In this document: piece after piece, positions 1-64,000 of the stretch
Layout: every line of letters begins with the position of its first letter
How positions within the stretch are numbered: the stretch's first letter is position 1
Assembly (NCBI GenBank): GCA_029263175.1
Contig: JAJCXZ010000063.1
Span: forward strand, 1-64,000
DNA: 64,000 nt
Origin: Acidimicrobiales bacterium
GTDB lineage: Bacteria; Actinomycetota; Acidimicrobiia; Acidimicrobiales; Aldehydirespiratoraceae
Direction: 5' to 3'
Made by a program: the position numbers and the translations under genes
Notes under the pieces: generated by a model
What the model saw: only the letters and a program-made list of their open reading frames with translations
Database searches by the model: none
What the model was told of the DNA's origin: nothing

Positions 1-13
1 AGCGACCCGTGGG

Positions 14-90
14 TGTAACACACCTACCGGAGCCAGTGTCGCCCAGGAACCGGAACTCGTCCCGAACCTGTCACCCACCTACCGGAGCCA
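14..90. repeat. Two copies of a 22-nt direct repeat
   Basis: Positions 14-35 and 69-90 are near-identical (20 of 22 bases) and share CACCTACCGGAGCCA; the two copies are 55 bp apart. No coding frame is convincing here and the left window edge hides the context. The first copy is preceded by a small dyad, GGTGT-AAC-ACACC. It could be an interspersed REP-like element or paired regulatory half-sites; only the duplication itself is seen. Confidence 0.6.
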
Positions 91-171
91 ACCTGGAAAG
101 CATGAACCGGGCCAGCACAACAACGATCCCGAGATCGGGCCGGAAGACGACCACTTCAGCGCGGAACGACA

Positions 172-203
172 AAGGCCCGGAAACCGTTGAGTTTCCGGGC
201 CTT
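172..203 (-). terminator. Intrinsic-type hairpin after the initiator tRNA
   Basis: A perfect 13-bp inverted repeat (AAGGCCCGGAAAC, 172-184, against 191-203) with a 6-nt loop starts 6 bp beyond the tRNA CCA end. On the minus strand it is followed by a short TTT run. Position and stability fit termination of the tRNA transcript. Confidence 0.7.
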
Positions 204-208
204 CTGAG

Positions 209-285
<77 letters not shown>

Positions 286-327
286 GACAGGACGATAGCG
301 CCGGGCACCGGCTTCCCCAACTGGGGA

Positions 328-2667
328 TCAGCCGAGTATTCCGTCGATGAGCAGCTGGGCGAATTCCTCGTCTGATCGGCCGAGGATCCCGCAGACGATC
401 TCGTGGTTGTGTTCGCCCACGCTGGGCGATCGACGGAGCTGATGTTCCGTACCGACCCACCGCGCCGCCTCCCGATCAACCGGCACGTCGATGTCGGGAC
501 GGGCCGGTTGGCGGAGCAACTGGTAATGATGGTGAAGCTGCGGATCGCGTTCGTAGGTATCGGCCAGGTGCTCGACCGGTGCGGCGGCCACACCGTCGGC
601 CTGGAGCAGCTCAGCGAGTTTCCACTTGTCCTGTGGTCGGGTCCACGCCGTGATCAGATCGTCGAGTGCGTCCTCGTTTTCCTTGCGTAGGCGGTGGGTG
701 GCGAAGCGATGATCGTCGGCGAGGCTCTGACCGCACCGGTTCGCGAACGTTTGCCATTCCTCATCGTTGGTCACGGCGATCGCGACCCACTCGTCGTCGC
801 TGTGCTCGCTCGGCCTCGCGGGGTAGATCCCGTGGGGGCAGTAGTTGGGGTCGCGGTTGGCGCGACGAGCCGGTAACTCCCCCGACGCTTTGTACGCCAA
901 CCACTCGGCGCCGAGGAGCGAAATCATGCCACTGAGTTGGGTGAGGTGAATCTCCTGACCGTCGCCCGTGCGATCACGCTGGCGGAGCGCGGCCAGCAAG
1001 GTCGTCACCATCAGGTGCGGGGCGGTGAAGTCGGGATAGGCGACGCCGATCCCTCTCGGTCGCTCACCCTCGAACCCAGTGAGCATGTTGAAGCCCGAAG
1101 CAGCCATCAAGATGTTGCCCATGCTCGGCCGGTCGGCCCACGGGCCGTGACGGTGAGCGCCGGGAAGGTTGAGCAGGACGATCTCGGGTTTGAGCCCACA
1201 GAGCACGTCGTAGCCGAGGCCCATACGTTCGAGTGCGCCGGGGCGGAAGTTGTTGACGACGATGTCGGCGGTGGCGATGAGCTCTTTGACAAGAGCGAGG
1301 CCATCGTCAGTGCGCAGGTTCACGCTCAACGACTGCTTGCCGACATTGACACTGTTGTGCAACCCGCCCATGTCGGGATCCGGCGTGCCATCAGGTCCGA
1401 TCTGGCTTCGTATCGAGTCGGGTTTGGTCGACGACTCGATGCGGATCACCTCGGCACCGAAGCTGGCCAAGACCCTGGTACCGAGTGGCCCCGCCAGCAC
1501 CCAGGTGAGGTCGACTACCCGTATCCCCTCGAGAACTCGGGCGGGGTCCGGTGTTGGTTTGCTCGATTGGTCGGAGACGGGTTCGGGCAGCCCGTTGAGC
1601 ATCGCCTGATGCTCCCCGAGCGCCGGTGCTCGGCGGATCTCGATCGCGTCGCGCATCCCGTCCACTGGCGATCGCACGAAGCCGAGGGGCTGACCCAGCA
1701 GTTCGTTTTCGACTTCGAGGAACTGTTCGTTGACTATGTATTGCTCGGTTCGTTCGAGGTCGTCGAACCCCAAGACGGGGAGACACACGATGTCGGCTTC
1801 GAGGGCGCCGGCCGCGAACTCGTCGCGAGTGAGTGCCGCGGCCAGGGCGAGCGTCGTGGCCGAGACCGGGTTGTCCGCGCGAGGGGCGCTGAGCATTGCC
1901 CAGTGCCAATCGTCGCTGGTCATGCCATGGTCGATACCGACCTCGTCGGCCCATGCGAGAAAGCCGTCGAACCGGTCGGGACGAACGAGGTGACCCACGT
2001 AGCCGCCGTCGGCGCAGCGAAGCGCTTGCGACAAGCCTGGTCGGCGCGGAATGCGGTGGTGCCAGAGCCAGTGCGAAGGCGTTGCCGTTTGCATCGCCGC
2101 CATGAGCGCTGATTCCTGCAGCGAAATGTCGAGATGAGCGCCGGCACCGTCGCCCTGGAGTGCGACCGAGATTCCGGAAGCCGCAATCAGGCCGGCCATC
2201 GCCGCCGAGACGTCCGAGCCGCCCTGTACCGGCGTGCCCTGCGGTTCGCCGCACAACCACGCCAGGCCACCGGCGGCGCAGGCAATGAGGTCAGTCGCCT
2301 TCCAGTCCCGCCACTCGGCGGCGAGCCCGAACGGAGTGACCGAGCAATGGATCAGCTCCGGATTGAGAGCGAGTAGTCGGTCGTGGCCCAACTGCCCGTT
2401 GTCGATCACCACATCTGCCGTCGCCACAAGAGCATCGAAGGCACGGGCAGAATGGTCGAGCACCACCGACCGCTTGTTGGCAGAGAAGTACTGGTGCGCG
2501 GCTGACTCACCGGGGGCGCCGAACGGAGCCAGGCTGCGAATCGAGTTTCCATCCTCGGGCTCGACCATGATCACGTCCGCTCCGAGGTCACCGAGGATGC
2601 GGCCCGCCAGCGCAGCCGAGCGATCGGCAAGGTCGAGGACCCGAACGTCCGAAAGCGGACCACTCAC
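328..2667 (-). CDS. Tandem-domain CaiB/BaiF (family III) CoA-transferase
   Basis: This 779-residue protein carries two family III CoA-transferase units in one chain, about 1-350 and 385-779. Each opens with the family's Rossmann-like start (VRVLDLADRSAALAGRILG; IRVVDLTWVLAGPLGTRVL) and has the expected catalytic-Asp region (GGSDVSAAMAG; YPDFTAPH). Family members move CoA between carboxylic acids; the substrate cannot be read from sequence. Typical proteins are about 400 residues and dimeric, so this resembles a fused dimer. The start is GTG and overlaps the stop of the upstream hotdog gene (GTGA), implying translational coupling. A 5-bp hairpin (314-327) follows the stop. Confidence 0.9.
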   Translation of the reverse strand: MSGPLSDVRVLDLADRSAALAGRILGDLGADVIMVEPEDGNSIRSLAPFGAPGESAAHQYFSANKRSVVLDHSARAFDALVATADVVIDNGQLGHDRLLALNPELIHCSVTPFGLAAEWRDWKATDLIACAAGGLAWLCGEPQGTPVQGGSDVSAAMAGLIAASGISVALQGDGAGAHLDISLQESALMAAMQTATPSHWLWHHRIPRRPGLSQALRCADGGYVGHLVRPDRFDGFLAWADEVGIDHGMTSDDWHWAMLSAPRADNPVSATTLALAAALTRDEFAAGALEADIVCLPVLGFDDLERTEQYIVNEQFLEVENELLGQPLGFVRSPVDGMRDAIEIRRAPALGEHQAMLNGLPEPVSDQSSKPTPDPARVLEGIRVVDLTWVLAGPLGTRVLASFGAEVIRIESSTKPDSIRSQIGPDGTPDPDMGGLHNSVNVGKQSLSVNLRTDDGLALVKELIATADIVVNNFRPGALERMGLGYDVLCGLKPEIVLLNLPGAHRHGPWADRPSMGNILMAASGFNMLTGFEGERPRGIGVAYPDFTAPHLMVTTLLAALRQRDRTGDGQEIHLTQLSGMISLLGAEWLAYKASGELPARRANRDPNYCPHGIYPARPSEHSDDEWVAIAVTNDEEWQTFANRCGQSLADDHRFATHRLRKENEDALDDLITAWTRPQDKWKLAELLQADGVAAAPVEHLADTYERDPQLHHHYQLLRQPARPDIDVPVDREAARWVGTEHQLRRSPSVGEHNHEIVCGILGRSDEEFAQLLIDGILG

Positions 2668-3587
2668 CGGAGCAGCGGGATCACGAGCGAGCCGACCATC
2701 GCCGTTGGACCATCGACCAGATCGGCCTGCAGATCGAAGGCGACGCGATCCGGCTCAGCCAGAACCACAGTGGCCGTGGGGATGATGCGGGTGCCGTCCT
2801 CCGTCGGTGCCTTCCAACGGAAGTCGAGGTTTGCTCCGTGCAGCAGCGACTCAGCGCCGAATTCCTGCATCACGGCTTCGAGCGCGAACGCGGCCACATG
2901 TGACCCGCCCGCGATCGGTCGCCCGAGGCCGGCCTTCTTGGCTTCTTCGAGATCGGAGTGGATCGGATTGTCGGGATTGTCGGTATCACGAGCCGCCATC
3001 ATGTCCAGCGTCATCGCCACTTCCGTACCGCCCAGCATCTGCCCTACCTCGGCGGTCGCAAGCACATCCACATGGGGGTTCCCGGCAGCAGCCTCCCAAT
3101 CAGGCTCGGGCGCCGGCGTGTCCTCGATGGCAAGTCCCTCGAACGAGTCGGGCAACGAGGGGTCGGGTCGGTAGCTGAACAGACCGGTAGTGAGGTTCGT
3201 GGCGAATCGCTCTCCGGCGCTGTCGAAAGACGCTGCACGGGTCGTCGAGTAGGAGCGACCCTTGCGTACATACGTGCCCGTCGACTCACCCGTGACCTCC
3301 CATGCGTCGTCGACGGCCAACGGTCGATGGATCGTGTACCGCTCGCGCACCCAGATCTTTCCCGCTGTTCCGCTCGCCCTGTGCTCACCGTCGGGGCGAG
3401 GCTTGCGAGGCTGGTTCGAGATCAACGCCAGTGTCATACCGGCGATCATGTCGGGTTGGACGATTCCGGCGTCGACCAGCGAGCGAGTGGCGTCGCCGTA
3501 GGCGCCCATACCCTCGGCCGCACCCCGGATCTTCTCGACGCGGAAGGGCCCCGCAATCGGCGTCAGCACTCGCGGGAACTTGGTCAT
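2664..3587 (-). CDS. MaoC-like double-hotdog protein (acyl-CoA dehydratase-like)
   Basis: 307 residues with two hotdog halves. The C-terminal half has a hydratase-like stretch (DNPDNPIHSD, then GLGRPIAGGSHVAAF) resembling the MaoC/hydratase-2 motif. The start is the ATG at 3587, before MTKFPRVLTPIAG; the open frame extends upstream, but that part is Arg-rich and runs into the divergent thioesterase. The gene is coupled to the CoA-transferase by a 4-bp overlap, so the pair probably acts on the same acyl-CoA in a catabolic or modification pathway. Whether it is an active hydratase or a thioesterase-like paralogue is open. Confidence 0.75.
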   Translation of the reverse strand: MTKFPRVLTPIAGPFRVEKIRGAAEGMGAYGDATRSLVDAGIVQPDMIAGMTLALISNQPRKPRPDGEHRASGTAGKIWVRERYTIHRPLAVDDAWEVTGESTGTYVRKGRSYSTTRAASFDSAGERFATNLTTGLFSYRPDPSLPDSFEGLAIEDTPAPEPDWEAAAGNPHVDVLATAEVGQMLGGTEVAMTLDMMAARDTDNPDNPIHSDLEEAKKAGLGRPIAGGSHVAAFALEAVMQEFGAESLLHGANLDFRWKAPTEDGTRIIPTATVVLAEPDRVAFDLQADLVDGPTAMVGSLVIPLLR

Positions 3588-3660
3588 GACCCGACGATAG
3601 CTCCGCGTGCGAATCCGATCCGGCTCGACAAGACGGCGCGGTGGCGGCAACGATCTCGAC

Positions 3661-4083
3661 GTGACCGATTTCTCCCTCACCCCCGCAGCCGTCAACGAGA
3701 CTCTCCAGCGCCTCTGGCCGGCAACGGGAGATGAGTGCATCGAGATCGGGCCGACCCATGCCCTCGTTCGCTACGACATCGCCCAGGACTCCCTGCGACC
3801 CGGGGGATTTGTCCCCGGCCCGACTCAGTTCTCGATCGCTGATGTGGCGCTGTGGTATCTCAGCTTCGCCGCCCTCAATCGCGTCGAACCAATGGCCATG
3901 ACCTCCGAATTGTCGATCCGCTTCCTTCGGCCCGCCCAGGGCCAGGCGATGTGGGCGCGGGCAGACCTGGACAGGGCGGGCAGGTCGTCAGTTGTCGGCA
4001 CCGTGAAGATCTGGATGGACGATCGCCCCGACCGCCTCGTGTCGACCGCCCAAGGGACCTACGCGCTCCCCCGCCCCCATTGA
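3661..4083 (+). CDS. PaaI-type hotdog thioesterase
   Basis: 140 residues from the GTG at 3661 (VTDFSLTPAAV); an earlier in-frame GTG at 3607 would add only a low-complexity Arg/Gly segment. The sequence shows the single-hotdog pattern of PaaI-like acyl-CoA thioesterases: GGFVPGPTQFSIADVALWYL in the helix region, then strands ELSIRFLRPA and SSVVGTVKIW. It is divergent from the MaoC/CoA-transferase pair with a 73-bp promoter gap, which suggests a shared acyl-CoA theme. Substrate unknown. Confidence 0.8.
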   Translation: MTDFSLTPAAVNETLQRLWPATGDECIEIGPTHALVRYDIAQDSLRPGGFVPGPTQFSIADVALWYLSFAALNRVEPMAMTSELSIRFLRPAQGQAMWARADLDRAGRSSVVGTVKIWMDDRPDRLVSTAQGTYALPRPH

Positions 4084-4124
4084 TCTGAACCTCAGACCAC
4101 CGGCATTCTCGCCGATGGTTGATC

Positions 4125-5525
4125 ATGGACGTACAAACGTCGCGGGTTGAGACATGGTCAGCCAAGCCCGTCCTCGGGTGGGCGATCCGCATCGCGCTCT
4201 TCGCCATACCGCTCGTCGCCGCGTGGGCAGCGGTCCGGTTGGCGATGATCGCGGTCCCCCAGCCCCACGGTCTCTCCCGGATCATCGTCTGGATCGGTGG
4301 TGCGTTTGCTCTGTCGATCCTCGTGCACCAACTCGCCCGCCGATCGCTGCGCCGTTTCAGCTCGCTCGGAATGCTGTTCAGCATGTCGCTGACGTTCCCC
4401 GACGTCGCCCCATCGAGATGGCGCGCCGCGAAGCTGGCGAGCCGCGCGGGCAGCCTCGACGCCGCGACCGGTGTCGCCTCCGCGCGAGGCCGACAGGCCG
4501 ACCACCTGGTGGACCTGGTGGGCCGGATCAACCGGCACGAAGCCGCGACGTGGGGGCATGGCGACCGGGTCCGCTCGTATGTCGAGTTGATCGCCGCCGA
4601 ACTCGCCGTAACGGGTGCCGACCTCGAGCGTCTCCGCTGGGCCGCGCTGCTCCACGATGTCGGCAAGCTCGAGATCCCCGCCGTGATCCTCGAACGCAAG
4701 GGGCAGCCGTCAATCGAGGAACGCCTGCTCATCGAGCAGCATCCCAGCCATGCGGCGCAACACCTTCGTCCCGTTCAGGAGTGGCTCGGCGAATGGACCG
4801 ATGCCATCACCGAGCACCATGAACGCTGGGACGGCACCGGATACCCCAACGGGCTCGCCATGACCGAGATATCCCTTGGCGCTCGCATAATCGCCGTGGC
4901 CGACGCCTACGACGCAATGACGTCCAGCCGGTCCTATCAACGGCCGATCTCCGCCGCCAAGGCCCGCCAGGAACTCGTCGACAATGCCGGCACCCAGTTC
5001 GACCCGGCCGTCGTCCGGGCGTTCCTCGATGCCGGAATCCGTCGCCAGCGAGTCGGTCTCGGCCCGCTCGCGGCACTCGTCGAGCTGCCGGCACGGCTGG
5101 CCGCGCTCGGATCGACCGCTGCCACCGGTGCGGGGATCGCCGCCGCGACCAGCGCTGTCGCCGTGACGAGCGCCATCGGCCCACCGATGCTGTCGAATGC
5201 GTCTGAGGACCCACCCGCCGTTGAACGGGTGGTCGACGAGCCGACCGTCACCACCACCTCCACTTCGACAACGACCAGCACCACGACTACGACCGAACCG
5301 GCGACGACCACCACTCGTCGGGCCACGACCACAACGCAGGCGCCCACCACGACCACCGCGCCGCCGACAACGACTCAGGCTCCGACCACGACGGCACCAC
5401 CGACAACAACCGCAGCGCCGGCCACCACGACGACTGCAGCGATCGATCCCGGCGACCCGGACTATCCGACCGTCACCACCACCACCACGGTCACCGCTCC
5501 CCCTCCGAGCTATCCCACGACCTAG
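4125..5525 (+). CDS. Membrane HD-GYP phosphodiesterase with Thr-rich C-terminal tail
   Basis: 466 residues. Two N-terminal hydrophobic segments (about 15-45 and 55-72) precede an HD-GYP domain at about 145-300 with HDVGK, HHERWDGTGYP and IIAVADAYDAMTSSRSY. HD-GYP proteins hydrolyse cyclic-di-GMP with bound metal ions, and all signature residues are visible. A third hydrophobic stretch (about 325-350, Ala/Thr-rich) leads into about 100 residues that are mostly Thr with Pro and Ala, so the tail is probably outside the membrane. The ATG at 4125 is chosen over a TTG two codons earlier. Its stop overlaps the convergent oxidoreductase stop within CTAG. Confidence 0.85.
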   Translation: MDVQTSRVETWSAKPVLGWAIRIALFAIPLVAAWAAVRLAMIAVPQPHGLSRIIVWIGGAFALSILVHQLARRSLRRFSSLGMLFSMSLTFPDVAPSRWRAAKLASRAGSLDAATGVASARGRQADHLVDLVGRINRHEAATWGHGDRVRSYVELIAAELAVTGADLERLRWAALLHDVGKLEIPAVILERKGQPSIEERLLIEQHPSHAAQHLRPVQEWLGEWTDAITEHHERWDGTGYPNGLAMTEISLGARIIAVADAYDAMTSSRSYQRPISAAKARQELVDNAGTQFDPAVVRAFLDAGIRRQRVGLGPLAALVELPARLAALGSTAATGAGIAAATSAVAVTSAIGPPMLSNASEDPPAVERVVDEPTVTTTSTSTTTSTTTTTEPATTTTRRATTTTQAPTTTTAPPTTTQAPTTTAPPTTTAAPATTTTAAIDPGDPDYPTVTTTTTVTAPPPSYPTT

Positions 5526-6556
5526 CCGGCTCGGACCGCGCGGGCGATCTCGCCCCACTTGCCGAGTTCGTTGGGATCGTTCTGCATCTGCGGTCCTCCG
5601 AGGTACATGACCACGCGGCCCGCAGTGCCGCGGTAGCGCTCGAGGAGCCTGTCGGCCATCTCGTCCCAGCCGGCCACCAGGGCGTAGTGCTCGAGCATTT
5701 CGTCGCTGATGACATCGCCGATGGTGGCGAGGTCGCCCGACTTGAACTTGTCGCGGATCTTGGCGGTGGTGCCTTCGAACCCGAGGTCGTCGAACTGGAA
5801 CGAGTAGTTGGGCGTCGATCCGTAGAAGGCGATTTGGCGCTTGGCCTGAGCGGTGTATGTCGCCCTCTCCTCGGCGGTGTTGCCCGGACAGGCAAAGACC
5901 GGCACGATCAGCTCGAGGTCATCGACGTTGCGGCCGGAATTCGCCGCTCCCTCGGCCAATCCGGGCAGCAGTCGGTTCTCGATGTACGGCATGGAGTGCA
6001 GCGGATGGACGTGGACGCCGTCTGCGACCTCTCCCGCCACCTTCGTCATCATTGGTCCGACAGCGGAGATGTCGACCGGCGTCGGATGGTCGTGCGCGCG
6101 GGGCGCCCAGTCGGGCGGAAGCAGTGAAAGCTCGTAGAAGTCACCCTCGTGGCTGAGCTTCTCCTCGCGATTGAACGCTCGGAAACAGGCTTTCACCGCG
6201 GAGACATAGTCGCGAAGCCGGGCCGCCGGCCTGTCGAAGTCGCTGCCGTAGCGGCGGGTGACGTGAGCCTTCACCTGGCTGCCGAGCCCGAGACGGAAGC
6301 GTCCGCCGGTGTTGGCTGCCATCTCATAGGCCACCGCGGCCGAAACCATCGGACTGCGGGGGAACGCCACAGCGATCCCGGTCGTGAAGAACAGCTCTGG
6401 CGCGGCCATCGACGCAGCGGTGATGCTCATCCAGGGAACCGAGCTCGTCTCGGTATAGAGCAAGCCGGAGAAGCCGGCGCCATGAAGCTTGCGAGCGAGG
6501 TCAGCCGACTCCGTCCAGGACAGACTGTTGCCGCCGGTCATCAGATCGAATTCCAT
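5522..6556 (-). CDS. Luciferase-like (LLM) F420-dependent oxidoreductase
   Basis: 344 residues from the ATG at 6556 (MEFDLMTGGNSL). It has the bacterial-luciferase-like TIM-barrel pattern: a GFSGLLYTE strand, TTGIAVAFPRSP, GRFRLGLGSQVKAHVTRRYG for cofactor phosphate binding, and TPVDISAVGPMMTKVAGEVADG. Members of this subgroup use cofactor F420 to oxidise or reduce unknown small molecules; F420 use fits an actinobacterium. It lies 16 bp downstream of the rhodanese gene on the same strand and probably shares its transcript. Substrate not inferable. Confidence 0.85.
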   Translation of the reverse strand: MEFDLMTGGNSLSWTESADLARKLHGAGFSGLLYTETSSVPWMSITAASMAAPELFFTTGIAVAFPRSPMVSAAVAYEMAANTGGRFRLGLGSQVKAHVTRRYGSDFDRPAARLRDYVSAVKACFRAFNREEKLSHEGDFYELSLLPPDWAPRAHDHPTPVDISAVGPMMTKVAGEVADGVHVHPLHSMPYIENRLLPGLAEGAANSGRNVDDLELIVPVFACPGNTAEERATYTAQAKRQIAFYGSTPNYSFQFDDLGFEGTTAKIRDKFKSGDLATIGDVISDEMLEHYALVAGWDEMADRLLERYRGTAGRVVMYLGGPQMQNDPNELGKWGEIARAVRAG

Positions 6557-6572
6557 GACGGCGAGCGTAGTT

Positions 6573-7403
6573 TCAGGCGCCGTCGCCGACCTCGTTCGGA
6601 AGCGACGCGTCTGCTCCCCAAGCCGACCACGAGCCGACGAAGAGCTTGCCGTCGCCGAGGCCGGCCAGTCGCATGGCCAGGAGATCGATGCACGCAGACA
6701 CGCCACTGCCGCAGTAGGCGACAACATCCCCGGTATCGGCACCCTTTGCTTCGTAGAGCGCCGCGAGTTCCTGGACGGATCGCAGGCGACCGTCGGCGAG
6801 GTTGTCGGTTGCCGGCGCCGATGAAGCGCCAGGCACATGCCCCGGGCGAGGGTCGACCGGGCCGCCGTTTGCGAACCGGTCTGCGGATCGAGCATCGAGA
6901 ATCGTGAGATCTGAACCAAGCGCGTCGGCCAATTGCACCTTTCTCATGATTCGATCGGTTGGCCAAGGGGTCACGGCGAACGGTGCAGCCACTGGTGCCA
7001 CGGGCGCATCAGCGAGCGGGCCCTCCCACGCGGCGATCCCGCCATCGAGAATCGCGGCTTCGTGGCCGAGCACATCGAGCATCCACCACAGACGGCCCGC
7101 AATTACGCCACCAACATCGTCATACGCCACGACACGGGTGGTGTCACCGATGCCGAGGCGGCTCATCGACGATGCGAAGTCGATCGGATCTGGAAGAGGA
7201 TGCCGACCACCCTCCGTTGATGCCGGGGCCGCGAGATCGACATCGATGTCAGCCCACACCGCGGACGGAATATGTCCGCTCTCGTAGGCATCGCGGCCGG
7301 ACCGCCCGTCGAGGTACCAACGGCAGTCGACGACCGCGAGATCTGCTTCGCCGAGATGTTGCGCCAACCACTCGGCGCTGACGACTGGACCGAAGTTGCT
7401 CAT
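6573..7403 (-). CDS. Two-domain rhodanese (3-mercaptopyruvate/thiosulfate sulfurtransferase)
   Basis: 276 residues with two rhodanese modules. The N-terminal module (about 8-125) has the structural motif DCRWYLDGRSGRDAYESGHIPSA. The C-terminal module has LDARSADRF, RPGHVPGA and the active-site loop YCGSGVSACI. The catalytic Cys lies in CGSGVSA, closer to the CGSGVTA of mercaptopyruvate sulfurtransferases than to CRxGxxR of rhodaneses. It transfers sulfur to cyanide or thiols. It is divergent from the GNAT gene, with a 117-bp intergenic region. Confidence 0.9.
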   Translation of the reverse strand: MSNFGPVVSAEWLAQHLGEADLAVVDCRWYLDGRSGRDAYESGHIPSAVWADIDVDLAAPASTEGGRHPLPDPIDFASSMSRLGIGDTTRVVAYDDVGGVIAGRLWWMLDVLGHEAAILDGGIAAWEGPLADAPVAPVAAPFAVTPWPTDRIMRKVQLADALGSDLTILDARSADRFANGGPVDPRPGHVPGASSAPATDNLADGRLRSVQELAALYEAKGADTGDVVAYCGSGVSACIDLLAMRLAGLGDGKLFVGSWSAWGADASLPNEVGDGA

Positions 7404-7520
7404 GAGAAAGGTCTATCGCCAATACCCGTCACCCGCTCGACCCGGCCGTCGCTGTTATCGGTTGAAGATCGATGCCCATTCAACTGCCTCTTTTCCGCTC
7501 CAGCGTGGCACGATCAAGGG

Positions 7521-8036
7521 GTGGATGCCCCAACTCTACGCACCAAGCGGCTTGTGCTTCTTCCCCTGGGATCGGCGGATCTCGATGAAGCCGCTGCGCT
7601 TTACAGCGATGAGGCAGTGATGCGTTACGTCGATGGCGGAACACGCGATCGATCCGCTACCGCCCACCTGCTCGAGGCCAACGAACGCTGTTGGAAGTCC
7701 GAAGGCTGGGGGCTGTGGGCCGTCCGCAACGCAGAGACGGGCGCATTCATCGGTGAATGTGGGTTCCACCGCCTCACCGATGTCCAGGACGCCGCCGTCG
7801 AGTTCTCGTGCACCGTCAGCCGTCGAAACTGGGGCCAAGGCTTCGCCGCCGAAGCGGGCAACGCCGTCTTGTACGACGGCTGGGAACGCTTGAAGGACGA
7901 CATCATCCACGCCGTGGTCCCCCACGACAATCGTGCCGGCGCCGAGATGTTGCGCATGCTCGGCTTTCGTCGCGCCGACGACCAGCTGATCCACGGTGAA
8001 GAGCAGCAGGTCTGGGAGACCCAGCGTCTCAGCTGA
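7521..8036 (+). CDS. GNAT N-acetyltransferase (RimJ/RimL-like)
   Basis: 171 residues from the GTG at 7521 (VDAPTLRTKRLVLLPL), preceded by AAGGG. The sequence shows the RimJ/RimL pattern: TLRTKRLVL at the start, WAVRNAETGAFIGECGFHR, the acetyl-CoA loop region RRNWGQGFAAEAG, and HAVVPHDNRAGAEMLRMLGFR near the C-terminus. These enzymes acetylate protein N-termini or small amines; the substrate is unknown. The start is the least certain part, since the open frame extends far upstream without ATG. Confidence 0.8.
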   Translation: MDAPTLRTKRLVLLPLGSADLDEAAALYSDEAVMRYVDGGTRDRSATAHLLEANERCWKSEGWGLWAVRNAETGAFIGECGFHRLTDVQDAAVEFSCTVSRRNWGQGFAAEAGNAVLYDGWERLKDDIIHAVVPHDNRAGAEMLRMLGFRRADDQLIHGEEQQVWETQRLS

Positions 8037-8075
8037 CGCCGCTCACACCTCAGCGGGCCACTAGGTTTCGGCCTC

Positions 8076-9470
8076 ATGACCTGGTGGCTTTGGTTGATCC
8101 TGATCGTTGCGGCGCTCGTCCTCGTTGTCGCGGCGTACGACCTAACGCAGAAGCGCCATGCCATCCTGCGCAATTTCCCGGTCGCCGGGCACTTCCGCTA
8201 CATGCTCGAGCGGGTCGGACCCGAACTACGGCAGTACATCGTCACCGACAACGACGAAGAGTTGCCGTTCTCCCGCGATCATCGCCGCTGGGTGTACGCG
8301 TCGGCCAAGGGCGAGAACGCCTACTTCGGATTCGGCACCGACAATCGAATGGACGAGAAGGGCTATCCGTTCTTCCACCACTCGGCGTTCCCCATCGATG
8401 GAGACGCGGACGAACCGATCCGCTCACTCAAGATCCTCGGCGAGTGGAGAGACCGAGCCGAAGCCTTCCGGCCGGCCTCGATCGTCAACATCTCGGCGAT
8501 GAGCTTCGGCTCCCTCTCCAGCGCCGCGATCGAAGCGCTCAACCGCGGTGCGGGCCTTGCGGATTGCATGCACAACACCGGCGAAGGCGGCATCAGCGCC
8601 CACCACCGTCATGGTGGCGATCTGATCTTCCAGATCGGCACCGGCTATTTCGGCGCCCGCAACGGCGAGGGCCGGTTCTCGATCGATTCCATGCTTGCCT
8701 CGATGGACGGCACTCCGACGCGGGCAATTGAGGTCAAGCTGAGCCAGGGCGCGAAACCAGGGCTGGGCGGGCTGCTTCCCGCGTCCAAGGTCACCGCCGA
8801 GATCGCCGGCGCCCGCGGCGTACCGGTCGGCGTCACGGTGCGCAGCCCGGCGCGGCACCGAGAGTTCGACGACATCACCGGCCTGGTCGACTTCGTGGAG
8901 CGGATCGCCGAGGCCTCCGGCCTGCCGGTTGGCATCAAGTCCGCCGTCGGCGATCCCAACTTCTGGGCGGAACTCGCACAGCAGATGCAGCGCCGCGGCC
9001 GGGGACCGGATTTCATCACCATCGATGGTGGCGAAGGAGGAACCGGTGCCGCACCATTGCTCTTCGCCGACCACGTCGCCCTCCCGTTTCGCGACGCGTT
9101 CGATGTCGCCTACCGGGCATTCGATGACGCCCGGCTGACCGACCAGGTCACGTTCATCGGCTCCGGAAAGCTCGGCTTCCCGGCCTCGGCCGCACTCGCC
9201 TTGGCCGCGGGTGCCGACATGATCAACGTCGGCCGCGAAGCAATGCTGGCGGTGGGATGTATCCAGGCGCAGAAGTGCCATACCGGCCACTGCCCGACTG
9301 GCGTGGCCACCCAGAACCCTCGACTGGTGAGGGGCCTCGACCCGACCGACAAGTCAGTGCGAACGGCCGGCTACATCGATGCGCTCCGCCACGACCTACG
9401 GGCGCTCGCCCACGCCATGGGCCACGATCACCCGGCCAAGATCACTGCGGATCAGATCACCATCCGTTGA
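8076..9470 (+). CDS. Membrane-anchored FMN-binding glutamate-synthase-like protein
   Basis: 464 residues. An N-terminal transmembrane helix (about 3-22) is followed by a glutamate-synthase central/FMN barrel domain: INISAMSFGSLSSAA, the glycine-rich stretch GEGGISAHH, ITIDGGEGGTGAAPLLFADH for FMN, and CIQAQKCHTGHCPTGVATQ, a Cys cluster matching the 3Fe-4S site of glutamate synthase. No amidotransferase domain is present, so it is a stand-alone GltB-type flavoprotein; such proteins are common in actinobacteria and their reaction is uncertain. Its TGA stop is the first three bases of a palindrome arm. Confidence 0.85.
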   Translation: MTWWLWLILIVAALVLVVAAYDLTQKRHAILRNFPVAGHFRYMLERVGPELRQYIVTDNDEELPFSRDHRRWVYASAKGENAYFGFGTDNRMDEKGYPFFHHSAFPIDGDADEPIRSLKILGEWRDRAEAFRPASIVNISAMSFGSLSSAAIEALNRGAGLADCMHNTGEGGISAHHRHGGDLIFQIGTGYFGARNGEGRFSIDSMLASMDGTPTRAIEVKLSQGAKPGLGGLLPASKVTAEIAGARGVPVGVTVRSPARHREFDDITGLVDFVERIAEASGLPVGIKSAVGDPNFWAELAQQMQRRGRGPDFITIDGGEGGTGAAPLLFADHVALPFRDAFDVAYRAFDDARLTDQVTFIGSGKLGFPASAALALAAGADMINVGREAMLAVGCIQAQKCHTGHCPTGVATQNPRLVRGLDPTDKSVRTAGYIDALRHDLRALAHAMGHDHPAKITADQITIR

Positions 9471-9506
9471 GTTGAAACGGGGGTCTGACCCCACCGTTTG
9501 AACTCA
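9468..9506. repeat. Stop-supplying palindrome, copy 1 (family A)
   Basis: An inverted repeat fills the convergent junction. The left arm TGAGTTGAAACGG and the complementary right arm TGAGTTCAAACGG flank a GGGGTCTGACCCC-like core. The TGA stops of both genes (9468-9470 and 9504-9506) are the first bases of the two arms. It probably terminates both transcripts. It shares its arm sequence AGTTCAAACGG with the palindrome at 41993-42036. Confidence 0.85.
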
Positions 9507-10112
9507 GCTCCAGGATTCGGGGTCGGCGGGGTCGCCGAAGAGTTCGATGTTGTTGAACGCCGGATCGGGTTCGATGCTGGCGCCGGCGGGCCAGATGCCT
9601 GCCGCGGTGGCGACCTCGTGGCGAGCACCGCCGGTCCCCCACTGAACGAATCCGAGGATGGCGTCCGGGTTGGTGAAGTCACGGGCGGTGTAGAGCGCCG
9701 CCTCTCCACCGGCGGCGTTCAGGCCGCCCATGGTGGCAGCGTCGACCTGGGCGGTTGCGCCGGCTGCGACTGTGCCACCGGCAATCACTTCACCGAGATC
9801 GACGTAGGTCGGGAACTGGCAGAGGATGATCCCGTCGAGCGACGCGTCGCTGTCTCCGTTGTTGATGATCTGCACGAAGCCGGCATCACCGAACTCGACC
9901 AGATTGATCTGGATATCAGGAATCTCCGTCGCCGCTTCGGGGATGGTGACCGTGGTGGTCGGAGCGGTCGTGCCCGGTTCATCGACAACGGTGTCGGTCT
10001 GTGCCGTGCCGGAATCACCAGCAGGGAGCGACTCCCCCTCGTCTCCACCGCAGGCCGCTGCCATCAGCGCCACCAAGAGCACCAGGGGTATCAGTCGTAG
10101 CATTCGACGCAT
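9504..10112 (-). CDS. Secreted lipoprotein with a lamin-tail-like domain
   Basis: 202 residues. A signal peptide ends in a lipobox (LMAAAC, Cys 21), followed by a Thr-rich linker. Residues about 65-200 read like a small beta-sandwich of the lamin-tail type (VEFGDAGFVQIINNGDSDASLDGI, then LGEVIAGGTVAAGATAQVD). Such domains occur in secreted actinobacterial proteins with unclear roles, probably binding or anchoring. A good ribosome site (GGAGAAAGATCC) precedes the ATG. The lipoprotein call is firm; the domain call is tentative. Confidence 0.75.
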   Translation of the reverse strand: MRRMLRLIPLVLLVALMAAACGGDEGESLPAGDSGTAQTDTVVDEPGTTAPTTTVTIPEAATEIPDIQINLVEFGDAGFVQIINNGDSDASLDGIILCQFPTYVDLGEVIAGGTVAAGATAQVDAATMGGLNAAGGEAALYTARDFTNPDAILGFVQWGTGGARHEVATAAGIWPAGASIEPDPAFNNIELFGDPADPESWS

Positions 10113-10434
10113 GGATCTTTCTCCGTGACTCGATTCATCGGTGACAGTAGTGGCGCATCGTCGTCGCCCGCGGTCACCAAGAAGCCGGGACGCGCCAGCG
10201 GGCGGCGGTGGTGGAGGGGAACCTCAGCAGCACGCCCGGGTGGGGGAAGACCGCAGGTGAGGACACGAGGGCCCCGGTGGGAGCATTTGCCACCCACCGG
10301 GGATCCGCTATGGACCGCCGCCCGAAAGCTAGGTCCATTGTGTCCGAAATGAGCAGAAGAGTCCGTCAGTGACACGACGCATGGAACGTCATGTTGCTGA
10401 CACAGCTGCACCGGCGTCGCCCGAATCGACCCAG
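10113..10434. other. 322-bp intergenic region with a 10-bp hairpin
   Basis: No gene is supported here. It holds the upstream region of the lipoprotein gene and the downstream region of UPF0182, both minus strand. A perfect 10-bp stem (CCCCGGTGGG, 10272-10281, with 10293-10302) and 11-nt loop is the main structure. There is no T-run after it, so it is either a weak UPF0182 terminator or a structured leader of the lipoprotein mRNA. Confidence 0.5.
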
Positions 10435-13400
10435 TTAGGCATCGACTTCGCCCGGATCGACCGCGTCAGGCTCTGCCGCCGGCGTCAGATCGACCTCGGC
10501 CAGCAGGGCGGCAATCTGATCCTCGAGCGTCGCTGCCTCGACCCGGTTGGGTGGGTCCTCGGCCAATGCCGCGTCACGAGATGCAAACAACCGCGCAATC
10601 TCAGCAAGGATCGCCTCCGGGGTGACAGGACCGGAGTCGTCTGGCGTTTCGTCCGGGTCGGGTTCCTCGGCCACATCATCGTCGTCGACCACACCGGTGG
10701 GCGTCGCCCCAAGAATGTCGCTGAAGTCGGCGCCGTCGAACATCTGGCTCAACGCATCACCAAGGTTCTCGCCGATGGCGATCTGCTCCCCTTCGCCGAT
10801 TGTGACGATGACAGCCTCGAGCGTGGGAACCGAGGAGGTGCCCTCGGCCGCGACATACAGCGGCCGGACCCAAAGAATCGACTCTGCGATCGGCAGGAGG
10901 ACCAGGTCACCAAACTCAACTTGTGAACCCGAGTCGTCGAGCAGGGTGAGCCGACTCGAGATCTCCTCGTTCTGTGCAATCCCCGACGCGACCAACACCG
11001 GTCCAGGAGCGTCAGCCGACGTCATCTCGTAGCTCACCAAACGCGACGTGCCGTCGGGTCTCGTTTCACCGATCATGAACGCCTCGAGCTCGCGACGGTT
11101 GTCGTTCTCGTCGAACGGCACAAAAGTACGCATCGTGACGAAGCTCGGCTCGTCCTCACCGGGCAGCTCCAAGAGCGTGTAGTAAGGGTCGACTCGACGC
11201 TCGCGGCTCGTGGAGAGCCCCGTGTCCTCATCAGTCACCAGCTCGCTGGTGGAACCAGCGATGACCTGGCGACCCGGGTTCTGGGCGACGGCCCAGTCCT
11301 CACTGCCAACGATCAGGCTGACCGGATCGTCGACCTGGTAGCGGGCCCACATGTTGGTCTGAATCCGGAACAGGTCCTGCGGGTATCGCAGGTTGTCGCG
11401 CAACTCCTCGGGCATCTCATCGAATTCAGTGAAAAGATCGGGGAACGCCGACCGCCAGGCATCGATGATCGGGTCGTCGACGGGCATGACATAGAAGGTG
11501 ACGTCGCCGTCATAGGCATCAACGACCGCCTTCACGGAGTTGCGCACATAGTTGAAACGAGCACCATCCAGGTCGCCCTGAACCATGCCGCTGGCATCGG
11601 CGCGTTGAGAGTAGGGGAAGCGATCCGACGTGGTGAACGCGTCGATCACGTAGTGAATCCGACCATCGACCACCACTGGGTAAGCGTCGGCGTCGAACTC
11701 GAGGAACGGTGCGAGTTCCTCCACCCGCTGATGGACATCGCGGTTGTAGATCACCCTTGTCTCGTCGGTGACAAAGTTCGAGATCAGGGGCTCGATTTGC
11801 CCGAAGCGCATTGCGAAGGCAGCGCGGCGGAAGAAGGAACCGAGTTCGACACCGCTCTCGCCCTCATACCTCGTGAGCACGTTTTCGCTGGTGACGCTGT
11901 CGACGTAGTCGATCTCGTCGACGCTGGCGCCGACAAGCGCATACCCGTCGAGGCCTTCGCCGTGATACACCTGCGGCGTCTCGAGCCCAAGGTCGATACT
12001 GCTGTCGGTCGTCAGCGGAATGTCGCCGACCAAGAAGTTGGGTCGTCCCTCTCCCGTGGTGGCATTGGCCTGGGCGAGCGCAATGCCGTAGCCGTGAGTG
12101 AGCCGAACGTGTTCACGTTCCCAACTCAGGTCCGTGAGGTTGAGTTCGCGCACGCCAAGGACCACCTGAGTCACCTGGCCCTCAACGAGGTACCGATCGG
12201 TATCGAGGGTCTGCTCGTAGTCAGAAAGGCCGGCCCGCTGCTCGAGAAAAGCGAGGCTGCCCTTGAATGCGTAGAACTCCCGCTCGGCCTGGAAGCGCTC
12301 AAACGTGGGGTGGCTCACGAGCGGATCGAGGACGCGGGCGTTGCGTACCGTGTCCGCGTGCTCACGAATCTCCGCCTCGGTGAGATCTTCGGTGTAGTCA
12401 TAGGCCGCTTCTGTGAGGTCTACGCCCGGCTCCAACCCGAAGGCATCGCGGGTGGCAGCGATGTTTCGTTCGGTGAACTCGGCCTCACGGGTGGTCTCGT
12501 TGGGTTCCACCTGGAAGCGCTGCACGAAGGCCGGATAGATACCACCCATCACGATCGCGGTGAACGACCACAGGCCGACGGCCAGGATCGGCATGACCCA
12601 ACCACGCAGCCGCAGGTTGATGACAAGGAGCACCACCGCACACAACGAGATGGCGATCAGCAGGTAGGTGGCCGGCAACTGGGCGTTGATGTCGGTGTAC
12701 AAGGCACCGTCGACAACCCCTCGTGTCGAGACCGTGAGTTCGTAGCGACCCAACCAGTAGTCGGCCGCCTTCACGAGAGCGAGCACGGCGAGAATCGCGC
12801 TGAGGTGGACCTTGACATGCGACGTCACCCGGTCGGCCCCGATCACCGCCAATCGGATTCCACCGTTGAGGTAGTGAGCGATGGCCGTGAGGATGAAGAC
12901 GATGACGATTGCAGCGAATGCCCAGTCGACCACGAAGCTGAGGACCGGCAGCTGGAAAACGTAGAACCCGATGTCTTGGTTGAACTGGGGGTCGTTGACG
13001 CCGAAGTCCTGGCGGTTGACGAACAGCAGCCATTCTTCCCAGCGACTGCCGACACCAGCGGAGGCAATGAGCGCAAAGAGCACCGAGACACCCACCCGGA
13101 TGAGTCCGGTGCGGCCGGCGGTGACATCGTGATACCGGGCGAGCATCTCCTCTTCGGGACCGGGGGTACGAAGCTCGGGGGCGCCGCGATCAGCGATGAA
13201 GAGATTGCCGAACATGAGCACGAAGAACGTGCCGGCAAAGATCAGCGTGAGTGCGATCTTGGCGCCGAGCACGCTCGTGAACACATCGGTGCGGTCGAGC
13301 GAGTCGAACCACAGGTAATCGGTGTAGAAGCCCGCGATCCCCCGAAGGGAGAGAGCGAACACGACAAAGGCCGCGATCAGAATTGCGAAGAGAACTCGGC

Positions 13401-13455
13401 TTCGCCCTCCGAATCGGGATTGCCGGGATGGGGGCAGATCTTCAACACGACGCAT
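10435..13455 (-). CDS. UPF0182 family large membrane protein
   Basis: 1006 residues. The N-terminal third has about seven hydrophobic segments (for example VLFAILIAAFVVFALSLRGI, ALTLIFAGTFFVLMF, VMPILAVGLWSFTAIVMGGI). A large extracytoplasmic region with the conserved UPF0182 stretch YDYTEDLTEAEIREHADTVR and the block around HLTHGYG-like residues follows. The C-terminus is acidic and Pro-rich. UPF0182 proteins are widespread in actinobacteria and cyanobacteria and have no firmly assigned function. Length and layout are normal for the family. It stands 59 bp downstream of the DivIVA-like gene. Confidence 0.9.
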   Translation of the reverse strand: MRRVEDLPPSRQSRFGGRSRVLFAILIAAFVVFALSLRGIAGFYTDYLWFDSLDRTDVFTSVLGAKIALTLIFAGTFFVLMFGNLFIADRGAPELRTPGPEEEMLARYHDVTAGRTGLIRVGVSVLFALIASAGVGSRWEEWLLFVNRQDFGVNDPQFNQDIGFYVFQLPVLSFVVDWAFAAIVIVFILTAIAHYLNGGIRLAVIGADRVTSHVKVHLSAILAVLALVKAADYWLGRYELTVSTRGVVDGALYTDINAQLPATYLLIAISLCAVVLLVINLRLRGWVMPILAVGLWSFTAIVMGGIYPAFVQRFQVEPNETTREAEFTERNIAATRDAFGLEPGVDLTEAAYDYTEDLTEAEIREHADTVRNARVLDPLVSHPTFERFQAEREFYAFKGSLAFLEQRAGLSDYEQTLDTDRYLVEGQVTQVVLGVRELNLTDLSWEREHVRLTHGYGIALAQANATTGEGRPNFLVGDIPLTTDSSIDLGLETPQVYHGEGLDGYALVGASVDEIDYVDSVTSENVLTRYEGESGVELGSFFRRAAFAMRFGQIEPLISNFVTDETRVIYNRDVHQRVEELAPFLEFDADAYPVVVDGRIHYVIDAFTTSDRFPYSQRADASGMVQGDLDGARFNYVRNSVKAVVDAYDGDVTFYVMPVDDPIIDAWRSAFPDLFTEFDEMPEELRDNLRYPQDLFRIQTNMWARYQVDDPVSLIVGSEDWAVAQNPGRQVIAGSTSELVTDEDTGLSTSRERRVDPYYTLLELPGEDEPSFVTMRTFVPFDENDNRRELEAFMIGETRPDGTSRLVSYEMTSADAPGPVLVASGIAQNEEISSRLTLLDDSGSQVEFGDLVLLPIAESILWVRPLYVAAEGTSSVPTLEAVIVTIGEGEQIAIGENLGDALSQMFDGADFSDILGATPTGVVDDDDVAEEPDPDETPDDSGPVTPEAILAEIARLFASRDAALAEDPPNRVEAATLEDQIAALLAEVDLTPAAEPDAVDPGEVDA

Positions 13456-13514
13456 GCTGAGAGAACCCTACCGGCCGGGCTCAACGTGTGGTGATCGTGA
13501 CGCCGTTGAGCTGC

Positions 13515-15227
13515 TCAGTCAGTTGCTACGAGGTGACATGTGCACGCCGGATGTGCCGGCGGATGCGAGTGGCCGGTTGGGAACGACTGGCCCGCATCGA
13601 CGGGTCCCTGCAACTCGTTGTCGGCGCAGTCGGGACCGCACGAACTATCGGGAGCGCACACCCAGCGCACCTGGCCCGAAGCGCCGGCGATGACGATGAT
13701 GCCGTGCGCCGCGGAGACGGCGGCGTCGGCGGCCTCCTGCACTCTGCGGCTGCGGGACTCTCGGTACAGGCCCCGGACGGTGTCGGAGAGTTCGTCAGAG
13801 TCGTCGGTGGATTCGGCGACCTCGCGGAGGCGCTGATGAACAGGCTGGACGATGATGGCGTCGACCAGTTCCAGCGCCGCGTCGAGATCAATTCCGATGG
13901 GGGCGCCAAGCTCAGCGGCGAGATCGAGGAGCACCGGTCGGACGGCATCGTCGTAGGGCACGCGGACACCTTCGGCGTCGACCACCGGACTGATTGCTTC
14001 GGCACCGCTTCTCCGCACGCCATCGAGCAGCGTGCCCTGTTCGTCGACCACGACCTTCTTCAATGCACGGGTCGCCGAAATGCCCGCCTTGCGCACCGCT
14101 ATCACCGCGTGATCGTCCCGCTCAACCTCGGGTTCGGGTTCCGGTTCGGGTTCCGGTTCGGGCTCCGCCCGGTCGGAGACCTGGTCATCGTCGTGCGCCT
14201 CACGAAGCTTGGCGAAGATGTCGGCCTCGGGAGAGGGCTCCGAATCAGTGTCTACCGCGACCGCTTCTTCCTCGACCACGTCTTCCTCGACCACGTCTTC
14301 CTCGACTGCGTCCTCCTCGGCCTCGCCATCGAACACTTCTGGCTCGTCTTGGGCCTCAGGTTCGGGCGCTGGCTCGCGTTCGGGCGCATCGACCGCGTCC
14401 AACGCCAGATCGACGTGGGTGAGCGCTTCCATCTCGCCGGTGATGAACACCTCATCGTCGCTCGGCTCAGGGAGATCCTCGACCAGCGGGTGACCGACGA
14501 GACGCGCAGCCTCGATCTCGGCCTCGAGCTGCTCGGGGGTGAGTTCCGGCTCTGCCTTGATTCGCATCCCGGCACGCTGCGCCGCGGCTCGGGCATCGGG
14601 CACCGCTTCAACGAGGTCGGCTATCGCGGTGTCGAGACTGTCCTGGACGACCGACAATGAGTCGAGCAGACGATCCCGGCCGGCACGCAGCTGTTCGACC
14701 TGAGCGCGTCCCGTCTGACGCTTGCGGGCGAGGTCTCGCAGCATTCGCTCCCTCACACCTTGTGCCTCACCAACCATGTCGCGCCCACGGACACGTGCCT
14801 CTTCAACGAGTTCTTCGGCTTCCCGCTGCGCACCCGCGATGATTTCCAGCCGCTGCTGTTGACCTTCGGCGCGCAGGGCGTCGGCCGCCGCAATCGCCTC
14901 GGCCCGAACTGCCTCGGCCTCACGATTCGCCCGTTCTCCGCGGTCAGAGGCGGCGCCGTGGGCGGCCTCCAGAACCTGCGTGGCTTCTACACCAAGTGCC
15001 TCCGCAACGCGACGGGCTTCGAGCCGGTCATCGGGCAGATCCTCGACGATGGCATCCTTCTCGGCCAAGCGGCCTTCCAGTTCGTCGCGGAGACGTTGCA
15101 GCCGCCGAATCTCGGCAGCGGCGGAACGCAGGCTCGATTGCACCGCAGCGGGGTCGAATCCGCGACGGACTGTGGCAAACGACGCCTGCTCTAGGGCTGC
15201 GGGATCGACCTGATCTTCTGACGACAT
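13515..15227 (-). CDS. DivIVA-like coiled-coil protein with phage Mu F/SPP1 gp7-like C-terminus
   Basis: 570 residues. Residues 15-45 (FATVRRGFDPAAVQSSLRS) match the N-terminal membrane-binding motif of DivIVA/Wag31 polar scaffold proteins. A long Glu/Arg/Ala-rich coiled coil (about 30-230) follows, then an acidic low-complexity segment (about 240-360) with EDVVE repeats and an (EP)n run. The C-terminal 190 residues end in CGPDCADNELQGP, GQSFPTGHSHPP and AHPACTCHL, a Cys/His pattern like that of phage Mu F/SPP1 gp7 minor head proteins. A role in pole or septum organisation is inferred from the N-terminus only. Confidence 0.7.
   Translation of the reverse strand: MSSEDQVDPAALEQASFATVRRGFDPAAVQSSLRSAAAEIRRLQRLRDELEGRLAEKDAIVEDLPDDRLEARRVAEALGVEATQVLEAAHGAASDRGERANREAEAVRAEAIAAADALRAEGQQQRLEIIAGAQREAEELVEEARVRGRDMVGEAQGVRERMLRDLARKRQTGRAQVEQLRAGRDRLLDSLSVVQDSLDTAIADLVEAVPDARAAAQRAGMRIKAEPELTPEQLEAEIEAARLVGHPLVEDLPEPSDDEVFITGEMEALTHVDLALDAVDAPEREPAPEPEAQDEPEVFDGEAEEDAVEEDVVEEDVVEEEAVAVDTDSEPSPEADIFAKLREAHDDDQVSDRAEPEPEPEPEPEPEVERDDHAVIAVRKAGISATRALKKVVVDEQGTLLDGVRRSGAEAISPVVDAEGVRVPYDDAVRPVLLDLAAELGAPIGIDLDAALELVDAIIVQPVHQRLREVAESTDDSDELSDTVRGLYRESRSRRVQEAADAAVSAAHGIIVIAGASGQVRWVCAPDSSCGPDCADNELQGPVDAGQSFPTGHSHPPAHPACTCHLVATD
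14127..14310. repeat. In-frame low-complexity repeats inside the DivIVA-like gene
   Basis: Three 15-bp tandem copies (TCTTCCTCGACCACG, 14266-14310, the last with two changes) encode the EDVVE units. A hexanucleotide-type GGTTCC/GGTTCG array near 14127-14165 encodes the Glu-Pro run. Such arrays may vary in copy number by slippage. Confidence 0.75.
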
Positions 15228-15233
15228 GGTTAC

Positions 15234-15249
15234 TCGATCGTACGATCGA
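15234..15249. promoter_or_regulatory. Perfect 16-bp palindrome upstream of the DivIVA-like start
   Basis: TCGATCGTACGATCGA reads identically on both strands and ends 6 bp before the minus-strand ATG, where a ribosome site would be expected; no clear Shine-Dalgarno lies between. It may be an operator or a structure affecting translation. Confidence 0.5.
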
Positions 15250-15278
15250 CGCGGCCAAGTTTCAGGTATGCCTCGGGC

Positions 15279-16448
15279 TCAGGAGGCAGGAGTGCCCAAA
15301 TCGGACAGTTCCAGCGCCAGCTCGGAGGTCTCACCACCGAGATCGGCCAGCGCCACCAGGGCTTCCTCCAGAGTCGCGACACCGATGACGGGCATGCCCC
15401 CGGCGTGTTCTGTCGCTGTCTCGACCAGATCGGCAGGAACGATGAACAAGTCGGCGCCTTCGCCCGATGCGGCCGCAGCCTTCTGCCCCACGCCGCCGAT
15501 GTTTCCGACCGATCCGCCAGCGGTGATGGTGCCGGTAACCGCCACGCGGTTGCCGCCCGTCAACTCGCCCTCGGTCAACAGGTCGATCAACGTCAAGGTG
15601 AAGGCGAGTCCGGCGGACGGACCACCGATCGAGCCGGAATCGATCTCGATCTCGAACGGGAGGTCGACGTCGACAGCCCGAACCTCAGGACCTTCGATCC
15701 CGATGAACGCAGCATCCGCGGCGTCGGGGCGCTCTCCATAGACGACCTCCACCGTACGAATCGCGCCTGTCTCGTGATGCTCGACGGTAAACGTCGCAGT
15801 CTGTCCGGGCGCACTGGCATCGAGCACCGCTCGTAGCGACTCGAAGTCGGTGATCAGGGAGTCGTCGATCACGATGATCACGTCACCGATCTCGAGGATC
15901 CCGTCGACCGGGCCATTCTCGACCACTGCGTTGAACCCAACCCCGGTGGCCTCGATGGCTTCCACGCCAAGGGCTCCGAGCGCAGCAACGATTGCCGAGT
16001 CCTTGGAAGCCTGCATCAACTCGAGGTTTCGTGTGCGCTGCTCGGTCGCGGTACGGGTGCCGAAGACCTCTTCTCGGCTGCGGAGTTCGATGTCGTCGCT
16101 CAGTGCCGACATCGCCCAGTCCCAGACCGTGACCTGACTGTCGATTGACACGGTGGTGAATAGCACTTCGCCGTCGGACCCGTACACCGGCAAGTCGATG
16201 ATGGTGACGCGAGATTCGGTCGGGCGGGCTGATCCAGGCTTCAACGCCACGCTGCCGTCATCGACGATCGAATGGCCGGGTACCACTCGTCCCAGCCACT
16301 GTGCCGGCACCAGGGTGGCCCCGATCACGAGCGCAACAAGCACCCCGACGACCACGAGCAATCCCTGGTAGAACCGATCGTGCCACCACCGCGCTGACGA
16401 AAGGGCACCGGGCTGTAGCATTTCGCTCGGCGTGTCGAACTCACTCAT
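15279..16448 (-). CDS. Membrane PDZ/Lon-like serine protease (YlbL family)
   Basis: 389 residues from the ATG at 16448 (MSEFDTPSEMLQ). One transmembrane helix (about 33-53) is followed by a PDZ domain (ATGVGFNAVVENGPVDGILEIGDVIIVID) and a Lon-type proteolytic domain. That domain has the catalytic Ser in GGPSAGLAF and the Lys in GGVGQKAAAA. This PDZ plus S16 layout is the YlbL family of cell-envelope proteases. Active-site residues are intact. It lies 51 bp upstream of the DivIVA-like gene on the same strand and is divergent from a small membrane protein gene. Confidence 0.9.
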   Translation of the reverse strand: MSEFDTPSEMLQPGALSSARWWHDRFYQGLLVVVGVLVALVIGATLVPAQWLGRVVPGHSIVDDGSVALKPGSARPTESRVTIIDLPVYGSDGEVLFTTVSIDSQVTVWDWAMSALSDDIELRSREEVFGTRTATEQRTRNLELMQASKDSAIVAALGALGVEAIEATGVGFNAVVENGPVDGILEIGDVIIVIDDSLITDFESLRAVLDASAPGQTATFTVEHHETGAIRTVEVVYGERPDAADAAFIGIEGPEVRAVDVDLPFEIEIDSGSIGGPSAGLAFTLTLIDLLTEGELTGGNRVAVTGTITAGGSVGNIGGVGQKAAAASGEGADLFIVPADLVETATEHAGGMPVIGVATLEEALVALADLGGETSELALELSDLGTPAS

Positions 16449-16638
16449 TGTCTGGATGCTCGTCCTAGGGGCGGGGTTGATGATCAGCACAGGGCCGCGC
16501 GTGCGACTTCAGCCTGCCACGGTAGTGGCGGCTATCGGTCGCAGGCTCACGGCAAGCACCCGTGGCCGGCCCCGGGCGCAGCTTCATATCCAGACCCGGT
16601 TCGACAACTACTCCAACGACAGTGACACCAACATCGTC

Positions 16639-16845
16639 ATGGATTCGCTGCGGGTCCTCGGCATCGTGCGCCAACGTGTCGACCGCCCTGTGGTCGGCCG
16701 CAAGGCGTACACGCGCTGGTGGGAGCGACTGCGGGCGGTCATCGTTCTTGCCGGCATCGTTGTCTCGCTCGGCATCGCCCTCGCCGCGGTCGTCGGCATA
16801 ACCGTGCTCAGCCTCGGCTTCCTGCTGGAGCAGGCGATCAGCTGA
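16639..16845 (+). CDS. Small membrane protein, unknown function
   Basis: A 68-residue reading frame from the ATG at 16639. Its first 35 residues are basic, and residues about 36-65 form one strong hydrophobic segment (VIVLAGIVVSLGIALAAVVGITVLSLGFLL). Third codon positions are GC-rich as in neighbouring genes, which supports coding. The frame stays open upstream to 16432, overlapping the divergent protease gene, so the true start is unclear; no good ribosome site is visible before the ATG. Function not recognised. Confidence 0.45.
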   Translation: MDSLRVLGIVRQRVDRPVVGRKAYTRWWERLRAVIVLAGIVVSLGIALAAVVGITVLSLGFLLEQAIS

Positions 16846-16883
16846 CCGGATGGCGCCTGGCGAACGAGCGGCGCCGTCGTGAA

Positions 16884-17306
16884 CTATCGGCCGAAGAGAC
16901 CGCGACGGGAATCGCTGCCCGAGGGAGGCATCGGCGAATCGTCAAACGACGGGACCGACTCCATCGCCGCCTCATCGAATCCTGAAAGCGGCGTGGTGTC
17001 TCGACCCATGGTCTCCACCGGCACCGGTGACGCGTCGACGTAGGTAACCGTTTCTGCGGTGGGCAGAACTTCCGGCTGGACCGTCTCGATCGGCGCGGTT
17101 GCCGGCTCGGCCCCAGCCTGGACGACCTCGACCTTGAAATACGGCTTCATCTCGAACGCCACCTCATCGAGTGCGTAGAGCTTGGCGCCCTCGACTCCCT
17201 CGGTGTTGCGGAGTTCCTCAACGAACGCGACGGCATGGCCGAGATCATCGAACTGCCGGTATTGGGTGATTCCGTCGATGCTGTCGTGGATCACGATATG
17301 AGACAC
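16884..17306 (-). CDS. Hypothetical 140-residue protein
   Basis: 140 residues from a GTG preceded by AGGAG at good spacing. Residues 1-58 look like a small globular domain (MSHIVIHDSIDGITQYRQF, then AVAFVEELRNTEGVEGAKLY). The rest is Pro/Val/Glu-rich and probably disordered, ending in a basic RRGLFGR. I do not recognise the family. No membrane segment is present. It is convergent with the small membrane protein. Three 18-nt repeat units lie 46-98 bp upstream and may regulate it. Confidence 0.7.
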   Translation of the reverse strand: MSHIVIHDSIDGITQYRQFDDLGHAVAFVEELRNTEGVEGAKLYALDEVAFEMKPYFKVEVVQAGAEPATAPIETVQPEVLPTAETVTYVDASPVPVETMGRDTTPLSGFDEAAMESVPSFDDSPMPPSGSDSRRGLFGR

Positions 17307-17351
17307 GGGGTGCTCCTAGGCATGTGTTGAGAAGTGCTCGTCTCGAGTACT

Positions 17352-17404
17352 GCTCTTGGGTGAACAGTGCTCTTCGATCGAACAAGGCTCTTCGACCGAA
17401 CAAG
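17352..17404. repeat. Three 18-nt tandem repeat units upstream of a minus-strand gene
   Basis: GCTCTTCGATCGAACAAG (17369-17386) is followed directly by GCTCTTCGACCGAACAAG (17387-17404) and preceded by a degenerate copy (17352-17368). Each full unit is built around the near-palindrome TTCGA(T/C)CGAA. The position upstream of the 140-residue protein suggests an operator array. Confidence 0.6.
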
Positions 17405-17495
17405 GCTCCCGTCGGCCGATTGCCACCTGAACTTGAGCATTTGTGACCTCGATCAGCTGGGTCTGACGACCGACACAGGCGAGTAGGGTCGCTCC

Positions 17496-18155
17496 GTGAA
17501 GCACGACGCACGGGATCGCCGCAGATCTGCAGCAGTGGCCGGATTCACCGGCGATACCGCCACGGTGACCGCAGCGCTCGCAGACACCGATCACCGAGTC
17601 CGCGCCGCGGCACTCCGATCCTCGGATCGGTTGGCCAATCTCTCCGCCGAGATTCTCGGTGCCGCGCTCGCGGATCCGCATCCCGACGTTCGCATGGTGG
17701 CCCTCGAACTCGCTGCTTCCCGCGCCGACCCGCCTGTGGGGGCGTTGCTCGACGACGGCGATGTTCGCGTCATCGAGCAGGCTGCATGGGCATGCGGCGA
17801 GCGTCCCCACGATCCACCGACCACCCGAACGCTGGCCAACCTGGCCAAGTCCCACGACGACCCACTCGTGCGCGAAGCGGCTGTGGCAGCGCTTGGCGCG
17901 ATCGGCCACGTCGATGGCCTCCCCGCCATTCTCAGCGCGGCATCCGACAAGCCGGCCATTCGGCGCCGCGCCGTGCTCTCGCTGGCGGCCTTCGAGGGCC
18001 CCGAGGTCGATGCGGCCTGGGAACGCGCCCGAAACGACCGAGACCGTCAGGTCAGGGACGCCGTCGACGAGCTGCTCGGTCCTGCGACTCCAGACCGCTA
18101 CGACTTATCGTCATCGGTGAACGGCGTCAGTTCGCGGCTTCCACGCTTGCCTTGA
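17496..18155 (+). CDS. HEAT-repeat protein
   Basis: 219 residues from a GTG. At least five alpha-helical repeats of about 30 residues are visible, for example ALADTDHRVRAAALRSSDRL, ALADPHPDVRMVALELAA and DDPLVREAAVAALGAIGH. These are PBS-lyase/HEAT type, a scaffold for protein-protein contacts. No catalytic domain is attached. The last 29 bp overlap the convergent SRPBCC gene. Partner unknown. Confidence 0.8.
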   Translation: MKHDARDRRRSAAVAGFTGDTATVTAALADTDHRVRAAALRSSDRLANLSAEILGAALADPHPDVRMVALELAASRADPPVGALLDDGDVRVIEQAAWACGERPHDPPTTRTLANLAKSHDDPLVREAAVAALGAIGHVDGLPAILSAASDKPAIRRRAVLSLAAFEGPEVDAAWERARNDRDRQVRDAVDELLGPATPDRYDLSSSVNGVSSRLPRLP

Positions 18156-18600
18156 TTCTCGCCAGCGTGGCCTCAACAGCCCCGACCAGGTCCGTCGAGC
18201 GCCGAAAGATCGTCTCGTAGATGAACTTCTGGAACCCGGTGTACTGGGGATAGCGGAAGGACTCCAGGAGCCGTGTTCCCTCAGGGTGATCCGTGAATTC
18301 GTAGCGCCACACCGAATAGCCCTCGGCAATGAATTCGAACACCTCGCCGCGGACGCACTCCGTCACTTTGGACGTCGTCGTCCATTTCTTGATCGTGATC
18401 GGGCCGATCTTCGCCACGTTGTCGCCCTCGAACTCGGCATCGACCTCAGGCCCAGTGGCCGGTGGCACCCAGCGACCGGCCACACACTCGGGACTCCACT
18501 CACCCATCCGCGAGACATCCGCGACCGCGTCGAAGACGTCGGCCGGAGCAGCGCCGACGAGCACTGTGGCTGAACCCTCGACAGTGGCTGGATGGCTCAT
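18127..18600 (-). CDS. SRPBCC-fold (polyketide cyclase/START-like) protein
   Basis: 157 residues from the ATG at 18600 (MSHPATVEGSATVLV). The pattern fits the Bet v 1-like fold: an opening beta strand, APADVFDAVADVSRMGEWSPEC, beta strands across the middle (WRYEFTDHPEGTRLLESF) and a long C-terminal helix (ATLARIKASVEAAN). The fold binds hydrophobic ligands; the ligand is not inferable. The ATG lies 1 bp after the mreB stop (TGA-T-ATG), so it is the last gene of the moaE-mreB operon. Confidence 0.8.
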   Translation of the reverse strand: MSHPATVEGSATVLVGAAPADVFDAVADVSRMGEWSPECVAGRWVPPATGPEVDAEFEGDNVAKIGPITIKKWTTTSKVTECVRGEVFEFIAEGYSVWRYEFTDHPEGTRLLESFRYPQYTGFQKFIYETIFRRSTDLVGAVEATLARIKASVEAAN

Positions 18601-18601
18601 A

Positions 18602-19612
18602 TCATCGGCGCGATCTGCCGTCCATGAACATGGCCTGGACGGACTCATAGTGTTCGATCACCTTGCCGGCCCCAAGGACGACCGCCTCCAGCGGCGCCTT
18701 CACCAGCCGAACCTGCACATCTGATTCTTGCGACAGCCGCTTGTCCATCCCTTTCAACATCCCACCGCCACCGACCAGATGGATCCCTTGCACGATCAGG
18801 TCTTGGGCGAGCTCGGGCGGGGCCTGAGCCAGGCAACTCAGCACCGAGTCGACCATTGCTGCAACCGGCTCCTCGATGGCAGTCCGGATCTCCTCGGGGG
18901 TCAAGATCACCGTCTTCGGGAGGCCACTCATCAGTTCGCGGCCGCGGACCTCAGCGGAGACTTCGTCGTCGGTCGCCGCCGCCGACCCGAGCACGATCTT
19001 GATCTCTTCAGCAGTGCGCTCACCAACAGCGATGCCGTACTCGCGGCGCACGAAACCCTGAATGGAGTTGTCGATGTCGAAGGATCCGACCCGTACGGCT
19101 TCCAGCGCCACCACACCACCAAGCGATATCAACGCCGACTCCGTGGTGCCGCCGCCGATGTCGACCACCATGTTGCCCATCGGTTCGTTGATCGGAAGCT
19201 CAACACCGATAGCTGCGGCGACCGGCTGCTCGATCAGCCGCGCATCGGCCGCGCCGGCGCGCTTGGCTGCCTCGGTCACTGCCCGTCGTTCGACCGCGGT
19301 GATGGCGGACGGAACACAGATCACAACCCGGGGCCGATTCAGCCTGCTCACGCCGACCCGCTGCAGGAGCAGGCGAATCATGCGTTGGGTCACCTCGAAG
19401 TCGGTGATCGCTCCCTTGCGCAGGGGACGAACGGCAACGATGTACGACGGCGTACGGCCGATCATCTGCCACGCCTCGTGACCCATCGCAAGAACTTCGC
19501 CACTCCGACTATTGAGCGCGATGACTGACGGCTCGTTCAGGACAATGCCCTCACCTCGGGCGTAGACCAATGTGTTGGCCGTGCCGAGATCGATCGCAAG
19601 GTCGCGTGCCAG
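18602..19612 (-). CDS. mreB: MreB/Mbl actin-like protein, CTG start
   Basis: 336 residues. The actin-family motifs are complete: phosphate-1 loop DLAIDLGTANTLVYAR, phosphate-2 DIGGGTTESALI, and the nucleotide-binding GGGGMLKGMDK. MreB polymerises under the membrane and guides lateral wall synthesis. No ATG, GTG or TTG exists before the first motif; using the first TTG (19570) would delete the conserved DLGTANT loop. The CTG at 19612, read LARDLAIDLG, lies 8 nt after AGGAG and 2 nt after the stop of the upstream small gene, so coupled initiation at CTG is the best explanation. mreC and mreD are not adjacent. Confidence 0.9.
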   Translation of the reverse strand: MARDLAIDLGTANTLVYARGEGIVLNEPSVIALNSRSGEVLAMGHEAWQMIGRTPSYIVAVRPLRKGAITDFEVTQRMIRLLLQRVGVSRLNRPRVVICVPSAITAVERRAVTEAAKRAGAADARLIEQPVAAAIGVELPINEPMGNMVVDIGGGTTESALISLGGVVALEAVRVGSFDIDNSIQGFVRREYGIAVGERTAEEIKIVLGSAAATDDEVSAEVRGRELMSGLPKTVILTPEEIRTAIEEPVAAMVDSVLSCLAQAPPELAQDLIVQGIHLVGGGGMLKGMDKRLSQESDVQVRLVKAPLEAVVLGAGKVIEHYESVQAMFMDGRSRR

Positions 19613-19614
19613 GG

Positions 19615-19824
19615 TCAGCGCTCCTCAAGGGATGAAGGGTCGATGGGAACGATACCGCTCGACTGCACCTGGGGCGGGGTCCCCTCTCGCGGGGCGATGG
19701 CACGGAGCTGTTCGTTGAAATCAGGAACGTGTGGTCGACGGGCCTTCGAGATCAACCAGAGGATCACCGACCCCACCAGAGCCGCGAGGAGAGGGACCAC
19801 CAGGAAGGCCACTGCTGTGGTCAT
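19615..19824 (-). CDS. Small single-pass membrane protein upstream of mreB
   Basis: 69 residues. One transmembrane helix (about 4-26, FLVVPLLAALVGSVILWLI) is followed by a basic junction (SKARRP) and a short cytoplasmic tail. Its final codons (GAG GAG CGC TGA) contain the ribosome site for the CTG-started mreB 2 nt downstream. It follows moaE by 13 bp. Family not recognised; a membrane partner of MreB is possible but is inference from position only. Confidence 0.7.
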   Translation of the reverse strand: MTTAVAFLVVPLLAALVGSVILWLISKARRPHVPDFNEQLRAIAPREGTPPQVQSSGIVPIDPSSLEER

Positions 19825-19837
19825 CGCATGTCGCCCT

Positions 19838-20302
19838 TCACTCGCCGACTTCAGAAATGTGCTGGGACTCGAGCCCCCAAGACTCGCCGTCGTTCCAGGT
19901 CTCGCGTTTCCAGATCGGAACCGTCGCCTTCAGAGTGTCGATTCCGAACCGTGCCGCCTCGAAGGATTCGGGTCGATGAGGCGATGACACCGCCACGACA
20001 ACCGACGATTCGCCGACCGGCACCACCCCGGTGCGGTGCAGCAGCGCGATTCGGCCGAGGGTCGGCCACCGACGACGCATCTCCGCGCCGATCTCAGCCA
20101 GACGAGGCACAACGTGCTCTTCGTACGCTTCATACTCGAGTCGCTCGACGCCCTCGCGGCCTGGAGCGTGATCCCTGGCGGTGCCGCTGAAAACCACCAT
20201 TGCGCCACAGTTCGGACGGACCGCCCAATCGCCGGCCACACCAACTGGCAGCGGCTCATCGGTGAGTCCCAACCAGGTGTCGTCGGACGGGGGCGTGAGC
20301 AT
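19838..20302 (-). CDS. moaE: Molybdopterin synthase catalytic subunit MoaE
   Basis: 154 residues from the ATG at 20302, the usual MoaE length. Motifs include CGAMVVFSGTARDHAPG, VERLEYEAYEEHV, the catalytic-region RIALLHRTGVVPVGESSVVVAVSSPHR and ATVPIWKRE with the conserved lysine. MoaE with MoaD inserts dithiolene sulfurs into precursor Z to form molybdopterin. No moaD or other cofactor genes are beside it; instead it heads the mreB operon. Divergent from the pseudo-HtrA gene. Confidence 0.92.
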   Translation of the reverse strand: MLTPPSDDTWLGLTDEPLPVGVAGDWAVRPNCGAMVVFSGTARDHAPGREGVERLEYEAYEEHVVPRLAEIGAEMRRRWPTLGRIALLHRTGVVPVGESSVVVAVSSPHRPESFEAARFGIDTLKATVPIWKRETWNDGESWGLESQHISEVGE

Positions 20303-20344
20303 CCGAACAGCGTACGGGGGCCAGCCAAGGGCAGCACCGCGCCC

Positions 20345-20372
20345 CTCAGCGGAGGGGGCGCGCCCCGCTGAG
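20345..20372. promoter_or_regulatory. GC-rich inverted repeat in the moaE/pseudo-HtrA divergent region
   Basis: CTCAGC (20345-20350) pairs with GCTGAG (20367-20372) and encloses GGGGCGCGCCCC, itself a perfect palindrome. It ends 6 bp before the GTG of the rightward gene, so it may act as an operator or as a translation-limiting leader structure. Confidence 0.45.
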
Positions 20373-20378
20373 TGGTTT

Positions 20379-21551
20379 GTGTCAGTACTGTCGGGCAACG
20401 TGGCACTCGGGGAGTACGACGCGGAGGATTGGGCCACTGGCCGACCTCCCGCACCCGAAGACCGAACGTGGCGTCATCCGTCCGAGGTCGCATGGGAGGA
20501 ACGGCAGTCCGCGGCCCCCGGCCAGGACGGCGACGATTCTGGCGAATCCCGCCCCTACTTCGGCCCCCTCTGGGCGCTTGGAGGCGCACTCATCGTCGGG
20601 GCATTCTGGCTTGCATCCAGCGGCAACACCGGCGTCGAGATCGTCACCCAACGAATCGCAGCCACCCCAGTGGAGTCGGTCACCCCACGAGTGACCAGCG
20701 AGACCGACTGGCCGACAGAAGTGAGCCGCGCCGCTCGACCATCCACGGTGTTGATCCGCTCCGAGGCCGGCATGGAGACGCTCGCCGGTGCGGTCGCCGT
20801 ACGCGACGACGGCTACCTGATCACGAGCGGCCAAGCACTGAACGGCGGCACGAAGTTCCTGATCCACAGCACCGGCGGCGAGAGCAGCGAGGCGACTCTT
20901 GTCGGAACCGATCCGGTCACCGACATCTCGGTCCTCAAAACCACCACGTCGATCGCACCCGCGTTGATGGCGAGCGCACCTCCCGAGGATGGGGCGTCCG
21001 TGGCAATCCTTGACCCAACCGGCGGCGCCCAACGTCGCACCATCGAGTCGAGGGCTGCGGTCTCCACCAAGGCCGACGGTGAACACCTCATCGGCGTCCA
21101 CACGCTCAGCGATGGGTCGGGAGAATTTCCGCCCGGCTCGGTGGCCGTCGATGGCACCGGAGCCGTCGTGGGCATCGCAGTGGCGACCCAACCCGGCTCC
21201 CCTGCCGCCCTCGTCCCGATCGATGTCGCCGACGCCATCGCCACCGAGATCATCGCGAACGGGGTGATCACCCACGTCCGCATCGGCGTCACCGCGCGGG
21301 ACCCGAAGGGTGATGAGGTCGGCTCAGTCGTCACCGCGGTTGTACGCGACGGTCCAGCCGCGGTGGGGGGTGTGTTCCCCGCGGACGTGATCGTCGGTAT
21401 CGGCGATCATGACATCACATCAATGGCGGAGATGGTTTCGGTACTTCGGACGTACGAGCCCGGCGATGCAGTCGAGATCACGGTGAAACGAGACGGCGAG
21501 CACATCGCGTGTCCGGTCGTGCTCGGCTCCGACGCCTACGACGGTGCCTGA
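20379..21551 (+). CDS. Membrane PDZ protein with a degenerate HtrA-like protease domain
   Basis: 390 residues from the GTG at 20379. A short cytoplasmic N-terminus (APEDRTWRHPSEV) and one transmembrane helix (about 62-84) lead to an S1C-type fold and a C-terminal PDZ domain (DGPAAVGGVFPADVIVGIGDHDI). The HtrA Asp is present (DPVTDISVLK). The His position reads ITSGQAL instead of TNxHVV, and the GNSGGP serine loop is replaced by EFPPGSVAVDG. It is therefore probably a non-proteolytic envelope sensor or scaffold. The start codon choice is moderate. Confidence 0.75.
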   Translation: MSVLSGNVALGEYDAEDWATGRPPAPEDRTWRHPSEVAWEERQSAAPGQDGDDSGESRPYFGPLWALGGALIVGAFWLASSGNTGVEIVTQRIAATPVESVTPRVTSETDWPTEVSRAARPSTVLIRSEAGMETLAGAVAVRDDGYLITSGQALNGGTKFLIHSTGGESSEATLVGTDPVTDISVLKTTTSIAPALMASAPPEDGASVAILDPTGGAQRRTIESRAAVSTKADGEHLIGVHTLSDGSGEFPPGSVAVDGTGAVVGIAVATQPGSPAALVPIDVADAIATEIIANGVITHVRIGVTARDPKGDEVGSVVTAVVRDGPAAVGGVFPADVIVGIGDHDITSMAEMVSVLRTYEPGDAVEITVKRDGEHIACPVVLGSDAYDGA

Positions 21552-21578
21552 GAGCCCGCGCCGGGTAGGCATTGGGCA

Positions 21579-22625
21579 TCAGGACTGCGGACCACGACGC
21601 AACCGGCGGACGAGGAATCCGATTCCGACCACGGTGAGTACGACAGCAATGCCGGCCACCGCGAGCGCCAACTCCTGCTGCTTGCGAGCCGGGAGACGAT
21701 CGAGCGGTCCCGGATGGTGCGACACGACCCACGCCTCCTCGTTTGTCCATCGTGGTTGCCAACCGAGTTCTCGCATTCGATCGTTGGCCACAACCCATGA
21801 ATGCGATGTGTAGGGAACGATCCCGGGAGGAATCGGAGAGAATCCGGCCCTCCAGCGGAACGCCGCGATCAACCTGGCCGCCACGGCGGGCACCCGGACG
21901 CGAGCCCGCGGGCCCTCGAGATCATGGAGTGCGTCGGGCGGGATCCACCCATCCGGAGCCACGTTCACCACTCCATCGAAGTTGCATTCGACCACGGTGA
22001 CGATGGCCGCGGCGAGATCATCGACGTGGAGGTATTGAACCGGTGGGTCGCCCTCGGCCGCGATTCCGATTCGGGCGGTGTGCAGGACTCGGGCCAGCTG
22101 ACCGAGATGATCCTCGGCGACGACTGCCGTGGGCCGCAGGACCGCGGCCGCGGCCTCGCGACCGGCAGCCCACTCCAGCGTCGCGTTCTCGACGTCGCTG
22201 CGGAGCACCGCCCAGCTGAAATCCGGGTTTGGACGAGTCGCCGCGTCTTCGGTGATCGGGACCGGATTGCCCACCCACGCTCCGTAGACCATGGCCGTCG
22301 AAAGAGAGACGACCTGGGCTACGCCTGTCTCCGAGGCGGCATCGAGGACTCGGCGCAGAATCGCCATCTCGAGCGCTTCTACGGCGTCGTCGATCTCACC
22401 GGGCGTCACTGTTGTGGCCAGGTGTACGACGGCATCGATTCCGGCGAACGCGGAAACGAGATCAGCCGATGTCAGATCAAGCCGCTTCGTTTCGACGGCC
22501 GGCGGGGCATCGAGTTCGACGCGATCGATGGCGAGTACATCACAGCCGGACAGCTCGGCGAGCAAGCCCACGACGCGTGTACCGATCGATCCGGCTGCTC
22601 CGGTCACGACGACGCGACGGGTCAT
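21579..22625 (-). CDS. NAD-dependent epimerase/dehydratase with C-terminal membrane anchor
   Basis: 348 residues from the ATG at 22625, preceded by AAGGGGG. The extended SDR pattern is clear: VVVTGAAGSIGTRVVGLL for NAD binding, AVVHLATTVTP and LSTAMVYGAW. The usual catalytic YxxxK appears altered: SWAVLRSDVENATLEW occupies that region and has no Tyr-x3-Lys. A C-terminal hydrophobic helix (about 320-342) with basic tail RRLRRG anchors it. Substrate unknown; loss of the Tyr-Lys pair suggests an NAD(P)-binding or atypical function. Confidence 0.75.
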   Translation of the reverse strand: MTRRVVVTGAAGSIGTRVVGLLAELSGCDVLAIDRVELDAPPAVETKRLDLTSADLVSAFAGIDAVVHLATTVTPGEIDDAVEALEMAILRRVLDAASETGVAQVVSLSTAMVYGAWVGNPVPITEDAATRPNPDFSWAVLRSDVENATLEWAAGREAAAAVLRPTAVVAEDHLGQLARVLHTARIGIAAEGDPPVQYLHVDDLAAAIVTVVECNFDGVVNVAPDGWIPPDALHDLEGPRARVRVPAVAARLIAAFRWRAGFSPIPPGIVPYTSHSWVVANDRMRELGWQPRWTNEEAWVVSHHPGPLDRLPARKQQELALAVAGIAVVLTVVGIGFLVRRLRRGPQS

Positions 22626-22702
22626 GCCCACACCCCCTTCGCTCGGATTCGAGGAGGAGGGCCGCCGGGAATTGTCGAGATCACCCATCTACGATGCCTC
22701 GT

Positions 22703-23893
22703 ATGACCGACGGACCGCTACCCGACGATCCTTTTGGGGGCGTGCCGTTCCTCGGCGAGCTCATGCGCATGATGCAGGGCGCCGGGTCCGGCGGGTCCGA
22801 TTCCGCCCGCCAGCTTGCACGTTCGATAGCCAACGACGGACAGACCGAACCCAACATCGACCCCTCGGATCGCATCGCGGTTGAACAGCTCGTGCGGGTG
22901 GCAGAGCTGCAGGTCGCCCAGGTCACAGACCTTCCGGTGGCACGAAGCGGTGCCCTTCAGGTCGATGTCTTCAATCGTTCACAGTGGGCCGATCGCACCG
23001 TCAGCGACTACAAGGACCTGTTCGCCGCACTCTCTGAATCCATGGCTGCGGGGATGAGCGCCCCCGACGACATTCCGAGCAGCGATCCGATGTCTTCGAT
23101 GCTCGAAGGTCTGAGCAAGATGATCGGCCCGATGATGCTCAGCATGACCACGGGCTCGATGGTTGGCAGTATCGCCCAGCGTGCGCTCGGTGGCTACGAG
23201 CTGCCGGTCCCGCGACCCGCCGACCAGCCGCTGTTGATCCTGGTGCGCAATGTCGACACCTTCGGCGACGACTGGTCACTCAACCGCGACGACCTCCGCC
23301 TGTGGATCTGCCTACACGAGGTCGCTCACCACGCCGTGCTCGGGGTACCGCACGTGCGGGCTCGATTGGACGATCTCCTGATCCGCCACGCCCATGCGTT
23401 CGAGAGCAACCCCGACGCACTGCAGCAGCAGCTCGGATCCGTTGACCTCTCCGGCGGGCCCGAGGGCCTGGCCGAGCTCCAATCGATGATGTCTGACCCT
23501 GAAGCAGTACTCGGCGCGGTTCGATCACCCGCCCAAGCCGCACTTCAGCCCGAGCTCACCGCGCTCATCGCTGCCATCACGGGGTATGTGGATCACGTCA
23601 TGGACACCATCGGCGCCACACTGATCGGGTCCTACGGCATGCTCACCGAGGCGCTGCGTCGCCGTCGCGTCGAGGCGAATACAAACGATCGGTTCGTTGA
23701 ACGGATTCTCGGTCTCGAGCTCGATGCCGCCCAGTACGACCGGGGCGCCACATTCGCGGCAGGAGTCGTCGAGCGGGCCGGCATGGACGGGCTGAGCCGC
23801 CTCTGGTCTGACCCGGCCCACATTCCGACGCCGACAGAAGTCGACGCTCCCGGACTCTGGCTGGCCCGAATCGATCTGCCGGGCGGGGCCTAA
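22703..23893 (+). CDS. Zinc-dependent metalloprotease of the DUF2342 (F420-associated zincin) family
   Basis: 396 residues from the ATG at 22703 (another ATG at 22694 is possible). The zincin helix LHEVAHHAVLGVPHVR carries HEVAHH, the HExxH-type metal site. The N-terminal GGVPFLGELMRMMQG and the central PMMLSMTTGSMVGSIAQRALGGYELPVPR are typical of DUF2342 proteins, often called F420-biosynthesis-associated because they co-occur with F420 genes. The substrate has not been established for the family. Its stop overlaps the convergent MFS gene stop (CTAA, 23890-23893). Confidence 0.88.
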   Translation: MTDGPLPDDPFGGVPFLGELMRMMQGAGSGGSDSARQLARSIANDGQTEPNIDPSDRIAVEQLVRVAELQVAQVTDLPVARSGALQVDVFNRSQWADRTVSDYKDLFAALSESMAAGMSAPDDIPSSDPMSSMLEGLSKMIGPMMLSMTTGSMVGSIAQRALGGYELPVPRPADQPLLILVRNVDTFGDDWSLNRDDLRLWICLHEVAHHAVLGVPHVRARLDDLLIRHAHAFESNPDALQQQLGSVDLSGGPEGLAELQSMMSDPEAVLGAVRSPAQAALQPELTALIAAITGYVDHVMDTIGATLIGSYGMLTEALRRRRVEANTNDRFVERILGLELDAAQYDRGATFAAGVVERAGMDGLSRLWSDPAHIPTPTEVDAPGLWLARIDLPGGA

Positions 23894-25455
23894 CTGCTCG
23901 ACGGCCCGCGATCGTCGTGCGATTTCTCCGCGTCGGGCGGCCGCTCGACATGCACACCCTCGACTGACGAAACGATGGGGGCGGCTGCGTCCCAACCTCC
24001 GGCCCACTCCGAGGTGCCGGCCGGTGCCTGCGGTTGTGATGGGCGAAGATCGTCGTCGGTGAACTCCTCGAATTCAACGGCTGGTTCTTCGTCCGTTTGG
24101 GCGCCGACGGCTGATCCGGGCGGTTCGGTCGATGTCTGATTCGGGCGCCAGGACAACATCGAGCGGCCGGGACGACCCAGCACATATGACACGATGGCAA
24201 ACCCGGAGGCCGCAGCAACTCCAAAGCCGCCCACAACGATGTTCAGGGGAATGATCGCGGGGAAGAACGCTCCGAGTACCCATGCGAACTGGAACCGCGC
24301 CTCGAAACGAGCGAACGAACGGCCGTAATTGGCATCGGGCGCGGCCCGCTGAACCAGCGAGTCGAATGCCAGCTTCCCGGTCGAAGCACCGGATGCGATG
24401 GCGAACGACAACACGGTGGCGCCAGAGAGATTCCCCGTGAATGCGGCAAAGAGTGCGGCCGCGAATACGACAGCCAGTGCCGTGACCAGCATCCGTTCCT
24501 CAGGGATGCGCTGGCGCACTGCCGGCGCGATCTTCGCCCCAACGAGGGCCCCGATTCCAGCGGCGACCAACACCACGCCGAAATGCCAGGCCGGTGCGGC
24601 CGGGTCGCCGGCGATATCGATGTTGCGAGCCGAGGCCGTGGCGCCGCCGGCCGCCGATCCGAGGGTGCTGACGTCCAATCCGTCCTTTCCCCCGCGGAAT
24701 TCGAATGCGAGCAGGAAGGTGACGAAGCCCACGAGTCCGCGCAGGATCGCCGTGGCCGAGGCTGCCAGCAACACCGCGGTGTCGCGCAGCTCTTCTCGCT
24801 CCAGCGCGGCGGTGGGCTCAGCGGCAACCACGATCGGCGCAGTCTGAAACGCCATCACGGTTGTGACGACGAACCCGCACATCGCAATGGCGGCCGAGTA
24901 GCTCGACCCACCGATTAAGGAGAACACCCCTGCAACGCATGCACCGGCGATGCCCGAGACCGCGCTTATCAGGGCGAGCCGACTGTTGGCCGACACAAGA
25001 TCTTGGTCGGTGCGAACCAGTTCGGGAACGACGGCACTCTTGGCGACGGAGTAACCCTTCTGGAGCACGAGCAGGGCGAACGCCTCGGGGAACAGCCACA
25101 GCGTGCCAACGTCGCCGATCATGAAGAAGGCGACCACGGCCCGGCCCACGGCCGTGGCGATGATCATCATCCGTCGGCCCCCTCGGGCGCGGTCGATGAC
25201 CGGCCCGATCAGCGGCGCCACGATGGCGAAGGGGGCCATGGTGAGGAGCAGATAGAGGGCGACGCGCCCGCGTGAATCGTCCGGACTGATCGAGAAGAAC
25301 ACGCTGCCGGCGAGCGTTACCGCGACCGCCGCATCGGACGCGGCGCCGAATGCATGCACTCGAGCGAGGCGCATGAACGGTGAGACAACGAACGCGCCCG
25401 CGCCCCGCTGCTCCGGGCTCGGTGGTCGAAGTGGGCGCCAGCCTTCAGCAGTCAC
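23890..25455 (-). CDS. MFS-type multi-pass transporter
   Basis: 521 residues from the GTG at 25455, which overlaps the Nudix stop (GTGA). About 11-12 hydrophobic segments are visible (for example VALYLLLTMAPFAIVAPLIGPVID, AVGRAVVAFFMIGDV and GVVLVAAGIGALVGA), with the MFS-like loop GPVIDRARGGRRMMI between helices 2 and 3. The last about 90 residues are hydrophilic and acidic. The family resembles actinobacterial permeases of unknown substrate. It is the last gene of the ppk cluster. Confidence 0.8.
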   Translation of the reverse strand: MTAEGWRPLRPPSPEQRGAGAFVVSPFMRLARVHAFGAASDAAVAVTLAGSVFFSISPDDSRGRVALYLLLTMAPFAIVAPLIGPVIDRARGGRRMMIIATAVGRAVVAFFMIGDVGTLWLFPEAFALLVLQKGYSVAKSAVVPELVRTDQDLVSANSRLALISAVSGIAGACVAGVFSLIGGSSYSAAIAMCGFVVTTVMAFQTAPIVVAAEPTAALEREELRDTAVLLAASATAILRGLVGFVTFLLAFEFRGGKDGLDVSTLGSAAGGATASARNIDIAGDPAAPAWHFGVVLVAAGIGALVGAKIAPAVRQRIPEERMLVTALAVVFAAALFAAFTGNLSGATVLSFAIASGASTGKLAFDSLVQRAAPDANYGRSFARFEARFQFAWVLGAFFPAIIPLNIVVGGFGVAAASGFAIVSYVLGRPGRSMLSWRPNQTSTEPPGSAVGAQTDEEPAVEFEEFTDDDLRPSQPQAPAGTSEWAGGWDAAAPIVSSVEGVHVERPPDAEKSHDDRGPSSS

Positions 25456-25907
25456 GGGCGCATCGTAGAACGGAATCGCTCGACGTCTACTCCGCTCAGC
25501 AGGGCGCGGTCGTGGGCGTAGGTCAGGATTGCGGCGGCTGACGCCAGATCGAACCAACCCACACCGTCAACCTCGTCGTTTGGCACGAACGCGCCCGAGT
25601 CGACCGTCATCGTCCAATAGACGACACCCTTGTTGCGATCCCTGGCGTCACGGTAGAAGACGGGCTCCAGGCGGTCATGGGTGCTGCAGGCCATACCCGT
25701 CTCCTCGGACACCTCTCGGAGGGCACAACAACGCAGGGTCTCGTCCTCAGCGAGCTTGCCTTTCGGAAAGGACCAGTCCTGGTGGTCGGGCCGGTGGACG
25801 AGCAGGACCTCCAGCTCGTCGCCAACAAGACGGCCGATCACGCCACCCGCGGCCCAGACCTCGATGTCGGGATGGTCAGCCGGTAGCTGATCGGTGGCCC
25901 TAGGCAC
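25452..25907 (-). CDS. Nudix hydrolase (MutT1-like)
   Basis: 151 residues from a GTG that overlaps the last 8 bases of ppk. The Nudix box is complete (GKLAEDETLRCCALREVSEETGM, matching Gx5Ex7REUxEExGU), preceded by DWSFPKGK. In mycobacteria mutT1 is also next to ppk1, and MutT1 hydrolyses oxidised nucleotides and dinucleoside polyphosphates. Here the extra phosphoglycerate-mutase-like domain of MutT1 is absent. Substrate inferred from context only. Confidence 0.88.
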   Translation of the reverse strand: MPRATDQLPADHPDIEVWAAGGVIGRLVGDELEVLLVHRPDHQDWSFPKGKLAEDETLRCCALREVSEETGMACSTHDRLEPVFYRDARDRNKGVVYWTMTVDSGAFVPNDEVDGVGWFDLASAAAILTYAHDRALLSGVDVERFRSTMRP

Positions 25908-28002
25908 GAGACCGCGCCGTTGCCAGGTGTTGAAGGCGCTCGTGAGAGTCGACCCCGGCGGGTCCCGAGCGACGCGTCCACACGCCATCTCCATCGAGAG
26001 TCCAGGCAAGCTGATCGTCGGTGAGTCCGACGTCGATTATCTCCTGGAGTCGACCGGCAAGCCCAGCGTCGTCGATTCGGACAAGCACTTCAACTCGGCG
26101 GTTCAGGTTTCGGCTCATCAGGTCGGCAGAACCGAAATAGGTGACGGGCCGGCCCGGCCCTCGCCCATTCCCGAACTGGTAGATCCTGCTGTGTTCGAGG
26201 TAGCGACCAACAACTGACCGGACCCGAATCCGCTCACTCAGCCCTGGCACTCCCGGCCGGAGACAACACGTGCCCCGGACCATGAGGTCGATGTCGACTC
26301 CCGCCTGTGCGGCCTCATAGAGCTTTGTGATCATCGGCGCATCGACGAGGCTGTTCATCTTCATGACGATGCGGCCCCGACCCGAGGCGATCTCCTGATC
26401 GATCAGTTCGTAGATCCCGGCGCGCAGACCTTCGGGTGCGACGAGCAGCCGCTCGTACTCGATATCGCGGCCATAGCCCGTGAGGTAGTTGAACAGGTCG
26501 GCGAGGTCGTCGCCAACAACGGGGTCGGCGGTGAGAAGTCCGAGATCTTCGTAGATCCGAGCGGTTCGATGGTTGTAATTGCCCGTACCGAGATGGCAGT
26601 AACGCCTGATGCCGTCACCTTCCTCTCGCACGACCATCGCCGTCTTGGTGTGAATCTTCAGGCCGGCCAACCCGTACGCGACGTGAACTCCCGCTTGCTC
26701 CAGCCGGCGGGCCCATCCGATGTTGGCCGCCTCGTCAAACCGAGCCTTGAGCTCGACCAGCACCGCAACCTGCTTACCGCGCTCGGCGGCCCGGATGAGT
26801 TCATCGATGATCGGGCTGTCGCCCGACGTGCGGTAGAGCGTGAGCTTGATGGCCAGCACCTGGGCATCGACGGCGGCCTGATGAATGAACTCGATCACCG
26901 ATGTGCTGAACGACGAGTAGGGGTGATGAACCATCACATCGCCGCGCCGGAGGACAGAGAAGATATCGGCCGGTTCGTCACCATCGACGAGGAGCGGCGG
27001 CTCGGTCACGCCCTGCCACGCCGGCCAGCGGAGATCCGGAGGCCCGATGTCGACGATCTCAAACAGCGAGCGCGCATCGAGGGGAGCGAGGCTGGCGTAG
27101 ACGTCGGTTGGGTCGAGGTCGAGTTCCCTCAGCAGCAGATCAAGCACCTCGTCGGACATCGACGCGGAGATCTCCAGCCGAATAGCGCGCCCAAATCGGC
27201 GACGGCGCAACTCGTACTCAACTGCGACGAGCAGGTCGTCCGCGTCTTCCTCTTCCAGGGTGAGGTCAGCGTTGCGGGTGACTCTGAACGCGTGGTGCTC
27301 GAGGATCTGCATCCCGGGGAAGAGCAGGGACAGGTGTGCGGCGATCACCTGCTCCAGCGGCACATATGAGTCGTCGAGTTTGACCCAGCGCGCCAGTGTG
27401 TTCGGCACCTTGACCCGAGCGAAGAGCCGGCGATCTTCCCGCGGATCGCGGACGAGCACTGCGAGGTTGAGCGACAGATCGGAGACGTAGGGGAAGGGGT
27501 GGCCGGGGTCAACGGCGAGCGGCGTGAGCACGGGAAAGATCCGTTGCTGGAACTGGGCCGCCGCATGGTCACGTTCCTCATCGTTGAGATCGGCGTAGTC
27601 GAGGAGCCTGATCCCTTCACGCCCCAGCGCCGGACGCACATCGTCGACGAAGGCCCGTTGATGCTGGGCCGACAGCTGGCCGACAACTTCACGAATCTCT
27701 TCGAGCTGGCGCCCCGGCAGCCGTCCATCAGCAGTCGGCTTGGTGATTCCCGCAGCCACCTGATCGTGGAGCCCGGAGACCCGAACCTGGAAGAACTCGT
27801 CGAGATTGCTCGAGAAGATGGCGAGGAAGGCTGCTCGTTCGAGCAGAGGCACGTTCGGATCCACGGCGAGATGCAGCACGCGAGCGTTGAAGGCGAGCCA
27901 GCTCAACTCGCGGTTGAACACCGTGGTGTCATTGTGGTCCCAGCCACCGACACGAACCGCAGCGGCAGGCACCGGGCGCGCCGCCGGGTCGACGGCGACC
28001 AC
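25900..28002 (-). CDS. ppk: Polyphosphate kinase 1
   Basis: 700 residues. All PPK1 regions are visible: the N-terminal FNRELSWLAFNARVL and FFQVRVSGL, the head domain, and two phospholipase-D-like halves with active-site histidines in AGLKIHTKTAMVVR and YLEHSRIYQFGNG. The enzyme makes long-chain polyphosphate reversibly from ATP at the membrane. The GTG start shares one base with the upstream ROK stop (TAGTG), and the Nudix gene overlaps the end, so all are one transcript. Length is normal. Confidence 0.96.
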   Translation of the reverse strand: MVAVDPAARPVPAAAVRVGGWDHNDTTVFNRELSWLAFNARVLHLAVDPNVPLLERAAFLAIFSSNLDEFFQVRVSGLHDQVAAGITKPTADGRLPGRQLEEIREVVGQLSAQHQRAFVDDVRPALGREGIRLLDYADLNDEERDHAAAQFQQRIFPVLTPLAVDPGHPFPYVSDLSLNLAVLVRDPREDRRLFARVKVPNTLARWVKLDDSYVPLEQVIAAHLSLLFPGMQILEHHAFRVTRNADLTLEEEDADDLLVAVEYELRRRRFGRAIRLEISASMSDEVLDLLLRELDLDPTDVYASLAPLDARSLFEIVDIGPPDLRWPAWQGVTEPPLLVDGDEPADIFSVLRRGDVMVHHPYSSFSTSVIEFIHQAAVDAQVLAIKLTLYRTSGDSPIIDELIRAAERGKQVAVLVELKARFDEAANIGWARRLEQAGVHVAYGLAGLKIHTKTAMVVREEGDGIRRYCHLGTGNYNHRTARIYEDLGLLTADPVVGDDLADLFNYLTGYGRDIEYERLLVAPEGLRAGIYELIDQEIASGRGRIVMKMNSLVDAPMITKLYEAAQAGVDIDLMVRGTCCLRPGVPGLSERIRVRSVVGRYLEHSRIYQFGNGRGPGRPVTYFGSADLMSRNLNRRVEVLVRIDDAGLAGRLQEIIDVGLTDDQLAWTLDGDGVWTRRSGPAGVDSHERLQHLATARSRA

Positions 28003-28937
28003 TAGCGGAAGCCCTCGACGAGAAGGGCGGCCCCGACCGCGCCACCGGTGTCGCCCATTCTGGCGGCGAGCACGGGTGTGGTTGCTCGGGCGAACGAACG
28101 CTCCATGATCTCTTCTTCGACACGTTGGCGGAAGGATTCACCCAAACGCTCGGCCATCCCGCCGCCGAGGACGACGAGTTCGAGATCGATCAAGACGATG
28201 GCGGATGCGATCGCCGAGGCCAGCGCCGAGGCAGCGTCGTCGACAAGCTTGGCGGTGAGCGTGTCGCCGGCCTCGACCGCTTCGGCCCAGATGCGCGACT
28301 TGAGCCGTCCGCCGCCGGCGAGTTCGAAGAGCACGGTTTCGTCGCCTTGATCGACCATGCAGCGGGCCCGGCGCTCCAGGGATCGGCGCCCCGCATAGTC
28401 CTCGAGCTCGCCGCGACCGTGGCCGTCCGACCTCAGGTCTCGGAAGGCGACGAAGGTGTGGCCGATTTCGCCGGCAAGGCCTCGCGGGCCCTGACGGAGG
28501 TTCCCGTCGAGGATGAGTCCGGCGCCGACTCCGGTGCCGGCGAAGACCCCGATCATGTTGTCGACGCCCATCCCGGCACCGAGACGATGCTCGGCGAGCG
28601 TGCCAACGTTGACATCATTGTCGACCACCACCGGACGACCGCCGAGCCGTTCGCTCAGCAGGTCCCCAACCGGCACGTCGTGGTCCCATCCCGGGAGGTT
28701 CGGCGCGGCCGGAAGCACGCCGGTGCCGGGGATCACGGGCCCCGGGACACCGATTCCGATCGCGCGGGCGCGGCCATCAGGGTCGAGTTTGGTGATGGCG
28801 CGAACGACTGTGTCGATCACGTCGAGGGGGCCACCGGTGAGCGGCGTGGATTTCTTGGCTTTGGCTCGGACCGAGCGGTCCTCAACCAGGACCGCCATGG
28901 TTTTGGTCCCGCCGAGGTCGACGCCGATGGTCGCCAT
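28002..28937 (-). CDS. ROK-family sugar kinase (glucokinase-like)
   Basis: 311 residues from the ATG at 28937. ROK features: IGVDLGGTKTMAVLVE for phosphate binding, PGPVIPGTGVLPAAPNLPGW, VDNDVNVGTLAEHRLG with the catalytic Asp, and VFAGTGVGAGLILDG. The usual zinc motif CxCGxxGCxE is replaced by GHGRGELEDYAG, so the metal site seems absent. It overlaps ppk by one base. A polyphosphate- or ATP-dependent glucokinase role fits the context but is not proven. Confidence 0.85.
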   Translation of the reverse strand: MATIGVDLGGTKTMAVLVEDRSVRAKAKKSTPLTGGPLDVIDTVVRAITKLDPDGRARAIGIGVPGPVIPGTGVLPAAPNLPGWDHDVPVGDLLSERLGGRPVVVDNDVNVGTLAEHRLGAGMGVDNMIGVFAGTGVGAGLILDGNLRQGPRGLAGEIGHTFVAFRDLRSDGHGRGELEDYAGRRSLERRARCMVDQGDETVLFELAGGGRLKSRIWAEAVEAGDTLTAKLVDDAASALASAIASAIVLIDLELVVLGGGMAERLGESFRQRVEEEIMERSFARATTPVLAARMGDTGGAVGAALLVEGFR

Positions 28938-28945
28938 AGCGAGGG

Positions 28946-29230
28946 TCAGCCTTGGGAGCCGTCGTCTTCGGGATAACCGAGATCCCATTCGACGACGATG
29001 CGCTCGCGCTCACCGTCGCGGTTCACCCGCTCACGGTTTCGACGGAACTGGGGATCGTGGGGCGGCAGCAGCACCAAACGGGCGTTTACACGGTCGCGGA
29101 ACGCGTCCATGACCTCTCGTTCGCCGAAAACGGGGCGAATCTCCCAATGGGGGGCCGTGGGGCCGAGGTAGACGATGGTCGCCTGCCCGATCGGGGGTTC
29201 CTCGACTTCGGCTTCTGGGGTATCCGTCAT
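28946..29230 (-). CDS. Hypothetical 94-residue protein heading the ppk operon
   Basis: 94 residues with no membrane segment and no recognised domain. An acidic N-terminus precedes IVYLGPTAPHWEIRPVFGER and a basic middle (RRNRERVNRDGERERIVVEW). It ends 8 bp before the ROK start, so it is the first gene of the ROK-ppk-Nudix-MFS transcript. The spacing and coding pattern support a real gene; the function is not assigned. Confidence 0.7.
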   Translation of the reverse strand: MTDTPEAEVEEPPIGQATIVYLGPTAPHWEIRPVFGEREVMDAFRDRVNARLVLLPPHDPQFRRNRERVNRDGERERIVVEWDLGYPEDDGSQG

Positions 29231-29345
29231 GGAATCGCAGTGTAGTGCCCGGATTTCCGCTTGATACCAACGATCTCCGGGTCATCGAATCGTCGAGAAA
29301 AGTTGCTCAGGTTTGTGTTGTCAATGAGCCGATTGACCTTTTACG

Positions 29346-29371
29346 GGAACTTTCCCTCGAATCTGGGCGTA
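29346..29371 (+). promoter_or_regulatory. ECF-type promoter candidate before whiB
   Basis: GGAAC (29346-29350) and CGTA (29368-29371) are separated by 17 bp, the pattern recognised by SigE/SigR-like ECF sigma factors in actinobacteria. It lies 56 bp upstream of the whiB ATG. An alternative housekeeping reading (TTGACC at 29333, then TCGAAT) is weaker. An ECF sigma gene lies 1.2 kb away. Confidence 0.5.
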
Positions 29372-29426
29372 CTACTACTACGCATAAAGCGGGCGGTTGG
29401 GCGGCGGCTTGACCAAGGAGATCCGA

Positions 29427-29663
29427 ATGGACACCAAATGGATGGCAAAAGGCAATTGCGCCACCCAACACCCTGACACCTTCTTCCCCTCTGACGGAGT
29501 CGGTGTCGAAGTCGCGAAGAAGGTTTGCGACGGATGCCCGGTGCAGGAGCGCTGCCTCGAATACGCGTTGCGCAATCGTATCGACCATGGCGTGTGGGGC
29601 GGCTGCTCCGAGCGCCAGCGGCGCCGCATCTTGCGAGCACGCCGACTGGCAACTGCGGCGTAG
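29427..29663 (+). CDS. WhiB-family Fe-S transcriptional regulator
   Basis: 78 residues from an ATG with an ideal ribosome site (AAGGAG, 8-nt spacing). The four cluster cysteines are present (NCATQHP; VCDGCPVQERC), followed by the G(V/I)WGG turn (HGVWGG) and a basic DNA-binding tail (SERQRRRILRARR). WhiB proteins bind a 4Fe-4S cluster and regulate together with the sigma factor, sensing NO/O2 or controlling division and differentiation. The subclass is not certain. The last codons enter a 25-bp tandem duplication. Confidence 0.95.
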   Translation: MDTKWMAKGNCATQHPDTFFPSDGVGVEVAKKVCDGCPVQERCLEYALRNRIDHGVWGGCSERQRRRILRARRLATAA

Positions 29664-29709
29664 CCGCAGCGACAATCCAGGGGCGTAGCCGCAGCGACAA
29701 TCCAGGGGC
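29659..29709. repeat. 25-bp tandem duplication over the whiB stop codon
   Basis: Two adjacent 25-bp units, each beginning GGCGTAGCCGCAGCGAC, span 29659-29709. The first supplies the whiB TAG stop (29661-29663) and the second repeats it. It looks like a recent local duplication just past the gene end. Confidence 0.7.
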
Positions 29710-29721
29710 GGAAGAACCTTG

Positions 29722-30561
29722 CTAGCTCCCGAGTCGGAAAGGACGGGTGATCACGTCGGCAACGTCGCCGATGCGGTCCCCAATGGTGGGCGATCGAGCC
29801 GGTAGGTCTGTCATGATGGCCATCATGTGATCGGCTTCGGCGTCGCCGACGATGGTCCACGTGAAGCCGTCTCCGTCGATCACGGCGACGTGAGTTTCAC
29901 CCATGTCGGTGGCCCACATCTCGTGGCCGCCCATGTCGACGATTTCGCCGGTTCCCATCTTGTCGCCGATCCCGTCGAGGTCGGTGTCGCCGTCTTGGCG
30001 GAAGACGGACAAGAGCGTCCCGTCGGACGATTCGAAGACAGCGTGGACGAGCGTGCCATCTCGATCGGCGTAGGTCAGGTCGAGCGAGGTCGGCATGGCT
30101 GGGCCGGTGTCCATGATCTCGTGCATCGCATCATCGTCGATCGCCATCTCGGCCCCGGACTCGAGTACGGACGCGGCGGCTTCGTGCCGGGCGACGAGAT
30201 CGCCGATGGCGGGGATGGATGCGGTGCCGCCGACGCCGCCGACCACGCTGGCAATGATGACGATCGAGGCCGCGACGGCGGCGAAGGTCGGAACGCGTCG
30301 ACGGGTTGCGAGATCCACCACCGGGGAGGCGCTCGGCTTCTTCGGTTCTTCGGCTCGTTCGACGACCGCCATGATGCGATCCGTGGCTGCGGCAGACGGC
30401 ACGATCGGCGACCGGCCGAGCAGTTCTTTCAAGTCGGCGAGTTCCGCCAGGATCGATCGCAGGGCCGGATCAGTCGCGAGCGCGGTATCGACGGCGGCCC
30501 GTTCGTCCGAGCCGAGTTCGTCGTCGAGGTACGCGCTGAGGCGATCGTCGTCGATCTTCAT
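29722..30561 (-). CDS. Membrane anti-sigma factor
   Basis: 279 residues. The N-terminus (DDDRLSAYLDDELGSDERAAVDTAL) is the anti-sigma helical domain found in regulators of ECF sigma factors, lacking the zinc HxxxCxxC motif. A transmembrane helix lies at about 92-112 (TFAAVAASIVIIASVVGGV). The extracytoplasmic domain (about 115-279) contains Asp-rich stretches and several Met residues, perhaps metal binding. It overlaps the sigma gene by 4 bp (ATGA), the classical sigma/anti-sigma arrangement; it should hold the sigma factor at the membrane until a signal releases it. Confidence 0.85.
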   Translation of the reverse strand: MKIDDDRLSAYLDDELGSDERAAVDTALATDPALRSILAELADLKELLGRSPIVPSAAATDRIMAVVERAEEPKKPSASPVVDLATRRRVPTFAAVAASIVIIASVVGGVGGTASIPAIGDLVARHEAAASVLESGAEMAIDDDAMHEIMDTGPAMPTSLDLTYADRDGTLVHAVFESSDGTLLSVFRQDGDTDLDGIGDKMGTGEIVDMGGHEMWATDMGETHVAVIDGDGFTWTIVGDAEADHMMAIMTDLPARSPTIGDRIGDVADVITRPFRLGS

Positions 30562-31079
30562 GACAACACATCCCGGAGCCGAAGCCTTCCCCGATGAACC
30601 CGGGAGCGAACCGTGCCTACTGGCACGCCGCTCTGCTCCGCGATTTCCGCGTAGCTGAGCCCGGCAACGTCACAGAGGACCACTGCGGTACGGAATTCTT
30701 CGGGGAGCGCGACGATCGCAGCCTGCAGGTGATCGGGCAACGATTCCATTGCCAGCGCCTCGTCGGCGGCCGGCGCACCGATGAGCACACGATCCGGATC
30801 ATCCGGGAGATGCGTCTGGGGCCGTCGCTTGCGGCGGCGAGTCTCGTCGAGAAATACGTTGGTCACGATGCGGGCAAGCCATCCATGAAGAGAGCCGGGG
30901 GTGTAGGACTCCAGACCGCGTTTCACGCGAAGGAGCGCTTCTTGCACAACGTCCTCCGCATCGGATTGGTTCCCCGCCAGTCGATACGCGACGGAATACA
31001 TGAATCCAAGATGGTCTCGGGCGATCTCTTCCCATGTCGGGACACCCGGTACCGGGGTTCGGCCTGCCTCGTCGGCCAT
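30558..31079 (-). CDS. ECF RNA polymerase sigma factor (SigE-like)
   Basis: 173 residues. Region 2 reads YSVAYRLAGNQSDAEDVVQEALLRV, with WLARIVTNVFLDETRRRKRR for -10 recognition. Region 4 reads LPEEFRTAVVLCDVAGLSYAEIAEQSGVPVGTVRSRVHRGR, a helix-turn-helix for -35 binding. The paired membrane anti-sigma gene overlaps it. tatA lies 50 bp upstream on the same strand; in mycobacteria sigE-rseA is likewise near a Tat gene (tatB), supporting an envelope-stress role. Confidence 0.92.
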   Translation of the reverse strand: MADEAGRTPVPGVPTWEEIARDHLGFMYSVAYRLAGNQSDAEDVVQEALLRVKRGLESYTPGSLHGWLARIVTNVFLDETRRRKRRPQTHLPDDPDRVLIGAPAADEALAMESLPDHLQAAIVALPEEFRTAVVLCDVAGLSYAEIAEQSGVPVGTVRSRVHRGRLRLRDVLS

Positions 31080-31129
31080 CGGTTCAGCGCACGTCAGGGG
31101 CCATCAGGCTCACCCTGCTGTGCAGTCGA

Positions 31130-31309
31130 TCAGGCGTCGTCGGCCTTTTCGGCTTTGCCATCATCAGACTCGCCCTCGCTGAGGCCGGTCTTGAATTCCT
31201 TCTGCGCCTGCCCCAGTGACCGGGCCAGCTTCGGCAGCTTCGCGCCGCCGAAAATCAACAAGACGATGAGGAGAATGATGATGAGTTCGCTCGTGGAAAG
31301 GCTGCCCAT
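31130..31309 (-). CDS. tatA: Twin-arginine translocase subunit TatA/E
   Basis: 59 residues, short but unmistakable: N-terminal MGSLSTSELIIILLIVLLIF transmembrane helix, the FGGAKLPKLARSLGQAQKEFK amphipathic helix with the conserved Phe-Gly hinge, and an acidic/basic tail. TatA forms the pore for folded proteins in the Tat system. It lies between whiB (74 bp upstream) and the ECF sigma gene (50 bp downstream), all on the minus strand. tatC is not in the window. Confidence 0.93.
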   Translation of the reverse strand: MGSLSTSELIIILLIVLLIFGGAKLPKLARSLGQAQKEFKTGLSEGESDDGKAEKADDA

Positions 31310-31383
31310 GGACGCGATAGTACCGCGACCTTGATGAAGATCGTATGAGGCCCGAACTGATCAGTCCGTTTGGCCTGCTTCGC

Positions 31384-31677
31384 CTAGGCGGAGAATGTGT
31401 CGGCCTGGGCGGCGGCGGCGGCTCGCGCAAGCGCCCGCTGCCGACGGATCCGGCGGCGTTCGCGCTCGCTCATCCCACCCCAGATGCCGAACTTCTCGCC
31501 GTTCTGCAGGGCATATTCGAGGCAGTCTTCACGCACGACGCAGCCGCGGCAGACCTCCTTGGCCTCTCGCGTCGAAGCGCCTCGTTCGGGGAAGAAGAGG
31601 TCGGGATCAACGCCGAGGCAGTTGGCGTAGTCCTGCCACGACTTCTCTTCGGTGTCGGTTTCGTGATGAATGGCCAT
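31384..31677 (-). CDS. WhiB-family Fe-S transcriptional regulator
   Basis: 97 residues from an ATG preceded by GGAGG. Cysteines: NCLGVDPDLFFP and VCRGCVVREDC, then FGIWGG and the basic tail SERERRRIRRQRALARA. The DPDLFFPERG spacing resembles the WhiB2/WhmD group, which controls septation in actinobacteria; this subclass is inferred. It has a good -35/-10 promoter with a dyad over the -10 element. Together with the whiB at 29427 it brackets the tatA-sigma-anti-sigma genes. Confidence 0.95.
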   Translation of the reverse strand: MAIHHETDTEEKSWQDYANCLGVDPDLFFPERGASTREAKEVCRGCVVREDCLEYALQNGEKFGIWGGMSERERRRIRRQRALARAAAAAQADTFSA

Positions 31678-31745
31678 GTGAGTCCTCCAAATAGCAACGC
31701 CTGAGATCCGAACCCGGATCTCCTCCGCCCGCTGCCACTCGTGTA

Positions 31746-31775
31746 ATTACAGCACTGTAATCACCACATTGTAAA
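31746..31775 (-). promoter_or_regulatory. whiB promoter with a dyad operator over -10
   Basis: On the minus strand TTTACA (31775-31770) and TGTAAT (31751-31746) are separated by 18 bp, a good housekeeping promoter. The -10 lies inside the 16-bp dyad ATTACAG-CA-CTGTAAT (31746-31761), an AT-rich island in GC-rich DNA. A repressor or a WhiB-type autoregulator could bind there. Confidence 0.65.
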
Positions 31776-31808
31776 GGGCGGGACCCCTGATTTATCAACG
31801 AAGTCGAG

Positions 31809-34800
31809 CTATTCGACTCGCTTGTCCGCCCGAAGCAGCAGGCCGACGTCGTCAGCCGGGGCCGGCCGGGCCAGGTGAAAGCCCTGCCCGCGGCGACATC
31901 CGAGGCTCACGAGTTCGGCTATTTGGGTCTCATCCTCGATGCCTTCGGCCACGACATCGAGGCGCAGGGTCTGGGCGAGACCGATGATCGAGTGCACGAT
32001 GGCGGTGTCGTCGGGGTCGACGCCGACGCCGTCGACGAACGCACGATCGATCTTCAAGATGTCAACGGGGAAGCGCTTCAGGTAGGCGAGCGACGAGAAC
32101 CCCGTGCCGAAATCGTCGATGGCGATCTGCACGCCCATGTCGCGGAATTGTTGCAGTATGCGGGCAGATTCCTGGACGTCGTCCATGATCGTGGTCTCGG
32201 TCAACTCCAGGCACAGACGACTCGCCGGCAGGTTGGCGGCGGAGAGTGCTTCCTGCACCTCCCCGACCACCGCGGCCCGGAGCTGGCGGGCCGACAGGTT
32301 GACCCGCGTGATGATGTCGTGGCCGTCATCGATCCACTTTGCGCCTTGCGCCGTGGCTTGACCGAGGACCCACCGGCCGAGGTCGACAACGAGTCCGGTT
32401 TCTTCGGCAAGGCTGATGAAGGTGCCGGCGGCCAAGAGCCCTCGCTCGGGGTGGCGCCACCGCACGAGGGCTTCGACGCCGACGATGCCGCCGGTGTCGA
32501 GGAGGAATTCCGGCTGGTAGTGGACCTCGAGTTGGCCGTTGTCAATGGCCCGGCGAAGGTCGGTTTCGGTGCGAATGCGTTCGACGACTGCCTCGCGCAT
32601 GGAGCGGTCGAACCGCACCCACTGGTCACGACCATGGCCCTTGGCTTGGTACATGGCGGCGTCTGCGTACCGCAGAAGATCCTCGACCACGTCGCCTTCT
32701 TCAGGAATGGCTATGCCAACGCTGGCGGAGGGGAAGACCTCTTCTCCCCCGACACGGACCGGCTCGCGAAGCAGCCGAAGCAGTCGATCCGCGACCACCG
32801 ACGCGGCACGAGGGTCCGCGGGGGCTCGCAGCAATATGGCGAACTCGTCGCCGCCGAGGCGGCATACGGCGTCGCCCGGACGCAGCGAGAGTCTTATACG
32901 GTCTGAGCAAGTGATCAGCAACTGGTCGCCGACGCTGTGACCGAGTGAGTCGTTCACCACTTTGAAGCGGTCGAGATCGAGAACCAGAACGGCGCACTCG
33001 TTTGATCGAGCGAGCTCAGTGCTGACCTGGGCCACGAACGCTCGCCGGTTCGGGAGGCCCGTGAGCTCGTCGTGAGATGCCTGGTACTCGAGGAGTTGCC
33101 GGTCGCGCCGCCGCTCGGTGATGTCCTCTGCGTACGTGAGTAGGACCGGGTCACGTCGTCCCGGAATCTGGACCGGTGTAGACCGAACGTCGGCCCACAG
33201 GATCGTGCCATCGGGACGACGGAACGCCGACTCCTGCTCGAAGCGTCCGAACGGGAGTATCCGGTCGAGCTCGGACAGGACACCCTCGACCTGATCAGGG
33301 CTGACGACAAGATCGAGCTTGGTGCCGGCCAAATCGTCCGCCGTGCGGCCGGTGAGCGCTTCATAAGCGGCGTTGCACGCGATGAACGTGGTGTCGGCTT
33401 CTCGCAGGCTGATGGCGATCGGTGCCGCGGTGAAGGCAGCCGTGAGTGAGCGTTCAGCGCTGACGCGAGCGTGATGCTGAGTGATGATCGTGAGGGCTGC
33501 AGTGAGAATCGAGAACTCGTAGTCGGCGAACGGAGCGAGACCAACGCGGCTGGCGAGTAGGTAGTTACGATCCGAGTCGGACTGGCCACCACGTATGAAC
33601 CCGATCCGCCGGTCGGTCCGAGAGTTCATCGACCGCATCAACTCGCCGATGGCGTAGGGGGCATCGTCGATCGGCCAGCTGTCTGTCTGGCGGTCGGGGC
33701 GGATCTCCGGCTCATCGGCGATGGCCAGGGTGAAGCCCTTCACCTCCTCCGGCAGCGACCACTCTGAGGTCGCGCCCTCGACCAAGAGCCCGACCCTCAG
33801 CGTGTCGTCGGAAACCTGCGCCGCCCAGGCGGAGAGGTGCTCCATGCCCAGCTGCTTGGCCAACCAGCTGAGCGCTCGCTCATCGCCACCGAGTTCCTCG
33901 GCCGGGGTGGAAACGAGCCGAGTGGCGAAGCGGCGAAGCATGTCCTCCATCGCCAGCTGACGGCCCATGGCGCGATCCGCGTCGAGGCGATTCCACAGCT
34001 GGCGGACCAGCAGTGCGAGCGATCCGAGCGCGTCCTCGTGAATGTCCGGATCGGTCACGGGATCCATCTCACTGTCGATTTCGCTGGAGACGAAGGCGAC
34101 GACCTCCCCGCCGACTCGGATCGGGGCGACCGTCAGCGTGGTGGCTGTGTCGAGTTGTTCCCAGTCGGGGACAGGCGACTCGAAGGTCCTGGTCGTCTCG
34201 ATATCGGCAATCACCGCCAGAGTCGGGTGATCCGCAGGCACATGTCGATGCCGCGACCCCGAGTCGTCCGCAGCGCGCACCACCCAGCCGATCCGACGGG
34301 TGGCTCCCAGCTCGGAATCGAGGTCCCATATCCCCACGGACCGGCGACCGAAAAGCTCACCGACCTTTCGAAGCGCTTCATGGATCCCCTGGTCCGCATC
34401 CTCGACGGCGCGGTCGACGAAATCACCGGCGATCTCACGCAATACCCGATCGCTCTCCGCTCGGCGACGGGCGATGTCCTCGAGCATGAGGCGCGAACAG
34501 AGTTGGCCCAGCGTCGCCACGAGGGACGACAGCATTCGAGCCGACTCGTCGTCCACGGGCGCCGCCCTGCCAGTCACCGCCGAGAGGACGACGATGGCGC
34601 GGTCGTTCGCGACCGACTGCACATGCACGTTCAGATCAGTGGGTTCGGTGCGGAACAGCTCGCCGAACGACCAGTCCGGTCCTTCGGTCGGGTCGAGCGT
34701 GCGGGTGATGATGGGACTGTCTTTGTCGAATGGCGCGAACGTCGATTGCAGCGGCTTGCCATCCCGGGTCGCCTCGTTCTCACACGTGATCTGCCGTGTC

Positions 34801-36962
34801 CGGTGATCGACTTCGAAGACGGCCAGCGATTCGCAGTCGAGGAATGAGCGAACACGCTCCAACGACGCGAGGACGATCTCGTGAACGTCCTCGAGCGACG
34901 AGTCGACGTAGGCCGCGGTGGCCTCGGTGAGGATCTCCTGAGCCTGTCGCTGGTACTCGAGCTCCTGATACATGTGCATCCGGATTTGGAGCTGGGCGAT
35001 CGTTCCGGACAGGGTTTGGATGTAGGAGATCTCATCCTCGGACCAATGCCTGTTCCGCGGATCGATCAGCGCCAACATCCCGAGCAGGTCCCGCGCTCGT
35101 CGGTACGGCATCAACAGGACCTTGGTGTCGGGCGGGTCGAGCAACTCGTGGTTCCGCTCGAGATTCTCGAGGTGGATGATGCCCCATCCTTTCACGGCAA
35201 TATCGGTCGGGTCGTAGGGAACGTCGACTCCGGCATGGTCGTCATTGCCGTCGGGTCGATGGGCCATGCGCAGAGTGGCTCGGCCGTTCTCGAACTGCCA
35301 GGCCTGCACTTCCAGCAGGCCGAAGAACTCGGCGATACGCGACAGAATTGCTTCGAGGATCGGATCGAAGTCGACGCGCGCCTCGACGGCGAGCTTCGCG
35401 ATCTCGCCCGACAAGCCCTCCAGCTCCAGGCGGCGCTCGACGGCCCGTTCGGCCGCGAACCGACCCAGAGTCTGGGTGACAACGCTGCCGATCGCTTCCG
35501 CGTCGTGGATCTCTGCTTCGCTCCAGCGCCCGCGTTCGGCATCCACGAACGAGATCAGACCCGAGTACTCGGTGCCGACACCGATCGGGATGATGAGGGC
35601 CTTGCCAGGACCGATGTAGATCTCACTGTCGCTGTGCAACCAGGCGCGGTCGATGAAACCGTGACCGCGCTCGTGGAAGCCGGTCACCCACGCCGCGGTG
35701 CCCTCGACGGTGGCGCGTTCCAGCTCAGGGGTCTTGTCGGCGTGCATCCCGAACACCCGCTCGTAGGAGATGCCACTGCGTCGCCACACAGAAGCACCGG
35801 TCAGGCCGAGCAGATCAATCATCGCCGACGTCACCTCGCCGAGGAACGCCGTCTCGCTGTCGTGACGCATCCGGGCGGCGGCCGTGGCGATGCGACGAAC
35901 CGTGGCATCGAATTCGCGACGTATCCGCGCGTTGGTCTCGAGCCGGGCCCGTGACACGACTTCTTGCACACTGCGCGCAATCGAGTGGGCGGCGTGGAGA
36001 CCGAGATCGTCCCACACACGGCGTCTCGGGTCGGTGAAGACCACCGCTCCCTCAGCACCAGTCGGGCTGGAGATCGGTACGACCAACGCTTCGCTATCAG
36101 TTGGGAAGAGGAAGTCTTCCCCACGCGAGGAAAAGAACCCGAGTGGGACCAGCATGTGCTCGTTCTCGAGGAGGGAGCGACTGGCATCAAGGTCGACATC
36201 CACTGTGATATTTTCGTCGACCAGCGATCGACCGTCCTCCGACGCGCTCGCTTTGAGGGCATAGGTCGCCCCATCCGCCTCCCAATACGACACTGCACCA
36301 AGGCCGAAGAAGGACCGGGTCAGGGCAAGAATCTCGAAGAGAGTCTCAGGGTCGTCCTCGCGAACCGATGCCAGGCTTGAGATCGAGTTCAGAAACGCCT
36401 GGACTTCGAGGCGGTGGTCCAGGGCCCGAGTGGAGACGACTCTCCGGCGCGCCGAGGAGACCGCGGCAGAGAGCAGCACGCAGAGACTCGCCGCGTCACC
36501 GCTGAGTCCGCTCTCCTCGGTGGCGAGGAGCGCCATGTAGTTTGCGTGCGAGCCCGGAGGGTTGGGAATGATGCTCGCGGGACGACCGCTCGGCCCCCGA
36601 AGCGTGCTCATGGCATCGACTTCAGGCAGGTCGTCGAACATCTCGATGCACGTGGCGAGTTCCTCGAGGGTGGTCCGTTCGGCATCGAACCAGAGCACAC
36701 CCGAATCGACAGCTCTGGTGACTTCGCCTATCGCGCTGATGCCGACGAAATCCGAGAACTCGTGCAAGACCGAGGTCAGTTCGGTCTCGAAGTCCGCCGT
36801 ATCGACCAGCTCGAGTCGTTCCATGACCCCCGCGATCATGTCAACCGCGTCGCGACGCCAGGCAGCGGAACTTCCTTCCGGCACAGGCCGACGCGATCCA
36901 GGGCTCGTCACATCCTGCCCATCGGCCGACTCCCGCTGATTCTGAGGCGCCCGCCCGTCCAT
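31809..36962 (-). CDS. Giant multi-GAF/PAS GGDEF-EAL cyclic-di-GMP protein
   Basis: 1717 residues from the ATG at 36962. About the first 1150 residues hold several GAF-like sensor units (end motifs such as RWSEAEIHDAEAIGSVV and HWSEDEISYIQTLSGTI). A PAS domain follows (about 1165-1290, ending VLLTYAEDITERRR), then GGDEF (motif near 1370, with the RPGD inhibitory site five residues before it) and EAL (EALVRWRHP near 1496, DDFGTGFSSL). Both catalytic domains look intact, so it may make or break cyclic-di-GMP according to bound ligands. No membrane segment is obvious. It starts 7 bp after the VWA gene. Confidence 0.88.
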   Translation of the reverse strand: MDGRAPQNQRESADGQDVTSPGSRRPVPEGSSAAWRRDAVDMIAGVMERLELVDTADFETELTSVLHEFSDFVGISAIGEVTRAVDSGVLWFDAERTTLEELATCIEMFDDLPEVDAMSTLRGPSGRPASIIPNPPGSHANYMALLATEESGLSGDAASLCVLLSAAVSSARRRVVSTRALDHRLEVQAFLNSISSLASVREDDPETLFEILALTRSFFGLGAVSYWEADGATYALKASASEDGRSLVDENITVDVDLDASRSLLENEHMLVPLGFFSSRGEDFLFPTDSEALVVPISSPTGAEGAVVFTDPRRRVWDDLGLHAAHSIARSVQEVVSRARLETNARIRREFDATVRRIATAAARMRHDSETAFLGEVTSAMIDLLGLTGASVWRRSGISYERVFGMHADKTPELERATVEGTAAWVTGFHERGHGFIDRAWLHSDSEIYIGPGKALIIPIGVGTEYSGLISFVDAERGRWSEAEIHDAEAIGSVVTQTLGRFAAERAVERRLELEGLSGEIAKLAVEARVDFDPILEAILSRIAEFFGLLEVQAWQFENGRATLRMAHRPDGNDDHAGVDVPYDPTDIAVKGWGIIHLENLERNHELLDPPDTKVLLMPYRRARDLLGMLALIDPRNRHWSEDEISYIQTLSGTIAQLQIRMHMYQELEYQRQAQEILTEATAAYVDSSLEDVHEIVLASLERVRSFLDCESLAVFEVDHRTRQITCENEATRDGKPLQSTFAPFDKDSPIITRTLDPTEGPDWSFGELFRTEPTDLNVHVQSVANDRAIVVLSAVTGRAAPVDDESARMLSSLVATLGQLCSRLMLEDIARRRAESDRVLREIAGDFVDRAVEDADQGIHEALRKVGELFGRRSVGIWDLDSELGATRRIGWVVRAADDSGSRHRHVPADHPTLAVIADIETTRTFESPVPDWEQLDTATTLTVAPIRVGGEVVAFVSSEIDSEMDPVTDPDIHEDALGSLALLVRQLWNRLDADRAMGRQLAMEDMLRRFATRLVSTPAEELGGDERALSWLAKQLGMEHLSAWAAQVSDDTLRVGLLVEGATSEWSLPEEVKGFTLAIADEPEIRPDRQTDSWPIDDAPYAIGELMRSMNSRTDRRIGFIRGGQSDSDRNYLLASRVGLAPFADYEFSILTAALTIITQHHARVSAERSLTAAFTAAPIAISLREADTTFIACNAAYEALTGRTADDLAGTKLDLVVSPDQVEGVLSELDRILPFGRFEQESAFRRPDGTILWADVRSTPVQIPGRRDPVLLTYAEDITERRRDRQLLEYQASHDELTGLPNRRAFVAQVSTELARSNECAVLVLDLDRFKVVNDSLGHSVGDQLLITCSDRIRLSLRPGDAVCRLGGDEFAILLRAPADPRAASVVADRLLRLLREPVRVGGEEVFPSASVGIAIPEEGDVVEDLLRYADAAMYQAKGHGRDQWVRFDRSMREAVVERIRTETDLRRAIDNGQLEVHYQPEFLLDTGGIVGVEALVRWRHPERGLLAAGTFISLAEETGLVVDLGRWVLGQATAQGAKWIDDGHDIITRVNLSARQLRAAVVGEVQEALSAANLPASRLCLELTETTIMDDVQESARILQQFRDMGVQIAIDDFGTGFSSLAYLKRFPVDILKIDRAFVDGVGVDPDDTAIVHSIIGLAQTLRLDVVAEGIEDETQIAELVSLGCRRGQGFHLARPAPADDVGLLLRADKRVE

Positions 36963-36969
36963 GAGACGC

Positions 36970-39006
36970 CTACCGCCGGCCCCGCAGCATGCTCTGTTTT
37001 TGGTCAACAAAGTCCATCAGGAGGTAGTCGCCGAGGTCTTCGTTGGTGGTGAAGAACGCCCGTCCACCATTCATTCGGGAGATCTGCTCGACGAAGTTCT
37101 GGAGATAGTGGGTTACGTCGAGAACGAACGTGTTGATACGAATGCCCTCGCGGGTGGCCTTGGCCACTTCGCCCAGCGTGAGATCGACGGTTTCCTGGGA
37201 GGGCGGATAGTTGAAGTACGGCTGACCGCTCTTGGTGATATGAGCCGTGGGTTCGCCGTCGGTGATCATGATGATCTGCTTGGTGCCGCTCTGCTTCGCC
37301 AACATCTTGCGGGCGATCTGGAATGCGTGCTGCATGTTGGTGCCGTACACGTAGTCCCACGACAACTCGGGCAGTGACGCGGCATTGAACTCCCTGGCAA
37401 CTTCGCTGAAGGAGACCATTCCCAGGAAATCACGCGGGTATTGGCTCGAGATCAGGGAGTGCAACGCCATCGTGACCTTCTTGGCCGGCAAGAAGTTGTC
37501 ACGCATCGCCATCGACATCGAGATGTCGAGCATCAGGACCGTGCTCGATCGGGTCAGTTGCTCCGTGCGCTCGATCTCGAAGTCATCGGCATGTAGTTGC
37601 ACCGGAATGCCTCCGCCCGTGCGAGCCACTGCGTTGCGGAGCGTCTTCTCGATGTGCAGGTTGAAGCGGTCGCCGTACTCGTAGGGCTTGGTGTCGAAGT
37701 CTCGCTCGTGGCCCTGTCCGGTTCGCTCGAGGTGATGCTTGCCGAGTGTGTCGGGGGACATCCGCTTGAAGATCTCTTCGAGCGCACCATTGCCCATGCG
37801 GCGTATCGCCCTCGGCGTCAGCTCGTAGCGGCCCTCCTTGTTCTCGATCAGCCCTGACTCCTCCAGCATCCGAGCGATCTCGGCCATGCGCTCGAGGCTC
37901 TCGGCGGATTCCTCGCCCAGCAACTCGCGGGCGCGGTCGATGTCGACCTCCGCCAGGGCTCCGGGATTCGTCGCACCGCGGAGCAGGTTGTCGAGCTGAT
38001 CGATGTCGCCGAGCTCGCCCATCATGTCCATCGCCTGGGGCATGTCGAGCGGGTCCATACCCTCGAAGTCGTAGGACTGACCCCACCCCATCTGGGGGAA
38101 CTGTTCGCGCAAATTGTCGGAGAGCTGGCTCATCTGGAACTGGAGGTCCATGTCCTCCATGAGCTGGTTGCTGAGCTCCTGGAGTTGCTGACGCTGCTCG
38201 GGCGTCATCGAGTTCATCATTTGCTGCATCTGCGCCATGCGCTGCGCCATGATCTCGAGGAGTTCGTCGAGCGTCTGCGGGTTCTCGGGGAAGAGGTCTC
38301 CGAAGCGTTCCATGAATCCGTCGAAGTCGGGCTCCTGCCCTGCCGCTCTCTGTTCGAGCATGTGGTTGAGTTCCGCGAGCATGTCTTTGACCCGCTGCAT
38401 CTCCTCGGGTGACATGTCGTTGATGCCCTCGGCCATCTGGTCGAGCTGCTGCTGCATGATCTGCTCTCGCAACTTGTCCATCAGGTCGTTGAAGCGTTGC
38501 TGGGCCTCATCGGACTCGAAGTCGTAGTTCTGGAGGCCCTTCACCTGACCCGCGAGATCGGGCGGGAGCATGTCGAGCTCCATATTCTTCATGGCCGCGG
38601 TGTCACTGGCCAACTCTTGGCGGCGTTCGTCACCGGAGTCGGCGGCCTGCTCGGCCATTTTCTGCAACGACCTGCGCTCGTCTTCGACGAGCTCACGCAA
38701 TTCACCGGCGATGTCGTCGAACACGCCGCCGAGGTCGTGATTCTGCAGGATCTCACGCCGGCGTTCGCTGAGACGATCCATCATCTCGCGGATGCCTTCC
38801 ATGCTCTTGCCGTCGCGGTCGGTCATGCCGCCGTGCATCATTTGGCGGAGTGCGCTATTGACATCACCGTGGTAGAGCAGCTCGTCGGACATCTCGGAGA
38901 ACAGATGGTCCGCGTCGAGATCGAAGCCGGTTTGCGTGCCATCCCAGCGCGAATAGCTGAAGTGAGGCACCTCGCGGCGGTTGCGGTTGCGACGGCGGAA
39001 GGCCAT
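36970..39006 (-). CDS. VWA-domain protein (magnesium-chelatase ChlD-like)
   Basis: 678 residues. The N-terminal two thirds are helical, rich in Met, Gln and Glu (for example QQQLDQMAEGINDMSPEEMQR). The C-terminal von Willebrand A domain (about 480-678) has the MIDAS metal site DISMSMAM and a distal IIMITDGEPTAH. Such proteins partner MoxR/ChlI-like AAA ATPases; one with this relationship lies at 42034-43446 on the same strand. It is transcribed with the giant GGDEF-EAL gene (7-bp gap). The partner and target are unknown. Confidence 0.85.
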   Translation of the reverse strand: MAFRRRNRNRREVPHFSYSRWDGTQTGFDLDADHLFSEMSDELLYHGDVNSALRQMMHGGMTDRDGKSMEGIREMMDRLSERRREILQNHDLGGVFDDIAGELRELVEDERRSLQKMAEQAADSGDERRQELASDTAAMKNMELDMLPPDLAGQVKGLQNYDFESDEAQQRFNDLMDKLREQIMQQQLDQMAEGINDMSPEEMQRVKDMLAELNHMLEQRAAGQEPDFDGFMERFGDLFPENPQTLDELLEIMAQRMAQMQQMMNSMTPEQRQQLQELSNQLMEDMDLQFQMSQLSDNLREQFPQMGWGQSYDFEGMDPLDMPQAMDMMGELGDIDQLDNLLRGATNPGALAEVDIDRARELLGEESAESLERMAEIARMLEESGLIENKEGRYELTPRAIRRMGNGALEEIFKRMSPDTLGKHHLERTGQGHERDFDTKPYEYGDRFNLHIEKTLRNAVARTGGGIPVQLHADDFEIERTEQLTRSSTVLMLDISMSMAMRDNFLPAKKVTMALHSLISSQYPRDFLGMVSFSEVAREFNAASLPELSWDYVYGTNMQHAFQIARKMLAKQSGTKQIIMITDGEPTAHITKSGQPYFNYPPSQETVDLTLGEVAKATREGIRINTFVLDVTHYLQNFVEQISRMNGGRAFFTTNEDLGDYLLMDFVDQKQSMLRGRR

Positions 39007-39062
39007 GACCGCAACCTACCCCGACCTCTCCCACTGCGTTCAGACGCAGCTGCGCCAAAGTT

Positions 39063-39078
39063 GTTAACGTTCACTAAC
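39063..39078. promoter_or_regulatory. TetR-type operator candidate
   Basis: GTTAACGTTCACTAAC, a 16-bp imperfect dyad with GTTA/TAAC ends, lies directly before the TetR ATG in the 73-bp gap shared with the VWA gene. It is probably the TetR autoregulatory site. No ribosome site is visible, so the TetR mRNA may be leaderless. Confidence 0.6.
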
Positions 39079-39079
39079 C

Positions 39080-39682
39080 ATGACTGCCGATCCGCTCACC
39101 TCCGAAGGGCCCGGAACCCGTCCCTCGAATCGCCGGGCACTCATTCTCGACGCCGCGATAGCTCTCTTTCGAGAACGGGGCTACCCGGCCACGAGTGTTG
39201 ACGACATCGGCAAGGCCGTCGACGTCAGCGGTCCTGCGATCTACCGGCACTTCTCTTCGAAGGAAGAGATCTTGCTCGAGGCGATCCAGCTCGCCGCCGA
39301 CGAAGTCCATGCCGCCAACGGGGCAGCCCGCGACTCGACCGACGACCCGCGTGCGTTGCTGGCGGCCTACATCGGCGCTTATGTCGATTGCGCGCTTGAT
39401 CGCGCCGCGTTGATCGCGGTGTGGACGAGCGAGGCTCGTCACCTCTCGTCGGAGCGAAGGTCGCCGATGAGCCGACGCCTACGATCATGGTCGACGGAGT
39501 GGGTCGACGCCCTCACCTCCACACGGCCGGAGTTGACCGCGGGCCAGGCGCGAGTCCTGGTCGGCGGCGCAATCGGCCTGATCACGAGCCTCGCCACCAA
39601 CGACGACGGCAGCCTCGCCCGAGACGAAATGTCCGCCACCCTCACCGCGATGGCCCTCGCCACTCTCGACACCCCGCTCTAG
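39080..39682 (+). CDS. TetR-family transcriptional repressor
   Basis: 200 residues. The helix-turn-helix is clear (ILDAAIALFRERGYPATSVDDIGKAVDVSGPAIYRHFSSKEEIL). The C-terminal ligand-binding region resembles TetR proteins controlling fatty-acid or acyl-CoA genes, which fits the MaoC hydratase gene 44 bp downstream on the same strand. The ligand is probably an acyl-CoA but this is inference. A dyad sits just before the ATG. Confidence 0.9.
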   Translation: MTADPLTSEGPGTRPSNRRALILDAAIALFRERGYPATSVDDIGKAVDVSGPAIYRHFSSKEEILLEAIQLAADEVHAANGAARDSTDDPRALLAAYIGAYVDCALDRAALIAVWTSEARHLSSERRSPMSRRLRSWSTEWVDALTSTRPELTAGQARVLVGGAIGLITSLATNDDGSLARDEMSATLTAMALATLDTPL

Positions 39683-39726
39683 ATGCAACACTTGCTCGGA
39701 GCAGTACCGCATCTCAGGAGGATCCG

Positions 39727-40566
39727 ATGCCCATGAACCCCGATGCCGTTGGCTCGCTCAGCACCGAGACCGAGATCAGTTGGACGTCGAAGGACAGCCT
39801 TCTCTATGCGCTTGGAGTGGGCGCCGGCGCCACCGATCCAACCGGCTTCGAACTGGACTTCACCACCGAGAACACCAAAGGCACAGTCCAGAAGGCCTTC
39901 CCCACCCAGGTGGTCGTGCTCGGTGGTCGCGGGCATCTCGACTTCGGCGACTTCAACCCGGCCCATCTTCTTCACGGCGAACAGTCGATCACGTTGCACC
40001 AGACACTGCCTGCGGCGGGAAGTGGAGTCGGTCAGAGCCGGGTGGCAGGAATGTACGACAAGGGCAAGGCGGCTCTTGTGGTCTTGGAAACGAACGTGGC
40101 CGACGCCGACGCCACCCCACTGTGGACCTCGACGGCCGGGCTGTTCATCGGTGGCGAGGGCGGCTGGGGCGGCGACCGCGGGCCCTCGACGAGCTGGGTG
40201 CAGCCCGAGCGGGCGGCCGACATCGTCACCGGCTACGACACCCGTACCGATCAGGCGCTGCTGTACCGACTCAACGGCGACCGCAACCCACTCCACTCCG
40301 ATCCATCGTTTGCGGCGCTCGCCGGGTTCGACACGCCGATCCTGCACGGGCTGTGCACCTTTGGGGTGACCGGTCGGGCGCTGCTCCACACGGTGTGCGG
40401 CGGCGATCCAGATGGATTCGGGTCAATGGGTGGGCGGTTCAAGTCCCCGGTGCTCCCGGGCGAACGGCTCGACGTTCACATGTGGCACGAGGGCGAGGAG
40501 ACCTTGTTCCAGACATGTGTGGGCGATCGCGTGGTATTCGACGCGGGAGTCTTCACTCGCCGCTGA
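39727..40566 (+). CDS. MaoC-like (R)-enoyl-CoA hydratase
   Basis: 279 residues from an ATG with AGGAGG at 6-nt spacing. A double-hotdog protein: the C-terminal half carries the hydratase-2 signature YRLNGDRNPLHSDPSFAALAGF with catalytic Asp and His, then DTPILHGLCTFG. The N-terminal half has YALGVGAG and FPTQVVVLGG. It hydrates trans-2-enoyl-CoA to (R)-3-hydroxyacyl-CoA. It is a distant relative of the hotdog gene at 2664-3587. Probably under the upstream TetR. Confidence 0.9.
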   Translation: MPMNPDAVGSLSTETEISWTSKDSLLYALGVGAGATDPTGFELDFTTENTKGTVQKAFPTQVVVLGGRGHLDFGDFNPAHLLHGEQSITLHQTLPAAGSGVGQSRVAGMYDKGKAALVVLETNVADADATPLWTSTAGLFIGGEGGWGGDRGPSTSWVQPERAADIVTGYDTRTDQALLYRLNGDRNPLHSDPSFAALAGFDTPILHGLCTFGVTGRALLHTVCGGDPDGFGSMGGRFKSPVLPGERLDVHMWHEGEETLFQTCVGDRVVFDAGVFTRR

Positions 40567-40579
40567 GTTACCGTGCCCT

Positions 40580-40768
40580 ATGAGCAAACTGTGGGAGCCC
40601 TTCACCGAGATACTGCGGCGGTCGTCGGCACCGACACAGCCGGCCGCTTCGACCTTCGGCGTCGAGGCGAGTCGCCAAGCCGCCCAGCAGGCCCGCGAGC
40701 GCGACCACCACAGGGTGATTGCCATCGAGAAGGGCCGTACACAGCAGGGGATGGGTTCGGGCGGCTGA
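40580..40768 (+). CDS. Short hypothetical protein
   Basis: A 62-residue frame between the hydratase and the GH1-like gene, beginning MSKLWEPFTEILRRSS. GC-rich third positions and same-strand spacing (13 and 21 bp) favour a real gene, but there is no clear ribosome site or known domain. It is hydrophilic with a basic, Gln-rich middle (ASRQAAQQARERDHH). Confidence 0.45.
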   Translation: MSKLWEPFTEILRRSSAPTQPAASTFGVEASRQAAQQARERDHHRVIAIEKGRTQQGMGSGG

Positions 40769-40789
40769 CGTCCAGAATCGGCATCGGCT

Positions 40790-41995
40790 GTGTCTTCATT
40801 CGGAGCGGAGTTCCTGTGGGGCGTCACCTCATCTTCGGTTTCGGCCGAAGGGGTGGCGCCGACGGCGGACTGGTCGAGGTGGGAACGTGATCGCCGCGCT
40901 CCCCAGTCAGGCGACGGCTTCGGCCTCCATACCGACTACCGCGATGATCTCCAACAGTACGTCGCGCTCGGCTGCACCGACTGGCGACTGACCATCGAGT
41001 GGGCACGGGTTGAACCCGAGCCCGGCCGCATCGACAATGACGCACTCGATCGATATCGCGACATCCTCTCGTTCGCCCATGCGGTCGGGTTGCGTAACTG
41101 GCTCACTCTGCAATCGACCTCGTTGCCGGGCTGGTACTCAGAAGATGAAGGCGGACATCTCGACCCGGCGACTCGGGGTCGTTTCTGGTCTCGGCACGTC
41201 GACCAGATCGCGGGCGAGTTGGACGAGTTCGCGGACGGATTCGTTCCGATCGACGACCCGATCGGCTGGGCGCTGCGCGGCTATGGACTGGGATCCCGAC
41301 CGCCCGGTCAGCGCGACCCCGATGTGCTGCGAAAGGCGGTCATCGGCAGCGTTCTCGCCACGCATGAGGCGGTGCGGCTCCTGAGTTCCGGGCGGCAGCC
41401 GATCATGACCGCATGGCGGGCCGACCCACTTCACGCGATTGCCTTGGAGGACGGACGGATTCCCGTCGAGGCCAAGGAGGCCACCAGGCGATGGGACGAC
41501 CTGCTCTGGGGCACCTGGCTCCGCGCCCATGCCAACGGGATGCTCGAGGTCGACGGCTACGCCGCCATCGAGGTTCCTGAGTTCGTGACCGGCGTGGACT
41601 ACGTCGGGATCGTGCACGATCATCCAGTCGGAGTCGACGTGGAGGGCAACCTGGGAGCCTGGCCTTCGAGCGGGCGCCGTGATGCGAGCGGTTTCGTGCC
41701 GGAGCCCGACGAGCTCGGCGAGGCCATCCACCGCACGCACGAGGCACTCCCCGACCACCGACTGGTGGTCGCCGGCCATGGCATCCCCACCGACGACGAC
41801 GCATGGCAGGACCACCAGCTCGCTCGTTGCCTCGAGCACGTACACGGCGCCCGCGAGGAGTTCGGTCTCGCCGGCTACTTCCACGACGCAGGCATCGACG
41901 GCTACGAGTGGAAGAAGGGCTTCGCCGCTCCCCGAGGTCTCCTACGACGCGATCGTTCCCGCCGTACCGCCGCCGAAACATTCGGTTCTCCGTAG
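40790..41995 (+). CDS. GH1-like (beta-glucosidase fold) protein lacking catalytic glutamates
   Basis: 401 residues from a GTG. The GH1 scaffold is recognisable: FLWGVTSSSVSAEG at the start, LGCTDWRLTIEWARVEP, then GYFHDAGIDGYEWKKGF near the end. The two catalytic motifs are changed. The acid/base NEP reads VPIDDPIGW, and the nucleophile TENG reads VAGHGIPTDDD. A standard retaining glycosidase activity is therefore unlikely; binding or a different reaction is possible. The TAG stop is the first three bases of a palindrome arm. Confidence 0.8.
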   Translation: MSSFGAEFLWGVTSSSVSAEGVAPTADWSRWERDRRAPQSGDGFGLHTDYRDDLQQYVALGCTDWRLTIEWARVEPEPGRIDNDALDRYRDILSFAHAVGLRNWLTLQSTSLPGWYSEDEGGHLDPATRGRFWSRHVDQIAGELDEFADGFVPIDDPIGWALRGYGLGSRPPGQRDPDVLRKAVIGSVLATHEAVRLLSSGRQPIMTAWRADPLHAIALEDGRIPVEAKEATRRWDDLLWGTWLRAHANGMLEVDGYAAIEVPEFVTGVDYVGIVHDHPVGVDVEGNLGAWPSSGRRDASGFVPEPDELGEAIHRTHEALPDHRLVVAGHGIPTDDDAWQDHQLARCLEHVHGAREEFGLAGYFHDAGIDGYEWKKGFAAPRGLLRRDRSRRTAAETFGSP

Positions 41996-42036
41996 TTCAG
42001 AACGGTGAAACGGGGGTCTGACCCCCGTTTGAACTA
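41993..42036. repeat. Stop-supplying palindrome, copy 2 (family A)
   Basis: TAGTTCA begins each arm (TAG at 41993-41995 for the plus gene, 42034-42036 for the minus gene). The arms then reach AAACGGGGGTC and its complement around a TG centre. The left arm carries an 8-nt insertion (GAACGGTG) relative to the right. It separates two convergent genes and shares AGTTCAAACGG with the copy at 9468-9506. Confidence 0.85.
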
Positions 42037-43446
42037 GTTGCGGCCGCGGAATTGGGCGCGGCCGGCGGCGCCGTCTTTGTTGAGGCGCTTGGCCAGATGC
42101 AGGCCCTCCAGGACAAGCTCGCAGGCGCTCGCGATCATGGCGGGTGACTCGGCGTCGACCTCGTCGACCAGCAGTGCCCGGACCGGAGCCTCGAGCGCAG
42201 GGATTCGCTTCAGCAGATCAACGTAGGCGTCGTCGGTGACGTCCTCGCCGATGTCGACCACCAGGTCCTCGTCGAACGCATCGACCACACCACGATGGGT
42301 GTCGGGCGGGACGAGGTCCTTGAACACGGCGAGTACAGCCTGGCGAACGAGGTTCGCAAGAATCTCTCCGTCGCGGCCTTCGTCAAGGGTCTCGATCTCG
42401 ACCTTGCCGGCTGTTGAGGCCGGTAGCGCTTCGAGGTCGACGATGCGAGGTACAACCCGCGTCGACCCTGCCCGCAACGAACGGCGGACGGCGTTGGCGA
42501 CCAGAATCTCTTCGTTCGCGATCGACAGCCGGACGGACACGCCTGACCGCTGGGAAATGTGCTGGCTCGCCCGCGCTGCGTGCGTGACCGACGCAACGAT
42601 CTCGGTCATGAATGCGGGAACGGTGAGGTTGAGGTCAGCACTGACCGACAGGTCGGCCTCTTGCTCGATGATCGCCACTTCGGTTTCGACATCGAGCGGG
42701 TAGTGGGTGCGGATCTGCGAACCGAAGCGGTCCTTCAGCGGCGTGATCAACCGACCGCGGTTCGTGTAGTCCTCGGGGTTGGCCGAAGCGACAAGGATGA
42801 CATCGAGGGGCAGGCGAACCTTGTGGCCGCGGATCTGAACGTCGCGTTCCTCGAGCACGTTGAGCAAACCAACCTGGATTCGTTCCGCGAGGTCAGGGAG
42901 TTCGTTCATCGCGAAAATGCCGCGGTTGGTCCGAGGCACCAAGCCGTAGTGCAGCGTGAGTTCATCGCTGAGATAGCGGCCCTCGGCGACCCGGATCGGG
43001 TCGACTTCACCGATGAGGTCAGCGATGGACGTGTCGGGCGTGGCCAGCTTCTCGCTATAGCGATCAGCGCGATGAACCCAGGTGATCGGGGTGTCATCAC
43101 CCATCTCCGCGACCAGATCGCGGGACTGACGAGAGATCGGCGCATAGGGGTCGTCGTTGATCTCTGATCCGGCAACGATCGGCATCCATTCGTCGAGCAT
43201 CCCGGTCAAACCGCGGATGATTCGAGTCTTCGCCTGACCACGCTCGCCGAGAAAGACGATGTCGTGACCAGCGAGGAGTGCATTCTCCAACTGCGGGTTG
43301 ACGGTGTTCTCGTAACCGAGGATCGACGGGAACATCGGTTCGTTGTTTCGGATCTTGTCGACCGCGTTGCGGCGAAGCTCTTCCCGGATCGGAATCGACT
43401 TCCATCCGCTCTCGCGAAGCGCACCAAGCGTCTCAGGTCTTGACAT
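42034..43446 (-). CDS. MoxR/magnesium-chelatase-like AAA+ ATPase
   Basis: 470 residues from the ATG at 43446 (MSRPETLGALRESGW). Walker A is GERGQAKTR; the Walker B region is GIFAMNELPDL, with VILVASANPEDYTNRGRLITPLKDRFGSQI for sensor residues. This is the ChlI/MoxR-like ATPase class that acts with VWA proteins to remodel or load cofactors into targets. The likely VWA partner is at 36970-39006, about 3 kb away on the same strand. Divergent from the GH2-like gene with a 60-bp gap. Confidence 0.88.
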   Translation of the reverse strand: MSRPETLGALRESGWKSIPIREELRRNAVDKIRNNEPMFPSILGYENTVNPQLENALLAGHDIVFLGERGQAKTRIIRGLTGMLDEWMPIVAGSEINDDPYAPISRQSRDLVAEMGDDTPITWVHRADRYSEKLATPDTSIADLIGEVDPIRVAEGRYLSDELTLHYGLVPRTNRGIFAMNELPDLAERIQVGLLNVLEERDVQIRGHKVRLPLDVILVASANPEDYTNRGRLITPLKDRFGSQIRTHYPLDVETEVAIIEQEADLSVSADLNLTVPAFMTEIVASVTHAARASQHISQRSGVSVRLSIANEEILVANAVRRSLRAGSTRVVPRIVDLEALPASTAGKVEIETLDEGRDGEILANLVRQAVLAVFKDLVPPDTHRGVVDAFDEDLVVDIGEDVTDDAYVDLLKRIPALEAPVRALLVDEVDAESPAMIASACELVLEGLHLAKRLNKDGAAGRAQFRGRN

Positions 43447-43506
43447 GGCGGCGACCCTACACGCGGCCACCAGCCCATCCCAGACGGCCCGAGCTACCGT
43501 TCGTGG

Positions 43507-45597
43507 ATGGATCTGTCGGGGACGTGGCGCGCAACACCGGCGTCGGAGGAGCTGCGCCGCACCTTCCACGAGCCTGATCTCGACGATCGCGGCTGGCATC
43601 CGATCGCCGTTCCCGGCCATTGGGCGCACGTCCCAGGAATGGCCAGCGAGCGAGCCGTGCTTCATCGCACCCGGTTCACCGCTGCTGTCCCCGGTGCCGA
43701 ACGTCGCCGCTGGCTTCGGTTCGACGGCATCTCCCAGCAGGGCGATGTCTGGCTCAACGGGGGCTACGTCGGCGATACCGACGGATACTTCGTGCCTCAC
43801 GTCTTCGAAGTCACCGACCTGATGTCCGATCGTGAAGAGCACACCCTTGCCGTCGATGTGAACTGTCCGCGATTCGGCAATCCCGACGAACGCTCCGATC
43901 TGATGGGCGCCATTCTCGACCCCGAGCTGAGCGGCGCCGCCGGCATGAACCCGGGCGGCATATGGCAGGGCGTGTCCCTGCTCGAGTCGGGCCCATCGGC
44001 CATCAAGTACTTCCGTGTGATCTGTGTCGATGCCAACATCGCCCGCGCCCGACTCGCGCTCCGTTGTGTCATCGACCATCCGGAGGGCGGCATGGTCACC
44101 CTTCGCACGACGGTCGCCGAGCACACTCACGAACTCCGCCACCCGGCCGCGGCGGGCGAGAACCGCGTCGAGTGGACGATCGATGTGCCCGAACCAGAGT
44201 TGTGGTGGCCCCATGCGCTCGGCGATCAACCACTGCACGAGCTGCGATGCGAACTCGAGGTCGACGGCGAGGTCTACGACCATCGCGAACGTCGGATCGG
44301 GTTCCGTTCGATCCGCATGAACAAGTGGACCCTGCTCGTCAACGGCACCCGGCTGTTCAGCAAAGGGATCAACCATCTCCCCACCCGGCCTCGCCTGGGC
44401 GACGCCTCCCCGATCGAGGTCATCGCCGACATCCGAGCCGCTCGTGACGCGGGACTCGACCTGATCCGGCTCGTGGCCCACGTGGCTCGACCCGAGGTCT
44501 ACGAGGCGGCCGACGAAATCGGAATACTCATCTGGCAGGACCTGCCCATTCGAGGCGTGATGGCGCGAGGGGTGAGGGGCCAGGCCGTTCGCCAGGCTCG
44601 CGAAGCCGTCGATCTCCTCGGGCATCACCCATCGGTCGCCGTGTGGTGTGCCCACGACGAACCTCACCGACAACCGGCCGTCCGGGTGGCCACGCCGCCG
44701 GTCGTCGGCCAACAACGGCCGTCCTGGAACCGGGCAGTCCTCGACCGATCGATCCGCCGAGTGCTCCAACGCACCGACGGCTCTCGCCCGGTCGTCAACC
44801 ACACCAATGTGCCACCCCATCTCCCGCAACTCGACGGCACCACCAGCCATCTCTGGTTCGGCTGGCACGATCGAACTGCTGCGGATCTCGGCCCCGCTCT
44901 GGCCCGGGTGCCACGGATGGGCCGATTCGTGACTGCGTTCGGCGCGGCGTCTGTCAGTCCGGCACTTCCCGAACTCTCGAGCCCACGTTGGCCGGCACTC
45001 AACTGGCAAGCGATCGCCGGCGCTGTCGGCGGACCCGCCGAGTCACTCCACCACCTTGTGCCCCCCGCCGCGGTCGGCAACGGCCAAACGTGGGCGCATA
45101 TGACCCAAGAGGCGCAGGCCGAGCTGATCCGCACAACGATCGAGACGCTCCGACGACTCAAGTACCGCCCGACAGGCGGCTTCTGCCTCCACTACCTGGC
45201 CGACCCGTCGAGTGCGGGAGGATTCGGCGTTCTCGACCACGAACGGCGGGCCAAGCCGGCCTGGACCGCGCTGATCGATGCCTGCCGGCCCGTGATCGTC
45301 GTGGCCGACCCGCTGCCCGCTGTGCTGCGCGCCGGCATGCCCCAGACCGTCGCCATCCATGTTGTCTCGGATCTCCGCGAGCCACTCACAGGGGCCGAGA
45401 CCCGCGCCACAGTCACCTTCCCCGACGGTCAGACACACGAATCTCGGTGGGGCGGCGACGTCGGCGGCGACACCTGCGAGTTCATCGGCGAACTCAACTT
45501 CACGCCGCCGAGCACCCCGGGAGAACTCCGGGTGGATCTCGAATTCATCATCGACGATCAGATCGTCGCGAATACCTATCGCACGTCCGTGGGCTGA
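43507..45597 (+). CDS. GH2-like (beta-galactosidase/mannosidase fold) protein lacking the nucleophile
   Basis: 696 residues. The GH2 layout is present: an N-terminal sugar-binding jelly roll (MDLSGTWRATPASEELRRTF; WLNGGYVGDTDGYFVPHVF), an Ig-like middle, a TIM barrel (LFSKGINHLPTRPRLGD) and a C-terminal beta domain. The acid/base Glu seems kept (VAVWCAHDEPH, usually NE). The nucleophile region reads RFVTAFGAASVSP where EFG would be expected, so the Glu is Ala. No signal peptide is visible. Hydrolytic activity is doubtful; a sugar-binding role is possible. Adjacent to the GH1-like pseudoenzyme across the ATPase gene. Confidence 0.8.
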   Translation: MDLSGTWRATPASEELRRTFHEPDLDDRGWHPIAVPGHWAHVPGMASERAVLHRTRFTAAVPGAERRRWLRFDGISQQGDVWLNGGYVGDTDGYFVPHVFEVTDLMSDREEHTLAVDVNCPRFGNPDERSDLMGAILDPELSGAAGMNPGGIWQGVSLLESGPSAIKYFRVICVDANIARARLALRCVIDHPEGGMVTLRTTVAEHTHELRHPAAAGENRVEWTIDVPEPELWWPHALGDQPLHELRCELEVDGEVYDHRERRIGFRSIRMNKWTLLVNGTRLFSKGINHLPTRPRLGDASPIEVIADIRAARDAGLDLIRLVAHVARPEVYEAADEIGILIWQDLPIRGVMARGVRGQAVRQAREAVDLLGHHPSVAVWCAHDEPHRQPAVRVATPPVVGQQRPSWNRAVLDRSIRRVLQRTDGSRPVVNHTNVPPHLPQLDGTTSHLWFGWHDRTAADLGPALARVPRMGRFVTAFGAASVSPALPELSSPRWPALNWQAIAGAVGGPAESLHHLVPPAAVGNGQTWAHMTQEAQAELIRTTIETLRRLKYRPTGGFCLHYLADPSSAGGFGVLDHERRAKPAWTALIDACRPVIVVADPLPAVLRAGMPQTVAIHVVSDLREPLTGAETRATVTFPDGQTHESRWGGDVGGDTCEFIGELNFTPPSTPGELRVDLEFIIDDQIVANTYRTSVG

Positions 45598-45661
45598 AGT
45601 GGGCCGTACAACCAGCTGACAAGTACCGTTGGCCTGTTCGTTTGGATGACAGTGTTCAACA

Positions 45662-45683
45662 TGAGCTGAGAGCAAGCAGCTCA
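45662..45683 (+). promoter_or_regulatory. Leader hairpin upstream of sdhC
   Basis: TGAGCTG (45662-45668) pairs with CAGCTCA (45677-45683) around an 8-nt loop. It ends 21 bp before the sdhC ATG, whose ribosome site is AAGGAT. It lies within the likely promoter/leader of the succinate dehydrogenase operon. Confidence 0.45.
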
Positions 45684-45704
45684 CTTAGCAAGGATTGTTT
45701 CGCA

Positions 45705-46511
45705 ATGGCGCAAACCATCTCGGGTGGCACTGACCACTCGGTCCCGCCGATTCGGCGGCGTCCACCACAGCTGCCGTGGCCGCTCAACATCTACCAAACT
45801 GCAGTCGGCAAGAAGTACGTGATGGCCCTCACAGGTATCGGACTTCTCGGCTTCGTCGTTGTTCACATGATCGGCAACCTGCACCTCTACGAGGGCCCCG
45901 CGCAGGTTCATTTCTACGCAGAGGCGCTGCGAGACATCGGCGGCCACCTTGTGCCCCGTACCTTCGTCCTCTGGGTGATGCGCATCGGACTGATCGGCAT
46001 GTTCGCCGCCCACATCCACTCCGCCTACACACTCAGTCGCATGAGCCAGAAGGCCGACTCGAGCTATGTCGGCAAGCGCGACTACATCGCCGCCAACTTC
46101 GCCAGCCGCACCATGCGCTGGACCGGGCCGATCATCCTCCTGTACGTCGTGTACCACTTGGCCGATCTGACATGGGGCTGGTTCAGCGACGACTGGGTAC
46201 GCGGCGACGTCTACAACAACGTCTACCAGTCGATGAGCGCTCTCCCGGTGGCCATTCTGTACATCGTTGCCAACATCGCGCTTGCGATACACATCTTCCA
46301 CGGCGCGTGGTCCATGTTCCAGACACTCGGCATCAACAACCCGGCCTACAACCGCCTGCGGCGCGGCTTCGCCACGGGTCTCGCCGGCCTCATCCTCCTC
46401 GGCAACCTGAGCTTCCCGATCGCCGTCCAGGCGGGCCTGATCGATATCGACGGCCACACACCCGGTGAGTTCGTCGAATCCGGGAGCGACAACACGGAGG
46501 AGGGCCACTGA
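45705..46511 (+). CDS. sdhC: Succinate dehydrogenase cytochrome b subunit
   Basis: 268 residues from the ATG at 45705. Five transmembrane segments (for example [58 protein letters not shown]) contain conserved His residues (HMIGNLH, HIHSAY, YHLAD) that ligate the two haems of b558-type SdhC. It anchors the complex and reduces quinone. Gene order C-A-B matches the single-anchor type. Its TGA overlaps the sdhA ATG (TGATG). Confidence 0.93.
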
Positions 46512-48433
46512 TGGTCACGCTCGACGCAAAGATCCCAGACGGCCCGATCGCCGAGAAGTGGGACAACCACAAGTTCTCGGTCAAGCTCGTCAACCCGGCC
46601 AACAAGCGTAGGTTCGACGTCATCGTCGTCGGCACCGGCCTCGCGGGTGCCTCGGCGGCCGCCTCGCTTGCCGAACTCGGCTACAACGTCAAGGTCTTCA
46701 CGTACCACGACTCGCCCCGTCGGGCGCACTCGATCGCCGCTCAAGGCGGCGTCAATGCCGCGAAGAACTACCGCAACGACGGCGACTCCGTACACCGTCT
46801 CTTCTACGACACGGTCAAGGGTGGCGACTACCGGTCCCGCGAGGCCAACGTCCATCGCCTGGCCCAGGTCTCGGTCGACATCATCGACCAGTGTGCGGCG
46901 CAGGGTGTGCCGTTCGCCCGTGAATACGGCGGCTTGCTCGCCAACCGATCATTCGGTGGCGCCCAGGTCAGCCGCACGTTCTACGCCCGCGGCCAGACCG
47001 GGCAGCAGTTGCTGATCGGCGCCTACCAGGCGTTGGCGGCGCAGATCGCGCTGGGGAGGGTCACGCTCTACAACCGCTCCGACGTACTCGACGTCGTGAA
47101 GAAGGACGGCGAGGCCGTCGGCATCGTCACCCGCGACATGCTGACCGGCGAGGTCAGCGCTCACAGCGGCCACGCCGTGGTGCTCGCCACCGGCGGCTAC
47201 GGCAACGTCTACTACCTGTCGACCAACGCCATGATGTGCAACGTGTCGGCCAGCTGGCGGGCGCACCGCAAGGGAGCCCTGTTCGCCAACCCGTGTTACA
47301 CGCAGATCCACCCGACCTGCATCCCCGCCGCCGACGAGTTCCAGTCGAAGCTGACGCTGATGTCGGAATCGCTGCGCAACGACGGACGAATCTGGGTCCC
47401 TCGCGATTCCGACGAGGCTCGGGGCGCCGATCAGGTGCCCGAAGACGAGCGCTATTACTACCTCGAAGAGAAGTACCCGGCGTTCGGCAACCTCGTCCCT
47501 CGCGACGTGGCCAGCCGCAACGCCAAGACGGTCGTCGACGAGGGCCGCGGCGTCGGTCCGCTGAAGAACGGTGTCTATCTCGACTTCGCTGCCGCCATCG
47601 CCCGCGACGGCGTGGAAGCGGTCAAGGAGCGCTACGGCAACCTCTTCGACATGTACGAGCGCATCACCGGCGAGGATCCCTACACCGTGCCGATGCGGAT
47701 CTACCCGGCGACGCACTACACGATGGGTGGGCTCTGGGTCGACTACAACCTGATGACCACGGTGCCGGGCCTTTATGCCCTCGGCGAAGCCAACTTCTCG
47801 GACCACGGCGCCAACCGTCTCGGCGCCTCGGCGCTGATGCAGGGCCTGGCCGACGGCTACTTCGTGCTGCCCTACACAATCGGTGACTACCTCGCGCCGA
47901 AACTGGGCGACAGCGCCGTCCCGACCGACGATCCCGTCTTCACCGAAGCAGTGCAGGAAGTCGACGACCGCACTCGCCAATGGACAGCGAAGACCGGCGG
48001 AACCCACGGAGTCGAGCACTACCACCGAGAGCTCGGCAAGATCGTCTGGGAACACTGCGGCATGGCTCGCAATGAGGCCGGCCTCAAGACGGCGCTTTCG
48101 GAGATCCCCGCCCTGCGTGAGGAGTTCCGCAAGAACGTCAAAGTCCTCGGCAGCCCCGACGGTGTCAACACGATGCTCGAGAAGGTCAACCGGGTCGACG
48201 ACTTCATGGAGTTCGCCGAGCTCAAGGTGCGCGATGCGCTGCATCGCCGTGAGAGCTGTGGCGGTCACTTCCGAGAAGAGTCCCAAACACCGGAGGGTGA
48301 GGCTTTGCGAGACGATGAGAACTTCGCCTACGTCGGGGCGTGGGAATGGAACGGCCCGGACGCCGAGCCGACCATGCACAAGGAAGAACTGAACTTCGAG
48401 ACCGTGGCGCTGACACAGCGCTCGTACAAGTAG
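46511..48433 (+). CDS. sdhA: Succinate dehydrogenase flavoprotein subunit
   Basis: 640 residues. FAD-binding N-terminus [34 protein letters not shown] containing the His that carries covalent [33 protein letters not shown] and [14 protein letters not shown] at the active site. It oxidises succinate to fumarate at the membrane and passes electrons to SdhB. The family is the B-type flavoprotein. It is flanked by sdhC (overlap) and sdhB (12 bp). Confidence 0.96.
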
Positions 48434-48445
48434 GGGGAGCGAACA

Positions 48446-49216
48446 ATGAGCAAAATGCTGAACCTCAAGCTCAAGATCTGGCGCCAGGACGGCCCGCACT
48501 CCCAGGGAGCGTTTCTCGAAGTCGACGCCAACGACATCCCGGAGGACGCCTCGTTCCTCGAGATGCTCGACGTCGTCAATGAACGACTGATCGACGACGA
48601 CGTCGAACCCGTCACGTTCGCCCACGACTGCCGTGAGGGCATTTGTGGCACGTGTGGGGTGATGATCAACGGCCAGGCCCACGGTCCCGAGAAGGCCACG
48701 GCGACCTGCCAGCTCCACATGCGCAAGTTCAACGCCGGCGACGAGATCGTCATAGAGCCCTGGAAGGCGCAGTCTTTCCCGGTGCTCAAGGATCTCATGG
48801 TCGACCGCCGTGCCTTCGATCGCATCGTGGAAGCCGGTGGCTACATCTCGGCCCCGACGGGCACCGCGCCCGACGCCAACGAGATCCTGATTCCGAAGGA
48901 AGTCGCCGATACCGCGATGGACGCCGCTGCCTGCATCGGCTGTGGTGCCTGCGTGGCCGCGTGCCCGAACTCGGCGGCGCAGTTGTTCACGTCAGCAAAG
49001 CTCGCCCATCTCAACGTCCTGCCTCAGGGCCAGCCCGAGCGCTGGAAGCGCACCGAGAACATGGTCGAGACCATGGAGGACTTCTTCGGGGCGTGCACCA
49101 ATCACGGCGAATGCCATGAAGCGTGCCCGAAGGAAATCCCGCTCGACTTCATCGCCATGATGAACCGTGACTACATGAAGTCCAAAACCAAGAACCGGTC
49201 CCTTTCTTCTCAATAG
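48446..49216 (+). CDS. sdhB: Succinate dehydrogenase iron-sulfur subunit
   Basis: 256 residues with ribosome site GGGGGAG. Three clusters are visible: 2Fe-2S in CREGICGTCG plus a later Cys, 4Fe-4S in CIGCGACVAACP, and 3Fe-4S in CTNHGECHEACPKEIP. It carries electrons from FAD to the membrane haems. It ends the sdhCAB operon. Confidence 0.96.
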   Translation: MSKMLNLKLKIWRQDGPHSQGAFLEVDANDIPEDASFLEMLDVVNERLIDDDVEPVTFAHDCREGICGTCGVMINGQAHGPEKATATCQLHMRKFNAGDEIVIEPWKAQSFPVLKDLMVDRRAFDRIVEAGGYISAPTGTAPDANEILIPKEVADTAMDAAACIGCGACVAACPNSAAQLFTSAKLAHLNVLPQGQPERWKRTENMVETMEDFFGACTNHGECHEACPKEIPLDFIAMMNRDYMKSKTKNRSLSSQ

Positions 49217-49265
49217 CTGCTCACCGTGTGAGGTTGTCCTTGACGCGCGCTCCCAGCGGCGCGAC

Positions 49266-49281
49266 GGTGACTTACGTCACA
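49266..49281. promoter_or_regulatory. Crp/FNR-like site downstream of sdhB
   Basis: GGTGACTTACGTCACA fits the Crp consensus TGTGA-N6-TCACA at all but the first base, with perfect GTGA/TCAC half-sites. No annotated start lies within 200 bp on either strand, so its target is unclear. Confidence 0.5.
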
Positions 49282-49558
49282 TATTCCGGTATTCGGGATC
49301 TGGCCGACGGGATCTCACCCGCTCGAAGCACTCGCCTCGACATCCCGCTGGCCTTTGTGGCCGAAGGGAGGATGGCATCGGACGACCGCAGACCAACCGG
49401 CCAACGGGGTCTGCTTTCAACGCCATACGCACCGCTCTTCAGTGATCGAGACCGGTCCCACGAACTTCTCGCACCCGCTCTGCCCCAGAGGTAGCCGGAG
49501 AAGCGTTCAGCGGACGAGCCTCAACCCAGTATCAGCGGGCGACAACGTCCTTCGCGAG

Positions 49559-49586
49559 CGAGACGTCCCCGCCCCGGGATGTCTCG
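49559..49586. terminator. Terminator between sdhB and the hydrolase gene
   Basis: CGAGACGTCCC (49559-49569) pairs with GGGATGTCTCG (49576-49586) with one mismatch and a 6-nt loop, followed on the plus strand by TTTCGCG. It sits 9 bp beyond the stop of the minus-strand hydrolase, between convergent genes. Confidence 0.6.
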
Positions 49587-49594
49587 TTTCGCGT

Positions 49595-50476
49595 TCAGCC
49601 GGTCCAGGTAGCCGCCGCGCTCAGATGATGCCGGAGCACCGGCCACATCTCCGCCACCAGCGCATCCGGGACTTCGTGGCCGAGGCCGTCGACCTCGATG
49701 TAGACCGCGCCGGGAATGCCCTCGGCCAACGCTCGGCCATGGGCGATCGGCAACACCACATCGGCCGAGCCGTGAACGACAAGTGTCGGCGCCACTACCT
49801 CGGCCAGCCGATCGAGCCGCGACTTCGAGGAGAATGCGGCAACGCCGTGGCCGGTCTCGACGGCCCACCCTGTCGCAACCTCAGCGGCGGCCAACTCGGT
49901 TTCGGACTCGACATCGAGCGGGTAGAGCTCACCGTTCATCAGCTGGGCAAGCTGCACGATCCAGGCGACCTGGTCTTCGGCGCTTCGAGGCGGGCCCTCG
50001 AACAACCGGAAGGTCATCTTCTCGACGAAGTCCTCGTCGGGACCGGGAAGGCGCTCGTCACCGACCCCAGGTGTCGTGCCGAACAAGCTGAGCGATCGGA
50101 CTCTCCGAGGATGATCGAGCGCCATCACCTGGGCGATCATGCCACCCATCGACCGCCCAACGAGGTGCGCAGTCGCGATGCCGAGCTCGTCGAGCAGGCC
50201 GACGACATCAGCAGCCAGATCGTCGAGCAGGTAGGCATCGGACGAACCGAGCCGAGTCGAGCGTCCACAATCACGATGGTCGAACCGAACGACGCGGTAT
50301 CCATCGCCTATCAACCGGTCGACGAGGGCGCGAGTCCAGCGAAAGCCTGGCGTGTCGGCACCAGCGAGCAACACGACTACATCGCCGTCCTCGGGACCGT
50401 CGACGTCAACCCAGAGATCGATGTCGCCGACCCGAACGAGTTTGCCGCGCGCTGAGTCGTGTGCCGCGTTCGTCAT
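49595..50476 (-). CDS. Alpha/beta-hydrolase
   Basis: 293 residues from the ATG at 50476. The fold is clear: oxyanion-region LLAGADTPGFRW, RFDHRDCGRS, the nucleophile elbow GRSMGG (Ser), Asp in VVHGSADVVLP and His in VDGLGHEVP. Such enzymes hydrolyse esters, lactones or related bonds; the substrate is unknown. Divergent from the DUF368 transporter by 26 bp. Confidence 0.9.
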   Translation of the reverse strand: MTNAAHDSARGKLVRVGDIDLWVDVDGPEDGDVVVLLAGADTPGFRWTRALVDRLIGDGYRVVRFDHRDCGRSTRLGSSDAYLLDDLAADVVGLLDELGIATAHLVGRSMGGMIAQVMALDHPRRVRSLSLFGTTPGVGDERLPGPDEDFVEKMTFRLFEGPPRSAEDQVAWIVQLAQLMNGELYPLDVESETELAAAEVATGWAVETGHGVAAFSSKSRLDRLAEVVAPTLVVHGSADVVLPIAHGRALAEGIPGAVYIEVDGLGHEVPDALVAEMWPVLRHHLSAAATWTG

Positions 50477-50502
50477 GAGGAGCGACGGTACTCTCAGCGA
50501 TC

Positions 50503-51417
50503 GTGATCCCCAAGGTCCTCGCCCAAGTCGCCCGCGGCTTCGTGATGGGAGCCGCCGACGTCGTCCCTGGCGTTTCCGGCGGAACCATCGCTCTCGTTCT
50601 CGGTATCTATCAGAAGCTGATCGACACGATCCGAGATGGAGCGCGTGCCCTCGGCACACTCGCCAGGGGCGACCTCAGAGGCTTCTGGCGTCGGGTCGTT
50701 GCGCTCGACTTCCTCTTCCTGCTTCCGCTGCTCTTCGGCATCTTCCTCGCCATCGCATCGCTTGCTCACTTGATCGAAACACAACTCCATGACAACCCCG
50801 AGGAGATGGCAGGCCTCTTCTTCGGGCTGGTTGTGGCTTCGGTGTTCGTGGCATGGGGAATGCTGAGAATGCGAATGTTCACCCACGTGGTTGTCATGAC
50901 CGTCGTGGCTGTCGTCGTGTTTCTTCTTCTCGGATTCCAATCGGGACCCGTACTGGACCCCTCACCCATCGTCTTTCTCGGTGCCGGCAGCCTCGCGATC
51001 TGCGCCATGATCCTGCCGGGCATCAGCGGCTCCTTCATTCTGTTGATGATGGGCATGTACGCCGCCGTCATCGGAGCCGTCGACGACCGGGCATTTGCCG
51101 ACCTGACCTTCGTCGCCATCGGGGCAGTGATCGGCCTCGCCCTCTTCTCCTCTGCGCTCGGTTGGGTACTCGAACGGGCCTTCGACCTGGTGATGGCCGC
51201 CCTCATCGGTCTGATGCTCGGATCGCTGCGTGTTCTGTGGCCGTGGCCCAACGGCGTAGGAGTGATCAGCGAAGACGAGACCGAGGTCATCGACGGCACG
51301 GGCCTCGAGTGGCCAGCCAACGATCAGATCGCCGGCCCCGTCGTTCTCGCCCTCCTCGCGGCGATGGTCGTCATGGCCATCGCCAGAATCGGCGAGCGCC
51401 ACAGCAACGCTCAGTAG
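50503..51417 (+). CDS. DUF368 polyprenyl-phosphate transporter (PopT-like)
   Basis: 304 residues from a GTG. About eight to nine hydrophobic helices and the two inverted-repeat motifs of the family: ADVVPGVSGGTIALVLGIY and ILPGISGSFILLMMGMY. DUF368 members return undecaprenyl phosphate across the membrane for wall and glycan synthesis. The name follows family knowledge; only the motifs are seen. An acidic insert before the last helix is unremarkable. Confidence 0.88.
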   Translation: MIPKVLAQVARGFVMGAADVVPGVSGGTIALVLGIYQKLIDTIRDGARALGTLARGDLRGFWRRVVALDFLFLLPLLFGIFLAIASLAHLIETQLHDNPEEMAGLFFGLVVASVFVAWGMLRMRMFTHVVVMTVVAVVVFLLLGFQSGPVLDPSPIVFLGAGSLAICAMILPGISGSFILLMMGMYAAVIGAVDDRAFADLTFVAIGAVIGLALFSSALGWVLERAFDLVMAALIGLMLGSLRVLWPWPNGVGVISEDETEVIDGTGLEWPANDQIAGPVVLALLAAMVVMAIARIGERHSNAQ

Positions 51418-51425
51418 TCGGCGAG

Positions 51426-52079
51426 CTACCCCGCCAACTCGACCCAACCCGGCCGATTGCCGAGCACCCAGCCGCGGGTCTCTGCTGAGGGGAGACCGGG
51501 CCATCGCACGGCGAGCCGCCCGACCACCTCGACGCCTCGCGTCGGTCGGGTCAGTCTGGGGAATTGGCCGTCCCACCGCCGTCGGCGCGTACCCATCGCT
51601 TCGATCTCGAACGCGTCGGCTCCAACGAGCACCTCGCCGGCCACCGCCACGGCATGCACGATCCCGTCACCGTCGGTTTCGACGCCGCCGGCAGTCTCGA
51701 TGTCCAGATCGTGACCGACCGCAACACGGTCGCCGAAGCTCTCGGGAGTGACGACCTCGCCGGGATCAACGGCGAGACCAAACGCCTCGAGCCCGACCGT
51801 CCACCGTTCGCCCGCTACCTCACAGCCGATGTCGGTCCAGAGCCCAGGGGCCCTGAACTCGAACGCGTGGGTGACCGACGGCAGTTCGTAGTCGAGGACC
51901 ACAACCGGATCTCGTCCCCGCCGACACACCGCAGCGAGGAACCAGGTGCAGCCGGAGTCGGGACGCACAACCGTTCGCAGCAGACCCGCCACGCCCTGGT
52001 GCTGGTCGACCCACTCGATGTCGATCAGATCGACACGATCGCGGTATGGGCCCGCGGGGTCGACGTTCACCGGATCCAT
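51426..52079 (-). CDS. Hypothetical 217-residue protein
   Basis: 217 residues starting MDPVNVDPAGPYRDRV; the ATG shares one base with the RDD stop (TGATG). The sequence suggests a mostly beta protein, with alternating hydrophobic stretches such as DPVVVLDYELPSV and IVHAVAVAGEVLVGADAFEIEAMG. There is no signal peptide or membrane helix. I do not recognise the family. It is coupled to the RDD membrane protein. Confidence 0.7.
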   Translation of the reverse strand: MDPVNVDPAGPYRDRVDLIDIEWVDQHQGVAGLLRTVVRPDSGCTWFLAAVCRRGRDPVVVLDYELPSVTHAFEFRAPGLWTDIGCEVAGERWTVGLEAFGLAVDPGEVVTPESFGDRVAVGHDLDIETAGGVETDGDGIVHAVAVAGEVLVGADAFEIEAMGTRRRRWDGQFPRLTRPTRGVEVVGRLAVRWPGLPSAETRGWVLGNRPGWVELAG

Positions 52080-52558
52080 CACGACTCGCCTCGAGGAAGC
52101 GTGACGACGATCGTGCCGGCGATCCTGTCGTGGAACCCTCGCCCGCTGCGGGGGATGACAAAGCTGAGGAGCAGCACGATGAAGCCCAGGAGGGCATAGG
52201 CGCCCAGGAACAACGGCGCGTAGAGCAACACTGCCCGGACCGCGGCAAGGGCTACCGGGACGCTGCCTCCTCCCTGCCGACGCACCCGAAGCCCGGTCAC
52301 GGCCTTGCCCAGGGTGACGCCCTTGAGGGCGACGGGAACCACCTCGTAGACGCCGACGAGCACGAGCAGCAGGGTCAAAGATCGGGCTGAGTCGACCACG
52401 GGTCGGCCCCGCTCCAGACCCCAGGGATCGCCGCCCAGCAGACGCTGGTCGATCTCGATCAGGACGAACGCGGTCAGCCAGCCGAACGTGACCGCGTCGG
52501 TCACCCGGGCAGCGATGCGCCACCCGACGGAGGCAACGGCTTCACGACTCTGATCCAA
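52079..52558 (-). CDS. RDD-family membrane protein
   Basis: 159 residues from a TTG. RDD features: GWRIAARVTDAVTFG (Arg and Asp in helix 1), GKAVTGLRVRRQ, and GFHDRIAGTIVV at the end, with three to four transmembrane segments. RDD proteins are of uncertain transport function. The TTG start is weakly supported (no clear ribosome site). It overlaps the downstream 217-residue gene by one base. Confidence 0.85.
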   Translation of the reverse strand: MDQSREAVASVGWRIAARVTDAVTFGWLTAFVLIEIDQRLLGGDPWGLERGRPVVDSARSLTLLLVLVGVYEVVPVALKGVTLGKAVTGLRVRRQGGGSVPVALAAVRAVLLYAPLFLGAYALLGFIVLLLSFVIPRSGRGFHDRIAGTIVVTLPRGES

Positions 52559-52596
52559 GGGGCCGAGGCTAGGGCGCGGCGCCGTAGTCTTCCCAC

Positions 52597-52944
52597 GTGG
52601 CCGAGTTCCTCTCTGACAACTGGTTCGATGCCCTGATCAAACGGGCAGGCGACGTCGCCGTTGATCCCGCCATCGCGATGATTCTCCAACAGACCGTGGA
52701 GGCCGACTCCACCGTGGTCTGGCATATGGTCATCGCCGATGGCACCATCCGTGTCTCGCGGGGTGAGGCAAGCGAGGCCGATGTCCGCCTGCTCACCGAT
52801 CTCGCCACGGCAACGGGAATCCACGACGGCACCATCTCCGCTCAGCGAGCGTTTCTCGACGGCGATCTCCAAATCGGCGGCGACCTCCACGCCCTCATGG
52901 CCGCTCGCGATTCCCTCGCCGATCTCTCGCTCTTCACCGACTAA
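52597..52944 (+). CDS. SCP2 sterol-carrier-like domain protein
   Basis: 115 residues from a GTG. A single SCP2-like domain: VVWHMVIADGTIRVSRGEASEADV, then LTDLATATGIHDGTISAQRAFLDGDLQIGGDL. These small proteins bind acyl chains or other lipids. The TAA stop (52942-52944) enters the left arm of a palindrome. Confidence 0.85.
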   Translation: MAEFLSDNWFDALIKRAGDVAVDPAIAMILQQTVEADSTVVWHMVIADGTIRVSRGEASEADVRLLTDLATATGIHDGTISAQRAFLDGDLQIGGDLHALMAARDSLADLSLFTD

Positions 52945-52975
52945 GTCACACTGGGGACAGTCCCCAGCGTTACTT
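52943..52975. repeat. Stop-supplying palindrome, copy 3 (family B)
   Basis: The core CTGGGGACAGTCCCCAG (arms CTGGGGAC/GTCCCCAG) is extended by AAGT...ACTT ends. Both flanking convergent genes use TAA stops lying in the arms (52942-52944 and 52970-52972), but at different distances from the core (6 and 2 nt). Confidence 0.8.
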
Positions 52976-53821
52976 GAGGAACTTGCTGGTCGTGTTGTCG
53001 GCGAGGATCTTGCCACCGGTCTGACACGTGGCGCAGTACGCCACCGTGTAGCGGCGGTACTCCACCGAACGGACCTCGTCGTTGCAGATCACGCACGGGA
53101 ACCCAATCCGGTGATGGACATGGTTCGGCCGATCCGCTGACTTGCCGATGTCGTCCAGAGTTCGTTCGTAGGCGACGTGCTCATCGATCACCTCGACCAT
53201 CGCGGCGTGGAGTATCGAAACATCGTCGCTGCTCATCTTCTTGGTCATCGCAAACGGCGAGAGCTTCGCCCGATGCAGGATCTCATTCGACAGGAGTCGG
53301 CCGATGCCGGCAATCCGTCGCTGGTCACGCAGGAACCCGTGAACCCTTGTGTTCTCTGACGCGAGCGCCGCCGTCAGTACCTCGATCGAGATGGTGTCGG
53401 CATCGGGGCCCAGATGATCGATCGGCTCGCCCTCGGGTTCACCCTCGACGAGCCAGACCCCGGCCTTGTGCTCGGTGCCGGCTTCTGTGAGCTGAAGTGC
53501 GCCGCCGTCGGCGAACTCCCACCGTGCCATTCCGCCTCGCGGCTTCTTCGACCGCCTCGCATCGGGCCGGAGCCGTCCACCCTGCATGAGATGAAGGACA
53601 TAGGTGTGCGAGTGATCGTCGACCGTTGCTCCGAATCGAAGCATCAGATACTTGCCCCGATAGCCGGTGCTCGACAGCAAGAGCCCGTAGGTGTCGTTGG
53701 GGCGAGGCGCGTACGTCTTCAGCGCAGTCAAGTGCAGCACTCGTAGCGCAGTGAGTTCCGCGCCGAGGTAGTTGTCGGCAACCCGCTCGGCGTGAGCCTT
53801 GATCTCTGGAAGCTCTGGCAC
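52970..53821 (-). CDS. Formamidopyrimidine-DNA glycosylase family (Fpg/Nei)
   Basis: 283 residues from a GTG. The N-terminus VPELPEIKAHAERV gives the catalytic N-terminal Pro and Glu; a helix-two-turn-helix (GIGRLLSNEILHRAKLSPF) and the zinc finger CVICNDEVRSVEYRRY...CATCQTGGK follow. Base-excision repair of oxidised bases by glycosylase/AP-lyase action. The zinc finger and PELPE are intact, so activity is expected. Fpg versus Nei is not resolved. Confidence 0.92.
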   Translation of the reverse strand: MPELPEIKAHAERVADNYLGAELTALRVLHLTALKTYAPRPNDTYGLLLSSTGYRGKYLMLRFGATVDDHSHTYVLHLMQGGRLRPDARRSKKPRGGMARWEFADGGALQLTEAGTEHKAGVWLVEGEPEGEPIDHLGPDADTISIEVLTAALASENTRVHGFLRDQRRIAGIGRLLSNEILHRAKLSPFAMTKKMSSDDVSILHAAMVEVIDEHVAYERTLDDIGKSADRPNHVHHRIGFPCVICNDEVRSVEYRRYTVAYCATCQTGGKILADNTTSKFLK

Positions 53822-53847
53822 CCCGCGAGGCTATGTCACCAGCGGGG

Positions 53848-54834
53848 CTAGATCAGGCCGAGCTCGCGCACCGTGTCTCGCTCACCGGCCAACTCGGCCA
53901 CCGTTGCATCGATACGGCTCTGAGAGAACTCGTCAATGTCGAGACCCTGCACGATCGCGTACTCGCCATCAGAACAGGTGACGGGGAACGATGACATCAG
54001 ACCCTCGGGCACGCCGTAGCTACCGTCGGACGGAATGGCCATGGATACCCAGTCGCCCGCGGGGGTCCCGAGTACCCAGTCGTGCACGTGATCGACCGCG
54101 GCCGATGCGGCAGAGGCCGCCGACGACAGCCCACGAGCCTCGATGATGGCGGCACCGCGCTGCTGAACCGTTGGGATGAAGTTGTTCTCCAGCCACTCCT
54201 GATCACCCACCGCAGCGGCGGCGTTGTTGCCGTTGACGCTGCAGTGGAAGAGATCGGGGTACTGCGTGGCGGAGTGGTTGCCCCAGATCGTCATGTTGGT
54301 GATGTCGTTCACCGTGACGTCGAGCTTCTGCGCCAGCTGCGCCTTGGCGCGATTGTGATCCAATCGGGTCATGGCCGTGAAGCGAGCGTTGTCAATGTCG
54401 GGAGCATTGTTCATGGCGATGAGGGAGTTGGTGTTGGCCGGGTTGCCGACGACGAGCACCTTGATGTCATCGGCGGCGTTGTCGTTGATCGCTTTGCCCT
54501 GGACGGTGAAGATCGCGCCATTGGCCTCGAGCAGATCCTTGCGCTCCATGCCCTTCGACCGCGGGCGAGAGCCAACCAGCATGCCGATGTTGGCACCGGC
54601 GAAGGCCCTGTTCGGATCGTCGCTCTGGGTGATGCCGGCGAGCAGCGGGAACGCACCGTCATCAAGCTCCATCGCAACACCCTCGAGTGCTCCCATTGCA
54701 GGCGGGATCTCGAGAAGCTGGAGAATGATCGGCTGATCGGGGCCGAGCAGCGATCCACTGGCGATCCGGAAGAGGAGGCTGTAGCCGATTTGGCCGGCGG
54801 CTCCGGTGACAGCGACACGAACTGGGGTCTTCAT
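53848..54834 (-). CDS. mdh: NAD-dependent malate dehydrogenase
   Basis: 328 residues from an ATG with GGAG. Features: [21 protein letters not shown] for [53 protein letters not shown], and [15 protein letters not shown] with the catalytic His. It oxidises malate to oxaloacetate in the TCA cycle. The upstream 160 bp, shared with the divergent PAS-GGDEF gene, contains two 12-bp palindromes. Confidence 0.96.
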
Positions 54835-54841
54835 GGGGTTC

Positions 54842-54898
54842 TCCGATATCGGATAAACGAACGGGGCAGACGCTACCAGCGAGGCATCACCGCGGTGA
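54842..54898. promoter_or_regulatory. Two 12-bp palindromes in the mdh/PAS-GGDEF divergent region
   Basis: TCCGATATCGGA (54842-54853) overlaps the mdh ribosome site, and TCACCGCGGTGA (54887-54898) lies 45 bp further. Both are perfect dyads in a divergent promoter and may be operators. No regulator is assigned. Confidence 0.45.
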
Positions 54899-54993
54899 CG
54901 TTCAGCAGGGCCGGGAAGGCCGAAAATCGTGCGAACAAAGCACCGATCGACCGATGTCCTTGTTTTCGGCAGCTCAACGCCGATGGAGCCGGC

Positions 54994-56226
54994 ATGCCGG
55001 CCTCTCCCCCGGACCTCGCTCGCGTCCTCGAGATGCTTCCTGACCCAGTGGTGATCCTCGACCCGGACGGCAATCTCCAGTGGATCAATCACGCGACCAT
55101 CCAGTTCTCGGGAATGGATCCGACCGAGTGGCTGGGCCGCTCGGTCTTCGAGCTCCTCCACCCTGACGACCATGCCTTGGCCTTCGCCGCGTTCGATACG
55201 GTCACCGGGAAAGACGTCGGCAGCCTGATCGACGTTCGCATCCGCGACGGTCAAGATCGATGGCGTCATTGTGAGCTTCGCGGACGTTCTCTCGAGGCAG
55301 ACGACGGTGGCGACCCCATGATTGTTGTCGGATTCCGCGACATCGCTGACCGCCAGAGCCTCGAGCTCGGGGCCGGCAACACAGAGCTTCTCCGAGCTCT
55401 CGTCCACCACGCCACTTCCCTGCTGGTCACGCTCGATGCCGACGGCTGCATCACGTCCGCCAACGGCGAGCTGACGCGCCTTCTCGGCTACGACCTCGCA
55501 CTGGTGAGCGGCGATGAACTGTCGACGTTCGTCCAGGCTCCCGATCGGCCCGCGTTCCGAGACGCCCTGTCCTCGGTCGGCGAGTCCTTCTCGGCCGAAT
55601 ACACGTTCCATCACGCCGACGGATACGAGGTCGTGCTCGATCTGAGCGTCACCGACCTCCGAGCCGATCCGCTCATCAACGGGTACGTCGTGAGCGGCAC
55701 CGACATTAGCGATCTCAAGACGACGCAGCAGGCTCTGCGCCACATGGCCGATCACGCTGCCCTCACCGGTGTGCTCAGCCGGCGCGCTTTTCTCGCTCGG
55801 CTCGACCGCATGGCCCGCGAGGGATTCGATCACGAGATCGTTGTCCTCTTCTGTGATCTCGACGGCTTCAAGCCGGTCAACGACCGGTTTGGCCACGCCG
55901 CGGGCGACGAAGTGCTGATCGAGGTCGCCCGCCGCATCGAGCGCGCCGTGCGCCCCGACGACCTCGTGGGTCGGCTCGGCGGCGACGAGTTCGTCGTGGC
56001 GCTCCCCCGGTCGGGCCTGATGCTCGCGGAAGACATCGCTACCCGAATCCGTTCTTCGCTGACTGAACCCATCATCGTCGCCGATGAGATCATCGAGATC
56101 GACGTGAGCATCGGCACATCGGTCACCACTGATCAGCCGACGGCCGTACAGTTGCTGGCCGCAGCGGACGCCGCCATGTATGCCGTGAAACGCAGCCGTC
56201 GTCGCGACGAAACGAGCAGGGCCTAG
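54994..56226 (+). CDS. PAS-PAS-GGDEF diguanylate cyclase
   Basis: 410 residues from the ATG at 54994. The first PAS domain (about 5-115) begins [22 protein letters not shown]; a second (about 130-250) begins [20 protein letters not shown]. The GGDEF domain follows, with LGGDEFVVA near residue 328 and an RPDD inhibitory site five residues before it. It should make cyclic-di-GMP in response to a PAS-bound signal. No EAL or membrane segment is present. Confidence 0.9.
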
Positions 56227-56272
56227 CTCAACCGAGGCCTCGCTCGGCCGATTGTTACCCGTGGCGACCACA

Positions 56273-57487
56273 ATGAACATTGACGCGGCGTGGCAGCGCC
56301 GGCTCACGCTGTATCCCCGACTGATCCTCATCACCATCGCAGTCGCGTTCGTGATCGTGATCGCGGCAGGCAGCGGCTCCGACACGGCCGGCGGACGAGT
56401 GGGCGGCGACTTCCCCGCGTTCTACTCAGCCGGCACGATCGTGGCCGACGGCGATGTCGCAGACCTCTACGACCCCGCCGTTCAAGCCGCTGCCCAGGTT
56501 GAGCTGCTCGGCGGCGAGGACGGGTTCATCATGTATCCGTACGCGCCCTATGTGGCCGGCGCGTACTCGGCGTTCTCCGTCCTTCCCTACCGCACCGCCT
56601 ACGTGATCCACACCGCCCTCATGGTTGCGGCCCTGGTGGGGGCACTCACGTTGACCCGTCCGATGATCGGCGTCCTCGATCGCTGGTTCTCTCTCGTCCT
56701 CGGCGCCGTCGCGACCGCGTACCCGATCTTCGTCGGCACGAGCGGCGGGCAGAACACCGCGCTCACGCTGCTGCTTCTCGCCGCCGTCTGGCGCGCACTG
56801 GCCGAGGACCGAGACGCGTGGGCGGGTGTAGCTGTCGCCCTGCTCCTCTTTCGACCGCAATACGCCCTGCCCATGCTGGGGCTCCTCATCCTCGGGCGCC
56901 ACTGGCGTGCCGTCGGCACGGCCGGCCTCGGTGCCGGCCTCGTTTTTGCCGTCAACGCGGCGATCGCGGGCCCGGATTGGGTCTCGAAATGGATCAACGG
57001 CGTGAGGCCCTTGCTCGAAGCGGATGCCGAAATCAATGCCGTCAACGAGATCGCACCGGTGGGTTTCCTCCACGCCGTCATCGGCGTCGACTCCCCCGCC
57101 GCCGTGGTGATCGGCGGCGCGATCTCCGTCAGCATTGCCCTCGCCCTCTCATGGCTTTGGTGGAAGAAGGAGCTCGACCTTGGCAGCCGATTCGCCATCA
57201 CCGCCACCGGGCTGATGCTCCTCGGGTTCCACACGATCTATTACGACTCCAGCCTCGCGGTGTTCGCGGTGCTACTGATGCTCGATCGGCGTCTCATCGA
57301 CGTTCGGGTCGGCGTGGCCATCTGGGCCGTCGGCCTGGTCCAGATCATCAAAGATCCCATTGGCGCCAGTCCGCTCGCGCTCGTCGTGCTCGCCGTGTTC
57401 GCGCTGGTGGTGAGCCGCCTATGGCTCGCTCAGTCGGCCAGTGACGACCGAGTGTTGCCGATCCAGGACTCATACAGCTCTCGGTAG
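56273..57487 (+). CDS. GT87-like (DUF2029) membrane glycosyltransferase
   Basis: 404 residues from the ATG at 56273; GTG at 56261 is an alternative. About ten hydrophobic segments (for example [19 protein letters not shown] and [15 protein letters not shown]) and an early [11 protein letters not shown] with the conserved acidic residue typical of polyprenyl-phosphate mannosyltransferases. The family builds mannan-type envelope glycans; the donor is not certain. The last 58 bp overlap the convergent ABC gene. Confidence 0.78.
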
Positions 57488-59265
57488 AGTCCGGGGGTCT
57501 CGACCAGCTCTGAGTGCGAGCCGCGTTGAACGAGCTCACCGGCGTCGAAGACCAGCACCAGGTCGGCTCGCTCTGCCGTCGAGAGACGGTGAGCAACCGA
57601 AATGGTGGTGCGACCAGCAGCAAGACGGCCGAGTGCCGCTGCCAGCGCTTCCTCGGTCTCGGGATCGACGGCCGATGTCGCCTCGTCGAGCAGCAGGAGG
57701 CCGGGATCGGCCACCTGGGCGCGAGCCAGGGCGACGAGTTGACGCTCACCGACGGAGAGGCGTCCGCCTCGTTCGCCGACAACCGTCTCGAGTCCGTCGG
57801 GAAGCGCCTCCACCCACTCGCGCAAACCGAGCTCGTCGATCGAACGCTCGACATCGTCGTCGGTGGCGTCACCGCGACCGAAGCGAATGTTGTCGCGAAC
57901 CGACCGGTCGAACAGGAAGCCGTCCTGAGGCACCATTCGGATCGATCGGTGACGAGAGTCGGGGTCGACGTCGCGCAGGTCGACGCCACCGATACGGACG
58001 ACACCTTCGATCGGGTCCGCGAGCCGCGTGAACAGACGGGCAGTAGTCGTCTTACCCGACCCGGTCTCGCCGACAATCGCGACGTTGGTCTCCGGGGGAA
58101 TCGAGAGGGAGATGTCTCGCAAGACCATCGGGCCCGCCCGGTATCGGAAGGAGACGTGCTCCAGGTCGACCCCAAGGGGGCCCGCCGGTAGTTCCTGACC
58201 GTCCGTCGGCTCCACCACCGCAATCGGCACGTCGAGAACCCGCAGGATCTTCCACCAACCCGCGAGTGCTGTCTGGGTCTGGTCGAGCACCTCACCGAGC
58301 TGGGAGATCGGCTGAAGGATCAGGTTCACGAGGAAGATGAAGGCGACGAGCTCGCCGACCTCGACGCCAAGATCGGCGCGCCACCACACCCCGACACCCA
58401 TGGCGACGGCAAGGGAAACAGAGGAGACAAAGTCGACAACGGGGAGCAGTCCCGCGAACCAGATCGAGCTGCGGAGCTGCTGGCGATACTGGCGATCGAT
58501 GGAGTCGTCGAGGCGCGCACGAACAGGGCCGCCATAGTCGTACGCCCGGATCACCGGTGCACCGCTCACCGCTTCAGCAGTGTGGCCAAGCGTCTCAGCC
58601 ACGCGCGTGCGCACCAGCCCGTAGGCGACGAACTGCTTCTCCTGGACCCACCGGAGGAACGGCAGCAGTGGGAGGTGCACGGCCACGGCCACCAGCGTCA
58701 GCTGCCAGCTGTACACCAGCATCACCGCAAGGGTGCCGATGATGATGGCCGTGTCGATGATCCAGCTGATCATTCCCCACTGGGTGAATCGCACAAGGGT
58801 TTCGATGTCGGACGTGACCCGAGCGACAAGTACACCACTTCGTGATTCGGTGTGATCGGCGAGGCTGAGTTTGTGGATGTGCTCGAAGACTCGAACCCGG
58901 AGATCGAGGAGGACCGATTCGGTCATCGTCACCAGTCGCACGAAAGCAAGCCGACTTGCGATCGCGATGACGAGCACGGTGATGACGGCAGCAACGGCCG
59001 CCTTGGTCACGAATCCCTCTCGATAGCCGTCCTGGCCAAGGATTCCGTGGTCCAGAATCTGCTGCACGAGGATAGGGATGACGAGCCGGCCGGCGGCGGC
59101 CATCACGGCAAGCATCACCGTTACGAAGAGACCCTTCTTGAGTTCGGGCGACGTGGCGATACCACGCCGCAGTACACCCCACGCGCCAATGTCCGGACCG
59201 GAATCGTCGTCGATCAGAGATGCCACAGCGGGTACAGGCTCGGTGGACTCGTCGATCGTGGTCAT
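57430..59265 (-). CDS. ABC exporter half, consensus Walker B with altered signature
   Basis: 611 residues: six transmembrane segments (about 45-335), then an ATPase domain. Walker A GETGSGKTT, Q-loop PQDGFLF, Walker B LLLLDEATSAVD with intact Glu, and H-loop VAHRLST. The signature reads LSVGERQ instead of LSGGQ. It is coupled by ATGA overlap to the upstream ABC half (59262-60992). Together they form a heterodimeric exporter; the altered signature belongs to the non-catalytic site (see the findings). Substrate unknown, perhaps lipid or drug. Confidence 0.9.
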   Translation of the reverse strand: MTTIDESTEPVPAVASLIDDDSGPDIGAWGVLRRGIATSPELKKGLFVTVMLAVMAAAGRLVIPILVQQILDHGILGQDGYREGFVTKAAVAAVITVLVIAIASRLAFVRLVTMTESVLLDLRVRVFEHIHKLSLADHTESRSGVLVARVTSDIETLVRFTQWGMISWIIDTAIIIGTLAVMLVYSWQLTLVAVAVHLPLLPFLRWVQEKQFVAYGLVRTRVAETLGHTAEAVSGAPVIRAYDYGGPVRARLDDSIDRQYRQQLRSSIWFAGLLPVVDFVSSVSLAVAMGVGVWWRADLGVEVGELVAFIFLVNLILQPISQLGEVLDQTQTALAGWWKILRVLDVPIAVVEPTDGQELPAGPLGVDLEHVSFRYRAGPMVLRDISLSIPPETNVAIVGETGSGKTTTARLFTRLADPIEGVVRIGGVDLRDVDPDSRHRSIRMVPQDGFLFDRSVRDNIRFGRGDATDDDVERSIDELGLREWVEALPDGLETVVGERGGRLSVGERQLVALARAQVADPGLLLLDEATSAVDPETEEALAAALGRLAAGRTTISVAHRLSTAERADLVLVFDAGELVQRGSHSELVETPGLYRELYESWIGNTRSSLAD

Positions 59266-60992
59266 GCGTCGTCCGCCTGCTCGTAGGCGGTCACCAGGGC
59301 GTTGTAGTCGGGACGCTCCAGTAGATCCTCGTGGCGCCCGACGGCCACGACCTCGCCGTCGTCGAGATAGACGACCCGGTCGGCCAACATGATCGTGGAG
59401 ATGCGGTGGGCGACCACGATGAGGGTGACGTCGAGGTCGTTTCGGAGTCCGTCGAGGATCTGCGACTCGATGGTGGCGTCAACCGCTGACGTGGCATCGT
59501 CGAGCAACAGCAGGCGCGGTCGACGGGCAATCGCGCGAGCGAGGGCAACCCGCTGACGCTGACCCCCCGAGAGCGTGGTGCCACGCTCCCCGACCACACT
59601 GTCGAAGCCCTCTTCCATCTCGTCGACGAACTTGGCGGCCTGTGCAGTCACAAGGGCGTGGCGCGCATCGTCATCCGCCACCACGCCAAGGCTCACGTTT
59701 TCTCGGACGCTGTCCGCAAAGAGGAAACTCTCCTGGAATGCCAGGGCCACCGCCGCTGACCATTCTTCAGCAGAGATGTCGTCGACGGAGATGCCGCCGA
59801 GGCAAACATCACCGGATGTGCGATCCAGCAGACCCGCGACGGTCTCGACCAACGTCGACTTGCCCGACCCGGTGGGGCCGACAAGGGCCACGGTCTCACC
59901 CGCCTGAACATCGAAATCGACGTTGCGCAACACCGCGTGGTCATCGTGAATCACGCCAAGATCTCGCACCCGCAGTGCGAGAGCACCCGCCGGAAGCGTG
60001 CGGCTGCCGCCACGATCCTCGACCTCGGCCTCCATCACGCGATCGACACGATCGAGCGAAACAACCGATCGAGGCATCTCCTCGAGGAAGAAGCCGAAGA
60101 CCCGAAGCGGGGTGGAGAGCAGACCGAACAGTGTGGCGGCGAGAACGAGGTCGCCGGGCGTGGCCTCTCCTTGGGAAACGAGACTTGCACCGACCAGCAA
60201 CAGCAGGACAATGCCGACGTTGGGAAGCGCATCGATGGCCGGTTCGAACACAGCCCGCATCCGACCGACGTGAATACGTTCGTCTCTCAGCCGAGCTGAG
60301 GCCTCCCGCATCCGCTCGACCTCGGCTTTCTCCCGTCCGAGCGTCTTCACCACCAGGGCACCTTCGAAACTCTCGTGGGCAACGGAGGAGACATCCCCGA
60401 CCCGTTGCTGGGCGCGAGCGGAGGGTGCCTCGACCCGCGATGTGTAGATCTGGCTCATCGCCACGAGCAGCGGGAAAATCACCGCGCCGAGCAAGGCAAG
60501 AAGTGGGTGGATCAGGAGCAGCGATACCAGGGCCACGATCACGAGGAGTACCACGCTCAGCGCGAAGGCGAGCGGCTTGAGCACCATCGTGGCGTTGGTG
60601 AGGTCGAGATCGGCGTGAGCAAGCAGCTCACCGGCGGGACGGGTGCGATGGAAGCGCAATGGCACGTCCAGGTAGTGGTGAACGAGAGCCCGACGCCAAT
60701 CTCGCTGCGTGCGGAGTTCGGCCTGCATCAGGAACCAACGACGGACGATCACGCTGAGGCCCCTGAGCAGTGAGATCACGACGATGGCGATCATGCCGGT
60801 CCAGACGTCTCCGCCATCCACGGTCCCGTTCTCGAACGCGGCTACGACGACATCGTCGGTAACGCGCCCGAGGACCCAGGCACCACCGATCGACGCGAAC
60901 ACAAAGGCCATGGCCCCGATCATTGCGATGCCATGTTGGCGGGGATGGGCCCGCAGCGAGCGCATGATGAGCCGGCCGCCGCGCCGCCACAT
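59262..60992 (-). CDS. ABC exporter half with degenerate Walker B (Asp for Glu)
   Basis: 576 residues from the ATG at 60992; a GTG at 61022 would add 10. Six transmembrane segments, Walker A GPTGSGKST, a normal signature LSGGQRQRVALARA, and Walker B LLLLDDATSAVD with Asp where the catalytic Glu belongs. The H-loop VAHRIST is kept. Such Asp substitutions define the degenerate site of heterodimeric exporters (TM287/288-like). ATGA overlap with the partner gene. The start has AGGA at 7-nt spacing. Confidence 0.9.
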   Translation of the reverse strand: MWRRGGRLIMRSLRAHPRQHGIAMIGAMAFVFASIGGAWVLGRVTDDVVVAAFENGTVDGGDVWTGMIAIVVISLLRGLSVIVRRWFLMQAELRTQRDWRRALVHHYLDVPLRFHRTRPAGELLAHADLDLTNATMVLKPLAFALSVVLLVIVALVSLLLIHPLLALLGAVIFPLLVAMSQIYTSRVEAPSARAQQRVGDVSSVAHESFEGALVVKTLGREKAEVERMREASARLRDERIHVGRMRAVFEPAIDALPNVGIVLLLLVGASLVSQGEATPGDLVLAATLFGLLSTPLRVFGFFLEEMPRSVVSLDRVDRVMEAEVEDRGGSRTLPAGALALRVRDLGVIHDDHAVLRNVDFDVQAGETVALVGPTGSGKSTLVETVAGLLDRTSGDVCLGGISVDDISAEEWSAAVALAFQESFLFADSVRENVSLGVVADDDARHALVTAQAAKFVDEMEEGFDSVVGERGTTLSGGQRQRVALARAIARRPRLLLLDDATSAVDATIESQILDGLRNDLDVTLIVVAHRISTIMLADRVVYLDDGEVVAVGRHEDLLERPDYNALVTAYEQADDA

Positions 60993-61167
60993 GTGATCGT
61001 CCTGATCGCCCCGATTTCCCACCGAGCCAACCTATAGGGCGGCCCCCACGCAACGGGAAGCGATTTCGTGTGACAGATGTCGGATGACCAAGGTCCTCTG
61101 GGACACGGTGGCGCTCAATACACCGCTCTCAGGGCCGATTGGACCGGACCCGGACGAAAGGGCAGCA

Positions 61168-61707
61168 ATGAAGGGTGTCATCTTCAACGCCGTGGAGAAC
61201 TCGGTCGAGCGTGTTTTCGGGCCCGATGCATGGGACGAAGTACTCGACCGCGCTGACGTTGGCGGCGCCTACACCTCGCTCGGCAACTACCAGGACATCG
61301 AACTCGTCGCCATCGTCAACGCACTCCCCGACGACACCGGACCAGGGCTCGACGACCGGCTGCGTTGGGTGGGTATCAACGCCATGCCGTTCCTTCAGGA
61401 GTCGTTCCCTCGGTTCTTCGAGGACATCGAACTCCGCGGGTTCCTTCCGTCCCTGAACCACATGATTCATCCTGAGGTTCGAAAGCTGTATCCGGGTGCC
61501 AATCCACCCGATTTCGACATCGACTACAGCGAGGCGGGTGTCATCAGCCTTCGCTACCAATCCGAACGAAAGCTCTGTTGGCTCGCCGAAGGTTTCGTTC
61601 TCGGTGCGAGCGCCGCGTTCGACGAGCCGGTCACAGTCAAGCAACCCACTTGCATGCACGATGGCGCCGACCACTGCGACCTGAGGATCGAGTTGCACTC
61701 CGCGTGA
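61168..61707 (+). CDS. H-NOX haem-based gas sensor
   Basis: 179 residues from the ATG at 61168 ([18 protein letters not shown]), the normal H-NOX length; upstream residues are not part of the domain. Haem-pocket features: [21 protein letters not shown] with the axial His region, and YQSER matching YxSxR, which binds the haem propionates. H-NOX proteins bind NO (and in some cases O2) through haem. The TGA overlaps the GTG of the GGDEF-EAL gene, so sensor and output are made together. Confidence 0.92.
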
Positions 61708-63119
61708 CCATCGCCGAGCCGCCGGTGCCGATGGACTTCGACAAGGAGATCCATCGGCTCACACGGCGGCTCGACCGCGAGCGTTCCGCTCGCCGCGAAG
61801 CTGAGCTCATCGCCGAGGAGGCCACCAAGGTGGCCATTCAGGACTCGCTCACGGGTCTGGCAAACCGCTCACTCGTCACCTCGACCCTCGAGAACGAGCT
61901 CGCACGAGCCGCTCGCTACGAGCGAGACGTCGCCCTGCTCTTCCTCGACCTCGACGGATTCAAGCTCATCAACGACACGTATGGCCATGAGATGGGCGAT
62001 GCCGTCCTCATCCAGGTGGCCAGGGAGCTCCGGTTGGTGACACGGGCCGGCGACATGGTCGGCCGTCTCGGTGGTGACGAGTTTGTGGTGCTGGCGCCAA
62101 ACATCACCTGCCCTGACGCCACCCAACTTGCCAACCGTGTCGCTGACGCCATCGGCCGGATGAAGGTCGAGGGTTTGCCAAGCGACACTGGCATCACCGC
62201 AAGCGTCGGCGTGACCGTGCTCGATGGCAAGGACATCGATGCCGATCGTTATCTACGCCAGGCCGACTCAGCCATGTACGAGGCGAAGACCTCCGGGGCT
62301 GACTGGCGTCTCTACGATGCCGAGCTCGATGCTCTGGCCGAACATCGTCGAACGATTCGCCGTCAGCTGCCGATCGCCATCGAGAACGACGACTTCATCG
62401 TCCACTATCAGCCGCTTGTGTCGCTGACCGAAGGAGCCGAGGCCGCGCCCCCGGTTGTCGGGGTCGAGGCGTTGGTGCGCTGGCCCAACCCCGACGGTTC
62501 ACTGCGCAGCCCCGCGGAGTTCATCCCCATTGCGGAGGAATCCGGACACATCGTCGGCATCGGGCGTCGAGTGATCGCCCGGGCCGTCGGGGAAATCTCG
62601 GACTGGAGTGGCGCTCATCCGGATCGGGGACAGATCGCCCTCTCCGTCAATGCGTCGCCGAGAGAACTCGCACGCGCCGACTATGCCGGCCAGGTCCATG
62701 CGCTCCTCGACCGAACCGAGCTCGGCGAACGGAACCTGATCATCGAGATCACCGAGACGGCTATGTACGAGGGCGGAGCCGTGGCCGAAAGAAACATCCG
62801 GGCCTTGCAGCGCACAGGAATCCACCTTGCCCTTGATGACTTCGGCACCGGCTACAGCGCGATCGGTCGCCTCCGCCAGCATGCGTTCGACCAGCTCAAG
62901 ATCGACCGGTCGTTCATCAGCGGCGTAGCCGACCATGCCGACGACCGTGCCGTCGTGGCAGCAATCATCGCCATGGCCAGAGCCTTCGACATGACCGTTG
63001 TTGCCGAGGGAGTCGAAACCCCCGAACAGCTGGAGGTCGTGCGCGACCTTGGCTGTGATCTGGCTCAGGGTTTCCTCTTTGGTCGCCCCAGCCCCCTCAG
63101 CGCCCTCGAACCGGTCTAA
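61704..63119 (+). CDS. H-NOX-associated GGDEF-EAL cyclic-di-GMP enzyme
   Basis: 471 residues from a GTG that overlaps the H-NOX stop (GTGA). A short coiled coil (about 12-45, [22 protein letters not shown]) links to GGDEF (motif near 122, RAGD inhibitory site five residues before) and EAL (VGVEALVRW near 254, [10 protein letters not shown]). Both domains keep their key residues, so it could be bifunctional, with the H-NOX controlling direction. Homologous pairs in other bacteria link NO to biofilm. The TAA stop is in a palindrome arm. Confidence 0.93.
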
Positions 63120-63152
63120 CGCACGCTGGGGTCTGACCCCAGTGTGCGTTAG
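63116..63152. repeat. Stop-supplying palindrome, copy 4 (family B)
   Basis: Arms of 18 bp, CTAACGCACGCTGGGGTC and a complement with one mismatch, around a single T. The TAA stops of both convergent genes (63117-63119 and 63149-63151) are in symmetrical positions at the arm ends. It is the most perfect of the four palindromes. Confidence 0.9.
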
Positions 63153-64000
63153 AGACGATCGACCACTGCGGAGGCGAACTCCGAGCACTTGACCTCGGTG
63201 GCGCCTTCCATCAAACGGGCGAAGTCGTAGGTGACCACCTTGTCGGCGATGGCGGCCTCGACTGCGGTGATGATGTCGTCAGCGGCCCCCTGCCAGCCCA
63301 GGTGTTCGAACATCATGACGCCCGAAAGCAGCACGGATGAAGGGTTGACCTTGTCCTGGCCGGCATACTTCGGCGCCGTGCCGTGGGTGGCCTCGAACAC
63401 GCCGTGCCCGGTGACGTAGTTGATGTTGGCACCGGGAGCGATGCCGATGCCGCCGACCTGTGCGGCCAGCGCGTCGGAGAGATAGTCGCCGTTGAGGTTC
63501 ATCGTGGCGATCACGTCGAACTCCTTCGGGCGGGTGAGCACCTGCTGGAGGGCGATATCGGCGATGGCGTCCTGCACGAGAATCTTGTCGCCGGGATCGC
63601 CGCCGCAGTCTTCCCAGCCAATGGCCACATCACTGAACTCTTCACGCACGAGTTCGTAGCCCCACTTCTGGAAAGCCCCCTCGGTGAACTTCATGATGTT
63701 GCCCTTGTGGACCCAGTGCACGCGCTTGCGGCCACGCTTGACGGCGTATTCGATGGCGGCGCGCTGGAGGCGCTGCGAGCCACTCTTGGAGATCGGCTTG
63801 ACGCCGATGCCGGAGCCTTCCTTGATCTCCCAACCGAAGTGATCGTGGAGAAGCTCGATCATCTTGAGAGCCTCGGGCGTGCCCGCTTCGACCTCCATGC
63901 CGGCGTAGATGTCTTCGGTGTTCTCCCGAAAGATCACCATGTCGACGAGCTGCGGCTCCTTGACCGGTGAGGGAACGCCGGTGAACCAGCGGACCGGGCG
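63149..64000 (-). CDS. icd: Isocitrate dehydrogenase (NADP), partial at window edge
   Basis: The C-terminal 283 residues are visible; the N-terminus runs off the right edge. The frame continues to the last base ([19 protein letters not shown]). Motifs: [59 protein letters not shown] and [17 protein letters not shown]. It converts isocitrate to 2-oxoglutarate. It completes a loose group of TCA genes with sdhCAB and mdh. Confidence 0.95.

What the first reader, a model, noticed from the sequence alone, without database searches (positions are those of the whole stretch)
13515..15227. DivIVA-like polar scaffold fused to a phage head-protein-like C-terminus
The N-terminus has the DivIVA RRGFDPxxV motif and a long coiled coil. 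The C-terminus has the CxxDC...HPPAHPACTC pattern known from phage Mu F/SPP1 gp7 minor capsid proteins. I know of no described function for such a fusion; it might be a domesticated phage domain working at the cell pole or a toxin-like tip.
Basis: partly seen in the sequence, partly recalled or inferred. Interest (0 to 1): 0.6.

Follow-up and report, generated by a model that had tools for sequence, protein, structure and literature searches.

The report
Cell-scaffold protein with domesticated phage domain
A bacterial scaffold protein of the DivIVA kind, which normally marks cell poles and division sites, carries at its tail a domain descended from a phage head protein, and the fusion has been kept as a normal chromosomal gene across an entire class of bacteria, so a virus part appears to have been adopted into the cell's growth or division machinery.

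Summary
The 570-aa minus-strand gene at 13515-15227 encodes an N-terminal DivIVA-type motif, a ~160-residue helix, a very acidic linker and a compact C-terminal module (aa ~370-570) homologous to phage MuF/SPP1-gp7 minor head proteins: hhalign probability 99%, E 2.8e-18 against nine phage proteins; a phage-only profile finds this gene and nothing else in its genome; Foldseek's named viral matches are overwhelmingly head-morphogenesis proteins. It is not a prophage remnant. The module is present in 130 of 198 genomes of the class (Acidimicrobiia, inferred from record titles), nearly always once, and in 16 genomes of other classes, usually between a YlbL-like PDZ-Lon protease gene and a UPF0182 gene, with mreB nearby, under purifying selection. 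A separate canonical DivIVA gene lies beside sepF elsewhere. The phage-type Cys tail was lost repeatedly while the rest stayed. Best reading: an ancient domesticated phage head domain, displayed in many copies on a DivIVA-like membrane scaffold as a partner-docking head for envelope growth. Identity is near certain; location, partner and function are inferred. The toxin-tip idea is not supported. In the open papers searched I found no description of a DivIVA-MuF fusion.

The parts
13515..15227 (-). whole gene: DivIVA-type N-terminus, coiled coil, acidic linker, MuF-like C-terminus (570 aa)
   Evidence: homologues in 60 of 61 genomes searched, own included
15042..15194 (-). DivIVA-type N-terminal segment, aa 12-62, with FATVRRGFDPAAV
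   Evidence: PF05103 25.5 bits, E 1.4e-5; orthologues mostly over the PF05103 and TIGR03544 cut-offs; F17, G23, V29 invariant
14553..15032 (-). long helix, presumed coiled coil, aa 66-225
   Evidence: AlphaFold2 model of the full protein, helix 66-225; lowest dN/dS of all segments, 0.04
14121..14552 (-). acidic, mostly low-confidence linker, aa 226-369 (net charge -48 over aa 236-374)
   Evidence: charge count; pLDDT mostly 35-63 from aa 241 to 370
14202..14225 (-). conserved short linear motif ADIFAKLR inside the linker, aa 335-342
   Evidence: F338, A339 and R342 at least 90% conserved in 33 homologues; similar motif in homologues that lost the MuF part
13683..14120 (-). helical part of the MuF-like module, aa 370-515 (DEQ and YRE motifs)
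   Evidence: model pLDDT 96.3, pTM 0.91 for the module; the second half aligns with phage MuF proteins
13536..13673 (-). Cys/Pro-rich MuF tail, aa 519-564 (W..CxxDC..DN.L.G..FPTG..PPAH..C.C)
   Evidence: dN/dS about 0.07, but dS is saturated
15279..16490 (-). neighbour 5': YlbL-like protein with PDZ and Lon-type protease domains
   Evidence: PF13180, PF05362; synteny
10435..13455 (-). neighbour 3': UPF0182 protein
   Evidence: PF03699 E 8e-234; next recognised same-strand gene in all 56 loci where the module was found
18602..19570 (-). MreB/Mbl gene in the same conserved cluster
   Evidence: PF06723 E 1.1e-113; synteny

Best explanation
It is a second, non-canonical DivIVA-family scaffold that carries a domesticated phage MuF (minor head protein) module. 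Mechanism, inferred: the N-terminal DivIVA-type segment binds curved membrane at poles or septa and the long helix oligomerises the protein; the acidic linker, with its FAxLR motif, acts as a flexible arm; the MuF module is displayed in many copies as a docking head for an envelope or growth partner. The likeliest partners are the products of the flanking genes (UPF0182, YlbL-like protease) or the MreB machinery. [quoted passage not shown] Shown: the architecture, the homology, ancient vertical inheritance (from synteny and distribution), the conserved gene neighbourhood and purifying selection. Inferred: membrane location, oligomeric state, partner and cellular role. Near certain (about 0.95) for the identity; the confidence given below is for the whole statement with its mechanism.
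For: hhalign of the module against nine phage MuF proteins: probability 99.0, E 2.8e-18, and 3.9e-18 for the tail part. A phage-only profile hits 48 ORFs among 7144, all 48 being these fusion proteins, and only this gene in the own genome. PHROG portal family 2662 matches 33 of 43 members, best E 9.9e-14. A family-consensus tail finds a Brevundimonas phage portal protein at E 4e-5, otherwise mostly head-morphogenesis proteins. Foldseek against viral models: ten matches at E<=1e-3, the named ones including head morphogenesis and minor capsid proteins, query TM up to 0.71. DivIVA domain over cut-off in orthologues. Module in 130 of 198 class genomes and in 16 genomes of other classes. YlbL > fusion > UPF0182 order. 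129 of the 130 genomes with the module also have UPF0182. dN/dS 0.08 overall. Canonical DivIVA gene beside sepF elsewhere.
Against: No experiment on location or partner exists here. The window protein alone is below the Pfam cut-offs of both domains. The module, or the whole gene, is absent from several lineages that keep UPF0182, so UPF0182 does not need it. The first ~75 residues of the module are not covered by the phage alignment. PDB comparison gave only generic helix bundles.
Confidence: 0.55

Rival explanations
1. The MuF part is a partly decayed relic: only the DivIVA-type coil, linker motif and helical bundle matter, and the phage-type Cys tail is dispensable.
For: Tail presence needs at least 10 changes on the tree, 6 of them forced by well-supported branches. 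Some proteins keep only the coil, e.g. 409 and 333 aa.
Against: Where present, the tail is among the best-conserved parts, with dN/dS about 0.07 between the two nearest species, and 79 of the 100 proteins in the tree keep it.
Confidence: 0.15
2. Anti-phage decoy: a pole-tethered MuF mimic binds portal proteins of infecting phages and spoils head assembly or entry.
For: SPP1 gp7 is found in complex with portal proteins (PMC5576092). DivIVA is needed by mycobacteriophage Rosebush to infect (PMC9262239). Prophage-encoded inhibition of virion assembly exists (PMC10884400).
Against: Widespread in the class, nearly always once per genome, fixed beside housekeeping genes and under purifying selection. 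Defence genes are usually patchy and linked to mobile elements (general knowledge).
Confidence: 0.1
3. Chromosome tether: the MuF head binds DNA and holds it at the pole, as RacA does with DivIVA in Bacillus.
For: The minor capsid protein gp44 of phage 80alpha binds DNA non-specifically (PMC7290940).
Against: The module is acidic in all 43 aligned members, mean net charge -9, and the linker is strongly acidic.
Confidence: 0.08
4. No homology to phage proteins: convergent four-helix bundle plus a Cys/Pro hook.
For: Pfam Phage_Mu_F is below its cut-off for the window protein; PDB matches are generic helix bundles.
Against: The shared order of W, Cys pair, N..AG.V, FPSG, PPAH and CxC over about 100 columns gives hhalign E 3.9e-18, and the reverse search is specific.
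Confidence: 0.04
5. Toxin-like tip or MuF polymorphic toxin.
For: MuF domains often carry toxins in phages (PMC5576092).
Against: Nothing follows the MuF module; no phage structural family was matched by the neighbouring genes tested; housekeeping synteny and vertical inheritance.
Confidence: 0.02

Closest known systems
DivIVA / Wag31 (PF05103, TIGR03544, NF050102)
   Same: N-terminal R-G-F/Y motif followed by a long helix; most orthologues tested pass the PF05103 and TIGR03544 cut-offs
   Different: A separate canonical DivIVA gene lies beside sepF in the same genome; this protein adds a long acidic linker and a phage-type head, and is far below the Wag31 equivalog cut-off
Phage MuF minor head proteins (PF04233, TIGR01641; SPP1 gp7, Mu gpF) and portal proteins with a MuF-like C-terminus (phrog_2662)
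   Same: Helices plus Cys/Pro tail; profile, fold and reverse-search matches
   Different: Chromosomal housekeeping context, not next to a portal gene; a DivIVA coil takes the place of the phage parts; below the Pfam cut-off
MuF polymorphic toxins (PMC5576092)
   Same: A MuF domain in a multidomain bacterial protein
   Different: There the toxin follows MuF and 96% of bacterial muf genes are prophage-linked; here MuF ends the protein
YlbL-UPF0182 gene pair
   Same: The gene sits between these two
   Different: Some lineages lack the fusion gene and have the two genes adjacent

Membership tests
DivIVA family (PF05103 / TIGR03544) | sequence match over the curated cut-off | tested here: inconclusive
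   Window protein 25.5 of 28 bits; nine of ten relatives in the same gene family score 33-58 bits, one 24.6; TIGR03544 over cut-off in six of seven relatives tested
DivIVA family (PF05103 / TIGR03544) | N-terminal motif followed by long coiled coil | tested here: met
   Motif at aa 17-29 invariant in key positions; helix 66-225 predicted
DivIVA family (PF05103 / TIGR03544) | binding to curved membrane at poles or septa, oligomer | not testable with these tools
   needs microscopy and biochemistry
Phage MuF / SPP1 gp7 superfamily | Pfam PF04233 gathering score | tested here: not met
   11 of 29.6 bits; 16 of 43 members match at E<0.1, best 3.2e-5
Phage MuF / SPP1 gp7 superfamily | homology by profile-profile comparison | tested here: met
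   probability 99.0, E 2.8e-18
Phage MuF / SPP1 gp7 superfamily | same fold as phage minor head proteins | tested here: met
   Foldseek viral: ten matches E<=1e-3, named ones mainly head or minor capsid proteins; predicted models on both sides, low sequence identity
Phage MuF / SPP1 gp7 superfamily | gene next to a portal gene or in a prophage | tested here: not met
   Neighbours are YlbL-like, UPF0182, MreB, MoaE; no phage structural family among the neighbouring genes tested
MuF polymorphic toxin | toxin extension of at least 100 aa after MuF | tested here: not met
   protein ends 6 residues after the CTC motif

The most novel reading that the evidence does not exclude
A phage head protein domain was recruited once, before the radiation of Acidimicrobiia and related classes, into a DivIVA-like scaffold and became a standing part of the cell-envelope or division machinery of a large branch of Actinomycetota, working there as a docking head for the UPF0182/YlbL membrane proteins.
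Probability: 0.4. Interest if true: 0.8.

Novelty: new variant of a known kind. Interest (0 to 1): 0.62.

Why it matters
MuF domains are common in tailed phages, yet their function is stated to be unknown, and a 2017 survey found 96% of bacterial muf genes in prophages or remnants (PMC5576092). Here is a long-standing cellular use of the domain, fused to a cell-pole type scaffold, syntenic and under selection. It offers a way to learn what MuF binds outside a virion. It also points to a so far unstudied envelope module, YlbL - DivIVA-MuF - UPF0182, near mreB in little-studied Actinomycetota; the nine held papers that name UPF0182 mention it only once or twice each.

Tried and rejected
Prophage remnant: rejected; no other MuF in the genome, no phage structural match among the neighbouring genes tested, class-wide synteny. 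DNA tether: weakened by the acidic module. ZorA match to the helical part in the PDB by sequence (E 3e-4): put down to coiled-coil make-up around a YRES stretch, not pursued. PDB fold search and VIA-align: only generic four-helix bundles (FAK-FAT, apolipoprotein E, designed bundles), uninformative. IMG/VR scans with the family alignments found no viral relative: their degenerate patterns are specific to this family. Direct tblastn of one member against phages gave only weak hits; the family consensus was needed. Genome-contig scan with the full module failed for lack of conserved stretches; the tail alignment worked. Literature: no paper joining DivIVA with Acidimicrobiia; two that hold both 'DivIVA' and 'minor capsid protein', of which the one I opened does so in unrelated passages.

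Full report
Observation. The ORF 13515-15227 (minus, 570 aa) is as described. RRGFDPAAV is at aa 21-29. The tail W522-V-C-APDSS-C530-GPD-C534-ADNELQG-PVDAGQS-FPTG-HS-HPPAHPACTC564 is at the C-terminus. AlphaFold2 on 33 full-length homologues gives a short helix 9-14, a loop with the RRGF motif, helix 26-62, an unbroken helix 66-225, a mostly low-confidence acidic linker with short helices at 231-243, 264-277 and 333-344, and a confident module 370-570. Modelled alone on 43 sequences, the module reaches mean pLDDT 96.3 and pTM 0.91: four long helices, then a strand, a helix and a strand formed by the Cys/Pro tail.

DivIVA part. The window protein scores 25.5 bits with PF05103, just under the 28-bit cut-off. 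Its relatives score 33-58 bits, with one at 24.6, and six of seven tested pass the TIGR03544 DivIVA-domain cut-off. F17, G23 and V29 are invariant in 33 homologues. The genome has a separate canonical DivIVA (62.8 bits) whose neighbours read as SepF and a YggS-like protein (identified by eye from the translations), so this is a second DivIVA-type protein and not the canonical one.

MuF part. Pfam Phage_Mu_F alone is weak (11 bits; 16 of 43 members match, best E 3.2e-5). Five further tests make the homology clear. (a) phrog_2662, a portal protein whose C-terminal positions 588-706 match, hits 33 of 43 members, best E 9.9e-14. (b) hhalign against nine phage MuF proteins from Brevundimonas, Brevibacillus, Arthrobacter, Microbacterium, Streptomyces and archaeal viruses: probability 99.0, E 2.8e-18 for the module and 3.9e-18 for the tail part; several of those nine were picked through the search in (c), so (b) and (c) are not fully independent. 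(c) The consensus tail finds a Brevundimonas phage portal protein by tblastn at E 4e-5, 34% identity over 97 residues, and otherwise mostly head-morphogenesis, minor head and maturation-protease proteins. (d) Reverse search: the phage-only profile finds this gene and nothing else in the 4.4 Mb genome (E 4.6e-7), and 48 of 7144 ORFs in the neighbourhood loci, all of them these fusions. (e) Foldseek against viral models: the leading named matches are head-morphogenesis and minor capsid proteins, with a few toxin-named multidomain phage proteins; query TM up to 0.71. The phage alignment covers the second half of the helical part and the tail; the first ~75 residues of the module have no sequence support for a phage origin.

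Distribution and context. Homologues occur in 60 of 61 genomes searched among relatives. The module occurs in 130 of 198 class genomes, with one exception as a single match, and in 85 of 104 genera, and in 16 genomes of other classes of the phylum. Record titles of matched contigs (Acidimicrobiales, Acidimicrobiaceae, Ilumatobacteraceae) indicate that the class is Acidimicrobiia. In all 56 loci examined that hold the module, UPF0182 is the next recognised gene downstream on the same strand. In nearly all Acidimicrobiia loci a YlbL-like PDZ-Lon gene is directly upstream, often with HEAT, MreB and MoaE genes beyond it; the window has the same order. Of the 130 genomes with the module, 129 also have UPF0182, against 56 of the 68 without it; relatedness is not corrected for. 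Where the gene is missing, YlbL and UPF0182 are adjacent in five of the loci looked at, including streamlined genomes of about 1.1 Mb.

Loss series. Some genera keep DivIVA, coil, linker and helical bundle but end before the Cys tail; others keep only DivIVA and coil (L242, 409 aa; G047, 333 aa); others have lost the gene. On a tree of the helical part, tail presence needs at least 10 changes, 6 forced by well-supported branches. The tree has few columns, and frameshifts in draft assemblies may inflate the count. A linker motif [DE]D[LIV]FA[KR]LR persists (F338, A339, R342 at least 90%), in similar form also in proteins without the MuF part. Between the two nearest species dN/dS is 0.08 overall, 0.04 in the coil, 0.11 in the helical MuF part and 0.07 in the tail; dS is saturated, so these are rough.

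Interpretation. The most parsimonious history is one ancient phage-to-cell transfer, fused to a DivIVA-type coil upstream of UPF0182 and inherited vertically. The opposite direction is unlikely because MuF is found in about 35% of tailed phages (PMC5576092) and in archaeal viruses. Mechanistically, DivIVA proteins are membrane-curvature scaffolds (established knowledge), so the MuF module would be displayed in many copies in the cytoplasm at poles or septa. [quoted passage not shown] I infer that the domesticated version kept a docking role. The flanking genes name candidate partners: in B. subtilis YlbL is a membrane protease that helps clear the division inhibitor YneA (PMC6051672), and UPF0182 has no assigned function that I found. 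None of this was tested. DNA binding, known for 80alpha gp44 (PMC7290940), is made less likely by the negative charge of the module, mean -9. A decoy against phages cannot be excluded but fits badly with the housekeeping synteny. A toxin is not supported.

Relation to known kinds. It works like, and by its orthologues belongs to, the DivIVA scaffolds. It is a distant homologue of phage MuF proteins, but not a member by Pfam's cut-off or by gene context. In the open-access library I found no description of such a fusion; subscription papers and preprints were not searched.

Noticed in passing
window 14202-14225 (-), aa 335-342: Short linear motif ADIFAKLR in the disordered linker, at least 90% conserved at F, A and R, with similar sequences even in homologues that lost the MuF module; possibly a docking site for an unknown partner.
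   Followed up: partly
window 14397-14438 (-), aa 264-277: Second conserved linker segment (around TGEMEALTHVD) with a predicted short helix.
   Followed up: no
L233 (own genome contig C41): Canonical DivIVA (525-aa open frame) lies next to genes that read as SepF and a YggS-like protein.
   Followed up: partly
G001:C82:13003-13404 and G044:C168:37510-37866: Further phage-type MuF matches in relatives, in 841- and 1107-aa frames, probably prophage or portal-MuF proteins.
   Followed up: no
L010, L011, L013 (genus g3): The open frame stops just before the Cys tail, while the whole-protein search aligns beyond the stop in these genomes, as if the tail were lost recently.
   Followed up: no
window 9504-10112 (-): 202-aa protein with a lipoprotein-like start (LMAAACGG) and no Pfam match at E<=0.001.
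   Followed up: no
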